Shown here in pieces: positions 1 to 64,000 of a DNA stretch of 64,000 nucleotides (position 1 is its first letter; each line of letters begins with the position of its first letter). The notes beneath the pieces are model-generated. The model had not been told where the DNA came from and ran no database searches. It saw only the letters and a list, made by a program, of their open reading frames with translations. Position numbers and translations under genes: made by a program. The stretch comes from Crambe crambe (Eukaryota > Porifera > Demospongiae > Poecilosclerida > Crambeidae): the NCBI GenBank assembly GCA_963924555.1, contig OZ004588.1, positions 3,410,001 through 3,474,000 on the forward strand, in the 5' to 3' direction.

Positions 1-700
1 TAGAGTGCCACAGGGATAACGTTGAGCATGCATCAACTGAAGAATATTACCGCAGAACGAATGGCACAAATGCGTGAGCGTTTTGGTGATACTCAAATTA
101 TTGCTTCCAAATTAATTAATCTGGTAGCTACCTTCTGTAATTTGTAATGTTAATTTTTTGATGATTTAATTTCTTTTTATAATGATGATTTGCCCAATCC
201 ATCTGTTGTTGCCACTGAGATTTTGAGATGGAAGGCTAAGTGGGAGAGACAAGGTGCAGAGGATCGACCTGAATCTCTGGCAACTGCCATCTAGCAATGT
301 GATAAGGATTTCTTTCCTAATATTTATGCACTGCTACATCTTGGTTGTACTGTACCAGTCACTTTCAGTGAGAATGAAAGAGCCAATAGTGTACTTAAAA
401 ACTTGAAATCATTTTTACGTAGCACCCAGGGACAAGAACGATTGTCATCCTATAGTTTACCTGTAGATCTCGATGAAGTAGTAGAAAGATTTAAACTAAA
501 ATGTAATAGAAGAATAAACTTATGAATAATTCCACATCATTATCACTTTACACTTGTATTCTTTTTTTCTATCCGTAAATTTATACTTTACCGATAAAGT
601 GGTGTGGTTACGTAAAAAGTGGGCGTGGTTTTCTAAAATTTTCGCCCATGCACACGGTACAGTTCAGAACCCCCTTCTAATTTTTCTAGATCCACCCCTG
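1..700 (+). mobile_element. 3' part of a decayed hAT-family DNA transposon
   Basis: The right end, 691-700 preceded by a T-rich stretch, reads CTAGATCCACCCCTG, the complement of the CAGGGGTGGATCTAG terminal repeat typical of hAT elements. Inside lies a broken transposase C-terminus (208-525). The 5' end is outside the window, so neither the left terminus nor the 8-bp target duplication can be checked. The base after the end is the start of GCATGGAT, a motif of the surrounding array, so the element probably landed in an array block. Confidence 0.75.
208..525 (+). pseudogene. hAT transposase C-terminal (dimerisation) fragment
   Basis: The plus frame reads VATEILRWKAKW, then after one in-frame TAG (292-294) FPNIYALLHLG, VPVTFSENERANS and LRSTQGQERLSS, ending at TGA 523-525. 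This matches the hAT C-terminal dimerisation region of the THAP12/ZMYM-like transposases, whose usual pattern is a FPN-L...LP-T-S-ERSFS...LRSTMGQERL block. The usual Cys-Ser-Ala-Glu-Arg is altered to FSENERANS. The stop codon and the lack of an upstream frame mark a dead copy. Upstream bases (60-150) are multi-frame and not interpretable. Confidence 0.75.
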
Positions 701-2486
701 GCATGGATGAGTTCATAGACCTGAACATTTCATGGCCCACCGCTGTCAAACTGAGATTGACTATTCTGTTGCTTTTTGTTGGTTGTTTTTTTGAAGTGTT
801 GAGACCCTTTACCCATTTAAACCTAGGTGATACTGAACACGTACACTCATTTTGAACCTTCTCTTGCTTAAATTCATATAGTCGCTTGTGACTTTATTGA
901 TCCTTACCAATTAATCTAAAGTGTAATTATTCTTGCATAAGTTTGGTATAGTTTAAGTCCTTATTTACCAAACCACCAAATTGTCCATCCACATGGAAAT
1001 CTGTGCATCATTAGCTTCTCCATGTTGGAAAAACTTGCACCTCTGTACTGACATCAGTTTCACATCGATTAATTTCTCTCATCCTTGATAGGATTCTTGT
1101 ACCATCTGAATCTATGGGAACTTACCCACATACACAATTCAACTTCCTCCACCCCTTCCTCCCTGCTGAACAAGTTATGGGTGAATACGAGTTGCTTGCA
1201 TGAAGTAAAGACTCTCTGATTAATATAATTGGTACATCTTCTAATTGCCACCCCCCCTCCCTTATACATTCAGTTTGCCGATGGTAGACATGTCATTCTA
1301 TTCTACTTATGACCTAATATTGAGACCCTTTACCAGCTTATGTGTGGCAGTATAGGAACTTGACTTTGAATGTTGTCCAGAGAGGTGGTAGCACTTTCAG
1401 TCGGTATGATTGTTTACTTTCTGTTTCACGATCGCTCCCTTTCTATTGTCCAGTGTCAAGCCAATATGTGTTTTTTAGACTGGGAATACCTTTATTTTAG
1501 GAGGGTGTGGTCTAATATGAATCCCATGCATAGTCTGAGCATGTTTCAACTAGCCTTAAACTGGAATGTAATTACTGTGCATTATTTAGAACCTTTAGTA
1601 TTAGATGCTGTGTATTATACAGTGAAACTTGTCATCTTTAGATACTGTATCAACATTATCAATGCATGTATAAGTTTAATCAATGACCACCTTCCATCCA
1701 TCCAAGCCAGTACTGTCATGTTGAAGAATAGTGACTAAGTGCTCTTCCATGTGTCAGAAGTGCAATGTACTAGGGTAGTATATCAGACATCCTATTGTGC
1801 ATAATATTGTGTTGTTTATTAACAATGTGTGAATTACAATTTACTACTACACACACCCCACTCCTCTTCCACACTTCATTCTTTTTAGCTAAGCACTATA
1901 TGTTGTGCATGTGATTACAAAATGTGATGACGAAGCCCAGAAAGAAGAACCATCTTAATCAATCTATCTCACCTTTATCTGTTCAAGCAGCCATTACTTG
2001 GTCACTTTCCTTTCACATGTGATTTCAGTTTGATGTAGTTTCAGACCGTATCAACCATCTCCCCCTCCCCTTCTTGACCTTTTTGTGGTTGTATTGTGGT
2101 TGTAATTGCATGTACTAGCATGTGTGTGGAATCATGTCCTCTATGCTTCTTATCCAGCTTTCTCCTTTAGAAGGTGCCAGTACTTTATGTGGAACTGACC
2201 CAAAAGACATCACTTTTCATGTTTGGTGTTGATATTGCATTAGGTACGTCTTCTGATTGCCCCCCTCCTCCTATATATTGTCCCATCTTTCTTTGTCCCT
2301 AGCATGGATAGGAGTTTGCACATGTGAGCACCTCATATTACCCTCCACTCATTCTAGACGATCAACCCCTTTTCATGCTGAAGATAGAACTCTGCCTCAA
2401 TACATTTCCACAAATTCCACCATTATCATCCACCATTACATAATAATGCCCCAGGAGGAGTATATTTCCCAATACTCTCTGTCTGT

Positions 2487-2494
2487 GTGTGTAT

Positions 2495-2531
<37 letters not shown>
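2487..2531. repeat. (TG)n microsatellite
   Basis: Alternating TG with two A interruptions (TGTGTATG) near the left side. A similar (TG)n run of about 26 bases lies at 5787-5813 in the next copy of the same block, so the microsatellite is part of the repeated unit. Confidence 0.9.
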
Positions 2532-2539
<8 letters not shown>

Positions 2540-3157
2540 TGATTATGTTGTGGTGAATTAGTGTTTTATTCCTCTGACTTGTAGTCCATTCAGAACTGAT
2601 GAAATTGCTTTCCATAGTTGATTGCTCTAATGAAGGAAGGGTTGGGGGTGGACCCCAAATTAGTTGTGTTGCTATGTACTTATCATGTTTTAGAACATTG
2701 AAAAGGAACCACCTTTTCTACTCTCCCAATTAGTGTTTGTGCAGTGGTTCCATCCATGCATAATGTGAAAATTTCAGTTCCATGTTATTCCATAGAAGAC
2801 TACAAAGCTGAGGAATAAAGTATGATATCTGAAAAGCCACTTTTTCCCACTCTGAGACATTTGCAGTTTTTTTATACACAATCAGCAGTAAATTGTATGC
2901 TCTTTGTATAGAACCTTCCTCAATTGATGTGTGTTAGTAGTGAAGTGGAAGTGGTTAGAATGTCTATGTCAAAAAATTTCTGGAGATCTGGGGATCGGAG
3001 ATAATGTCTGAAATCCCCCCTCCCCTCAACACAATACGTACACATAATGTGTTGCTGCTATCACTTGTAGTATGTATGTTTTTTGCCATACACACCCCCA
3101 CCCCCCATCTTTTGCATCGTTCTATTTAAGTACTGTATATTGTGTATGCAATTACAG

Positions 3158-3228
3158 AATGAGATAATGAACCCCTCAAGAAAGAGGAGCAGTCGTAATC
3201 ATCCCTCTATGAAACCAAACCCTTCAAG
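3158..3228 (+). other. Candidate exon Q, copy 1 (array)
   Basis: Bounded by a good acceptor (GCAATTACAG) and a donor (CTTCAAG/GTAACT). The block AATGAGATnATGAAGTCCTC-AGGAAGAGGA-CAGTC recurs at 41,939-41,999, 46,708-46,779, 52,326-52,396 and 58,442-58,510, each with the same acceptor. The last copy has lost its GT donor. One frame (NEMMKSSRKRNSLNRP in the 41.9-kb copy) is open in three of five copies but lengths differ, so a common coding frame is doubtful. It could be an exon of a decayed family or of a non-coding transcript. Confidence 0.4.
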
Positions 3229-6200
3229 GTAACTATCAATCCTTCTCACCTTATATTTGTACTGTGTAATAGTTTCTTTAAGGTCAATTGGATCCTATAA
3301 AGGGTGTGCATGTATGGCAAAATGATGTGTGACAGCGACCTACTTGGTTATCACATGTGATTTCCTTTTTGATGTGTTTTTTTAGAGCATTATTATTGCA
3401 CCTTCTCCCTCTTCGAGCCTCTTTGTGGTTGTATGTACTAGCATGTGGAATCATACTCTTATCCTGCTCCCCTTTAGAAGGTGCCAGTACATAATGTTTT
3501 GTATGGCTCAAAAGATATCAATTTTCCATGCTAAACGAGGTGTTGATATGCCACCCCTTACAATGCTGTCCTATATTCAGATTCAATACATTTCCACTAA
3601 CTCCTTCATATCCACCAACATCATCCACCGTCTCGTTGTCATACAATATTATGTTAATTACATATGTTAATATCCCAGGAGAATGCTTGTCCCAATACTC
3701 TGTGTGTATTCTACTGCATCGTAAATGTCACAATATCAGTTTGGCTAAATTGTTACCCTAAGGTGTGTGTGTGCAGACCCACATCATCTGTAGGTGCCTG
3801 ACAGCACATCAAATCACCTGTAGGTGTCTGATTGACATGCCCAAATAAGTGCCAGTTGCTACATACATATGGTGGGCATTATATGTGACAGTCCCAGCCA
3901 GCACATTACATTAATCGTTCCTCAAATTATGCTTTAAAATTACGAAACAGTCCCAAACTTCCCTATCAGATGGAGTTCGTAGACCTGAGCTCACCAGTGT
4001 CATTGACTTTTTGGACCTTTTAAGATTGAGACCCTTTACCCACTGCATGAAATTGACTTCAAATGTTGATCCAGAGAAGTTGCCATATTTTTCACTTTCT
4101 GTTTCACTGTTCTATCATCCATCTACCGTAGTATGGTATGAATTTGAACTTGGGTAAAGAGTAGGGTGTGCTACAATATGGATTCATAATCCAAGCATGT
4201 TCTGAGTGAGTCTGTCTTTCATAAACTACCCCCATATACTTGACATGTTGTGAATATCAGTTGCCTGTGGAGGGCGAGTTGCTGCCAATTAAGTTTCCAG
4301 TATTTTCAGCATTTAGTAGGACTAGAGCAGTTGCACTAAAGCTAGCCATACCAGCTGTGTGTATGGACAGGTGGTACCCTTGTACTGGTACTGGCCCTTG
4401 AGTGTTCCATAAGCCTGGGGTATAGAAAAAAGAAGGGCGGGGCAAAGGAAAAGGCACATCACATACAGTACTTCAAGCTGCAATAAATAATAAGTATAAT
4501 TTAATTTTAAATTATAACTTCTATATTGTCTGTACAGCTTCTAAGAACAGTTTACTGGAACACTTACTGTTTACTGTGATGAACATAAACAAGCTGAGAA
4601 TCCAACATCCCACCACTGTCAATTTATGGTATGTTTGGAGATTAACTATTCTGTTTTCGACTTTCTGGTGTTGAGACCCTTTACCAATTTTTGATAACCT
4701 TCTCTTGCTTAAATTCATGTAGTCGTTTGTGACATTATATAATGAACTTTGGTAGCATAATTGCAAACCACCAAATTATCCATCCACATGGAAATCTGTG
4801 CATCATAATTTTGACTTTAGCTTCTCCAGGTTGGAGAAATTTATCTGCACCTCTGTACTGACATCAGTGTCACATTGATTAATTCCTCTCTCTCCCTTGA
4901 TAGGGTCTGAATGTCTGGGATCCTACCCACATGCAAATTCAACTCCCTTTACCCCTTAAGTACGAGTTGTATGCATGAAGGAAGGACTCGGTATTGTCGG
5001 TACATCTTCTAATTGCCCCTCCCCTATATATTTTCCCATCTCTGTCAGTAGTGGGGTGAATACGAGTTGCTTGCATGAAGGAAGGACTCTCTCTGATTGG
5101 TATAATTGTAATCCCCTCTCCCTCCCCTATATATTCAGTTTGTCCCTAGCATGGACGTGTTGATGGAGTTAGTAGATGTGAACACCTCATGGCCTACCAC
5201 TGTCATTCTATTATGACTTTCTAATGTTGAGACCCTTTACCCAGCTAATGTGTATAGAGTGGCAGTACAGGAACTTGACATCAAATGTTGAGGTGTCTCT
5301 CCAGAGAAGTTGTAGCACTTTCAGTCGATATGATTGTTTACTTTCTGTTTCATAATGGCTCCCTTTCTATTATCAAGCCAGTATGAATTTATTTATGGAG
5401 GGTGTGCTCTAATATCAATCCATGCACCCTACACACTTACCAACTCTCCAGCAGTCTGTCATGTTGTGTGTCGGACTTGTCAAGTGTGTGTGGACACATA
5501 CTGTGTGTGTATTAAACATAATCAATGCAGTTTTCTAAGAGTAGGTTAATATGCCTGTATCCTGTCCACCTTCCCCCTTTAGAAGGTGTCAGTACATTAC
5601 CTTTCCATGGCTCAAAAGGTATCAGTATTCCTTTTTCACACCAATAAGGTGTGGATAAATCAACCCCTTTCCATGCTGAAGATAGAACCCTGCCTCAATA
5701 CATCTTCACATTTTCTACGCACTCCTTCATATCATCCATCATCCTGTTGTTACCTAATAATGCCCCGGGAGAAGTGAATGTCCCAGTACTGTGTGTGTGT
5801 GTGTGTGTGTGTGAGGATTTTTAAGAGAAAATAATTAACATTTATGCAACATTTATGCAAAGGATTAAGTATGTGTACCGCCCATATGCAACACAGTTGT
5901 CACATGACATCATAACGTTTGGGTTAATGATGTCATTAACTTATGTTTCAAGTATTCCACTCAAATTTTTTCCTGATTATGTATTCATATATGCTGAGTG
6001 TGCATGATATGAGATAATGTCAAACATAACCATGAAGACCCTTCCTCTGGTTATGAACAGTCTCTGATTGCTCCTCTCCCTCCCCCTATATATTGTACCA
6101 TCTCACTTTGTCCCTACCATGGATAATGTTGAGAGTTCGTAGACCTGAGCACTTCATGCCCCCTGTCATTCTAGACGGTTGATATCAACTTGATGTTGAG

Positions 6201-6642
6201 ACCCTTTACCCACTTCAGCTTAGTTAATGTGTATAGAGTGGTAAAATGTTGAGGTGTGTATCCAGAGAGGTTGTCATATTAGTTGATATGATCGTTTATT
6301 TTCTGTTTCGCTATATGGTCCCTTTTATTATGTATGGGGTTTTTGAATGGACCATTGGAAAGCATTTCTGGTGATTTCAAGTGGGATCTATAAGAATCAA
6401 ATTATTGATCATGAATCATATTAATTATCACATAGTTGGTTAATACCCTCAGCCTCGGAGTTCCACATAGGACGGTTATAATGACCTCAAGCTTTGCCCT
6501 CAGTCATCGTAATAGCAACAACTCTCAGGTTCCTAAACTAGTGAATTCCTTGACTTTGTGGAATGACCTTTATACTCAAGTGGTTAAATGACTGTTGTAT
6601 AATGTACATACATATGAAGTGTTTCCCTCTGTTTTCCATGTA

Positions 6643-7171
6643 GATGCTTCAACTTAAGGAATGCAAAGACAATGGAGCACTAACATTCTGTGGTGATCTG
6701 CAAACTCAGAACTGGGTGCTGTTTGTTTTGTTGACTCCACCTCCTCTCCCCTCCTCTCCCCTGATGTGACACCCACAGAGATTGCGTCCCCCATGAAGGG
6801 ATCCAGCTGCTCCTTATTTAAGACCATTTTCACTCACTATCGGATTCTGAAGGTATGCAGAAAAGTTCTTTTCTTATTCTGCACAGTTTCCTGTTTTGGT
6901 TATCTTGGACATGTGTCTTTTGAATATTTGACTTTGATGTGGCTAATGGAATGTTAATACCCTTTGATGGATGAGATGATCCCTACATAACACTCCCAAT
7001 CACTATGACCTAAACCTATGGGGTGTCCCTGTAATTAGTCCATGAATGACCTTTTGACCTTTCCAATGTACATAGGAGAGGGAACAGAAGTGGACATCAT
7101 CGATGTATTCTCACCAGAGTCTGAAGATGACACGTCAGAGAAACACTTCTGCCAGCCCGTACAGTGATGAC
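6643..7171 (+). pseudogene. Terminal exon-like blocks of array unit 1
   Basis: Three blocks with splice-like borders. From 6643 (CCATGTAG/ATGCTTCAACTTAAGG) there is a short exon-like start. 6779-6852 lies between CCCACAG and GGTATGC. From 7076 (CATAG/GAGAGGGAAC) an acidic block reads VFSPESEDDTSE in one frame up to TGA. The same trio occurs at 11,295-11,800, 45,243-45,740 and 55,925-56,420. In unit 4 the middle block reads VQLVLTEEHLHTWILDQLK and at 9,019 it reads IQLEQHYLHPRILDQL, which suggests protein-level conservation. In this copy the middle block is diverged. No family is recognised. Confidence 0.4.
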
Positions 7172-7337
7172 TACAGGGCCACACCCACTTATGTCTCACC
7201 TTTCATCTTTTTGAACTATTATGTGTACATATTAATATGTGTATGTTGGGTTGAGAGAGTTCAGTATCATTGTTGGTCATGTGATCAGTTGTATCATCAT
7301 TCTTGATAATATCCTCCACTAGGCTGTTAATCAATTT

Positions 7338-7349
7338 TGCGCATGGGCA
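7338..7349. promoter_or_regulatory. NRF-1-like site at the start of array unit 2
   Basis: TGCGCATGGGCA, one base off the palindromic NRF-1 site TGCGCATGCGCA that is found perfectly at the equivalent point of units 3 and 4. It lies just after the 3' block of unit 1 (TTCAGTATCATTGTTGG, 7259). A GTAAGT donor follows at about 7550, as expected for a TATA-less promoter with a short first exon. This is inference from position and motif. Confidence 0.4.
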
Positions 7350-9018
7350 TTGTGATTTTAGGGGGTGGGGCAGGGCTGTTGCATGGTGGGCATTATTTGC
7401 ATCAGTGATAGCACATGCATTGAATATTCTGACCAAGAGATCTGTTTGAAGATCGAGATGGAGACAGCTTGCTTGTTGAGTGTCTGCAGTCGGCGACGAG
7501 GTTTCATTCATTCAGATGGAAGTGTTCTGCATTAATAACTGGCATCTGTGTAAGTACCTGCAGCCTTTGGACATTTAGGTTAACAAGTCTTGAATCAGTG
7601 ATAGCGTCCAACTTGTAAACATCATCCATTGATCCACCCATCTTTAGCAAAAAGACATGTTTCACCTGTAGGTGTCTGATTGACATGTCCAAATAAGAGC
7701 CAGTTGCTACATACATATGGTGGGCATTATATGTGACAGTCCCAGTCAGCACATTAGATTATTCATTTCTCAAATCATGCTTTATAATTATGAAACAGTC
7801 CAAAACTTCTGTCATATATAATGGTTGTCCTGTCTCACCTTGTCCCTAGCATGGATTGTGTTGAGAGGATTGTAGACCTGAGCACCACCCTGTTATTATA
7901 GATGGTTGACATTGACAAGTCCTTTACCCAATGTACGTAGTACTTTCTAAATGTTGACACCCTTTACCCACTTCAATTTAGCAAGAAATTGACTTTTTTC
8001 ACTTTTTGTTTCACTATGGTCCCCTTTCTATCATCCAACTATTAACTCATAAATATATTGTATGAATTTGATTGTATTGAGCAAAGAGGAGAATATGGAT
8101 TCATAATCTGAGCATGTTACTGAAGACCTTTCACCCAGTGCTCACTCGTTCTGAGTGAGTCTGTCTTTCATAAACTACTCTGTATAGTTTTTGAATACTG
8201 GTTGCCTATGGAGAGCTGAGTTGCTGTTAAGTTTGCCAGTATTTTACATTTTAAGTTGGTGAGTATTAAGACTAGAGCAGTTGCACTAAATCTACGTAGC
8301 CATACCAGCTGTGTGTATGGACAGGTGGTACCATCGTACTGGTACTGGCAAGCTGTGGACTGCTCCAAGCCCTTCAGTGTTCCATAAGACCAGGTAGCAC
8401 TGGCACACTACTTAAAGACCTTCAATTAGAAATACTGTCCTGGCTTTGTTCCTCTGACATAATGTATTCAGAACTGGTGGGATTACCTTTCCACAGCAGA
8501 TTGCTCCAACCACATCATAATGAAGGGGGAGACCCCCTAAATTAGTGTTGTGTGTACTAACTGATCCTGTTATGTGTTTCATTATGCACACTATCACATG
8601 TTAATTTCCTCTGGATACCACATATGTACATGCATGCACATCCACTGGCTTGACTAATATCTGTGTGGCAATAGCATACCATGCACATAATTTCTTATGA
8701 TCCAGGGACTGATTTTTTGGTAGAGTTGTACTATGTCTAGTATTGGACTTTAGACTGAAGTCCAGGTAAAGGGTCCCTATGGGTATGTTAACCATGTGGT
8801 CATTACTTGGGGGAATGATAATACTCTTGAGAGTATTTGCATTGGGAGCATTTAATTTTATATTCCATACAACATGTGATATATTAATAACTCACAATCT
8901 TCTAGAGAAGAGTAGTTGGGTCTATACATACTAGTATGAGTTACATGATTGCTTGGTGGGTGTGGTTTATTTGATTGACTCCACCTCCTCTCCCCTCCCC
9001 CTTATACGATACCAACAG

Positions 9019-9092
9019 AGACTGCCTCCCCTGATGAAGTGATCCAGCTGGAACAACACTATCTTCACCCAAGGATTCTTGATCAACTGATG
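9019..9092 (+). other. Candidate exon R, extra copy in unit 2
   Basis: A 74-nt block between ACCAACAG and GGTACGTAC. One frame is fully open and reads ASPDEVIQLEQHYLHPRILD, matching VQLVLTEEHLHTWILDQLK of the 56-kb copy at protein level. The acidic terminal exon does not follow. The sequence runs into another GCATGGAT block instead, so this copy is orphaned by recombination inside the array. Confidence 0.45.
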
Positions 9093-9846
9093 GTACGTAC
9101 TTTAGAGTTATTTGGGTGCAGAAAGTTCCATTTATATTCTGTGCAATTACCTCCATATCTGAATATTCCATCTTATGTGGTTAATGGATTGGTGAGGTAT
9201 TTACCTCAGCCTGTTTTGATTCCAGGGCCTTCCCTCACACCTCCCAATCACTATGGCTTATATGTTAATTGATTATGGCCCTTAGTGGATTGACCCTTTG
9301 ACCATCTCATTTTATCACTGGCATGGATAAGTGACACGTGGGTAGTGTTGGGAGGTGGTTTATAGACCTGAGCATCTCATTGTTATTCTAAATGACACTT
9401 GTGTGTACGTATCATTCTAATGTTGAAACCCTTTACCCACTCTAGTTCAGGTGTCTAGGTTATTATATTAGCACTTTCAGTCAATATGATTATTCATTTT
9501 CTGTTTCGGTATGGTCCCCTTTATAAGACATGAGCTTACCTTTGATAGAGATTTGAGAAGGGTATGCTATCCACAATCCAAGCATGTAATTGTTAGTGAT
9601 TGTCTTTTTGGTTTTCAGACTGAACCATGTGAATTACAAGTGTTTTTATGGTAACTGTTGTCAAGTGAAGTAAATCCCTAATGGACCTTGCAGTTTTTAT
9701 TCTCTATCCATATGTAATCAATGGTCTTCAAATTGTATGCTCTATATAGAACAGGGATTCATGTGGATGGGTGGGTGTATGATAAGGTCTCCCCTCCTAA
9801 AATTGCTTTAGTGGTGTTGTTTAAGAAGTAATTCTACAACCTAATG

Positions 9847-9848
9847 TG

Positions 9849-9879
<31 letters not shown>

Positions 9880-9898
9880 ACCTCAACCTCAACCTCAA
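9847..9898. repeat. (TG)n-(TC)n-(AACCTC)n compound microsatellite
   Basis: TGTGTGTGTG passes into about ten TC dinucleotides and then four AACCTC hexamers. It is open on the minus strand and generates a spurious Arg-Leu-rich ORF there, which is not called. Confidence 0.9.
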
Positions 9899-11006
9899 AA
9901 TCCTGTATGAATCCTTGTAAAACTTTCCTCCATTAAAAGATCGGGCAGTAATTTTACGAATTATGTAATCAATGTTTCTCGAGACAGTCTCAACTGCCCC
10001 CATTTAGTTTGTCTCTTTGTGTGTGCTGTATTCTGATTATGTTGCCTATTATTCCTGAGTATGTATTCATATGTGCTGGGAGTGCATGATAATGAGATAA
10101 TGTCGAGCAAAACCCTTCCTCCTGTCTCTGATTGCTCCTCCCCCTCCCCCTATATATTGTACCATCTCACTTTGTCCCTAGCATGGATAATGTTGAGTTT
10201 GTAGACCTGAACACCTCATGGCCCACCCCTGTCATTCTAGACAGTTAACATGTACTCGATGTTGAGACCCTTTACCCACTTTACCTAGTTAATGTGTATA
10301 GAGTGGTGAAGTGTGTATCCAGAAGTTGTCATATTAGTTGATATGATTGTTTATTTTCAGTTTCATTATGGTCCCTTTTATTATGTATGGGGTTTTTGAC
10401 CATATAGTCATGCACTACTGTCACTACTTCCACTACAGACTTCACTATAGTCTTATAGTGGTCCCTTGATGTGGATCATTGCTTCCATCAGTAACAAATG
10501 ATAACGGAAGCAATTTCCTCTGAGAATGCATTTTAAAAAAGATGAAACTTGAAAGTACAACTACCATGACTTCCCACATTTTACGTCCTATAAAAGTAGC
10601 ACTCTGCACATACATCCCATTCATGTCACTGTTAACAAAAATAACACTCGATGTTATTCTTCAGCTTCTATGGTATACGGATGGATACACATAGTACATT
10701 CAAACCCAATCACATGACCAATTGTACCTAATCACATGATTGGATTGCAATACAATGTCCTATGCCTTTGAAGTGGCTACAGGACAATAGCAGTTGTCTA
10801 GAGATTTGGTCAGATAAAAGATATTGACCAGGAAACAGTGAACCCTGACACACTATGTACTAATTACTATAAGACTATGGCATCCATAATATGCTTTGAA
10901 GTTTCTACCTTAATGAGGTCTCTAATGAGGTCTTTAAAATAGGGATAAATGACCAATATCTGTCTGGGCTCCATAAGCACCAGCTTCGACTCATTTTATA
11001 GTGTCA

Positions 11007-11101
11007 TTGGGTTTCTTGTGTTTTTAAAAGAATGTAGTGATATCAAATAAATTATTATTCATGATCAAATAATTACATTCTTTAAAACCACCAGAAACCC
11101 A
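11007..11101. repeat. Imperfect fold-back in array unit 2
   Basis: GGGTTTCTTGTGTTTTTAAA on the left pairs with the TTTAAAACCACCAGAAACCC stretch on the right, around an AT-rich centre (ATTATTATTCATGATCAAAT). The counterpart region of unit 1 (about 6355-6420) keeps only traces. Likely a small MITE. Confidence 0.45.
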
Positions 11102-11294
11102 ACAAGACTGCTGAAGGTTTGACAGTATCATTGAGTCTACATTATACTGTAAGTGCCGAGTTCCACTGTTTTAGGACCTTCTAATTGTCATTATAATGAC
11201 CTCAAGCTTTGCCCTCAGTCACCATAATAAAGTGGTTCAATGACTGTTGTATGATGTACATACATATGAAGTGTTTCCCTCTGTTTTCCATGTA

Positions 11295-11800
11295 GATGCT
11301 TCAGCTTAAGGAATGTAAAGACAATGGGGCACACATTCTGTGGTGATCTGCAAACTCGTAGAACTGGGTGTTGTTTGTTTTGTTGACTCCACCTCCTCTC
11401 CCCTCCCTCTGATACAATACCCACAGAGACTGCCTCCCCAATGAAGCTGGTCCTTATTAAGCATTCACTGAAGGTATGCAGAAAACTCACTTCATAGTTT
11501 GGACTGTTTTGGTTATCTTGGACATGTTTCTTTCGAATATTTGACCTTGATGTGGTTAATGGAATGTTAATACCCTTTGATGGATGAGATGATCCCTACA
11601 TAACGCTCCCAATCACTGACCTAAACCTATGGGGTGTGAATAGGTGTCCCTGTAGTTAGTCCATGAATGACCTTTTGACCTTTCCAATGGTGCATAGGAG
11701 AGGGAACAGAAAAGACGAATGTGAAGTTTGTCACAAGAGTCTGAAGGAGAAGACACTTCAGAAAGTGATGGAGGTTCCACATCCACGAGTCCGACTACAG
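11295..11800 (+). pseudogene. Terminal exon-like blocks of array unit 2
   Basis: The trio is as in unit 1: ATGTAG/ATGCTTCAGCTTAAGG (11,295); a shortened middle block, 11,427-11,473, that has lost about 27 bases; and the acidic block from 11,698. Here the acidic block is frameshifted but still reads SQESEGEDTSESDGGSTS (from about 11,731), longer than in the other copies. The deletion and frameshift indicate decay of this copy. Confidence 0.4.
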
Positions 11801-11960
11801 GACCATACCCACTTATGTCTCGCCTTTTGTTTTTGAAGTGTATCATCTTTAATTCTATTATGTGTGTGTATGTATATTGGGTTAAGAGAGTTCAGTATCA
11901 TTGTTGGTCATGTGACCAGTTGAGTCATCATTCCTGATAACACTTCTGTATTTGGCTGTT

Positions 11961-13649
11961 CCTTCTCCAAGATCTAATTATGTTGGGTGCACATCTTCCC
12001 TAGGCCAGAGTAAACCAGTGTTGATATCTGTAGTGAAAAAGGTGAAGAAAAACTCTTGAATGGTTGATCTGAACAGGTCCAGTGCAATACATGATGAATG
12101 AGGTAGATTCATCAGATGGTACAGCTCTACAGTGTGATACATGCAAGTGGGGATGAGGGTCTTTAGACTTCGTAGGACTTATATTGATGTGCAGTACATA
12201 TGTATGTACCTGAGTTATGAGTCTTTGTTTTGTGAGGGGAAGAGGACTTGGAAGACTTGTCCAGCTGCTCTGAGTCAACATCCTCTATGTGGGTTCACAG
12301 GTGTGCTCCCATCCTGCATGAAATTTCAATGTACATCAAATCACAGATTGATCCCTCTTCTTCCTTCACTCCCACTTCATACTTATAAGTTGAATGTTGT
12401 ATTAAATTTTCATTAAAAATCTATTAATTTTAATAAAATTTCTCTTAGTACCTACTAGATCAAGGGTCAGAGGAAATGGTAACTCAGAGTTAATTTGTCA
12501 CATTACATTCCACAGTTCAAGTGCTCACCCTTGGTGTGGAGGAAGGACCTAGACTTGAACACAGCTTCCTGTTTCTTACAACTCCATTGAAGGATGGAAG
12601 AGATGACTGGGACATCTGCGAAAAGATATTAAATATTAGTACAGCGATACAGTCAGAAATGGTACTCATTATCATTTGTTGTCTGACTGTGAAATGGACT
12701 TTTAAGCATGAATCTGCTGATAGTTAACACACACAAATGCACTCAGTACAACATTCAAAGAGATATACGTTATTCTTGGCAATGCATTGATAGGTGAGAG
12801 CAGTTCTAGATACAGCACTTAATACCGGGTCATTAAGTGTTACTGGGTATGCTACATATGTACACACATGGGATGTCTAGATACTGAGAGGAGATTTTGC
12901 TGGGGTAATATTTCCCAATGTACACTAAAAAGGTATAAACCTCAAAAATTAAACCATGAAAATTTGCACCACAGATTTTACATGACAGAAATCTCTAGTG
13001 TTAGTATTTTAATGAGGTTGTCATAAAGAGACCATAAATCAAGCAAGGTTTTACCCTTTTATTCCATGAGATTTCCATTCTCACTGAGCTTGCCTTAGGA
13101 CACCTGGATAGGAAGAATCCTATTAGGAGTGGATTGGACAACTTCAATAAGTGGACCATGGGGCAATTTTCTGGCACAACTCAATGCCACACTCCCAGAG
13201 CTGCAAAGAAACAAAATAGCAGATAAAGAGTATCAAAACATTACATATTTGTGGGTTAGCCTGACTAGGGATTAGGGACTAGGACTAGGACTAGGGCTAG
13301 GGCTAGGGCATCAGTACTACATGTAATATAGAGCTTCCAAGCCAGAGAAAAAAAGAACAGATCGGATTAAGGGTCTGTATATACACAATCAAACTGAAGA
13401 TGAGGGAGACAGGACCAATCATCCTTAGGACATAACATGACTGGTAGTTGCTCCCCTTGCTGATCATCTGTTATCATCATGTCTCCATAACTACATCACC
13501 ACAAACACTTCATACAACTGCTTGAGAGTTTCATCATACTTACCTGTCCAGAAGACCAGAACTCACTATTAGCTGGCAGGTGAATGCCACAGCCAGCTCA
13601 AATACAGGGGAGAGAATCTAGTCTGATCTGTATATGCATACCCTTTATA
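11961..13649. other. Intergenic stretch before the ROCO/Death gene
   Basis: This begins with an array 3'-flank segment (12,080-12,150, similar to 45,955-46,100 and 56,640-56,700). A possible exon follows a CATTCCACAG acceptor at 12,514. It is open for about 70 codons (VLTLGVEEGPRLEHSF...) but has no clear donor or known relative, and I do not call it. 13,268-13,309 is a short run of (A)CTAGGG-type repeats. The rest (12,780-13,260 and 13,310-13,650) shows nothing I can name. The promoter of the downstream gene should lie here, but no TATA or NRF-1 site is evident. Confidence 0.5.
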
Positions 13650-13709
13650 GAGTTTAGATATGACTACCCTTTACCATATCGAGTTTAGATATGACTACCC
13701 TTTACCATA
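13650..13709. repeat. Two tandem copies of a 30-bp sequence upstream of the ROCO gene
   Basis: AGTTTAGATATGACTACCCT followed by TTACCATA occurs twice, ending 37 bases before the ATG. It falls where the 5' UTR or core promoter of the ROCO/Death gene would be. Confidence 0.75.
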
Positions 13710-13745
13710 ATTTTGGGCGTGGCACCAGGATGTGAAAAGAAAGAA

Positions 13746-14331
13746 ATGGGGAACAAGACGAATAAACAGAAGCATGGGCCCGAGCCCGAGCCAAACTCTT
13801 TTCCTTCGAAGTCCGCAGGGAGCGATCTTTCTTCAGATTCCAACCCCATAACCTGTGAAGCAAGCCAAAAAAAGACACACAAAGCTGCCTCCTCCCCTCC
13901 CCCTCCTGTAAACATTGACATTGGACCTTCCAAGCCAAATAAGGAAAGCGAGCCTTCCCCTGATGAGTTCTTAGATCCTCCAGACCTTCCTAGCATAGAT
14001 GCAGGGAGTAAAAGTTTGTCGAGTGGACCAGCATTTAAGACTGAACCGAAGTCAGATCAATCTAAGTCTGCAGGGAGTGATCTTCCTTCAGATTCCAGTC
14101 CCCTATGCACCCCTGAAGCTGCCTCCTCCCCTCCACATCCTTTGAACATTGATAAATCATCTGAACTTCCCATGTCAAATAAGGGGAGTGAGCCTCCCTC
14201 TGATCATCCAGACCCTCTTCTAGACACTGGGAGTAAGAGCAGACCAGCATTTAAGACTGAGTCAAGTCCTCCAAAGAAAATGTCACGGCAGGAGAGGCGA
14301 CGAGCAGAAAGGGCGAAACGCAAGTTCAAAG
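13746..14331 (+). CDS. ROCO/Death gene exon 1: disordered N-terminal region
   Basis: Encodes residues 1-195. It opens MGNKTNKQ, a Gly-2 context that could be N-myristoylated, though position 6 is Asn, so this is weak. The rest is Ser/Pro/Asp/Glu-rich and likely unstructured. Residues 21-104 and 106-173 are an internal duplication: KSAGSDL-SDS..., AASSPP..., NID..., GSEP/ESEP, PAFKTE recur in order. Residues 179-195 (SRQERRRAERAKRKFK) are strongly basic, a possible nuclear or membrane-binding patch. The donor is TTCAAAG/GTATCT (phase 1). Confidence 0.8.
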
Positions 14332-17300
14332 GTATCTAGTTACACACTCATACCTGTGACTTGTCCATAGGAGTATAAAGGGATTGTAATGGCTGTGGTT
14401 TATTACTGCTGGAGGGTTTGTCTATACATGTGTCTGACCTCCAATGTAAATTCAAGACAGTTTTGCTAACATGATGCAGCCCAAATCATCAACTTATCTC
14501 ACCTTTGCCCCAAAACTAACTTTGCTAAATGCTAAATTGATGGAGTTAAAGGAAGTGATAAGCTCTTCTTTGTAGCATAAACAGCAGCAGGAGCCTCCAA
14601 AAGTGCAAACCAATTTAAGTACTACAATTTATGCCAAATACACCAATATGGACATAGCTGTTAAATTATAGTAAGCCACCACCTATTGCAACCTCTCTAT
14701 AGGATCTTAGGGTACAGAAATATCATACTGTATGTCCGGCAGTCATCTTGCTCAGACATGGATGACTGATGACTTCCCCAGTCATTCCTGATTGAGCTGT
14801 AATGACTCCACGTAATCTTTATGGGAGACATTGTATTACTGTCTGCCATTTCCACACAAGCATTTCAATAGCTGGCTTTTCTTTTACTCTGGTCAAGACA
14901 AATACCCTCTACATGTTCTCCCAGTACAACACACAAACTGAAAGCAATCACAAAAATGCCTTAAGTGGTAGGTAGTAAGTGATAGGACTGATAGGGTGTG
15001 ACTTCCTTCATGCACTGTGTGATCACCTGGATAAGTGGGGGTAAGGTGTCCCCAAACTTGTGTGCTGCTGCATTATAGATTGTGAAGTGAAATGGGCATG
15101 GCTAGGCTGGTCATTTCTGGGGCACTACTGTGCACTGGCTTGGGAATGAGGTGTGGATGGGGTCAACTTCACCCCTGATCCATGTGCTTGTTACAAGATG
15201 CCGCCATGTTGGTATATAGGTGAAGGGTGTGTCTATGAGTATGAAGTGTCTGTTATTTCATAAACCTCATGCAAATACAAGTCAACTCTGACTTCTTTTT
15301 AGTGTTAAAACATGATCTAACATACCAGCAACAGGACTCCTAAAGGCAAACTAGTACATTTCCCCTATACCATGTACACCAATATGGACAAGTCCAACGT
15401 TATAGAAAGCCACACCTATTGCAACCTCTCTATAGGAACTAAGGGGATAGAAATAATAATTATACTGTGTATATTACCTGGAATTAATAGGCTCCTGCAA
15501 ATTATGCTCAAATTTATACACAAGATTCTATTCTGAGATCCTCACTCTAGCCCCTCAATTATTCCCAAAGATTCTCTTATACATAGCTATATGGCAACAG
15601 GGCTGGATTCAGATTATTAAATAGATGGAGTTGTATGACTAGGGGCACGCACTGGACCATGGGGAAGGGTGTGGGAAAGGGCACATGGCTTGGGAATTAT
15701 TTGGAGGACCATGTATGTTGGCTTACTGATAGTTTGCCACATTTTGAGCTTTTAAAGTTTGCTTTTCATGTGCATACAATTGAATCCAAGTAGAGTAGTC
15801 TCCTATACCATACTTGATACCCATATATTTGATAATAATCCTTTTTCCTTGTATTAATTAATGGGGGCATGTGCAATAAGGAATGGCCAGGCAGTTTATA
15901 TCGCGTTTCCAATCCCGGTCACGTAGTCTATACAATCTATGGTCAGGCGGGACCAGGACAAGAGCTATAATATTCTGAGTGTCCATGCCAAATCGATAGT
16001 GTTGGTAGCTATGCACTAAATAGAACTGGTTAATACCTTTTGTGGACATCATCTTATTCACCATAATCTCCACTGTGGGGTGTGTTAGGTGTGCCAAATT
16101 AAACAGCTGTGGGTCCCTTTCCTGTCTATTATAGGAGCTGCTGAGTCAGTTTGGGGAATCCAAAACTCAATGTGTAGGATTTTCACCTGCTGATGTCAGA
16201 AGAGTGACATTTCCAATGAGACCAATAGTTGAGAATGCAGGCTTTGCAAATTTCCTAATATTCAACAACGTTATGTGAAAATAATGTGGATCATTTTTAA
16301 GGGGAAATCAGTCATGATATTAGCAGAGACATGTTCACTTATAATGACGTCACATTTTTATGCAAGGACAAATAGAGTCCCTATGAAGGGACTCACTTTT
16401 CTCTCACCACTAAATGTGTACATGTTTATTCATATTGACTGAAGTGAAGTGGGTAGGTACCTGCTGATATCTTTTAATTAGTGTATCATAGACGTGTTCA
16501 TTTTAATAATTTTGCAATATTTACAGCTCCTCCCCTCAGTGTCAACAATGTTATGGAAATCCTAAAGACACTTTCACTGCTTAATGTTCGTGACTGCCTG
16601 TGTATCCCTGACTACAAGTATGATTCTATAAAATTCGAATATCACACAGACCAGGAAAGACTAGCAGAACTCATCAAGTATTGGATCTTTAATGATCCAT
16701 GGGCATCCTGGAGGAAACTTATACAAAGGCTTGACCAGAGGAACGAGTCAGATATAGCGGACAGGATACGGAAGTATGCAGAGAAACTAACAGGTTAGTG
16801 AGTATCATTACTCAGATGCTGAGATGTGATAATGTAATTGAGCCCACACACTAATTGTATTAGTGAGGAAAGAAATATATGTACATTAACATATAGTACG
16901 TGGACAGATTCAGCATGCTGCAGTTCAATTCTAGAAGTCGGTGGTCAGTCAATCTATGGATCCTACATTCTTTTCTATCAGCATAGACTGTTCCTTTTAG
17001 AGTTGCAGCTTGTGTATTATCTCTAATTCCTCTAAGTGTTAGTTTAGGTAATCTGTATTTATTTGACTGGCAGCACATAAACATATAAGGACATGAGAGT
17101 CTAACTTCTATATCTGCTGAGTCAGCTATATCTTGGAGTTGATTGTAACTACTTGACTGCTGCACATGCTGAGATCCATGCCCAGTTGTTAAGAGTAGAG
17201 ACTCAAAGTCTGTAGTACATGTAACAAAGTTTAATTTTTTGTTTATCAATTTCATTGTACTATTCCAACAAACCCTATTATAGTCTATTTACATTCACTC

Positions 17301-20300
17301 TGACACCTTGAAGTTAATGAGTTATGTATATAACTTTTTACTGGAGTCTTATAGTAGCCACCATTAGAACCAGCATGTAATCAGCTCTCTGCTGATGTCT
17401 TAAATCGGTCAGGAATCAACAATGTAATTCCAAGTTGAAATATTTCACTTTTTTTTTTCAATGAAATTTAATTTCGGAAACATTATATACAACATCCAAA
17501 AATTTTAAACAACGAATTGTTATTGCATCAAATGTGCGTGAATTAGAGTTCGACTAGTTACCGCATGTATGTATGTAATGGCAGAGTCCGTGGCTGAGTC
17601 ACAATGTGAGGTGGATTCCTGCATCAGAGGCTATCATGAATACAGAGCAATATGGACAGCAGGTATTGGAGTCTCTTTGTTGTATTAGGGGAACCTACTA
17701 ATACAATAGATCAATACGCTGTTGCTGTAATTAGAAGTGGACTAGTTGTTGGACATTTGCCTAAGAAGATTTCAAGAGTTTGCTCACTTTTTTTGAGGAG
17801 AGGAGGTACCATATATTGTATAGTCACCAACACCAGGAGATATTCCGCAAACCTCCCTCAAGGTGGATTAGAGATCCCCTGTACTTTGCATTTTGAAGGG
17901 ATCAATTCTTTGAGAAGACGCTTAAAAAAAATGCATGCCCAATCTCAATTCATAATCAGTACTTAAATCATTGTTTCATCTGCTAAAATTATATTATAAA
18001 AGTTACTACCGTACAGCGTTTTTTTTTAGTATTTCATTAATCATCAAAGGATAATACAGATGAAGAATTACGGTAGTCTTTTATTCGGTATGGTACGATT
18101 ATTTTAGCGCATGTACAACAATATCTGCGGACTTCGCTTCACAGCTGCTTTTTCACTGGCTTGCATACTATTCTTTGCCTTCATTTCTTCAGGTATAGCC
18201 CTCTTCGCAATCGTGGCGACTTCTTAAGTGATGGAATCTAGCTAGCTAAGAAGAAAGTGGACCAGAAGGTTATGTAAGTTACATATATTGCATGCTGTAC
18301 TTGAATGTACGAATGTCTACATGTGGCTAAACGGTGGCTTTATATTGGAAATAGAAAATTTTTTCGATAGACTGATTACTGAAATTACCGATTTTTTATT
18401 CCCACCAAGATTATCCCGCTGCAAGGTACACATTAAGTACATCAATCAATCACCGTTCATATCCACTTCTTCTATCTCTGAATCTTCCACACCAAGTGCT
18501 TTATTGTCAACATCAAGTGCTTGACATATTCCAGCTTCGTTCACTATGAATGACGGATTATCAGCAATGTGCTGAACTGTCTTGACAAGCCATTTGGCAC
18601 CAAGTTCTTTCATAGCTGGTAAACATAGGTCAGCAGGTTCCAATCTTGATCCAACTGCTCTGCTATATGACTTGAATACCAGTCTTGAAATTTTCGCCGA
18701 AGAAAATCCTTCACAGGCTTATTAACAGAGATGTCCATTGGCTGTAATAAATCTGTGGTATTAGCAGGCAATAAACAAACATGAATCGAATTCTCTTCAA
18801 GAATAGCATTAACACATGGAGTGATTTGACCTTTAAAATTATCCATAATCACAAGGGCAGACTTGTCTTCCCCCAAATTGTCTCTTTGCTTTTCAACATA
18901 TGGAATGATTATGGCTTTGATGTATTGAAACATCGTTTCTTCATTTGACCAATGTTTGGGTGAATGTGTAATATCCCAGTCACTCGGAAATTTGAAATGA
19001 GGGTGTTGAATGGGGGTGACAACGGTTTGTCTTGACAGTGGAAGTGACATCATTTAGAAATTCAAATGTGAAAAATTGGCAACACTAAATTTGTGGTGGC
19101 TTTTCACTGGACAAATTTCATCCACACAAGAAGTGAATTTGCCCATGGTCTGTAGCCACCAAACTGAACTTGCCATATGTCATCACAATACCTTGAGCAG
19201 CAGCAACAACAATACATGCAGATACAACACGTCCAGTTTCTCGCAAATATGCTTGCACAACCATTGTCATAGGGTGGAATGTCCCCCTCTTAGAAAGATC
19301 CGGGGGTCATTTTACCCTAGGGTGAAGTGACATGGGGTCACTCTAACCTAGGCTGGAATGACGTGGGTCACTCAGCCCTAGGGTATATTGATCCCTCTAG
19401 GATGTAGTGACCCCCTGGGTCACTTTGCCCTTTGGTATAATGACCCCTCCCTCCCCGTCTCTACATAGGATGTGGAATTAGATAATCAAATCAATTACTT
19501 TGGTGAGCATCAAAATCACTTGATACTTTTTTTTTCTTCCATGCTGCTGCTGGTGTTGCTTATGAAATCACTGAGTCTTGGCATGAGCTGCAACTGATAA
19601 TCAGTTACAAAAATCTCAAAGGTAATTGCTGCCAAACTTGAGCTTTTTTTGCTGTGGAAATGATGTCAGTGCCGATTTTTCTAACAGTTGAAAAGATGCT
19701 TCCGAAACTTGTGTAATATATGCAACAGAGCAAACAATCACTGCCATTACCCTGAATTTTTGTACATTGACGAAACATATCCAGTGGGGGGGGGGGGGGG
19801 GGGGGGGGGCAGGGACAATAATAAGTTAATCACAGTAATAGCAACAAAATTCAATCCTTCTGTCATTAAATTGCTTTAGATAACAGTCAGCAAGCAGCAG
19901 TGAAATTGCTGACATCACACTGCAATGACATGTAATTGCTTGGTGCTTGGTCTTACTTTCAACATACTTTTTTTTTGGGGGGGGGGGGCAGTGCCTCTCC
20001 ATCTATAGTATTGGGGGGCAGTTGCCCTCCTGCCCCCCCTCTCCCCCCATTCCTACTCCACAGTCTGATATCATAAATATAGTCTCACGGGCCAATCCTT
20101 TACCAAAATACACCTCCCGAAGCACTGATATCAACGGAAACTGTTGATATTAAATTAGCCAGGGGCTGCTAAAAAAACTGTAAAGAAATATTGTTCTGTG
20201 ATCATGAAGTGCTGAATACTTATTAGAGCATGCGCAACTCACATGTACACTTTACTTATGTGGGGGTCACTTGACCCTGAGGGGGGTCATTTAACCCTAG

Positions 20301-23300
20301 ATTGGAGTGACCTCCGGGTCACTACACCCTAGGGTAGAATGACCGGGGGTCACTATACCCTCCAACACCGTATCTAAATAGTCCCCCAGCAAAAGTAGCC
20401 TACCACACTTTCTTTCAGGAAGCTCATCCACTCTTTATTATCTTTTTTCCGTTTCTCTCTCACACTTTCAAGGTAGTCCTTGATCGAGATGGTACTACTG
20501 TTGATTTTCACCCTCAACTTTCAAGAGAAATGTGCAGCAGCTGCTGAAACTCCATGCTGACTGCATATTTGCCCATATCAGCACAATCCTTAGGACTATA
20601 TTAATAGAATTGTCATCTTTTTCCTAAGCTAGCTTAGCTACCTACGTAAGTATATACTTCATATATGGACCACGTTTTTTCTGTTTCTTAGCTTCAACCA
20701 TCACTTTGTCCACTTCCTTATTAGCGAGCGCTACTGTCCTCAAGATCATAATGTTGGATAAAGATCCACTGGGGCTTGGAAGTCCATCCTTAGCCTTGAA
20801 ATACTTCCGTAAAGACATGTCTCGAGTATGTCAGAGCCACGTGTTACCATAATTTCAATTTTCATACAAATATAATTTCTGGTAAGTAGCAATTTCGGAA
20901 TACTTCCAACTTCCAAAAATATTTTAGTTTTGAATTCTTCTGGAACTACAGTAACTAGTATCAATACTCTAAGTGCTAAGTAGATTTTTTCTAGATCTTG
21001 GGGTTAGTAGGTGAATGCACTGCACATATAGAAAGAGAGCAAAGAGCATTATAGAAATGTAACAGTCACTGAAAGGACAACATAGAGGTTCCATGTAACT
21101 GAAGTTATTCTGTAATGTATGGAAATGAGTTGTCTCACATAGCCAGCCTCTTGATTGCAATGCTGAGATCACTAGCATATGTTAGGAAAGGCTATCGTAG
21201 AGGTTTTATCCATAGGACCAGAAGGGGTGTGATTAAGCAGATTAGACTCTTGCTCTCTAATACAATTTCTTTCTTTTTTCTTGGCTAGCAATAGTCATGC
21301 AAAATGTTAAATTTTAATAATAAGGTCAGTCAGTCCTATTGAAGAGAGCTTCAAGAAATGTGAACAAACTACGTATAGTAGTAAGAGACTTGCTGTATTC
21401 TATATTCTGGGGGAAAGTTTAGGGATAACATCTAGGGGATGAAATTTCCCCTACACCTCCCCCCTTATGGTTAGAGTTAGACAAGAATTAGGTGGTTCGA
21501 GATTTCCATGCAATGGTTGACAGTGACTTCTAAATGTTTGACCTCGTAACTTCCCCTCCAAGTCGAAAATCCTCTTATCTGTATGCTTTGGTACATTATG
21601 AAAGAGCCACCTTTGGAAAAGCTGGACCATCCACAGCTACTTTAATTAGGTATTGTGTCTCTGAGAGTTTGAGTTGAGCATTTGCATGTGATGATTATTT
21701 TACATATACACCATAGAATATGTGGTTCATGATTGGAAGACTGTCAGTTTAGCAGACTAGATCCACCCTTACATGCTCTTACCTGTACAGAAACTATTAT
21801 GTGTGTCTATAATTGATTTTGTATTTAAAATCATTGAGTGGGAAATGGGAGTGGTTATGGGAGGAGTATTTTAGTTCCTCCTCAAAGAAGAATCACATGC
21901 CTTCATTTTTTTCTAGATTCACCTACTGAGCATACAAAGTCACAAAAATGGCATACAATATGAGTACATAATTTGTTTACTGTGCAATGAAGACATGTAA
22001 ACTTGACCAAACCCATTTCTTACATGTTAGTGATGCAATTCTGCAATCAAGTGAATGGCTACACAAGACATGGAAGTGATGCTTTTAGCTAAGTAGAACC
22101 CTCACCTCCTAAATAGCCTAATTGATCCGTTGATAGCATAAACTTCCCCTCCCCTCCCACATTGATTATTAATTGTATTATCCTCAAACATAGACACACC
22201 CACACACAAACATCCCAGTGCCTCACTCTCTATATGGAACCCTCTGCTTGACTAGTACTGTAAATTCTGTGGGTGTGTCTTATCTGAAGTGTTTGTGTCC
22301 TCCCCAGACCCCAGCTTCACCTCTCACAGTTTGCTGGATGCTCTGGATACTGTGGGGGGCAGTGACTTGAAAAATGTATTTGAGATACCATGGTGTATGA
22401 GTAGAAAGATGAAGTCACACGAAGAGAAGATAAAGTACTACATGGACACTCATCCAAACGCTGGATGGAATCACTTGGCTGGGACTCTTCTCTACCAGGA
22501 ACAACAGACAGCTCTTAAGAAAGTGAAGGGGAATGTTACAGCTGATAAAGGTAGGTGTGTACATACTAAGTGAGGCAAGGGTGAATATAGTCGTGTGATT
22601 GGTCAACAGTGAATACTCTTATGAATGAATGACTCTCCAAGTTCAGGACTATAAATATGTTTTTCTCACTAGAACACACTCCACCATATATCCACCACTA
22701 CCAGAGTGTCTACACTCCAAAATACAATTTTTAAAGTTAAGAACAAGTTCCTTATAAATTTTTCCGCCAATATGTACTAGTCCCGGGGGGGGGGGGGGGG
22801 GGGGGGGGAGGGGGAGATCTCCCTTTGATTGAAATTCCAGTAATCCTGTTCCAGTGTGTCAACCACTATGTGGAGGTCCCAGTGTGTCCACCACTATTTG
22901 GAGGTTCCAGTGTGTCCACCACTATTTGGAGGTCCCAGTGTGTCCACCACTATTTGGAGGGTGGAATTGATGTGTACAGAGTTTTGCAAGTTGCTTGTCA
23001 CATTGTAAAATGCTAATACACAACTAAATCAACAATGTAGTAAAGCTGAATAGAAACATGTAAATTTACCATCATGTGACTGTCATGCATCAGCCAGATT
23101 TGAAAAAATAGCCAGGTACTGTGTACAAGTCTGTGTAGCTAACTATGTCCTACTACCAGCATTCTTTGGTAATGGCCAGATGACTCCCTATTACCACCCT
23201 TGGTCACAGCCTCCTTATCAACAAGAATGGGCAGGTGTAAGTCAGCAAGACCGTGATAACAGCCCTATTCTCATTAGTCCATCGAAGAGTACTCTGATCA

Positions 23301-26300
23301 TGACTCAAGTGTAACTGAGCCTAATTACAGTTAGTGTGAAAATAATTTGTCCCAATGAAAAAAGGACTGAACACAAGATATTCATGTTGCGTGACCTTGA
23401 TATGGGGGAAGTGAGCTCAATATTGGCTTTTAGAAAAGAGATACTTACCCAATTTGGTGATGGACTTATTGACGCGATTTTGATTTCGGATTCTACAAAA
23501 GAACTAAGTGAATATGCGATCACGATTTTGATGAACTGATCCAATCACTTCAAACAAAATCTAGTACTATAACTGTATGGTGTGAAGGGTGCAGCAAGAA
23601 ATGAAAGAAGGACTCCTCAGGCTCTGAAGATGAATCTAACGGAACAAAAAACCAAAAAAAGGAAAGGATCTAGTGATGACAGAATGTCAAGAGTTGATGA
23701 TATAACAGACAACTTGAGATGGGCATATGTACAGTAACCTACAGTATTGTGTATGGGCTGAAACAATTGTTGGAGGCAGGCATGCATCTATGGAAATATT
23801 TCAAGAAATCCAAAATTCTACCATCACGCGATCTTTCACCAGTAAATTTAGAGAGAGAAAACCCTACTGTGATTACCCCAGTTAAAGCTGCTGAATTGAA
23901 GACAATTTATATATCTCAAATTAAAGAACTCTATTTGTTGCTCAAGGTTGGGGCTATAACAGATGGTGACTTTCAAAAACAAAAGAGTAGTATTTTAGAA
24001 CTGATGGATAAATTGTAAGGCTATATTGCTTTTGATATTACCATACATTCTAATCTTAGCACCCACTAAGATTATGGAGCAAGCAATTGCTTAAATGGAA
24101 ATTAGGGGTCTTAATTTGTTATCCACTATTCTATTTAAGAACTGCTTTCTCGTAGTGGGTTTTACCCAAAACTGGCAAGATCTAGACTAGCTGTAATTTG
24201 AATTGATCCTGCAACTTCAGTCTGGTCATAATGCTACGCCTAAAACTTTCTCAGAATATCAGTCTCTAAAAATATAATGAAAAATTACATATAACCTGCA
24301 TGTTTAATATAATTTACACAATCTAGTGGAGCAAATGCTTCACCGAATATGATTCTAGGTGTGTTTGTTGATTGATAACTTAGTTCATTATCTCTAAGAT
24401 ATGACTTCACTTGACTAAATGCTTCCTCAATGGGGTTCAAGTCAGGGGAGTAAGGTGGTAAAAATCGTACTAAAGCACCAGTGGCTAAAATCAATTGAGT
24501 TACTGCTTCTACATGGTGGATAGATGCATTATCAAGTATGACTACAGAACAGGGATTATCGCCACCATCAAATGGAAGTAGTATAGGAAGTAAGCACCGT
24601 TGTACAAAATTCATGAAAACATCCGAGTTCACATTTCCCTCTGCAATATAAACATCTTGTATTCCCCGAAAAGTCAGTATCCCTATGGCCGACAACCTCT
24701 TACCATATAAAGTAAATTTGTGGGAAACAGGTATCATGCCTTGAAGACCATATCCATATTTACGTATTGTATTATGGTGGTTTGATCCTGTTTCATCAAA
24801 GTTTTGGGGTTAAATTCCATTATTTCAGAGATATATTTTGCTCTCTGAACATCACACCTTTGTCTTGCTACTAGACACATTTTCTGTCTAGTCATACCCA
24901 GTCTTTTGATGGTACGGCAAATAGTAGCACAATCATACCGGGATCCTGTTATATGTAACAGCTTTTGTTGTATCTCACGAAGATACATGCTGGGTGTACT
25001 CAGCAGCGTCTCTAAAATGGTGATTTCCTCGAACTCACTCATTTGTGGTAATGGACCATGCCTTTGGCATTTAGGTGATACATCCTCAGTTGTATAAAAA
25101 AGATAGATGTATCTCTCAATTGACCTGATGTTTACATACAGTTCCCTAGAAATCTCTTTTATTCTCTTCTTTTGTAGAAGATACTTCCAAATTATCCACC
25201 ATCTAAGGTCTTTTGAGTATCCTTTTGGCATTTTGACTGCTTCTTGTACTGTACAGTAGTTATTTTGAATTTGAATTCTGAGCATGCTCACCTGTGTCTG
25301 CTAGCTAGATAGTACATACAGTGTACACAAGGACTATGGTACTACTGAATTTCACTGCACTATATATATTGGTGTCTTAAAATTCATTCTTATTTGCAGT
25401 TAAAATTTGCTACTGAATGGAATGGGAATTTCTGCAAAGTGCAGATTTTAGCTGCCGAAACCAAATCATGCACTACAAGTAGAAGTCCTGGGTTCCTGGG
25501 TTAGAAGTCCTGAGAACATAGTTTCTTACAATTATATGATGTAAATCTGGGCCATGGGGACCATGATAATTTTAGTAATTATTAAACAAGTTCAACATAA
25601 AATTATAACCCTGATTATGCATGAGATTCACAGATCTATTTCTATTCAGCTTACTACATTGTTGATTTAGTTGTCACAACTTTTATATTAGCATTTTGCA
25701 ATGTGACAAGCAACTTGCAAAACTCTGTATGTGTTGTCTACTCATAATTATGTTCATTTGGAGGAAATGTATTGAAGTTTTGAAAACTACATAAATGTGG
25801 TCTGTGGCATGTAGTGTTGTTGGTCAAATGTAAACAGTCTCTATGGCATGACATCTTGTAACTATACATTCCTATTTGACATTAAGCATGCATGCCATTG
25901 TGGATATCCCAGGGTTGCAATTGTAATGTGTATAAGGAAGCTTTTGGGGGAGAGTTAGTACGTAGGGGATGTTCCATTCAGCCAAGAAAATAAGAAGTTA
26001 CGCAATAGTAGTGTAGTGATCAAAATAACAACCTGACACGACATTCTAATCAAGTATATCAGGTACATGCATAACACCAGTAAAGGCATGTAGTCTTAGT
26101 GTTCACAATGCGAAGTCATCCTGAAGAAAATCTAACCAAAGTGGACTACATTAATATGCTCAAATTTCAGCTCTACAATGTTATACGACATGAACTTTCA
26201 CATTCTCCCAGTCTAACATAATGTACTGTTGCCTCTGTATTACTTTTTTTCCTGATGCATTGCATTGGTTTTCAGTAAATCTAACCAAAAGTTGTTTTTA

Positions 26301-28880
26301 GTGTTGATACAATATTGTAACAGTTCCCATTGACTGGTTGGTTATTTCCACTAATTTTTTTAAAGTACTATTTACCTGATGACTATCCATTAACTTTCAC
26401 ACGTGAAATATACCACAATACAATTTAGTAAGCAATCACAAAATTAAGTGAGTGATTGTTCCAGGAAATTCCATATACTATTCCATGTTCACTGGCGTTT
26501 CACATCCATATGGAGTATCTATATTATCTATGGCCTATGCAAAAGGCTGTAGAAAACAATTTAGCTCAATTACAATTGGAGCATGTGCATTATGCACACA
26601 CACGTATGGCACCATGCGTATGCCTGTATTGTAGACATATATATTACAATTTCAGTGAGTCATGACTTGAGAGTCAGCTCACTCACTCTACTTGCTCACT
26701 TAATTAAGATATCTGTAATTTAGGTCCTTATTTATAGGAATTGTGTAATCTGTACGGCATATCTGATTATTGTATATGACCACATGAATTCTTTTGCCAA
26801 CGGATACAGTTGTTAGTACAACTGATAGTAATTTTATTTGCGTGATTTTAGTCCATTGAGGTCCCAGTGTACTTTTAAATAGCAGTGGAATTAATGTGTA
26901 TTACACAGAAGATACTTTTTGTGCTCTGTGTTGTTTCCTGCCCATATATTAGCTAGCATATATCCATTTGTTAGACAATAACATGAATAATTGCCTTTGA
27001 TATAATGAGGTAACTATATCATGTAGTAACCACTTGCTAGGCCTACAAGTGATCAGGTATCTAAGTGTCTACTTAGAGACCAACTTAGAAACCTGTGATT
27101 GTCATCAGACTATATATACACAGTTTATACTATTGTCTAAGTCATTAGATCACTCCAGTGAGTGACTACTTGGTTTAAAATAGACACTTCGGCTCTGCCT
27201 CAGTATCTATTGTAAACCTTGTAATCACTCACTGTCATGATCTAACCTATACATAGGGGAAAATGTTGATGACTATCATAAATACTGTAGATTGTCAGTG
27301 GTATCTTGTGTGGTTGGTCAGGTATAAACAATCTCTATGGCATATATCTGTTAGTTCTGACTTGATCCATCGTATTGCTATTGGTCAAGAATATCTAGGC
27401 AAGTGTGCTTTAATTTTCATTTCATAGTTTCTTTGTTTTCATATGATTTCCTTGTTTGGATGGCTATTTCACCTTTTTATTTTCAATGAAGATACCTGAT
27501 GGAGGTTTTAATATATATAGGAATTGTGATATTTTTGTTTATCCAAATAGCAATTATTAAAGGGGGTGGTAAGATTGTTCCTATTCTGTTTCATTAAAGT
27601 GGCATTTTTAGTTGAAGCAATAAGCTTCTCTATAGTCATGGCTATGAGATACTGTATATGGAAATGATACATACCTACATCAGGTCAGAGCATGCATACT
27701 ACAACAGGGGTCAAAGGTCGGATATCTAATGGTGATAGCAATCTTCAAACTATAGGAATTCAGTTTTTCTTTTTTTTTTCTTTTCTTTTTGTGTATTTGT
27801 GTAAGAATATTATTAAAGGGGTCATATCTATCACTCCATTGATTCTTTTGCTAACAGATACTGTTCTGATTTTGTTCGGAGGGTTTTTTGTGGTTTTTCT
27901 ATTTTATGCTTAAGTAATAGTTAGAACACGGTAGTCTGGTGATTATGGCCAATAAACAACCGAATCCGAGGGCGCAGCCCGAGGATAAGGTTGTTTATTT
28001 GGCCATAATCACCAGGACTACCGTGTTCTAACTGTTATATATCCCCAGGGCGCTCGATTTCATTGGTCGGTCTGTAGCTAGAGCGTAGCTACCCCTTAGT
28101 TACGAAACAAAACGAAAACTCCTGCCATGGCTTGTCCCTGTCCTGTACATGTGATGTGCCGTTGTTCAGACGCCAACTCTAGCCTCGTGCTCTCAAGCAA
28201 GACTACGAACTACGAGGCTCCTCCCATGCCCACCACACCCAGCTATTAACGAGTTCCTCCACCCACGTTTTGTGTTTGCTAGCGACAGCGAAGCTAGCGG
28301 AAGGTATGACGCCAAATACCAATGGGCCTTAGAAATAATTTCTTCTTGTGGAAAATTGCAAAAAAAAGAAAAGAAGTTTCCTTGTGACCCAGCACCAGAT
28401 GACTTCTTCATTTTCCAACAATCAGCTATAAACTACCCAGAGACAGAAATAGATTCTTTAGTAATAGTTAATGACAATGTTATAGACTGATCGTTAACTT
28501 CATAATCATCTTCTTCCAACAGTCAGCTATAAACTACCAACATAATACAGAGACAGAAATAAACTCTTTAGTAATAGCTAGGTAATGACAATGTTATCTG
28601 ATCATTATCTCATAGATTATCTTCATTATCATCTTCTTCCAACAGTCAGCTTCAGAAAACCTAAAACTGTTGTTATTCATAGCCTGGGGAACAGTGCGTT
28701 ATGACTGTGCGTTATGAGTCATAACGCACTTTACCCTAAGGGAGGGAATTTATGACAGTAAGAGCACTTTTCTCTATGGGAGTAAATGTATTAGGTGGGA
28801 TATATGTCCAATTATGCACTCCTTGTTGTGTACATATGGCTAGAGGGTGTGAACCAGGATAGGTAAGGTTGTGCATCAGT

Positions 28881-28911
<31 letters not shown>

Positions 28912-31900
28912 GGGTAACAGCTGAAAGTTTATGGAAGGCATTATTTCATTATTATTATTATTGAAATGTGCAATTTTATGTCAAAGCAATTCCCACTATA
29001 TACAGTACCTGTCATTCATCTCTTGATGTTAACACTAAGTGCATGCATACACCTCATATTGTCTTTAGAGCATAAACTATAGTTGACTGAAGTAATACAT
29101 GCTCATACTATTTCCATTTGTTCCTGTTACTTGTTGAATGGACTTGTTTTTGTTGCTCAGCTCATGTTTTATTCTCTATGTTCTCTCCCACAGACCCCTC
29201 CCTCACCCTCACTAATCTCACTCAGCTGCTGGAGGATGTGAGGGATTTGAATCTTGTGACTGTGTATCTAGACACCCCCCACTCAGTGTATAGTAGTATA
29301 TACACACGTGAATCTGAATTTAGGAAGGGTTGTTGGGAGTGGTACCTGAACAACCACCCATGCCCTTCGTGGCGTCACATTGCTAATGCTCTGTATTTGA
29401 GTGGGGAGCATGGAGTGCTAGAAGTGTTGAAGAGTCGCTACCTTAAAGGTGAGTCTGGTTCTCTGTGATGATTATGGAATGTTTGATTTGCATGTGTCCT
29501 GTCCCCAACTATGTAAAAACATCATCCACTGTTATTAATTACATTTGTTCTCTCATAATCAATTGTTGTTGTTATTGTTGTTGTTGTTGTTGTGATTGTT
29601 GTTATTTTTGTTTGTTTTAATTCATTGGGTAGATGATATGAATATCGTGTATTAGTCACCTGCTATGGAGTACTGGCATGAAGTTACATATAAAAATACA
29701 ATACTCTTTTTGCAGAAATATTATTAATTCAGTGTATTTTCTGCTGGTACTTAAGCCACTCTATTTTTAGGAAGAATCATTTGTAGTTTGTAGTAGAAAA
29801 TGGTAGTTCTTATGAAGAGATGCAGTCTTGCTGATATAGCTACTTACATCCAAGAATGAGCCTTCAACAAGAAAACAGTGTTCTAGCATAGCTGTACTAC
29901 TCCACTGACAGTTGATAGAATTCTTTCTCTGCATACCTATCACATGGTTTTATAAGACAAGTACAGCTTGGACATGAAGCAGGTTGCCGAAATTTGTCAG
30001 CCTGTGCCTAATTGCTTCAGCCAGTTAGCAGATCGAGGTTATAGTGGTTTGACTACTTCAGCTTCAAGGTTGGATGAGCAGTGCTTCTACATAGCAGAGG
30101 ATCATCATGGGCTCTAACTGAACTACATTAAACATCTTTACATACTAAGTGCTATATATATTGTGAGACGATCGGTCATTTTCCGAGGGCCATGTTTGTT
30201 GTATGTTTGTGGATTAACAAATCTACATGAGGTCTTTCCATATGCAGGGTAACTTACCATGACAGTAGCAATAAATTTGAAGGCTCTCAATATACTGCTC
30301 TGAAAGCCTTGCAATTCGGCAGAAAACAGCCTCTGAATACCTTCTTATCAAACTATGGAGATTAACTCATTAACAGCATTACATAACCACATACCTCAAT
30401 ATCTACAAACACATTACAAGCATGCATGACACTTTTACAAGCTATTTGAAATGAGATTACAAGAAGATACAAGATGTCAGTCAAGGTGAGTCTGGTTCTC
30501 TGTGATGATTACTGGAATTGTTGATTTGCATGTGAGTCTTCTCTCCTGTCCCCAAAGAAGTAAAAGCATCTTCCTATATGCCACTGTTATTAAAGAAAGT
30601 TTAAATCGGTTCTCTCATAATCGATTGTTGTTAGTTGTTATTATTATTATTGTGATTATTGTTGTTAAAAATATTTGTTTTGATTCATGGGGTAAGTTGT
30701 ATGAATGTCATATATTAGACATCTGCTATGGCTAAAGTACTGGCAAGAAGTTGCGTATAAAAATACAATACTCTTCTGCCATCCATATGAATCCTCTGCC
30801 CACTCTGTTTTTAGGAAAGAAGAATAAAGGAACCATTTGTAGTAATAGTCCTCATGAAAAGATGGAGTCTTGTTTAGCCTCATCCCCCAGGCCCTCCTTT
30901 TGTTATGATTGTGGATGGCCTGGTACGCGAAGTCACTGGGGGGTTGAACCATCTAATTGGGCGTGGGCAGTATACGAGAGCATAATGACGTGCCCACTTA
31001 TTTGGGCTATGCACTGAAGTGGCTAAAGGATTGACCTAAAGGCACCAAAAGAACTTTTGCTGATTTGCTACAACAAAATTAATAACCAATTTACTATGGC
31101 CATAAATCAAGGATTTGCTAAAACTCATGAAGAATTCTGAGGCCAATCTATTTATAATCCAGCTAAGCCTAAAATCTTGATAGCTTTACTATCTAATGAT
31201 AGGCAGCTCTGATACTATCTGCTGCTAGGCTAGCAACACCCGAATTCAGTGGCAGCTCAATGGCTTAACACCTCTTCTCTTTGTTAGGCCTGGTTGGCCA
31301 TGTGCTCGTGCAATGTTGTAGCACCAATTCATCATGGTGATGTATGCATTATGAATGCGTTTCCTTGGACTCACCCACACTATGGGTTCCTATGGTTTGG
31401 CGATATTTTCGAGTACCAGGCCCTCCACAATCATAATTAAAAGGAGGGCCGGAGGACAAGTCTAGTCATGATAAAATTTCGATTTGGATTTATTTTCATG
31501 GTCATTAAAATTAATCACATGAAATTTAATTACCTTGTACAAAATGGAGTACAAGCTTAAGCTGTAATAAAGAAAATAAACATGAAAATTGAAAACATGA
31601 ATTATTATTTAACTAAAAATTTCCAAATTTATGGTGGCTATATACTTACATTCAAGAATGAGCCTTCAACAAGAGAACAATGTTCTAGCTTAGCTGTACT
31701 ACTCCATTTACAGTCATATAAATTTAAAGATTCTTTCTCTGCATACCTAATTCATGGTTTTATATCCACATCAGCTGAAATAAGACAGGTACAGCTTGGA
31801 CATGAAGCTGGTTTCCAAAATTTGTCAGCTGATTCCACCAGTGCCTAATTGCCGCAGCCAGTTAACAGGCATTGAGGTTATAGTGGTTCAGCTTCAAGGT

Positions 31901-34900
31901 TGGATGAGCAGTGCTTGTAGGATGCTATACCTGAGCTAGATTCATTTAAAAGTAAAGGAAAAATATTAAAAAAGGAAAGTAGGGATGGCCGTGTGTGGTT
32001 CAAAAAGTTCAGCAACAAGAGAGTGAACTTCATAGGATAAGATAAAATATAAAGGGAGTGAAGTAGGAATAGTTAGCTCGTAGTTTGGTAATATTGTTGG
32101 TTACTTGACTGAAGTTCACTCTATTAACAGCATTACATATCCACATACCTCAACTACAAGCACATTACAAGCATATGCATGACAATTTTGTAAATGTACA
32201 AGCTATTTTACAAGGACCCCAAGATGTCAGAGTATGGATCAATGGCATCAACCAGGCCCAAATGTTTGTGAGGTAAAATTTGTAAAAAAAAGTTTTATGC
32301 ACTAATTTTCATGAATTCCATGCCCCACAAAATTTCGCACTATACAATAATGGAACTTCAGCACAATAATTATAATTTATTAGCACTTTGTTGGCTACAG
32401 CAGAATTTGCTATAAGAATCAAAGTAGTTTGAACAGAGTCACTTAATATGGAAGCCGAGAAGGGCACTTTTTCCGCGTAAACCGAATAACTTTTTATATG
32501 TTCCACCTGATCGGCTGGATAGTGTGACTACTACCTTTGGGCGAAATTACCTTCACACATCACATAAATAATTATGATTTGCATTAATCATACCCACCAG
32601 ACTTCCAGCAAGTTTTCTTCTCAAGTGAATAACCTCTGCCTTCAAGCAACACTGACCTCATTTCAGTTTTGCTTGATCGACCACATACCCATTATTTAAC
32701 TGGGTATAAGTTACGTATGAGCTCACTTTACTTACCCGAGTAGCCAATCACTTAATGAGTGATGAAAGAGTGATGTAGGCTGGAGTACAAAGTACGGAAA
32801 CAAGGTGTACTGCATTTGCTCTGCTAACTGTCACAGAATTGACAAACCCTACATCGCTGCATGGACTGCATTTGTCACTGTGCTCTACTAACTGTCATGA
32901 AATTGACATAAACCCTACATCGCTGCTGCCATATTATCCTTTTTGGCTACACCTTGCAGTGACGTAGGGTTTATGTCAACTCTATGTCCAATTGGGCAGT
33001 CTGTGCCATCCCTAGCTACTTATCGTACTCTCTCATACTTTACTTAAATTTTTTTTCAGTATTTTCAAAAATTCCTGTCAAATTAAAAAATATTAATGAG
33101 TCGATATGGTGGGAAAGCACTACATTCATAATAGCATATCTCACCCGAACTATGATAACATGCATATGTGACAGTTGAGGGTAGAAATCAAGCTTCATTC
33201 ACGCTTTCTACTTTTGAAAAAAAGTTTGAAAGGCAGAAAATTTTGACAAAAGTAAACTTTGACTAAAATGTTGGGCTTGTCCCCAGAAAATAAAAGTAGA
33301 GCAGTAAATTGTGTCACTGCGCATGCATGTAATCGATCGCGCACAAGATCGTCGGTCAGTACAGTGCAGTAGCCTCGTCCCCAGGCTCTAATTTTACAGC
33401 TATAGGATAGCTCTCATGTACCTATATTTTTACTACTATTGATTATCCTGAGCCAGACCTTGCACCACTCCATTGGTGCTCGTAGCACTGGCAACCACCC
33501 TTAGCCTGCACACACAAAAACCATCCACTCACTTGAGACAATCACTAATCAATCCTCAATCATAAACATTGATAACTTTGAAATAATACAGAACTAAAGT
33601 GCTTGATGCTACTACAGGATCTTGGTTCAGCTAGCTAGTGAACGGAGAGAATCCAGCACAACAGCTATAAGGTAAGCTTTTAAGCTTATGGACTTGGAAT
33701 AATGAACTAAGCTATTTTCACTACCTCTTCGATACCTTACTTGACTCTAGCTGTATCGAAACTCAGCCCATTTACACTGCACCTGCACTCGTTTCACGCG
33801 AAATTCCAGCCTATTACACTTTATGATGGTATGTGATGTCACAGCATGTAACTATGTGTATGAGCATTGCTCTGTTCTCTGGCACTTCCAAATCTATTCA
33901 TAGTGGTGCATCCGTAAACCAACCTCAGAGGAGATGATCATAGCATCAGCTCTGCACTATTCACCAACGAACAGACCAATGGAGAGAATTGCTTGCTGCT
34001 GATCCTTCTTCATTACTAGGTGGGGTTATCCCAGCTAAACAAACACACCATCCGCACACTGAGAAAGAACTGGTACATGAGACTATAGCTAGCTTTAGAG
34101 CTTGATTTGAAGTCTCACTCTAAAATCATCCACTTTCTGTTTTGCAACTGAATTGCTCCATAGGAAGCAGGCATCCTTGTTGTTGTTTTTTTGTCGAGGA
34201 AGGGGGTGATGGGGTCACTGGTGGACTACAAGCCTGTGACTACACAGTTTCAGCATAGACCATTTTATAGAACTTATCCAGACTGAGCCTGGTACATTCT
34301 GTGATGCATAAGGAGCCCCTCCCCCATTTATGTCCACCCCCTACCATTATCATATGATTTTGAACTTACAATATACTGTCACTTAGTGCAGTCTAGAACT
34401 GAAATGGAGAAAGTTGAATATTGTGTCTCCACTGTAGCTCTGGACTTCTCACTTGGAGGTCCTTGTCTCAGTTCTTACTGCAGTCACACTTGCTTGCTTG
34501 TCTCAAATGACAATCAGTTTACTCTTGAGCTAGTTAACAGCATCACCTAACCACATACGTACCTCAATATCTACAAGCACATTACAAGCAACAACCCAAG
34601 AACCAAATTTAAAGTTAGTGCTTTCTAGCTCTATAGGAAGCATGCATGAAGAAATCCTTTAGTTAAAAACATGTTTACTACATCATCATTCTATCAAACG
34701 TTTCCCTGATTCCTTGTTGATTCTTAAATATACGAATACGGTATATTTTTTCACTGCTACTATTTTTCAGGAATGTGATAAGTATAAATATTTGTATGTT
34801 GTTAGTTGCACTATTGGCATTATCAGGTTCTCCACCATTGGCTGACTAAAGTGGTACTAGGTAGCTAGCTATCCTGTCAATTGCTAGCAAATTCTTGATT

Positions 34901-37900
34901 GCTGATTGATTCTTGACCTTACGTAATTTGGAGCTGGCTACCACTAACATGATCAGTACTCACTTGGCAGCTAGTGAGCATAAAGAAAGAAGAAATTATT
35001 TTGTTTATCATTCCACTATCATATCTGGAATATAGTAGAATGTCCTTACATGTGCATGCAAAAAACTAATACGTAATGTCCAAGAAAAAACTGCAGGATA
35101 GTATGCAATGATGTTCTATGTCTGTTGTGTGTGTAACACATACCAAGTAGAAAAAAATTAAATTTGAGTGGGTGTATTAAATATTAGTAATATAATTTAT
35201 ACATGCACAATGACATTCGTCTGTTTTTTGTTTCATTGACTACCCGTAGGTTCCGCTGAGTCACGTCGACTGTATAACGAAGCAATGAAGCAGGGACACG
35301 TAAAGTCCCAGATCAACAAAGCCCTCCTTTATGGGGCTCCAGGAACCGGAAAATCAAGTTCAATGGACCTTTTTGTCGGTAACCCTCCAAGACAAGCCAG
35401 AATAAGCACTCCTTTAGCTGCTCGTCCTATTACAATGATTCAAATGGGAATAACATCAAAGGAGTGGAAAAAGCTTCATCCAAAAGAACGGAAAGAAATT
35501 CTAGCAAGGGCCATATATGCTCAGCTTCATGCCAACGACACAAATTCAGGTGAAGATTGTGAGTCATCAGCTAATTCTGGTGAGAGTTCTGATTCTGATG
35601 AAATATTAACGACTCCTGAGCATAAAGAAGCTCGTAGTAAAGAGGATAAGTCGACACGTGACGTACATCCACGAGTACACCCAGCAACTCCTTCCAGTCC
35701 AACATCTGCTAGCAAACCAAAGAAAGGTTCTCATTCGAAGGAAAAGATTTCACTGCCATCCCTTGGCACACATGATGAACTAACAAAATTATTGGATGAA
35801 ATTTCCAAATCAGATGATCTTGAAGCTTTACCTGTCTTCCGGAAAGTTAAACTAATCGATTCTGGTGGACAACCGCAATTTCATGAGGTGTTACCTGTAT
35901 TTCTTCGTCGCATGTCCCTCTACATATTCGTCTTCAAGTTGTCAGAAGAACTCGCCACCAAGCCCATGGTAGAGTATTTTGGGGAGGATGGGAAACGTGT
36001 GGGGACACCTTACCAATCAGCTCAGTCCAACGAGCAGCTATTGAAGCACTGCCTTCGCACTTTGCACACTCACAGATCATCTCCCAATACTAAAGGTGAG
36101 TGCTCCAAAATCATGATCATAGGGACCCACAGGGACGAAGAACACCTGTGCACGACCGAGACAAGAGAGGAGAAGAACAAGAAGTTAGAAGAGCTGTTAC
36201 TGCCGATGTTCCAAGAGGAAGTCGTCTATTACAACCTGGCAGAAAATGAGGTGATCTTTCCAGTCAATGCCAAAAATCCTGAAGAGCTTGATAAGAGTAC
36301 AGCTAGAGATATCCAAAGTGTAGTCCTAACAAAGTGTATGCCTGATCCCATTGATGTGCCCCTTCAGTATTTCTCTTTGGAAATTATCCTTGAAGAAGTC
36401 AGCCTTTCTTTAGACAGAGGGGTATTGAGCAAAGAAGAATGCCTTAGAGCAGCAGATAAGCTTTTCTTTAATGAGCATACACTGGATGCAGCTCTCCAGT
36501 TCCTAGATGAAATTTCATCAGTCTTTTATTTCCCCGAGGTTCTGGATGGTGTTGTATTTACTAACCCTCAAGTCCTTTTGGATAAGGTAACCGAGTTGGT
36601 GGAGATTACCTATTGCTTGAGAGAAAAGGTTGGTGGAAAAGCACTTCGTGCACTCTCTGGAGGCTGGAAGAAGTTTAAAGATCATGGCATTGTTAGCTTA
36701 GAGCTTCTGCAAGAGAAAGAGTTTAATAAGCATTATGTGCCTGATATCTTTACTCCTGTTGATCTGGTCAAGCTCTTTAGAAAGTTGCTCATCATAGCTG
36801 ACTTTAGTGCTTCAGAGTACATCATGCCTGCCCTCCTTCCTGTTCTCGAAACTGAGAAGGTTCATAAATATCGTGTCTCTAATGATTCACTTGTAGCCCC
36901 TCTTGCTCTGGACTTCCCACTTGGAGGTCCTCGTCTCGGTACATACTGCAGTCTTACCTGCTTTCTTATCTCTAATGACAACCAGTTTCCCCGTCCTTGG
37001 AAAATAGTGTTGCTTCCTCCTTCCAACACTCCAGCTTGCCTGAATAGAAACTGCACCCAATTCATGGTACCTGGCTTTCCTGGCTCAGTCACTCTGATTG
37101 ACACATTCTTTCATGTTGAGATCCATGTGGATGACACTGCCGAGAAAGTTTGTAGCAAGCTCTGCTCTTTTGTCTCTCAGGCTGTGTTTGCAGGTCTAAA
37201 GAAAGCCATGATAGTTCTTGGGTACAACAACTCGATCCCTTCGAAAGCACTTCTTTGTCCTTGTGGGGCTAAAGATCCCCATGTTGCCACTTTCGGGGAT
37301 GGTCTCTGGATCTGCAGTCGAGATAACAAAGTATTTGGAGATCTTACTCCTAGACACCAGCTGTGGATAGAACAAAAATATCCCTCTAAAGATGGTAAGT
37401 CCTTATATACATACATATATACATACATACAAACATAATTATATTAATACACTTAAGTATTGCTTGTTATTAACTTTTCAGAACCACTAAGGTCACAAAT
37501 CACTATATTTATATTTTGATACAGATTCAGAAGTACTGCAAGAATCCACATCACCATCCAGCCATGCATCTCTTCCAACTGGTCCTGCAATGCACACTTC
37601 ACAAGGTTAGTTAATTAGCTAAAATGAAAGCAAAGAAATGGATTTAAATTAGTCAGCACTTTACTTGAATAGTATTTTGTAATGTTTAAATGAAAGGCTG
37701 AAAGGCTGGGGCCACATTACTTACATGTTTATTATTATAATACCTTCTCATGATATTTAGTTGATCTTCTATCATTTAATTCTACAGTGTCTTGCCCTCC
37801 TCCAACCATGATGGACATCCTGTGTTTCCCCCTGCAAGACTCTAGTGTGAACTTAACCACAGAAATCGGAGCAAAGTACCTTGAATTTGGAACACTCCTC

Positions 37901-38101
37901 CTGGAAGACCAGACTGGTGCACAAATCAGTGCCTTTGAGGTGGAACTCTGTAGGAATGCACAAAGCATCAATTATCGAGTGTTTCGAGAGTGGCTGCATG
38001 GGAGGGGAAAGCAACCTGTGTCCTGGGAGACTCTGATTTCTGTGCTGGAAAATATTGGATTGAATGAACTTGCTAAATCTATAAGAGGTGTTAAACTATA
38101 G
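13746..38101 (+). CDS. Death-domain ROCO-type GTPase, seven-exon gene model (1,296 aa)
   Basis: Exons 13746-14331, 16527-16793, 22308-22550, 29194-29448, 35250-37394, 37525-37605 and 37788-38101 total 3,891 nt (1,297 codons with stop). Every junction is phase 1, with GT-AG borders and no internal stop. Predicted order: low-complexity N-terminus (1-195); Death-like domains at about 197-284, 286-365 and 367-450; Roc-like GTPase (about 463-800) with P-loop GAPGTGKSS, DSGGQ and THRD; COR-like region (about 815-1165); linker (1166-1192); Death-like domain (about 1195-1292). Such proteins are expected to act as cytosolic signalling scaffolds whose Death domains assemble on nucleotide switching. No leucine-rich repeats, kinase, signal peptide or membrane segment is present. 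The start ATG is the first in frame; an upstream TTG extension (13,713) has no support. No transcript evidence, and alternative use of Death exons is possible. Confidence 0.85.
14332..16526 (+). other. Intron 1 of the ROCO/Death gene
   Basis: About 2.2 kb, GTATCT to TTTACAG. It contains a diverged direct repeat of about 90 bp: 14,630-14,725 and 15,367-15,452 share TACACCAATATGGAC and CCTATTGCAACCTCTCTATA. No coding sequence is recognised. The 15,858-16,097 minus-strand frame has no recognisable motif and is not called. Confidence 0.75.
16527..16793 (+). CDS. ROCO/Death gene exon 2: first Death-like domain
   Basis: An 89-codon cassette, phase 1 on both sides (TTTACAG/CTCCTC; CTAACAG/GTTAGT). 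It reads VNNVMEILKTLSLLNVRDC at the N-terminal helix and FNDPWASWRKLIQRLDQ near the end. The W-x-x-L-[IV]-x-x-L pattern with amphipathic helices is the late Death-domain signature. Sequence divergence is high, so the fold is inferred from pattern and context (two similar cassettes follow). Confidence 0.75.
17578..17966 (+). pseudogene. HIRAN-like, transposon-associated ORF with one frameshift
   Basis: From ATG 17,578 one frame reads CIRGYHEYRAIWTAGIGVSL and stops at TAG near 17,687. The next frame continues with EPTNTIDQYAVAVIRSGLVV, GHLPKKISRVCSLFLRRGG and LPQGGLEIPCTLHFEG to the stop at 17,964-17,966. The DxxAVAV...GxVVGHLP core is the HIRAN-type pattern seen in SNF2-like helicases and as a stand-alone protein carried by metazoan DNA transposons. 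The late part is intact, so the copy is fairly young. It lies just outside the pogo-like element, in the opposite orientation. Its mobile carrier is not identified. Confidence 0.6.
18610..19053 (-). pseudogene. DDE catalytic-core fragment of the pogo/Tigger-like transposase
   Basis: A 147-codon open stretch, CENP-B/pogo DDE superfamily. It contains the second catalytic Asp block ALVIMDNFKGQ and the NTTDLLQPMDISVNKPVKDF block that precedes the third acidic position. The first catalytic Asp should lie upstream (19,054-19,150), where the frame is broken by a stop. The frame also shifts at about 18,640 into the C-terminal tail. Confidence 0.75.
19272..20360. mobile_element. Nested element with GGGTCACT/CCCTAGGGT subterminal repeats
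   Basis: The ends are GGGTGGAATGTCCCCC (19,272-19,287) and GGGGGTCACTATACCC (20,345-20,360). The latter's complement, GGGTATAGTGACCCCC, matches the left end in 12 of 16 positions. Inside both ends lie arrays of AGTGACCC-type and ACCCTAGGGT motifs (19,290-19,450 and 20,260-20,345). The insertion point is sharp because the pogo-like reading frame resumes on the other side. The interior (19,450-20,255) has two poly-G runs and no coding frame. The superfamily is unknown and no clean target duplication was seen. Confidence 0.65.
19784..19809. repeat. Poly-G tract (about 26 G)
   Basis: An uninterrupted G run inside the nested element. Another run of about 12 G starts at about 19,977, and GGGGGG/CCCCCC clusters follow at 20,013-20,048. 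Capable of G-quadruplex formation. The exact length should be treated as uncertain because sequencing is error-prone there. Confidence 0.9.
22308..22550 (+). CDS. ROCO/Death gene exon 3: second Death-like domain
   Basis: An 81-codon cassette, phase 1/phase 1 (TCCCCAG/ACCCCA; GATAAAG/GTAGGT). It starts DPSFTSHSLLDALDTV and has THPNAGWNHLAGTLLYQEQ, aligning with the DPSLTLTNLTQLLEDV...HPCPSWRHIANAL of exon 4. The paired D-P-S start and H-P-x-x-x-W late motif indicate a shared origin by exon duplication. The middle helices are degenerate. Confidence 0.75.
22785..22809. repeat. Poly-G tract
   Basis: About 24 consecutive G after a CCC (TCCCGGGGG...), followed by AGGGGGAGAT. Possible G-quadruplex. 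The length is uncertain in any assembly. Confidence 0.9.
22851..22965. repeat. 27-bp minisatellite, four copies
   Basis: The unit CCAGTGTGTCCACCACTATT followed by TGGAGGT is repeated four times with one or two changes each. A single diverged half copy (GAGGTCCCAGTGT, then GTGGAATTAATGTGTA) lies at 26,858-26,905, suggesting that the repeat and its right flank belong to one dispersed element. Confidence 0.85.
23145..24018 (+). pseudogene. Degraded transposon-associated ORF with SHOCT-like C-terminus
   Basis: Pieces in successive frames: MSYYQHS then GNGQMTPYYHPWSQPPYQQE (from 23,145); 23,336-23,539 reading LDMGEVSSILAFRKEILTQF; a Lys/Ser-rich stretch (23,600-23,690); MYSNLQYCVWAETIVGGRHA (about 23,726); and 23,880-24,018 reading LKTIYISQIKELYLLLKVGA then ITDGDFQKQKSSILELMDKL, stop 24,016-24,018. 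The end fits the short C-terminal (SHOCT) pattern of two helices around G-x-I-T-x-x-[DE]-F. At least three frame changes, so not functional. The overall family has no name I can give. Confidence 0.5.
24285..25231 (-). pseudogene. Tc1/mariner-like transposase, one frameshift from intact
   Basis: The start is ATG at 25,231 (MPKGYSKDLRWWIIWKYLL), followed by paired helix-turn-helix regions and then RTIKRLGMTRQKM. The frame runs to 24,734 and shifts by one base just at the first catalytic Asp block (the alternate frame at about 24,795 reads FDETGSNHHNTIRKYGYG). The second frame (24,737-24,285) carries ALVRFLPPYSPDLNPIEEAF and VVILDNASIHH, that is, the second Asp and the final acidic residue of the DDE/D triad. 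It ends at TAA 24,285-24,287. Length is about 315 codons, normal for the family. A single lesion implies recent activity. It lies inside a 2.75-kb inverted-repeat-bounded region. Confidence 0.8.
26438..26710. repeat. Small element with GTGAGTGA-type inverted ends
   Basis: AAATTAAGTGAGTGATTG on the left and CACTCACT...TGCTCACTTAATT on the right form imperfect inverted ends. Between them one plus frame (26,456-26,665) is open and reads MFQEIPYTIPCSLAFHIHME..., with no recognisable relative. The open frame may be chance. Confidence 0.3.
27160..27236. repeat. Short fold-back hairpin
   Basis: GAGTGACTACTTGGTTTAAA then ATAGAC pairs, with mismatches, with GTATCTATTGTAAACC...AATCACTC. The loop contains CTTCGGCTCTGCCTC. 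MITE-like size (about 75 bp). Confidence 0.5.
27916..28038. mobile_element. 123-bp fold-back MITE
   Basis: AATAGTTAGAACACGGTAGT and the following GGTGATTATGGCCAATAAAC pair with GTTTATTTGGCCATAATCAC and ACTACCGTGTTCTAACTGTT on the right. The loop is GAGGGCGCAGCCCGAGG. The arms are about 50 bp with a few indels. Such tight fold-backs with a GAGGGCGCAGCCC loop are a common non-autonomous type in invertebrate genomes (recollection, not searched). Confidence 0.75.
28230..28655 (+). other. Unassigned open frame followed by a roughly 100-bp tandem duplication
   Basis: One frame is open from about 28,230 to the TGA at 28,488-28,490: NEFLHPRFVFASDSEASGRY, then KYQWALEIISSCGKLQKKEK. There is no ATG in the open part and no known domain. 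Its 3' part (CAATCAGCTATAAACTAC...TAGTAATAG) repeats at 28,524 and partly again at 28,640, with period about 100. Likely transposon-derived, since it abuts the fold-back at 27,916-28,038. Confidence 0.4.
28706..28741. repeat. Perfect 12-bp hairpin with a third copy in the loop
   Basis: GTGCGTTATGAC, then TGTGCGTTATGA, then GTCATAACGCAC. The arms pair perfectly and the loop holds another GTGCGTTATGA, so two alternative stems are possible. Confidence 0.7.
28896..28915. repeat. (TG)n followed by poly-G
   Basis: A (GT) run at 28,880-28,895 continues into about 18 G. Same low-complexity class as the tracts at 19,784 and 22,785. Confidence 0.85.
29194..29448 (+). CDS. ROCO/Death gene exon 4: third Death-like domain
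   Basis: An 85-codon cassette, phase 1/phase 1 (TCCCACAG/ACCCCT; CTTAAAG/GTGAGT). It starts DPSLTLTNLTQLLEDVRDLN and ends near NNHPCPSWRHIANALYLSGE. This is the clearest of the three N-terminal cassettes. D-P-x-L-x-L-x-x-L is a usual opening of tandem Death domains in sponge multi-Death proteins (from memory of the family). The middle is degenerate. Confidence 0.8.
30885..31456. mobile_element. About 570-bp MITE with roughly 43-bp terminal inverted repeats
   Basis: The left end GGCCCTCCTTTTGTTATGAT then TGTGGATGGCCTGGTAC matches the complement of the right end (GGCCCTCCTTTTAATTATGA then TTGTGGAGGGCCTGGTAC). There is no coding frame inside. It has interrupted the second copy of the duplicated intron segment. 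The superfamily cannot be assigned from the ends alone. Confidence 0.75.
32790..32985. repeat. Tandem plus inverted copies of an ATCGCTGC/CCCTACATCG segment
   Basis: CTGCATTTG...CTAACTGTCA-AGAATTGAC...AAACCCTACATCGCTGC occurs at about 32,812-32,860 and 32,868-32,925. An inverse piece (CAGTGACGTAGGGTTTATGT) lies at 32,958. Likely the remains of a fold-back element. Confidence 0.55.
34394..34540 (+). pseudogene. Decayed duplicate of part of the ROCO gene's own exon 5 (COR region)
   Basis: An open frame reads EMEKVEYCVS, then ALDFSLGGPCLSSYCSHTCL and LVSNDNQF, matching TEKVHKYRVS...ALDFPLGGPRLGTYCSLTCF and LISNDNQF at about 36,850-36,990 of exon 5. About 20 bases present in exon 5 (NDSLVAPL) are missing. 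The match stops at the NDNQF point and the sequence joins an AACAGCATCACC block repeated elsewhere in intron 4. It has no splice borders, so it is not an exon. It is evidence of a second, lost ROCO-type copy or of a partial tandem duplication. Confidence 0.75.
35250..37394 (+). CDS. ROCO/Death gene exon 5: Roc-like GTPase and COR-like region
   Basis: 715 codons, phase 1/phase 1 (CCCGTAG/GTTCCG; AAGATG/GTAAGT). P-loop GAPGTGKSS at about 479-487. The switch-I-like STPLAARPITMIQM follows. An acidic, Ser-rich, charged insert of about 110 residues comes next. DSGGQPQFHEVLPVFLRRMS starts at about 654 (G3, the Gln position of small GTPases kept), IIGTHRDE at about 740 (G4), PVNAKN at about 788 (SAK-like G5). 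COR-like blocks include YFPEVLDGVVFTNPQVLLDK (about 877) and VDLVKLFRKLLIIADF. A late Cys-rich stretch has CPCGAKDP and WICSRDNKVFGD (Cys 1120, 1122, 1139), possibly metal-binding. Known Roc-COR proteins dimerise through COR. No kinase or LRR is present, unlike LRRK-type members. The ATG at 35,285 lies within the exon and need not be a start. Confidence 0.88.
37525..37605 (+). CDS. ROCO/Death gene exon 6: short linker
   Basis: A 27-codon exon (GATACAG/ATTCAG; ACAAG/GTTAGT), phase 1/phase 1, encoding a Ser/Thr/Pro-rich linker (QESTSPSSHASLPTGPAMHT). It joins the COR region to the C-terminal Death-like domain. Because it is symmetric it could be skipped without a frame change. Called from splice consensus and phase fit only. 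Confidence 0.65.
37788..38101 (+). CDS. ROCO/Death gene exon 7: C-terminal Death-like domain and stop
   Basis: The acceptor is TTCTACAG/TGTCTT and the stop is TAG 38,099-38,101. 104 residues. After MMDILCFPLQDSSVNLTTEI the domain reads KYLEFGTLLLEDQTG, INYRVFREWLHGRGKQPVSW and ETLISVLENIGLNELAKSI. The [IV]-x-x-x-[VI]-[FL]-x-x-W-L-x-G-x-G-x-x-P-V-[ST]-W-x-x-L pattern is a good Death-domain signature, much better conserved than exons 2-4. No AATAAA signal is obvious in the next 150 bases. Confidence 0.85.
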
Positions 38102-38172
38102 ACTTATTATATTATTCTCAGTGCTATTTTTTATGCTCTTATATACGTACATGTTTGTCAATAATATCTCTT

Positions 38173-38184
38173 TGCGCATGCGCA
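38173..38184. promoter_or_regulatory. Perfect NRF-1 site, start of array unit 3
   Basis: TGCGCATGCGCA, 72 bases after the ROCO gene's stop codon. Downstream at 38,298 lies TGTTCG/GTAAGT, a donor at the position equivalent to 46,449 in unit 4 (GGATCG/GTAAGC). The shared GTACCTGCC...TTG-A-CG before both donors supports a promoter plus short first exon. The ROCO gene's 3' UTR must end close by, or overlap this promoter. Confidence 0.5.
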
Positions 38185-38804
38185 TTTTGATTGCAAAGTG
38201 GCATGGTGTGCATTATTTTGAATCTATCTTCAGTTAACGCATTTTGCAATTTGTGAGTAAGAAAGTTCGTGTACCTGCCGTTGAACTGACATTGTTCGGT
38301 AAGTAAAGAATAGCTTCAAAATCATCCAGTGATCTACCTACCATAGAGCAGGTTTCCTGCATTCTCTCTCGTTTCCTGCAAGGGTGTAAAGAGAGCAGCA
38401 AAAAGACTAGGGCATGATTAAATTATCCTCGCCCTGTGCTGGCACTAACCACAGCAGTTCTATGTCACTGATTGAGTCCTTTCTCCCTTGATAGATTGGA
38501 ACCTACCCCCAGATGTCTCAACTCACTCCATTCCTTCCTCTCCTGATGAGACAGTCGTGAGTTAGTAGGAGTAGAGGAGCTGGAGAGAGATCTGAGATGA
38601 CTAGTCAAGACTCACATTACTGACAAACAGGTATATGCAGTACATTAAGGAAGGACTTTCTCTCTCCCAGTCTGATAAGTATATACATGTCTTCTGATTG
38701 CCCCTCACTCCCTCTATATATTGTACCATTGCGCTCACTGAGGGGGAGTTTGCACATCTGAGCACCTTATATGGCCCACCATTCATTATGATTTTCTAAT
38801 ATAC

Positions 38805-38992
38805 CTCCAACTGTCCCTATCTTGGAGGGACAGTCCCTATTTGATTGCTGCTGTCTCACTTTTTCTTGGCTTTGTCCCTCTTTCTTCCGTGTGCAACTTT
38901 CTTATCAAATCAAGTTTTATGCAAAAAAAAACAACACTATTTGGAAAATGTGTCCCTATTTTTACTTTGAGGTTGGGATGTATGTTATAATG
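38805..38992. mobile_element. Possible small element with TACCTCCAACTGTCC-type ends
   Basis: CTCCAACTGTCCCTATCTTG and an internal GGAGGGACAG hairpin on the left, GTGTCCCTATTTTTACTTTG then AGGTTGGGATGTA on the right. The ends match imperfectly in inverse orientation. The array block resumes afterwards (TTATAATGATAAAACCCTTTA resembles the GTTGAGACCCTTTACC block). Confidence 0.4.
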
Positions 38993-38999
38993 ATAAAAC

Positions 39000-40430
39000 C
39001 CTTTAACCAGTCTAATCGCCAGCGTGCATCCGGTTGTATTTACGCAATATACATGCTCATCACGCGGAATATACGGACACTAGGATACTAGGAAATTTTT
39101 ATGACCTTGTATCTCTGGATTCTGGCAACATAAATCAACAAGACTTGGGCGGCAGTTTTAGGCTGGCACAGATGACCTTTAGTGTGAATTTGGTACACGT
39201 AGCTATTACCACTAGAGAGTTATCAAGCCATGTCTCAATTTCAAGTGTATTGTTGGATTATAGGGCCATTTCCTGTAAACAAGTTATTTCATTTTGATAC
39301 CAGGTACATTCTATAGAGGAATACTTACTGCATGTATAAATCCAACTATCATTTCTGTTCAAACATAATAACATAGTATAAATGACACCACATCTTTGCC
39401 ACAAATAAATCACAATACACACTATAATGACTACAGTCTTGACAGCTTTGTTTCTTGAATTTCTACTTCAGTGCCTGCAGTGATCAATGACAAGTACATC
39501 GAGTAAACGTGGCCCCTGCTACATTTGTGTCATAAGGGAGTGTGCAGTATACACATCCAGAGAATATGGAACAAATGTTAATTTTGGACCCAATGTCAAG
39601 CTTGCTATAACCGAGTAGCAGGAAATGTAAATTTTCACCCAGGACCGAAGGCCTAAACCAGTAACTACTGGTATATTAAACTGCAATGCAAAACAGGGTC
39701 TACAGGCATACTAACATAGCCACACCTTCTAACAGGGAAATAACTGGTGGTGTTCACTGTGAATAACACAGTAAACACACTTTCAAGGAACACTACATTC
39801 AGGTTTACAGTATCTTGCAACTTGCAAGCTCATAGGGAGTGAATGTGTATCAGATCCAACACAGAGAACAGTACTCTAAATATTACCCATCACCCGACAT
39901 ATCAACCCTTATTTGAGCCAGATCAGTAATGAACAGTCTACCCTATCAAAGTAGACATGAAAATTATTTGAGACAGATGAAAAATTCTAACTTGAGAATG
40001 ATTCTAACACTGCTATGATTACATTAAACATACACTTATATATACAAACATGGGCCATTTGCTGTAAAATGTAAGTATCAATATGGACATACATGTTAGA
40101 ATACATACTGACTATGTTTGTAGTAAGATAACTTCTGTTCATCTCTCTGAAGGGCCCATAAAAGCCATCTAAACTTCCATGACTCAACCACCATGGCTAT
40201 TCTATGTTAAAAAGAGTTACTGTTTACTTACATAACAGATGGTAAGGTAGAATAAGCCTATCACCATCTGTTGAGAACAAACCTACCACCTATAAGGTAT
40301 CTAGTCTGATGAAAAGCCGAGCTCAAGAGATGTACCTCAGCAGCCATTTTCTCAAAAATTATGACGTCATCATGTAATATAAAAAGTATTGTAAATGTAC
40401 GCTAGCTGGCGTATAGACTGTAACCACTTC
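39000..40430. other. Stretch of unit 3 with no recognised feature
   Basis: Both strands were read. There are only short open frames without motifs (39,034-39,297 and 39,987-40,187 are the longest) and no clear repeat with the other array units. It may be an insertion that the other units lack. Confidence 0.5.
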
Positions 40431-42585
40431 AGCTGGCTTGTTGATGAGGTGTCTATCCAGAGAGGTATGGCCCCCATTTTGTTTTCTAGTATCAAGTCAT
40501 ATGGCAAATTTAAGTTTAGGCTGGGTAGCTTTGATTAGAGGTTTGAGGAGGTGTAGCTGTAATATTTATAGTGTGAACGTAATATAATAGCTATGACATC
40601 TGATTCTTATCTTTCCAGCTCTGAGACTCCATTGTAGTTATAGTTTTAACATACACTAAAACAATGTGCTCTAATGTAGAGCCATCTTCCATTTAAAGAT
40701 CAGGCACAGCATTTTAAGCTTGTCATTTGCCGGCATTTTAAGCTTGTCATTTGCCAGCATTTTACCAGTTACACTAAAGCTAGCCATACCATCTGTGCTG
40801 ATCTGACATGATAATGATGCTTTAGACAATCCAAACTGAGGAATATGTGAAGAGCATGGACTACCTCTACATCAATATCTCTAAGCCAACCAACTCAAGT
40901 GAATGTGGCTGTTAATTATGATATCTGTCTGCATGGGGAGCATTATAGTACACATGGAACAGAAACTACTTAATCTCCCAAAGTTTTGTCATGCTGTACC
41001 TGTTAGCTCACTCAAATGTTGCCTAAGAATATACATAATGTGATGTGCTTTATATAGAAATGATCCACACGCACTTTTGTAGGTGCCATAGTCCATTCAG
41101 AAAAGAGGACATCTGTTGCTCACACAGATTATGTACGTACGTACGTATGCATATGGAGGGTGTCACATGTTTGTCACATGCACACTATACTCAAGTTAGC
41201 TTTACTGTGGTATGCAGAGAGAAGTAGCTACCACTGCACATTCGAAAAATTCTACCTTGGACTATCACATACTGCAGAGCATTGTTAGCCTGACAGCTGG
41301 GTTGGGTATGGGCAGACAATGTGGATGAGTACACATAACTCCTTGCTTGTCAAAGTCTACATACCTTGCAGATTTATGGAACCATCAAAGGTCCTTCCTC
41401 TGGATTGAGTCTCAAAATGTATACATGTATTAACTGACAAACCAATGTTTAGTACATGTGGATCAAGAGTGATGACTAAGTATTTCATTGGTTGCTAACT
41501 TACCCTAGCAACTTAGCTTGGTGACTGTGGGGTTTTGAGTAGTGGGTTGGACTTGTCAAGTATGTGTATCAACAGTTTCCTCAGGGTTGCCAGGTAACAA
41601 TTATGTTTATATTAGCAATGTGTCCATGGACCTTACAGTGTACATCCTCTCCCCCTCCACCTCTACAAGTTATTCCTGTAAATTATCACTTGTTTATGTG
41701 CACTACTTCATCAGTTAAAAATTCCGCCCAAGTTTCAAAGATCTGGAGTTGTGGGATATTTCCCTCCCCCTCAACGCAATACACATAATGTGTTGCATTT
41801 CCATGAGATCACTGAAGCACTGATGTTTGTATGCATTGCAGATAGAGCTGTTTTTTATGAACACTTCTCCTCCACACTTCTTTTTTTTTCTTTTTCATTG
41901 TTCTAACTAATCACTGTATGTTGTGTGTGCAATTACAGAATGAGATGATGAAGTCCTCAAGGAAGAGGAACAGTCTTAATCGTCCCCAAACTCTTACAGG
42001 TAACCATCAATCACTTTCATATTTGTCTGTTTGATTCAAGCAGCCCCCACTTAGTCACTTTCCTTTCAAATGTGATTTCCTTTTGGTGTGATTTTGAACC
42101 GAATTTATGGCCCTATTCTGTACTTATGTTGAGACCCTTTACCCAGCTAATGTGTATTGAGTGAACTTGACTTTTATATGTTGAGGCTCCAGAGAGGTTT
42201 TAGCACTTTCAGTCGATATTTTCTGTTTAACAATGGCTTCCTTTCTAATATCCGGTATTAATCCTGTATTTTTAACTGTATTTTCGGAGAGTGTGCTCTA
42301 ATATGAATCCATGCATCATCCAGGCAGCCTTAAACCCAGGGTAGTTTAAAAAGTGCTGAAGTCACAGGAATGTACTGTGATTATTTAGTGTGGTGATAAG
42401 AAAACTCGTATTTATAATTATTGTGAAACTTGTATGGAACCATCAAAGCAGGTTTTGCAGATAGAAGGATTTCCCATTGGAGCATTAAGTTAACACCTTG
42501 TTTAGCACGGCATATTGAACCAAAGACACTTGACAAGTCCAGCCCACTACTTCACCTCAGCACTCAGCTGAAAGGGAGGATTATC

Positions 42586-42971
42586 CCATAAAAAATAAAA
42601 TTTTTAAAACGTCCATATCTTCATTATACTACCCCCTTTATAAGCTTGATTTAGGTCTCAAAAGAGAGCTCTCTTTGAATGGTGTACTTAGTTACAACTT
42701 TACCCCCCCCCCCCCCCCCTTGAAATCCTTCAAAGCAGCTAGGCCCATAGAAGCTATGATAGGAGTATCGAAGGCCTCCTAAGTATGCAAGTATTTTATA
42801 ACCACTGAGGTCATATCAGGTTTTCCAGATTTGGGGGGTGGGGGTGTAAAGTTGTATCTAAGTACACCATTGGAAAGCTCTCAACGAGAGCTCTCTTTTG
42901 AGACCTAAATCAAGCTTATAGGGGGTAGTATAATGAAGATATGGACGTTTTAAAATTTTTATTTTTTATGG
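42586..42971. mobile_element. Fold-back element with about 130-bp arms
   Basis: The left arm starts CCATAAAAAATAAAATTTTT and includes ACGTCCATATCTTCATTATA and AAGCTTGATTTAGGTCTCAA. The right arm carries the complements in reverse order and ends AAAATTTTTATTTTTTATGG. The arms differ by a few bases and a C/G run: 16-17 C at 42,703-42,719 against GGGGGGTGGGGG on the right. The centre is about 110 bp. No coding frame. It interrupts array unit 3. Confidence 0.8.
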
Positions 42972-45242
42972 TATAGTCTACCCAATAGGCTGCATGATGT
43001 AATTAGTCTAGAACTAAGTAGTAAGAGTTTTTCACAGAACGTGCAGTTGTGCCTAGAACCAGCGACCTTTAAAAAAGGAGTGTCTTATGGTACAACACCA
43101 GATAAGGGGTTGATCCTGTGGGTAAAACCAATTGTGTATAGACAGTAATTCTGTGAAGTACTCAGAGTACTTATGTTCTATACAACATAAAGTAATACAT
43201 GTATTTTCCTTTCACTAATTATCCAGCCAAACAATTAACTCTCAATGGGCCTGGTCCCTGCCACTTTATCTTCCCAAAACTTATATTTTCACACAACCAT
43301 TACCTAGAAGAGTAAATGTTAGGCCAAAATAATTAATTGCGAATTTGATCTACCTTCTTCATCATTTAAGGTTACAATCGTATCTCAAGTAGGAACAATA
43401 TCAGTTTGGCTAAATTTAGTACCTGTTGATAATAGTTTCCTTAAGGTGTGTGCTTGCAGACCCACATCATCTGTAGGTGCCTGATAGCACATCAAATCAC
43501 CTGTAGGTATCTGATTGATATGTCCAAATAAGTGCCAGTTGCTCACACAAGCTACATACAATGGTGGGCATTATTTGTGAAGCACCTCATGTCCAACCGA
43601 TACTTGTAATATTGAGACTCTTTACCCACTATAGAAATAGACTTGGATAATGACTTTTACTCAGTGCTCAATTGTTGTTCTGACTGAGTCTGTCTAATAC
43701 CGGTTGCCTGTGGAGAGCTGAGTTGCTGCCAAGTTTGCCAGTGTTTAATTTGCCAACAATTTAAGTTGGTCAGCATTTTGTAGGACTAGAGCAGTTGAGC
43801 CACCAGCTCTATGTATGGACAAGTGGTACCATTGTACAAGCTGTGGACTCCTCAAGCCCTCGAGTGTTCCATAAGGCCTGGTAGCACTTAAAGGCCTTCA
43901 GTTAGAAGTACTTTTGGCTCTCTTTCTGTGGCATAATGTAATTGGTCTATTCTGAACTGGTGAAATTACTTTTCCACAGCTGATTGCTCCAACCGCATCA
44001 TAATGAAGGGGGAAACCCCCTAAATTAGTGTTGTGTGTACTAACTGATCCTGTTATGTGTTTCATTATGCACACTATCACATGTTAATTTCCTCTGGATA
44101 CCACATATGTACATGCATGCACATCCACTGGCTTGCAATAACATACCATGTGCATTATAAACTAATTTCTTATGATCCAGGGACTGATTTTTTGGTTGGG
44201 TTGTACTATGTCTGTATTGGACTTTAGACTGAAGTCCAGGCACCATCCTGTTGTTACATAATAATGCCCCAGGAGAAGAAGTGTATGTCCCTATACTGTG
44301 TGTGTGTTTATGTTGTGGTGCAAATTACTGTCGATTTTCTTTCACATAATTATGATGTTTTATAATATTGAAAAGGAATTTTAACTACCTTCTCTTCTCA
44401 TATATACACTCGTGACTTTCTAATGTTGAGACCCTTTACCCATATCCAGAGAGGTTGTCATAGCACTTTCAGTCGATATGAGCATTCACTTTCTGTTTCA
44501 ATATGAATCCCTTTCTATTCTCCTGTATCAAACCATATTAATTGAGCTTAGCCTAGGAGGGTGTGCGTAGTCTGAGCATGTTTAAAATAAGTACCTGCCA
44601 TTGAATCAGTGATAGCTTTCAATTGGTAAAGGTCATCCATTGATCCACCCATCTTGGATGTGTTCTCTTGTAGTTGAAGTGTGTATGATGATAATTATTA
44701 TGATAGTACATTTAACTAGGATGCATACCTATAACTTACCTGTTAATATCAACTGTCAGTCATCAATCACAAAATCAGTCTGTTTCGGCTCCCATTTAAA
44801 TTGATAATTGATTATAGATCTATTCAGCTCTTTATGCATGTGTGAAAGTTTTATTCCAGACAGATCCTGTTATTCCATAGAGTTGAAATTACTGAATGAT
44901 ATCTTATAAGCAACTTTTTTATGCTCTGCAGTTTTCCATTCACAATCAGTGGTAAAATTGTATAGAACCTTCCTAAATTGATGTGTGTTAGTGAAGTGGA
45001 AACTACGCTGTGTGAAAACTATTTTGTCCTGCACTTACTGGGTATGTATTGTTTGATTCTTTATTCATTACTGATGCAGTCACCTAATCCAATGTCCTAT
45101 ACAACAGTTCCATTGCACAGAGAATGCCTTTGAAGTGGTTACAGGACAAACATGTCTAGAAATAAATGACTCCCATGATAGTACCTGACACTCTGTAGTG
45201 GTATAATGTACATGTGTGGTATTCCTCTCTGTTTTCTTTACA

Positions 45243-45740
45243 GATGCTTCAGCTAAAGGAAAACTGAAACATTTTCAACTTGGTTGCTGCTGATTTTGTT
45301 GACTCTACCTCCTCTCCCCTCCTCCCTCAGAGATTGCCTCCTCAATAAAAGGGTCCAGCTGGTCCTTACTGAAGAGCACTTGCACCCATGGATTCTGGAT
45401 CAACTAAAGGTACTTACATGGGGACTATTTAGAGTTATTCATGTGCAGAAAGGTTTTACGTAATTTGGACCCTTCTATATCAATGTTGTGGTTAATGAGC
45501 CTTTGATGTGAGATAGTCCCCACTCGCTTATATACCTCAGCCTGTTTCAATTCCAGTGTCCTCCCTCACACCTCCCAATCACTATGACTTGTAACTATAG
45601 GCTGTGAATTGATTAATCAATAATGACCCTTTGACCTTTGCCCTTTCTAGGAGAGATGAGGGGTTGGTGTATCGTCACAAGAATCTGAAAATGACAAAGT
45701 CTCTCACTTATGGAGATTGTAACTCTACCAAGAACCAGTG
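45243..45740 (+). pseudogene. Terminal exon-like blocks of array unit 3
   Basis: Start block CTTTACAG/ATGCTTCAGCTAAAGG (45,243). Middle block 45,331-45,409 (CCCTCAG/AGATTG; CTAAAG/GTACTT) reads VQLVLTEEHLHPWILDQLK in one frame. Acidic block from 45,651 (TTTCTAG/GAGAGATGAGG). The middle block is one residue different from the 56-kb copy over 19 residues, while the DNA around it has indels. This is the best sign that this block was coding. Confidence 0.45.
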
Positions 45741-46273
45741 GTGACTGATTAGCCACACCCATGTGGCAACACCCACTTATATTGTAGTGGGTGTTGTCTT
45801 TCATCTTTTATAAAATATATCCATTATTTTGTATGAGAGTTCAGTATCATTATTTGATGTGACCAGTTGATACTTCATTGTCAAATTAATACTACACAAT
45901 ATCTAATACTTACACAAAAAGTTACAATAAAGTCAAAAATAGCACTCCAGCAAGTCCAATGCAGTTCAATTTCAATGTGGTATGAATTCATCAGATGGTG
46001 TGGCAGAACAGATTGATTAGGCTAAATGTAAAAGGTCATCACCCTCAGTCGAATTGGATATCAGGTCATGTAGAAGCTCTATAGTGTGATTCATGCAAAG
46101 TAACACTTTTTATTGTCTGGAGATGATCTGATAGCACTTTTGAATGAACGAGCCAGAATGATAATACTGTACAGCAGCAGGTATTCCTTGATTCTATGCC
46201 TTTCGTGTGGATCTTCCATTTATTATGCAGGAAGTATGTTATTTATGACTGTACAATTCTGCCAGGAGCAGTT

Positions 46274-46285
46274 TGCGCATGCGCA
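46274..46285. promoter_or_regulatory. Perfect NRF-1 site, start of array unit 4
   Basis: TGCGCATGCGCA about 430 bases after the 3' block of unit 3. It is followed by a GTGGTGGGCATTATTT segment shared with 7,384 and a donor GGATCG/GTAAGC at 46,449. A second palindrome-like ACCGGTTGCAAAG follows. Confidence 0.5.
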
Positions 46286-46911
46286 TTTTTTGCAACCGGT
46301 TGCAAAGTGGTGGGCATTATTTAGCGTAGTAGACTGCGGAGTTTTTCTGAGGAGTGACTGTCGTCAACCCAATTGAACGATCGCGTAGGGCAGTGCTGTG
46401 AATAAGAAAATTAGTCTTGAGTCTTTGTGTACCTGCCTTTGGATCGGTAAGCAATGAAAACTCTTGCTTCTGTGATAGCAGATCCACCCATCATAGAGCC
46501 ATAGATAATCTATGATGTAGGAGATTCACCTCCCCATCCCCTCTCAACACAATACACATAATTTGTTGCATTTTTGAGATCACTGAAGCACTGATGTTCG
46601 TATGGATTGCAGATAGAGCTTTTTTTGACGAAAATACCTCTCACCCCCTCCACTCTTCTTTTTTCATTGTTCTAGCTAATCACTGTATGTTGTGTATGCA
46701 ATTACAGAATGAGATGATGGAAGTCCTCAAGGAAGAGGAACAGTCGTTATCGTCCCTGTAAAATACCAAACTCTTACAGGTAACCATCAATCACTTTTCA
46801 TATTTGTCTGTTTGATCTTACTCGGTTACTTTCCTTTCACATGTGATTTCCTTTTGATGTGGTTTTGAGCATTTCTATTGTACTTCCCCTCCCCCCCAAG
46901 CCTCTTTGTGA

Positions 46912-47301
46912 TTGTATGTACTAGCATGTGTGTGGATTCATGTCCTCTATGTCCCTTCCCCTTTAGAATGTTGCTGGTGCTTTATGTGTGACTGGCTGAG
47001 GAGGAATGAATATAGCAAGCTGGGCAATAAGGTGTTGATATGGTGCAATCCATCACATTTTCATAGGTACGTACAATCAGTACGTCTTCTGATTGCCCCT
47101 CCCTCCCTATCATCTCATTTCGTCCCTAGAGTGGATAGTGGTGAGAGAGTTCATGGACCTGAACACCTCATGGCCCACCACTGTCAATCTAGATCTAGAT
47201 GGTGTGTTTTGATATTGACTACAGTAGAACCTCGTTTATCCGTACCTCGATTATCCAGATTCAGAATTCAACCAGCCACGCCCCCATTTTCACTTAATTA
47301 G
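46912..47301 (+). other. Chance-extended open frame across array blocks
   Basis: A 130-codon frame that uses a non-ATG start, runs through a GTGGATAGTGG array block and into the Tigger-like MITE terminus (SRFRIQ is encoded by the TIR). No domain is recognisable. Listed only because it is the longest open stretch of the unit. Not considered a gene. Confidence 0.15.
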
Positions 47302-47517
47302 AACATCAGCTGTTAGCGATCAGGTAGCTTTTGTTGTTGTTGTTTGTCTTGCTGGCTAGTGGTTGGCTTTTGCTAAACAGAAGAGAGTAGTGTGACTGTT
47401 AATGAGAAGGTGGCAACTGGTAAGCAGCTAGCAAAAGCTTACTACTACTTCAGTTATCCGGACTATTTCAACAGCAAACAAATTTCTGAGGACAAAGCTG
47501 TTTGAATAACTGAGGAT
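47219..47517. mobile_element. Tigger/pogo-like MITE
   Basis: Begins CAGTAGAACCTCGTTTATCC after a TA, the standard pogo/Tigger terminal sequence. A second internal TTATCCGGAC lies at 47,454. The right end (GTTTGAATAACTGAGGA) is diverged. The array block GATATTGAC/GACTTTCTAGTCTTGAGACCC is split exactly at its borders. Too short to encode a transposase. Confidence 0.7.
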
Positions 47518-47875
47518 GACTTTCTAGTCTTGAGACCCATTTGATATACTTGATATTGTACAATCGTTCTATTGCTTGTGAATTCATGTAGTCGTTTGTG
47601 ACTGTGTCAATCTTTACCTTATTCTTATAGTATGGATAGTATTGAGGGAGACTTTATAGACCACATGGCCTATCACTGCCAGACCCTTTATAGAGCGACA
47701 GTGCAGAAACTTGAATTCCAATGTTGAAGTGTCTATTCAGATTGAGTGGTTGTATGATTATTCATTTTCTGTTCACTATGCCCCCCTTTCTGTCATCCTT
47801 CTACCTAGTGTCAGTAACTGTGCCCTCGGACTCAGACTTTTCACAGTCGCATTAATTCTTTTAATGTGTCCTGCT

Positions 47876-48324
47876 ACAAGTGAATGCAAAAAATTTCTTC
47901 GAAATAAAAATGTGAAGTAGGGATGCTATTATAACTGCAGCTTCATTATGAAAACCAAGTACTGCAGCATCGAAGCAGTATGGCCCAAAAATCTAGCTGG
48001 AATATGTATTATAACTGCATGCAAGAGAGTGAACTTAGTGAAGTGACCCTTACCCATCATCAAGTACGAGATACTATTCCTACTTCACTCCCTTGGCCCT
48101 TGATCATGGGAGTGAAGTAGGAATAGTATCTTGTACTTGATGATGGGTAAGGGTCACTTCACTAAGTTCACTCTCTTGCATGCAGTTATAATACATATTC
48201 CAGCTAGATTTTTGGGCCATACTGCTTCGATGCTGCAGTACTTGGTTTTCATAATGAAGCTGCAGTTATAATAGCATCCCTACTTCACATTTTTATTTCG
48301 AAGAAATTTTTTGCATTCACTTGT
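47876..48324. mobile_element. Fold-back element, 217-bp arms with one mismatch, 15-bp loop
   Basis: Arms 47,876-48,092 and 48,108-48,324 are reverse complements at 216 of 217 positions by eye (one A/G difference, in CAAGTACGAG against the right-arm equivalent). The loop is TTGGCCCTTGATCAT. The outer ends ACAAGTGAATGCAAAAAATT match the ends of the fold-back at 49,378-49,633 (TAAGCGCAAAAAATTTCTTC) and the inner AAGTAGGGATGC motif, so both belong to one family. No coding frame. Could be transcribed as a long hairpin. Confidence 0.9.
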
Positions 48325-49145
48325 TTGCATTCTTTTTCTTTGTGATTATGAAAATTGATAGACACTAAAGGCTTCCTTGATTGAACTAAATTTATTTAAT
48401 GATCAGTATTTCATTCTGTTCAGGGAGGAGAGTTTGAAGGATGATCATCTGCAGTGTAATGGAGTACTGAAAGGAGTGAACATTTTAAAAAGTGAACAGC
48501 ATTAGCTAATTGTTACATATGTGATCACTGAAATAATTATTGAGATGGTACGTATGTCTTGCTTGAGGGAGGAGTATGGGGAGTTTATGCATTTGGTGTA
48601 GTGATCATAATAGTGGATGCCATCAAATGGCCACATCCTGTGCAGGTGTTATATGAGGAGAACTGCTATTAATTGCCCCACCCCTTTTATGAGGTAATAT
48701 CGCGAAGATTTTTTTCATACGAGGCTGCAGCACATTATAGATAGCCCAGCTAGATTTTAGGCTATCCCTACTTAACCTTTTTATTTTTTACGCTCACTTG
48801 TTTCTATCCTTTTTCTTAGTGCTTGAAGTTGAATGAGGGAGGCTACAGTACAGTACTATACAAAGCCAGCTCTACATAAACCTCTTTTGTAGGTACATAC
48901 AGTGTCTCTGGTTGAAGAATTTGTTTAACTATTTAAGTTTTGTTGATATAAAACTTTACAGCAACAGCAATGTAAATGACATGTACACGGCATGGTGAAG
49001 TGAGCTGACTACACTACAGCCAAGTACTGGCTATAATGCTACTATAGGATGAGCATCTGTACTGTAATTCAGCAAGGAGTGACTGGAACATCATCAGATA
49101 ATGAATGAAGACCTTGGCTATAGCTAAACTTAAGCTTACGTGGCT

Positions 49146-49313
49146 CCGCCCATAAGCCCCGCCCCCTTCAAAATGGCGTAGAAAGATTAGCAGCTGTGTT
49201 CCGAGTGCTATCGAATAGTGAAGTAGAGCCTTAGTCAAAACTAATAGCAAAAGATCAGCCTCTAGGTGCCGCTCTAGCAGATGGCCAAAGCAGAATTTTG
49301 ATGACTATAGCCA
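49146..49313 (+). promoter_or_regulatory. GC-box plus YY1-like promoter and short 5' exon, copy 1
   Basis: CCGCCC and CCCCGCCCCC boxes (49,147-49,166) sit immediately upstream of AAAATGGCG (49,170-49,178), the YY1-type motif often found just at start sites of TATA-less promoters. 135 bases on, CCA/GTAAGT gives a donor at 49,314. The ATG in the motif is followed by GCG TAG, so it does not start a useful ORF. Promoter activity is inferred. Confidence 0.4.
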
Positions 49314-49377
49314 GTAAGTCGGTACGTCGATCTTATTATTATTATTATCCTTATTATTATTATTATTATTATTATTA

Positions 49378-49633
49378 TAAGCGCAAAAAATTTCTTCTAA
49401 ATAAAAAGATTAAGTAGGGATTGCTTAAAATCTAGCTGGGCTATAATATAATGTACTGCAGCCTTGTATGAAAATAATCCCTACATTTATATCCACTACC
49501 TATAGCTAGCTATGGCAGTTGTAAAAGTAGGGATTATTTTCATACAAGGCTGCAGTACATTATATTATAGCCCAGCTAGATTTTAAGCAATCCCTACTTA
49601 ATCTTTTTATTTAGAAGAAATTTTTTGCGCTTA
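49378..49633. mobile_element. Fold-back element, perfect 107-bp arms, 42-bp loop
   Basis: Arms 49,378-49,484 and 49,527-49,633 are perfect reverse complements by eye. It shares ends and the TAAGTAGGGATTGC motif with the element at 47,876-48,324. A related single-arm relic lies at 48,712-48,805 (GCCCAGCTAGATTTTAGGCT, ATCCCTACTTAACC). Confidence 0.9.
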
Positions 49634-50046
49634 CTTGTTTCTATCCTTTTTTCATAGTGCTTGAAGTTGAATATAAGTTTGTGTATGTAAAGAATTGAGT
49701 GGCAGTATTGACTGTCACTTCAACTGAGAGTATGCAGTGATTATTAATTTGACAGGAGTATCTCTTTCTTTTGTAGGTACATAGCTACACAGTCTCTGCA
49801 TGGTTGAAGAATTTGTTTAGCTATTTAAGTTTTGTCTATTATTTACTTTACAGCAACAGCAATGTAAATGACATGTGCATGGCATGGTGAAGTGAGCTGA
49901 CTACACTACAGCCAAGTACTGGCTATAAACACTACTATAAGATGAGCATCTGTACTGTAATTCAGCAAGGAGTGACTGTAAGAATAAATAGCGATTAAAC
50001 TGAAGACCTATAGCCGAGCTTAGCTAGCTTAAGAAGCTTACGTGGC

Positions 50047-50224
50047 TCCGCCCATAAGCCCCGCCCCCTAACGACGTGCGCTTCAAAATGGCGTAGAAAG
50101 ATTAGCTAGTGCCGAGTGCTATCGAATAGTGAAGTAGAGCCTTAGTCAAAACTAAGAGCAAAAGATCAGCCTCTAGGTGCCGCTCTAACAGATGGCCAAA
50201 GCAGAATTTTGATGACTATAGCCA
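50047..50224 (+). promoter_or_regulatory. GC-box plus YY1-like promoter and short 5' exon, copy 2
   Basis: Duplicate of 49,146-49,313 with the same boxes, AAAATGGCG at 50,085-50,093 and donor CCA/GTAAGT at 50,225. It differs by CTAACGACGTGCG inserted between GC box and YY1 motif. The 231-bp repeat follows 55 bases after the donor. Confidence 0.4.
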
Positions 50225-50280
50225 GTAAGTCGGGGCGTCGATCTTATATTTATTATCCTTATTATTATTATTATTATTAT

Positions 50281-50745
50281 AAAGAAAATGAACAAAAGTC
50301 AATTTTAGAACTCGTTTTTTTCTTATGTTAGCGAATGAATTTTTGGTTTTTGAACACTCTCCTCTCTTCTTTGTAGAAGTAGTATCTCACTGTAGCCTTC
50401 TGAGAACCTGTAGAGCAAGGGTAGAAGAGAAAGAAGAGTTTTTAGTTTATACAGTCTTATGACCTTTGACCCGCCATCCCTACTTAGAGAGTGCTAGCGC
50501 ACTCTCTGATAAAGAAAAAGAACGAAAAGTCAATTTTAGAACTCGTTTTTTTCTTATGTTGGCGAATGAATTTTTGGCTTTTGAACATTCTCCTCTCTTC
50601 TTTGTAGATATAATAATTCACTGTAGCCTTCTGAGAACCTGTAGAGTAAGGGTAGAAGAGAAAGAAGAGTTTTTAGTTTATACTGTCCTATGGACTTTGA
50701 CCTGCCATCCCTACTTAGAGAGTGCTACCGCACTCTCTGATAATG
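50281..50745 (+). repeat. 231-bp tandem repeat, two copies, frame-preserving
   Basis: 50,281-50,511 and 50,512-50,745. The period is 231 (77 codons). Both copies encode FFLMLANEFL, FEHSPLFF, HCSLLRTCR, RVEEKEEFLVYTVL and HPYLESA-ALSD in the same plus frame. Copy 1 has one stop (after YTVL) and copy 2 none, giving the open frame 50,466-50,849. Each copy ends with the hairpin AGAGAGTGC...GCACTCTCT. No known family. The start at 50,466 is not an ATG-supported gene start. It could be a transposon end repeat rather than coding sequence. Confidence 0.55.
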
Positions 50746-51984
50746 TCCTGATAATGTATTTTGACCTGCCACCCTTAAATGGCAAAATGCCCAGTACTGG
50801 GATTAATATTGGGGATCATTCATCTGATTGTACATGTGACGTGCATTAAAAAGTTGTACTTTTAGTGGTTGGAATTTGACTGGAAATTAACGGGTGACTG
50901 GATGTTATTTGGAGCACTATTGGTATAGAGGTGTATGGAGTATGTACCACCATTACCCATCACCAGGTTGGGATGTCATGTGACAGCTGGGTTGCGTATT
51001 AGCCATTGTCTACACAGAGTACACACTGTTGTCTTATAATGTGATGTGAACTTACAATGAAGCTGTTTGCTCATTGGGTGTGCATCATAATGAGATAATG
51101 CTGAGCATCAGATTGAGAGTCTTGAAATGTAGATATTTTATTAACAGGACTCAATACACGTATTAAGACCACCTTCCATGCATTCTCAAGCCAGTGTTGT
51201 AGGTACATGTTGAATGCATGACCAAAAGAAATGACTAAGTTCTTTCATAGAGGTTAGTGGACCAGTGTGTGTGTGTGGATACATACAATGCCCTCTCAAG
51301 TTCCCCTTCATCACCAAAGACCAATCACAATTACAGTAACAGGTTCTTTGGTCTTTGCAGGTGTTAGGGAGTTGCTATGACTTCATAGTTTGCTAGTCCA
51401 TGCTTTTTGAATGGTCATTATTAACCTTACATATGTGTGATCAACTCTTAAGTACATTGTACGAGTAGGGTAATATGACAGGCATCCTTTTGATTCTTAC
51501 AGTGCACACCCCCTCCACCTCTAAGTTATTCCTGACTCGTTTACACTCCTTCATCCGTGCATACCTTTGTTTCATGCACCTTTGTTTCATGCTGCTTTAT
51601 TGCATGCTGCTCATTTTGTTTAGTTTTAGACAAAGTGGAACTGTGTCACTCTCCTGAAGCACTGATGTTTATAGATAGAGCTGTTTTTGATGAACACACA
51701 CACACACCACCCTCTCCCTATATATTGTACCATCTCACTTGTCTCTAGCATGGATAGTACTGATCGATGGAGAGTTTGTAGACCTGAGCACCTCATGGCC
51801 AACCAGATGACTATTCTGCACATGAGTTTTAATGTTGAGACCCTTTACCCACTCTAGCCTGGCTAATATACAGTGGCATATCTAGAGAGGTTAGCATTTT
51901 CAGTCAATATGAACATTCACTTTCTGTTTCAATATGGATCCCTTTCTATTGTCCTGTATCAGTTGATTTAGCCTGTGTGTGTAG

Positions 51985-52160
51985 TTTGTAGTATACTGAA
52001 CAACCATGGAGTAGTATACTGAATACTGAACAACCATGGAGGAGTATACTGAATACTGAACAACCATGGAGGAGTATACTGAATACTGAACAACCATGGA
52101 GTAGTATACTGAATACTGAACAACCATGGAGTAGTATACTGAATACTGAACAACCATGGG
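51985..52160. repeat. 30-bp minisatellite, about six copies
   Basis: The unit GAATACTGAACAACCATGGA then GGAGTATACT repeats exactly at 52,021, 52,051 and 52,081, with G/T variants on both sides. Because the period is divisible by three and the unit has no stop in any minus frame, three long minus-strand frames appear (decapeptide repeats such as SVYSSMVVQY). They start inside the repeat and have no support as genes. Confidence 0.9.
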
Positions 52161-52833
52161 GGTTGGAGATAACGTGGGAGATCCCTCCCCTCCCCCTCAA
52201 CACAATACGTACACATAATGTGTTGCTGCTATCACTAGTAGTTGATGTTTTACAAACACACCCCCACCACACCTCCTCCACGTATTGTTCTAACTAATCA
52301 CTGTATGTTGTGTATGCGATTACAGAATGAGATGATGAAGTCCTCAAGGAAGAGGAGCAGTTATAATCGTCCCTCTAAGAGACTAAATCCTTTGAGGTAA
52401 CCATCAATCCTTCTCACCTTATACTTGTACTGTGTAATAGTTTCTTAAAGGTCAATTGGATCCTATAAAGGGTGTGCATGTTGTGGCAAAATGTTGTGTG
52501 ACAGCTGGCAGCAAGTGACCCTTACTTGGTTATCACGTGATTTCCTTTTTGATGTGGTTTTTTAGAGCATTAACTGTTATTGTATTTCAATCACCTCCCC
52601 TCTCCTCGAGCCTCTTTATGGTTGTATATATACTAGCATGTGGAATCATACTCTTATCCTGCTTCACCTTTAGGACGATATGTTTCCATGGCTCAAAAGA
52701 TATTAATATGCCACCCCTTTCCTCCATGCTGTCTTTTATATTCAACCTCAATACATTTCCTACTAACTCCTTCATATCCAGCAACATCCTGTTGTCACAT
52801 AATATCCCATGCAGGAGAAATGCTACTGTATTA

Positions 52834-52959
52834 CAACATGAAATTCAGAATACCAAACCAAAATTTACTTAACTAGCTTCCTTTTGAAGTAGCCCAACTA
52901 TAAATTCCTTTGAAAGGAGGCTATGTAAATTTTGGTTTGGTATTCTGAATTTCATGTTG
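52834..52959. mobile_element. Fold-back MITE, about 45-bp arms
   Basis: CAACATGAAATTCAGAATAC then CAAACCAAAATTTAC on the left is matched perfectly by GTAAATTTTGGTTTG then GTATTCTGAATTTCATGTTG on the right. The middle (CTTCCTTTTGAAG, CTTTGAAAGGAGG) is partly self-complementary. Confidence 0.85.
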
Positions 52960-54494
52960 CAAGATTACTGCAATCCACTATACTGTGTGTGTTGTCCAAC
53001 TGTCACTTGCACTTATAATAACACCAACCACTTCACAGTACAGCTTTTCCACTGAGTGTGCACAAGTACATCACAACTAGAGAATTACTTTTTCTCCAGC
53101 AGAACAACAAAGTGAAAAGTGTAATTCGTTAATCAGCCAGTGAGTTGTGTACTGGTTATGCTCAAGCCATTGAGTGTTCCATTTTCCTCTGGCATAATGT
53201 AATTGGTCTATTCAGAACTAGTGAAATTACCCTTCCACAGCTAACCTCATCATATTGATGGGGAGACCCCCTAAATTAGTGTTAGTTGTGTGTTGCTGTG
53301 TATTATGTACCTTATCATGTCATGTGTTTCCAATCACAATCCTGTTAATTTCCTCTGGATACCACATGCACATCCACTGGTGTGTGTGTGTGGAAATTAT
53401 TACTAACTGGGCAATGCATATACAGTATGTCTAGAAGGTATATTATCCAGTGACCTTAAAAAAAGGGATGTCTTATACCTCATCCTGTTTCAATTCCAGG
53501 GTCTTCCCTCATAAATCACTATGACAGGATGATAGGATATTAGTATGCCCCTCCCCCAATCTTACTTACTTACTAGTATGGATAGTGTTGAGAGGGGGTT
53601 TGTAGACCTGAACATCTCATGGCATATCCCTGTGGATCTAGAGGTTGACATCGACCTCGTGATTTTCTAATGTTGAAACCCTTTACCCACTCTATTGTAT
53701 TGAGCAGTTGTGCAGGAATTTGACTTCAAATGTTAAAGTGTCTGAGAATGGAATGGGAAAAATATGCTGCACTTAGTAAGTGTCGTCTGAATGTCTTGAT
53801 CAGCACTCTCACGTATACCATATTTACTGTGCATTATTTAGAAGTTTGAGTATTATGACAGACAGATTAGACACAACCCTTTAGAGCATATCCCCCATTG
53901 GTTGGTATGTACGTATGTGAAATTTCTGCCAGGTTGGGACTGTCACAATTAATGACTACAGCACATACGTAAAGTATGACATAGTGTTAAGATATCATGT
54001 GACAGGTGGGTTGCATAACCTCTCTACAAAGGACAAAAGGTTGGGTCCCAAGTGTGTCAGGTTCCACTGCAATAATCTCTATCCCAGTCCAATATGTCTT
54101 CTGATTGTCCCTCCCTCCCCCTAATAATTACATTGTCCCATCTCGCTTTGTCTCTAGCATCACTTTGCATCTAGCATTGATAGTGAACACTTCATGCCTC
54201 ACCCTTTTCTTTCTAGATGGTTTAACTTTCTATTGATTATATCTTTATATCATCCATTAAAATTAATTTGAGTAGTAGCTTTGATAGAGATTTGAGGAGT
54301 GTGTGCTACTTTATGGATTCATAATATGAGCATGTTACTGATGGCCTTTTCCCCATGGTAGTTTCATGGTAATTGTTGTCAACCATGTAGTGAAGTAAAT
54401 CTATAATGGACCTTGTATTTCTTATTCTCTATCCATATGTAATCAATGGTCTTAAATTGTATGCTCTATATAGAACAGGGATTAATACTGAGGG

Positions 54495-54850
54495 GAGACT
54501 CACCCATGGTAGTAATATACAATGGATGATGTTCATGCACCCCCTTTCCCATATTGCATATTGGTTCTTAATGATGCACACCCTTGGAGGTATATAATAC
54601 ATTGGATGCTGCTCACCCACCTTCCTGTACTATTACATTGATGCTCACCACTTTTCCCATATTACATATTGGTTCTTAATGATGCTCACCCTTGGAGGTA
54701 TATAATACATTGGATGCTGCTCACCCACCTTCCTGTACTATTACATTGATGCTCACCACCTTTCCCATATTGATTAATGTATGGTAGTAACACATTGGAT
54801 GTTGCTCACCACCCATCCTGTATTGCATTCTTAATGATGTGTAACTCTTT
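54495..54850. repeat. 108-bp tandem repeat, about 2.5-3 copies
   Basis: GCTCACCCACCTTCCTGTAC begins at 54,611 and 54,719, and a diverged GCTCACCACCCATCCTGTAT at about 54,802. GGTTCTTAATGATGCTCACC and ATATAATACATTGGATGCTG recur between. No coding meaning seen. Confidence 0.8.
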
Positions 54851-54869
54851 GCTTGTCTAGAACATAGCA

Positions 54870-55615
54870 TAAGGCAAATCGACCGTATTAATGACACGGA
54901 AAGTGTACTGTAGTAAACAAACGTAAACGGAGTCTAAAGAAATGGCTGTATTGAAAAATGTATGGGAAAAGCTTAAAAAAGATTTCCAGAGAACTACGTA
55001 TTTATCAGCTGTAGTATGAAAATAAGTTACTGGCTCACGTTATCCATCCCTATGGCTCTGGAAGATTACTCAAAAGCTACAAAAACTGTCGACTAATGGT
55101 AGAATGGTAACTGCTACAGAAGTTCTCCTTTTTGTTGGATTCAGATAATAATTCTCAGAAACAGTCTTCATTGGTCTGTGTTTCATATTGTTAGAAAATC
55201 TAGTCGTATCCATCCATACAGTCCTCGCTATAACAAGGAGCAAATTTGACCAAAATTGTGAAGCAGTTTATGACAGAAAAGCTTGGCTCATGTTTTATAA
55301 ACTTTGTTATGATCATGTATTTTATGCTATAAAATAGTCTAAAAGTATCTTTCCTGACATATAGTGGAGCAAAAGTTTAATAAAAGAATGGGATGGACGA
55401 TTGTTGATATTTGATTTTCAACAGGTGGTCGAAAATAAGTAACGGTGGTCGATTGATGGCGCTTTAGTTGATGTAGTAGATTCAGGGTTACAAAATTTCA
55501 ATTATGAGAGAAATGATTTATATGATGTTAAAGAGTTACTTTCCCTATGGTTGTTGTTTGAGACTTTGACGACCATTATGGTACGATGTTAATAGTCTGG
55601 TCGAAAGACGATGGT
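54870..55615. other. Insertion-like stretch without array similarity
   Basis: Between the 108-bp repeats and a resumed array block (55,630, CCAGTTGCCTGAG). GGTGGTCGAAAATAAGTAAC and GGTGGTCGATTGATGG are internal near-repeats, and GTATGAAAATAAGTTACTGG is similar. No terminal repeats or frame can be named. Confidence 0.4.
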
Positions 55616-55924
55616 AATATGTTTTGAATACGTTTTGAATACCAGTTGCCTGAGTTGTTGCCAGTATTTTTTAAGTTTACCGTATCAGCATTTAGTAGGA
55701 CTAGAGCAGTTGCACTAAAGCTAGCCATACCAGCTGTGTGTATGGACAGGTGGTACCCTTGTACTGGTACTGGCAAGCTGTAGACTGCTCAAGCCCTTGA
55801 GTGTTCTATAAGGCCTGGTATAACCTTATTCATACCACTAAGGTGTGCAATTACCATTGTTCAGTGATTGTTGAAACTATTTTGTCCTGCACTTACTGGG
55901 TATTCATTACTCTCTGTTTTCTGC

Positions 55925-56420
55925 TGCAGCTAAAGGAAAACTGAGATCTGCATTTCGTCCTTGTAAAACTTGATTGCTGCTGATTTTGTTGACTCCACCT
56001 CTTCTTCCCTCCTCCCACAGAGATTGCCTCACCCCAATAAATGGGTCCAGCTGGTCCTTACTGAAGAGCACTTGCACACATGGATTCTGGATCAATTGAA
56101 GGTATGTACATGGAGTTATTCATATGCAGAAAGGTTACTTATTTGCGTAATTTGGACCCTTCTATATCAATGATGTGGTTAATGAACCTTTGATGTGTGA
56201 GATAATCCCTACACACTTACCTCAGCCTATTTCAATTCCAGTGTCTTCCCTCACACCTCCCAATCACTATGACTTGTAACTATAGGCTGTGAATTGATTA
56301 TGGCCCTGTAAAGTCAATAATGATCCTTTGACCTTTGCCCTTTCTAGGAGAGATGAGGGTTGATGTATCATCACAAGAATCTGAAGATGACAAACTCTAT
56401 CACTTCATGAATTTATGGAG
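55925..56420 (+). pseudogene. Terminal exon-like blocks of array unit 4
   Basis: Start block after GCTGCAG (55,930, CTAAAGGAAAACTGAGATC, which lacks the ATGCTTCAG of other units). Middle block 56,021-56,101 (CCCACAG/AGATTG; TTGAAG/GTATGT) is open from end to end and reads RLPHPNKWVQLVLTEEHLHT then WILDQLK. Acidic block from 56,348 (TTTCTAG/GAGAGATGAGG) with SSQESEDDK. This is the most intact middle block. The upstream coding part cannot be traced, so I do not assemble a gene. Confidence 0.45.
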
Positions 56421-56767
56421 GCTTTAACTCTACCGAGAACCAGTGGTGACTGATCAGCCACACCCATGTGGCAACACCCACTTATATTGTAGTGGGTGTT
56501 GTCTAATTTTATCATCATTATTTTGTATGAGAGTTCAGTATCATTATTTGATGTGACCAGTTGATACTTTATTGTCAAAATTAATAATACACAATAGCTA
56601 CAAAAAGAAGTTACAACAAAGTCCAAAATAGCACTCCAGTAGGTCCAGTACAGTTCAATTTCAATGTGGTATCAATTCATCAGGTGGTGAGGCCGTTTGC
56701 AACTGAACACTCGATTAGAAAGGAGAAGAAGAGTACTGGATGACATATACATCATATTATTGCTCTC

Positions 56768-58268
56768 AGGGTGGTGGCACATCCCGCCCACACATGGTTG
56801 CTAAGGGGTCATATACTTGCACCATAGATTTTTAACTGCACATGGCTATATATAAAGCAGCTTAGTAATACTACACACAAAAAAAGAAGAAAGGTCAAGT
56901 CCTGCAGGTGCTATGAACAGTTTTCGAATTCAAAGTAAAAAGCATTACTTCTCATCAACCACCAAGCTTCACTGGCTGATTTTTGGTTTGTAGCTTTCTA
57001 GCATCACTCCCTAAAAAATTTCAGAAGGGTTTGTTGATATCTATTTTACTTCTTGATTTGGCCCAGAAACTTAAATACTCACTTTTGGGAACTCAAAAAG
57101 TAAAGTAGCTAGATACCAACAAATCCTTCTGTAATTTTGTAGAGAGGGCTACTAAGAAGCTTTAGGCCAAAAATCAGCCACTTATTTAATTTCAGCAGTC
57201 AGTGAGAAACAATGCCTTTCATCTCTAGAGTAAAAAAATTCATATCACCTGTAAGAATTAACCATTTTAGTGTGTGTATTAGTGATATAGCTACTACCAT
57301 ATAACACTGGAATTTGAAGTCCATATATAGCTATAGTAATTTTGGAGTTTTTAATATTTAACTGTTAGCACGTGCATTGCTATGTGCCACCACTAGGCCT
57401 CGATAAATTATGCTAGCATTATTTTTGAGCATTTTAGGTATGTCAAAGCATAAGCATAATAGGCATCATTTTGAGAATTTTAGGTAATTAATTGTTTATT
57501 AATTTTTATGCCTGTAGCCATAGAGTCTGCATGCACAGCAGCATGCAAAGTGGAGTTAGCTAAATGTATACAGGGCTCAATTGCAAGGTTGAGTCTCTCA
57601 GCACTGTCAGTGTGTCAGGTATTCTGAGCACATGATATACAGCTGGAATGGCTGAAGCAAGTGACCTTGTTGTTTTTGGTACAGACAGCTCACTGAGCTC
57701 AGAATTGGAAACAGTGATTATGACATCACTAGACCTATCATTCAAGTACCAGTAGTTAGTCTTCTAGATAAGCTCAGAAAAGCATCCTATAGGAGAGGGC
57801 CTTTCAGATGCAGCTCGTGTTGATCAAGTGAAAGTAGTCACATGCAGGATCTCGCATAGAAGCTACTAAGACATTGGAACCTATGGCTAGCTCAGTGGAA
57901 AGGGAAATGATTAATTGGCGTGCAACTATAAAGCCTGCAAAATTGCTTTACTCATGCAACCTTCATCAGCAACAGCGGAGTGCATTTTTCACTGTTATCA
58001 AATAGTTTTAATTCTCAGCAAACTTCTTCTTTGGAAGACTACATTGAAACATCAACTACAGAAAAGTAGCTAACAGTTTCGTAACAGTGAATGGGAATAA
58101 TGAGTATAATGAGTCTCATTTTGTCACAATGTGAATGGGAATAATTAGCATAATGGGTTCAATTTTTTAGCATAATAGGTAGATTTCAAAGCATAATAGG
58201 CACTGTGCATGGGAATTTGAGAATAACATAATACTAGCATAATTTATCGAGGCCTAGCCACCACCCTT
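56768..58268. mobile_element. Outer element with AGGGTGGTGGCACAT ends, interrupted by a MITE
   Basis: The left end AGGGTGGTGGCACAT (56,768) matches the complement of ATGTGCCACCACCCT, which is split at the right end by the 57,394-58,256 insertion. Inside, GGCTGATTTTTGGTTTGTAG...TTTACTT (56,974-57,055) pairs imperfectly with AAAGTAAAGTAGC...AAAAATCAGCC (57,099-57,181), giving a hairpin. Probably a non-autonomous hAT-like or fold-back element. No clear target duplication. Confidence 0.55.
57394..58256. mobile_element. 863-bp hAT-type MITE with perfect 8-bp target duplication
   Basis: Terminal inverted repeat TAGGCCTCGATAAATTATGC (left); the right end is its complement, continuing into CTAG-ATTATG with few mismatches (about 35 bp in all). 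It is flanked on both sides by GCCACCAC (57,386-57,393 and 58,257-58,264). The 8-bp duplication is the hAT hallmark. Internal GCATAATAGGCA motifs are subterminal repeats. No coding frame. Confidence 0.85.
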
Positions 58269-58299
58269 AAAGAAAGGTTTGAAACATCTGGAGTGGAGA

Positions 58300-58560
58300 T
58301 AATTGTGGGAAATCCCCCTCCCTCAGCAAAATATCATGTTGCTGCAATCATTGATAGTTGATGTTGTATACATTACAGATGGAGTTTTGTGCCTTTCCAT
58401 TTCTTTTGCATCATTACTATATATAGTGTATACAATTGCAGAACGAGATGAAGTACTCAATGAAGAGGAGCAGTTGTAATTGTAAGAGACCAAACCCTTA
58501 CAGTAACCAAATCATCACCTGTATAATAGTTTCTTTAAGATCCATTTGATCCTATAAGAC
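58300..58560 (+). repeat. Partial array unit 5 (exon Q block)
   Basis: GTGGGAAATCCCCCTCCCTC leads to the Q block at 58,442 (TTGCAG/AACGAGATGAAGTACTCAAT). The donor is lost (CCCTTACAG followed by TAACC instead of GTAACC). After 58,560 the GATCCTATAA...GGTATGCAT segment shared with 3,290 and 52,460 follows, then similarity fades. It marks the right edge of the array. Confidence 0.55.
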
Positions 58561-58864
58561 TTTAGAGGTATGCATATGTGGTAAAATGATATGGCAGCAA
58601 GCAACCCTTACTTGGTTATCACATGTGATAACCAAGAAAATTTCCTTAGCTGTACTACTAGCATGTGGAATCATGCTCTTACAGAGGATTGCAGGTTGGA
58701 GGGAGAAAATTTTGCTTATTGACATAATATACCACTAGCCATTGTTCAGGACAATAGCTGGTGGCCTCTTATATGAAGCCTTCTCCCTATGCATAGCTAC
58801 ATACATGAAAGAGAGAGAGAAAACAGACCAGGAACAAGTAAGGGAAAAACATTTCTATGAAATC

Positions 58865-59096
58865 AAAAAAATGTAGGGATGACCATTGCTCAAAAGGTAA
58901 GGAAACAAGGTTAGGGAGTGGAAATGGGATCAATCTTTGTTCTGTATATCCAGCCAACGATCCCTACATATACGTATATTTCTGCACTATAATCTGTTAA
59001 TACGTATGTAGGGATTGTTGGCTCGATATACAGGACAAAGATTGATCCCATTTCCCTTGTTTCCTTTTTTGAGCAATGGTCATCCCTACATTTTTA
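58865..59096. mobile_element. Fold-back element, about 100-bp arms
   Basis: AAAAAATGTAGGGATGACCA, TTGCTCAAAAGG and GGGATCAATCTTTGT on the left pair with ACAAAGATTGATCCC, CCTTTTTTGAGCAA and TGGTCATCCCTACATTTTT on the right. The inner ends ATCCCTACATATACGTAT and ATACGTATGTAGGGAT also pair. Arms about 90% matched. Shares the GTAGGGAT motif with the fold-backs at 47.9 and 49.4 kb. Confidence 0.8.
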
Positions 59097-59292
59097 AAAA
59101 AAAAATTTTTATTGCATGGATATGATCCTTGATTATTTTTTGGCTTTTTGTAGTCTGAAGTGGGCATCCAGTATTCAAAGCTTCACGCTTCGTGTGGGAT
59201 GGGGTACACTCTCCCCCTCGAAGCAGCCTCTGGCCACACATTACAGATAACCTTGTCAGTATTGCTCTCATACTAAAAATCCTCTTCCTCTG

Positions 59293-59555
59293 CAGGGGCG
59301 TAACTACCATTGAGGCAGAGGAGGCCGCTGCCTCCTCGCTTGCTAGCACTAAATTATAACACTTATTAAATTCTAGTTCTAAAAACGAACATGTCAAGGC
59401 TTCCAAGCCTGTAACAGGTTATTTCTAGTTGCTGGCTAGCTGTTAGTGTCGACGAAAATGCATTATTTATGATTAAAGTGGGCGTGGTCGGGGAAAAATT
59501 TTTCCCATGCGCCTATCTTTGCCTCCTCAGTATTCAAATCCTAGTTACGCCCTTG
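59293..59555. mobile_element. 263-bp hAT-like MITE (CAGGGGCGTAACTA ends)
   Basis: The left end CAGGGGCGTAACTACCATTG and right end CTAGTTACGCCCTTG are inverse copies. Internally GAGGCAGAGGAGGC mirrors GCCTCCTCAGTATT. The CAGGG start and GTAACTA are typical of a widespread hAT MITE type. Flanks share CTCTGC but not in register, so the duplication is uncertain. A longer minus frame (59,086-59,406) across it is an artefact. Confidence 0.75.
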
Positions 59556-59972
59556 CTCTGCCTATGTTTATGCCACCCCTTTCTATGTTGAGGATAGACC
59601 TCCTTTTTACATCAACCTTAATACATTTTAAATACACATCCACCACCTCAATTATGTACTTTATAGCATACTGTAAAATTATTTTGGTACATTTTATCAT
59701 TTTAAAAGAATTAAAACCAGTGAGCTAAAAAGGGGCCTATATGTAAAAACTATGGTATCCTATTACTAGCTAATTTCTTACTATAATTGTAATTTCTTAT
59801 TTCGCTATAATTCACTACATGTAGCAACCACCCAATGGTGGAAATCCGTTCTTTTGACAATATCCCCGGCCCTGTAACACATGCGTAGTGTGCACACAGT
59901 GAGCATGCGTTAGTAAGCATTAATTTTAATTAGTTTTTGTGGTCAGATTAACATGAGTAATTCTAAATCAAC

Positions 59973-60215
59973 TGCGCATGCGTAGTTCTCATGATTGCAT
60001 ATCATCACGGCAATATAGAGAGCTTTTTCTCTTATCATCGGGTTTGATTTGCGTGAGTGTTGGAGTCAGTTTGCTGATAGATTGTGTCTAAACTAGTGCT
60101 AGAGTAGTAGTTTCTCTTCTAAGAGTACTCGGCGTAACTAACTAGTTGAAGTAGCGCCAGCTTACTTGTGGTCATTTTGGGAGGGCGGGGCTCGCTCTTG
60201 ATCTCCAAAGCAAAG
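59973..60215 (+). promoter_or_regulatory. NRF-1-like promoter and 5' exon of the SRCR/2A gene
   Basis: TGCGCATGCG (59,973-59,982) with a further GCATGCGT at 59,902. The region is GC-richer than its surroundings and includes GGGAGGGCGGGGCTCGC (60,179-60,195). It ends with a consensus donor CAAAG/GTACGT (60,216). No ATG-led frame longer than a few codons is open to the donor, so this exon is probably 5' UTR. Assignment to the gene at 61,709 is by proximity and strand. Confidence 0.5.
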
Positions 60216-61698
60216 GTACGTATGATAGTCATCACTAAATAGCTACACTAGCTATAATATGGGTTGCAACTACAGACTCTTGAGCGGTCAGCACAGTCAA
60301 GCAGCTGAAGTTCTAGGGCTCAATAAATTATGCTCCAAATTCTCCCCATAATGCTATTCCCTAATTCTCATGCACATAATGCACAAAATTCTTGATCATA
60401 GTTTTAAAAAGTTATCTAGCTATAGCTAGTTGTATTGGAGCATAGAAGTTTAAATAGTGTCATCCAAAGCAGAAGTTTGCTGGTCTGAAAAGTGAAAAAC
60501 AAAAAACAAACAAAAACAAAACAAAACAAAGCACTCTGCTGCAGTAGAGGAGGGCTGTACTAACAGAATCTGTCTGCAAGTAACAGACCAGTGAGGGAGC
60601 TGATTAGCATATTTCTTCCACCATTCAAACTTATCCACTTCAGAAGAAATCACCATCCACTTTTAAGTTGGAAGTTCTAAATCCTCTATTTGATCACCGA
60701 AAAAACTTGTTGTAGTCAATTAGTAAACTTGCAATGAACAGTCTCTGTGACTTAGTAGTGATTGTAATGGCCAAAATGTTCATATCTTAGGCTATTTCAG
60801 TCTCCTATCTCTTTATGTTGCAAAGTTGATGTTTAGCTAGCTAGCTATAATGTGTAATGATGTCCAAATTCTACTTAAAATGCTAAAAAATGCTGCAGCA
60901 CACCTAAAATGCTCAGAATGCTTCAGTGTGCGTGCACTCATAATGTGCTTTAAAAATGCCGGCACAATTATTAAGGCCTATGAAGTTATTTCGATATCTC
61001 AAGATTTTCATTGGCAAATTTTAATAGCTAGTTATGTGTAAATCTCGAGAAAAATGTGATATGATCTCAACACTATCATAGCTAGCTAGTACCTGATGGA
61101 TAAAAACAGATGAAGGAATGCTTTGAAGCCTGTGGTCAATGTATAAAGGAAATCTTCATACTAGCAGTAGTAGTAGCTATAGCTAATACAACTTATAAAA
61201 AGGCTGGACTCGATTTGTAACTATTAGCTATTAGAAAATTTCCTTAGCTGTTTTATTTTATGCATCAGCAGTTGAAATAGGAATATGAATAACAGGAGTA
61301 GTAGCTAATTCAGAATGTCTTCAACTCTGTGTAATAGCTAAATATCAATAAAAGCAGTCTGCATTAAGAGTATAATAGGAATAGGAATCAGACTTTGTGT
61401 AGCATGCTATGAATTATATATCAATATGTATAGCATGCTATGAATAATAATTCATAACTAACTACATGTATAATTTCCAGCCATTCTCATATTATCTTAC
61501 TGCATGTGAATCAGATACAAGAAGAGAGAAATAATTGCTTTTGATGGCTTTACATTTTGAATGGCTGAGCATTTACCTTCAATATTAAAAGTAGGATGAG
61601 AATCGTGAGATTTATCGGCATAGTGGCAGTCCTTAGCTACTTTAAATCAACTAGCTTTGATTCCTGTTGGAAAGGCAGTGATGAGCTTATCATTTTAG
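60216..61698 (+). other. First intron of the SRCR/2A gene
   Basis: GTACGT to CATTTTAG. It contains a 667-bp hAT-type MITE (60,314-60,980), an A-rich run (60,497-60,530) and repeated TAGCTAGCTA motifs. No other coding sequence is seen; the minus frame 60,450-60,656 lies within the MITE. Confidence 0.6.
60314..60980. mobile_element. 667-bp hAT-type MITE, same family as 57,394-58,256
   Basis: The left end TAGGGCTCAATAAATTATGC and the complement of the right end TAGGCCTTAATAATTGTGC resemble the TAGGCCTCGATAAATTATGC ends of the 57-kb copy. Flanks are TGAAGTTC (60,306-60,313) and TGAAGTTA (60,981-60,988), a 7-of-8 target duplication. Internal AAAATGCT/CATAATG motifs near both ends. Confidence 0.75.
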
Positions 61699-61919
61699 GT
61701 GTGAGAGGATGATCAGGTCTGAACTGGTGCAGTTGTGGAAGTCTCGGGTCCAGTACCTGAGGCAATATTATTGCTTCAATGGCCATAGACCAAAGCAGAG
61801 AGGCTACCCCGTCCTTTCCCGCCATGTCTGGTTCATCCCTTTCATTTTGACTGCATGGTGGTTGTTGATAGCTGTCATCTTTTTATACAAGCTCAAAATG
61901 CAGGATTTATTAAACAACG
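61699..61919 (+). CDS. SRCR/2A gene, exon with start codon and membrane anchor
   Basis: ATTTTAG/GTGTGAG to AACAACG/GTGAGA. From ATG 61,709: a basic, Tyr/Arg-rich 39-residue head (RVQYLRQYYCFNGHRPK...), then a hydrophobic span VWFIPFILTAWWLLIAVIFL (about 40-60) and KLKMQDLLNN. Positive charges before the span suggest a type II (N-in) signal anchor. The SRCR exon following it would then be extracellular. Phase-1 donor. Confidence 0.7.
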
Positions 61920-64000
61920 GTGAGAATTATGTATAATTTATATTAAGTGTAATGGATAGTTAACCACTATGAATAAAGTTGGTAGAATTACTTTGAAGTG
62001 TCTAAATGAGCACCTAAATGAAGTGTCTCTACAAAGATTACCATATACCTTGGTCTGTTCATTACAGAGAGTTAGAATGTGTTGTTATAGTTACTTATAA
62101 GTTTGATCTTATTATAACTAGGGTATTTTGACAAGCATTGGGTAGACTTTGCCAGTTCCTGATCCTAAGAAAGCAAGCGATTATGTCCTGTCTTGATGTG
62201 TCTAGCTACCAGGTAGCTCTATAGCTATGATGTTCCATTAAATCACTTCCTGTGTAAAGCTATAAACTTAACTAGTTGCCTATAGTTAGTAAAATCTGAA
62301 GTATTAAAAGTCCATTCTTGGTGGTGTTGGTTACGCAATTAAACTTTGATGACATTTAGGTTGCACAGAAGGTGATTTCAGACTTGTAAATGGAACTGGT
62401 ACTGAGGGTTGTGTGGAGATATGTCTCAATGGAACTGTGTGTGACCAGATGTGGAGTGACACTGATCCCAGTGTGGTCTACAAGCAACTAGGAATGTCAT
62501 CTACAGGTAGTACTAAGTAGCAACAATCTAAACTGAATGTTTGAGAAGTGGAAATGCAAAAATAAATATGTCTATAGAACTCTCTCTCTCCCCCTCTCCC
62601 CTCTCCTTTGAAGCAAAAAAAATTAAGAAAAAATTATGATACTCATAAATTCATAATTACGCATTCTATAATTCTTCAGTATTGAAAGTATGATGGAGCT
62701 TATATTGAACTGGATTTAAAAGCATTATGTAGCTAATAAGGCATAATTAATTTCACGTAGCCCTACTCAGACTTGTGATAGTTGTCAAAACTCCAAATTG
62801 CATAACTGGGACTTTGTACCCACTACCCAATGCTCCATGCTTGCATTAAAAAGTACTTTTTTATGACCAGTCTCTGTGATATCTTTCTTCTCTTCTTAAT
62901 CATCTTCTTCTTCTTCTTTCAAGGGCCAATTGCACTACAAGTAGCTAAGGAGTTGGCATTGCTGAACACTCTGTGTTTAACTTTTCTGAGCAATGGCTTA
63001 GAAATAAGACATGCCTTATAATTATGATAGTAGCAAAGTACATAGTCTAGTAGTTAGTATTGAAATAGGAAGAATAAACAAAAGTGCCTGTAAATCAGAT
63101 ACATCACATAACTATTTTTATTTTACTAATTATTAAGTAGAGGTAAAATTGAAATACTTATACTTAACTCTTTTAATGCTCTGTTTTATATAGGTGATAT
63201 CACAAGATACTTGCTTGCTTTGAACTTCCTACTTGTATTGTTGTGGTGGAAGCTTGCCATAACTGAATCTGAAGGAACCCTTAGACCTCACCCTTATAAA
63301 GGCCCCTGTTGCATCAATCGCAAGCTTCAATATGGCTGCACTACTGCATACAAGAATGCTTCCATAAACACTTTACTACCCCTTCATGACGACTGGAAGT
63401 GGTATCAAAGAAGAAGATCTCTTTTTACCATCCACTATTCTGACCTTCAAGTGTTGGCGCCATTAACATTATTATTGTGTGGTGATGTTGAAACTAATCC
63501 TGGTCCTGGTGAGTATGTTACTTGCAAGTGTATATGAATCAAGTGTCTATATACGTACACAGTATGTGGGCTAATAATATACCAGAGAAAATTAATAGTA
63601 TTCATGGCCACAAATGGCTGATTTTGTAACCTGATAGCTACTGTATGTCATAATATGCTAGTATGTGCATTGTACTAGACTGTATATCAACTATGTGGTA
63701 ATAATGTACCAACTAAAACTCTTAATGCTATTTCATGTATTCTGAATTCATAATTCGGTGAGTGAGCGTAGCAATCAAGCTGACTCTGAGGTTAACCCTC
63801 AGCGTATGCACAAGTGTGTATGTGTATCTGTTACATCCATTACGAAGCCAGTAGTGGTTATATTGCTTCAATTTCAGCATTAACAATGTCTAGACGATAC
63901 TCTTCAGTGCTTAAATTTTTTGATAAAGGCTTTATTCCTGAAAGTAGGTAAGATTTGCCACCAATGTGCACATGCACTCAATAATGTATGTTTGTCGACC
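61709..64000 (+). CDS. Membrane-anchored SRCR protein gene with in-frame 2A-like motif (partial, runs off the window)
   Basis: Proposed exons 61699-61919 (ATG 61,709), 62360-62506, 63194-63508 and 63878-63947, with the 3' part missing. The first three junctions are phase 1, the last donor phase 2. The model reads: cytoplasmic tail and membrane anchor (1-70); SRCR half-domain (71-119); second hydrophobic segment and Cys-containing region (120-212); 2A-like LCGDVETNPGP at about 214-224; then a new product starting P-A-L-T-M. 2A-like motifs make the ribosome skip the final Gly-Pro bond and release two proteins; they are known from viruses, non-LTR retrotransposons and some invertebrate immune genes. 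An alternative is that 63,194-63,508 is a retrotransposon fragment caught between fortuitous splice sites. A competing exon at 62,924 would end the protein early. Confidence 0.55.
62360..62506 (+). CDS. SRCR/2A gene, first half of an SRCR domain
   Basis: CATTTAG/GTTGCA to CTACAG/GTAGTA, 49 codons, phase 1/phase 1. It reads GDFRLVNGTGTEGCVEICLN, then GTVCDQMWSDTDPSVVYKQL and GMSSTG, the standard first half of a scavenger receptor cysteine-rich domain (G-x-[VI]-R-L-V-N-G...G-x-V-E-[VI]-x-x-x-G...V-C-D...W...A-x-V-x-C-x-Q-L-G). The usual Cys before RQLG is Tyr here (VVYKQLG), and additional Cys occur (EGC, EIC). SRCR domains are commonly split over two exons at the LGF-x-x-G point, as here. Confidence 0.85.
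62924..63020 (+). CDS. Possible alternative terminal exon of the SRCR gene
   Basis: Preceded by the strongest pyrimidine tract of the region (about 40 bases of C/T, then TTTCAAG). Phase fits the SRCR exon: the join gives GMSSTGPIALQ, which is how a second SRCR half would start (G-A-x-A-L). It then reads VAKELALLNTLCLTFLSNGL without the expected Cys pattern and stops at TAA 63,018-63,020. An AATAAA lies at 63,073. Either a decayed second SRCR half or a terminal exon giving a short membrane form. Confidence 0.45.
63194..63508 (+). CDS. SRCR/2A gene, exon ending in a 2A-like ribosome-skipping motif
   Basis: TATATAG/GTGATA to GTCCTG/GTGAGT, 105 codons, phase 1/phase 1, open throughout. Hydrophobic stretch RYLLALNFLLVLLWWKLAIT, then GTLRPHPYKGPCCINRKLQY with Cys pairs, a basic WYQRRRSLFTIHYSDLQ, and LAPLTLLLCGDVETNPGP at the very end. 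This is an intact D-V-E-x-N-P-G-P 2A core preceded by the usual hydrophobic helix and G. The donor falls one base after the final Pro codon. The ATG-less frame at 63,211 is internal. Similar 2A motifs stand near the N-terminus of CR1/L2-type non-LTR retrotransposon ORFs, so a retroelement origin is possible. Confidence 0.65.
63878..63947 (+). CDS. SRCR/2A gene, candidate exon after the 2A motif
   Basis: ATTTCAG/CATTAA to AAAGTAG/GTAAGA. Entering in phase 1 it continues the 2A frame as P-A-L-T-MSRRYSSVLKFFDKGFIPES without a stop and leaves in phase 2. Short, so splice sites carry most of the weight. No domain can be named. The gene is expected to continue past 64,000. Confidence 0.45.

Follow-up and report, generated by a model that had tools for sequence, protein, structure and literature searches.

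A probable cellular StopGo (2A) peptide between membrane leaders and death-domain proteins in a large gene family of the sponge Crambe crambe

According to a 2026 study, natural StopGo (2A) belongs for the most part to viral decoding and is seldom found in cellular genes (PMC12846837). The 64,000-nucleotide stretch of the genome of the sponge Crambe crambe that was analysed here (the window; C11:3,410,001-3,474,000, in a genome of 143 Mb and 119 contigs) contains a single 2A motif, placed at the end of an exon of what appears to be a spliced host gene. This raises the question whether an animal gene employs StopGo at this place and, if so, which two products would be separated. We consider it probable that a large family of death-domain genes, multiplied by tandem duplication, carries a cellular StopGo peptide as the fixed last part of an N-terminal exon cassette. 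By analogy with known 2A peptides, it most likely splits a two-pass membrane module of 223 amino acids from a cytosolic Death/Roc-like protein.

The 2A exon of the window (63,194-63,508, on the plus strand like all other parts of this gene) starts directly after ...TATATAG, within an open frame at 63,130-63,537, and ends at CTG|GTGAGT, one base past the last Pro codon. Together with the comparison of paralogs, this bears out the original prediction of a phase 1/phase 1 exon with the 2A one base before its donor. The exon encodes a hydrophobic segment, a Cys/basic region and, finally, LTLLLCGDVETNPGP, with the leucine-rich stretch and the 2A core, LLLCGDVETNPGP, at 63,469-63,507. The nonapeptide at the exon end, GDVETNPGP, conforms to the core pattern (D/G/C/N)(V/I)ExNPGP, and the predicted break would fall between Gly and the last Pro. 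The hexapeptide before the core is TLLLCG. Its Cys had been taken as a reason to doubt activity, but this doubt is unsupported: the hexapeptide belongs to a described StopGo class in which the upstream motif is rich in leucine and ends in (A/S/C)G (motifs 2 and 6 of PMC12846837).

When the 105 amino acids of this exon were compared with the same genome, 113 matches were obtained at E<=10, none with an internal stop. Two of the 75 matches with E<=1.1e-6 fall short of residue 105; all 73 that reach the exon end keep the exact 2A core, these exons being, like the 39 sites discussed below, related paralogs and hence dependent events. The substitution rates (dS/dN of 0.263/0.030 against paralog c5a, 0.228/0.038 against c11d and 0.711/0.273 against c21) indicate that the exon is under purifying selection. 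In the genome as a whole the exact pattern G-D-V/I-E-x-N-P-G-P occurs at 207 sites (97 + 84 + 26), 165 of which have a neighbour on the same strand within 60 kb, and the reversed pattern, used as a control, does not occur at all. Since the core is intact in every one of these paralogs and the control is empty, the predicted motif can be regarded as genuine, and as neither a stray motif nor one that belongs to a retroelement.

We read 39 distinct 2A sites, the other 168 of the 207 including two large clusters on C10. A GTRAG donor follows the core at 32 of the 39 (chance expectation approximately 1%), at offset 1, 4, 7, 10 or 13 and always in phase 1; at none of the 39 is such a donor in phase 0 or 2. 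The seven remaining sites, as judged by eye, have weaker GT donors at offsets 25-34 in six cases and a GC donor at offset 13 in one, again all in phase 1. The residue before the G is always Ala (14 sites), Cys (13) or Ser (12), mostly after a leucine-rich stretch. After removal of the hexapeptide and the core, the leaders of these sites form 11 single-linkage groups at E<=0.01, the largest having 17 members; two of the groups, that of the window and that of C8:6.99-7.32 Mb, are distantly related. Some of the leaders are short anchors, others are basic and have two segments, and one is without a strong hydrophobic segment.

In the window, the exons at 61,699-61,919, 62,360-62,506 and 63,194-63,508 splice into one open frame that starts from the ATG at 61,709. 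This ATG is preceded, in the region of the 5' exon, by stops in its own frame; a probable 5' untranslated exon is located at 60,040-60,215 (donor AAAG|GTACGT, with 60,040 as an arbitrary start), and the stretch 60,001-60,230 is 94% identical to that of paralog t2. The first coding exon, supported by its open frame and its genome matches, encodes a basic N-terminus and the first membrane anchor (MIRSELVQLWKS...VWFIPFILTAWWLLIAVIF). The leader of the window family thus defined has 223 residues and hydrophobic segments at residues 40-58 and 125-143, with hydropathy values of 2.36 and 1.81, respectively. The membrane anchor (40-58) and the exon borders 61,919/62,360 and 62,506/63,194 had been proposed before and stand, and the second segment, which lies inside the 2A exon itself, is absent from that account. 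The N-terminus is presumably cytosolic, given the basic residues ahead of the first segment; with two passes the C-terminus of the leader would therefore be cytosolic as well.

In a search of the genome, the anchor exon matched 71 places, all of them free of stops. If two fragment matches are left aside, 68 of 69 copies are followed on their own strand by a 2A no more than 20 kb away, the exception being C1:4,959,773. This exon, too, is under purifying selection, judging from its dS/dN values (0.301/0.099 against c21 and 0.532/0.137 against c11e). Seven of its copies, on two contigs (C11 and C10), encode an identical run of 71 residues, and two of the seven share 99% identity in the following intron, which suggests recent duplication or gene conversion.

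The short Cys-bearing exon between the two (62,360-62,506) is half-SRCR-like, but the label of an SRCR receptor given to it previously is not borne out. It scores 18.5 bits with Pfam SRCR, below the cut-off of 26.1, and covers profile positions 7-44 of 100. It was found in four of the 15 regions searched, several of which are too short upstream to judge, and all four are on C11 (the window, t1, t2 and c11d). At c21 and c9x some 80-100 bases separate the anchor exon from the 2A exon, which leaves no space for it.

What follows the 2A in the window gene differs from what was first proposed. Directly behind the 2A exon starts an intron of 1,255 bases, which occupies 63,509-64,000 of the window and, according to its acceptor and the paralogs, runs to a death-type exon at window-equivalent position 64,764 (L009:764). 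A phase-1 acceptor, ttgtttttatag|ATATTGATG, is present 1,255 bases past the 2A exon, immediately before this conserved exon, and the joined frame reads ...GDVETNPG|P-DIDEKTLLSELATVEFKWF..., i.e., NPGP-DIDEKTLLSEL, as it does in paralogs. The modelled open frame, by splice-site and paralog reasoning, spans the leader, the 2A and the death-type exon, and the sequence thus most likely continues directly into the latter, 764 bases past the window end. The exon originally put forward as the next one (63,878-63,947, continuing as P-A-L-T-M-S-R-R) falls inside the intron and is not supported as such. It shows no sign of coding constraint between paralogs, with 0 synonymous and 3 non-synonymous changes relative to t1 and t2, counts that are small because the DNA is 97% identical there, which is not below the surrounding intron. 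Relative to c11d, whose counterpart contains a stop, dS is 0.116 and dN 0.130. By eye, a different acceptor would allow it to be spliced in frame to the same death exon, and it may be used optionally; with or without it, the frame leads to the death exon.

The window gene's own death-type exon gave no Pfam match, and it is termed death-type on account of its identity to the corresponding exons of c5a (39%) and c12 (36%). Pfam Death matches the c12 exon at 0.00028 and that of c21 at 0.00063, both below the cut-off. Further 3' are a Pro/Ser-rich linker and more death-like exons that are conserved in paralogs (Pfam Death 0.0049, below the cut-off), while NACHT is absent from the 20 kb scanned behind the 2A. 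At C11:3,495,383-3,497,560, 21.9 kb behind the 2A on the same strand, there is an open frame of 749 codons that is 88% identical to a Roc-like ORF within the window (35,240-37,435), which itself reaches 17.4 bits with Pfam Roc (cut-off 27). A Roc-like ORF lies 21-31 kb downstream on the same strand of 11 of the 14 C11 2A sites examined (C11 has 17; 47 of the 207 sites entered this distance test). Since genes that carry a 2A alternate in this array with genes that lack it, such an ORF is also found 18-30 kb upstream of most C11 sites, within the adjacent gene. Among the 61 scored Roc-like ORFs, 22 are the first within 35 kb behind one of the 47 sites used. The leader, the death exons and the Roc-like exon 22 kb on would probably form one gene.

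The window also holds the body of an upstream paralogous gene (14,058-37,435, plus strand) that is without 2A or anchor exon. It consists of a linker (14,058-14,333), death-like exons near 16,520, 22,304 and 29,193, and the Roc-like ORF already mentioned (35,240-37,435; 732 codons), all on the plus strand. A DDE_3 transposase ORF on the minus strand (24,288-25,300; Pfam 9.2e-26 for 24,288-24,809) has apparently been inserted within it. Elsewhere in the window, at 47,876-48,324, an inverted repeat with 220-base arms that are 99% complementary and 9 bases apart is perhaps a young foldback-type element.

The association of 2A and death-type exons extends to other loci. A death-type exon was detected in sense orientation within 6 kb downstream in 22 of 28 loci, nine of which had served to build the death model, and in none of the 28 in the antisense control. 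The upstream control gave one in 28, in a stretch that includes a neighbouring 2A gene, and is weak because most upstream stretches are short. Of the six loci without a death exon by this model, one is truncated and three have only approximately 3.4 kb of downstream sequence. Phase-1 acceptors before the death exons are clear at most loci, but less so at c9b, c11e and F_C3. Pfam Death was found in seven of the eight 2A-following exons tried, five below 1e-3 and four above the cut-off, the miss being that of the window gene. Genome-wide, 20 Death matches picked by hand from the 150 listed (of 965 candidates) gave seven pairings downstream of a 2A and five upstream within 12 kb; on account of this selection we use just four of them, found at C5:9.01-9.05 Mb with the Death match 135-139 bases after the 2A.

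Other domains follow at some of these loci. On C16 a NACHT domain (3.4e-21) is situated approximately 1.7 kb behind the 2A, past the death exon, and among the 103 NACHT matches listed (of 232) there are seven pairings within 12 kb downstream of a 2A, at six different 2A sites, against one upstream and none on the opposite strand. Past the death exon, ankyrin is present in c12 and a weak Roc match (0.0073) in c21. By eye, ankyrin-like stretches were seen in F_C1b and F_C6b, Ig-like ones in F_C6a and F_C8a, and a NACHT-like one in F_C5L, for which the single frame tried gave no Pfam match. Nine 2A sites make up one cluster at C1:3,553,870-3,988,057 (plus strand). In the family at C1:3.55-3.99 Mb (F_C1a), the one member read has Ig (1.1e-5) and Ig-like exons after the 2A and no death exon in the 3.4 kb downstream. 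The same arrangement thus seems to precede Death-NACHT (NLR), Death-ankyrin and Ig-bearing proteins in other families of this genome.

The purifying selection on the exons and the open spliced frame support the earlier view of a cellular spliced gene with a constrained 2A and a membrane protein upstream of a putatively separable product. During synthesis the leader of 223 residues would insert twice in the membrane, leaving both its ends in the cytosol. At NPG|P the ribosome would, by analogy, end the leader at Gly and restart at Pro, and the second protein would begin with Pro-Asp-Ile-Asp-Glu, have a death-type domain at its N-terminus, and continue with more death-like exons and probably the Roc-like nucleotide-binding exon 22 kb on. 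When skipped, the death protein would be free in the cytosol; when skipping fails, the same protein would remain tethered to the membrane, and thus the 2A would set the ratio of soluble to tethered forms of a death-domain sensor or adaptor. We also lean, with less assurance than for the cassette as such, toward a broader reading in which StopGo is, in this non-echinoderm animal, a general regulatory joint of the innate-immune-type repertoire. A phase-1 2A cassette would then have been placed on many architectures, giving some two hundred genes, each of which would encode a membrane leader together with a death-fold protein that can be released into the cytosol, and the skipping efficiency would decide between tethered and soluble forms.

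A different emphasis, which we hold to be possible though clearly less likely, is dual targeting as in sea-urchin NLRs, in which skipping is incomplete by design and the form that matters is the unskipped, membrane-tethered Death/NLR receptor. The N-terminal placement before Death and NACHT proteins is the same, the sea-urchin element is reported to be approximately 80% active with the unskipped form entering the secretory path (PMC4981915), and sponge NLRs with predicted transmembrane parts are on record (PMC12909245). However, the core and the leucine-rich context found here match classes of highly active elements (PMC12846837) and, unlike in the sea urchin, the two hydrophobic segments would keep the death part cytosolic in both forms. 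It is improbable that the peptide is conserved merely as part of a membrane leader and that fused, membrane-anchored death proteins are made without any skipping. Such a reading draws on the fact that skipping is deduced from sequence and that the hydrophobic residues before the core could belong to the anchor, but what the sites share is precisely the polar StopGo core with its (A/S/C)G lead-in, whereas the 11 leader groups differ in length and hydropathy.

Two-A peptides also occur, in many copies, in non-LTR retrotransposons, and a LINE origin of the present copies was therefore considered and rejected. Around the 207 2A sites, within 12 kb, one RVT_1 match is located downstream and two upstream on the same strand and six on the opposite strand (143 matches: the best 150 of 801 candidates minus 7 on small contigs), and five loci scanned frame by frame with Pfam on the gene strand gave no reverse transcriptase match. 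The hundreds of exon copies followed by LINE sequence that would speak against a host gene were thus not encountered. Among the matches listed, the sole RVT_1 shortly downstream of a 2A on its strand, at a distance of 4.85 kb, is that of the 2A at C8:6,512,974 (plus strand), where it is likely an insertion. That the exon is part of a 2A-bearing non-LTR retrotransposon, or an exonised piece of one, is therefore very improbable in spite of the known occurrence of 2A in such elements (PMC4981915), the high copy number of the exon and the C8 case, given the RVT_1 positions and scans just described, the same-strand clusters, the introns and death exons at matching places and the purifying selection. 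The peptide itself may still derive from a retroelement in the remote past.

The 207 exact cores of this one animal genome mostly form same-strand clusters and, among the loci read, belong mainly to death-domain genes. If StopGo is indeed active there, no larger use of it in cellular genes is known to us. The leaders and 2A variants form a natural series for measuring tuned skipping. Furthermore, 'membrane-bound' NLR-like proteins of early animals would need to be reread, since their anchor may part during translation. It also raises the question whether the lineages of the sea urchin and of Crambe crambe acquired this arrangement independently.

The system shares features with several known ones. 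With non-LTR retrotransposons that bear a 2A it has the peptide and the many copies in common; it differs in its introns and death exons and in the absence of reverse transcriptase behind the exon at the loci scanned. With viral StopGo it shares the core (D/G/C/N)(V/I)ExNPGP and the L-rich stretch ending in (A/S/C)G before the Asp (PMC12846837); unlike the viral peptides, those found here are encoded at exon ends of spliced, chromosomal host genes. Sponges are reported to have more than 100 NACHT proteins in each of 11 species, and, as in the sponge NLRs including 'membrane-bound NLRs', Death and NACHT families are expanded and some are clustered, with predicted transmembrane parts (PMC12909245). 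The main text of that paper contains no occurrence of '2A-like', and a 2A after the transmembrane part would, unlike in a membrane-bound NLR, release the protein; our search of the open-licence literature returned no previous description of a 2A in sponge or Death/Roc genes. The closest counterpart is found in those NLRs of Strongylocentrotus purpuratus that carry a 2A-like signal sequence at the N-terminus (Roulston et al., 2016; PMC4981915) and are numbered at 85 of 241 in the introduction and 14 of 87 in the Results of that paper. Both are large cellular families with a hydrophobic leader and a 2A N-terminal to Death/NACHT immune-type proteins. In S. purpuratus the leader is a secretory signal of 26 residues, whereas that of the window has 223 residues and two hydrophobic segments, and the window gene is without NACHT in 20 kb, while other families, e.g., that on C16, possess it. 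In addition, the genome of Crambe crambe has 11 leader groups among the 39 sites read, Death in combination with Roc-like, NACHT or ankyrin parts, Ig, and 207 sites in total. The peptide is thus of a known kind, the cellular N-terminal 2A of sea-urchin type, and what is new here are its genome-wide scale, its leaders and its partners.
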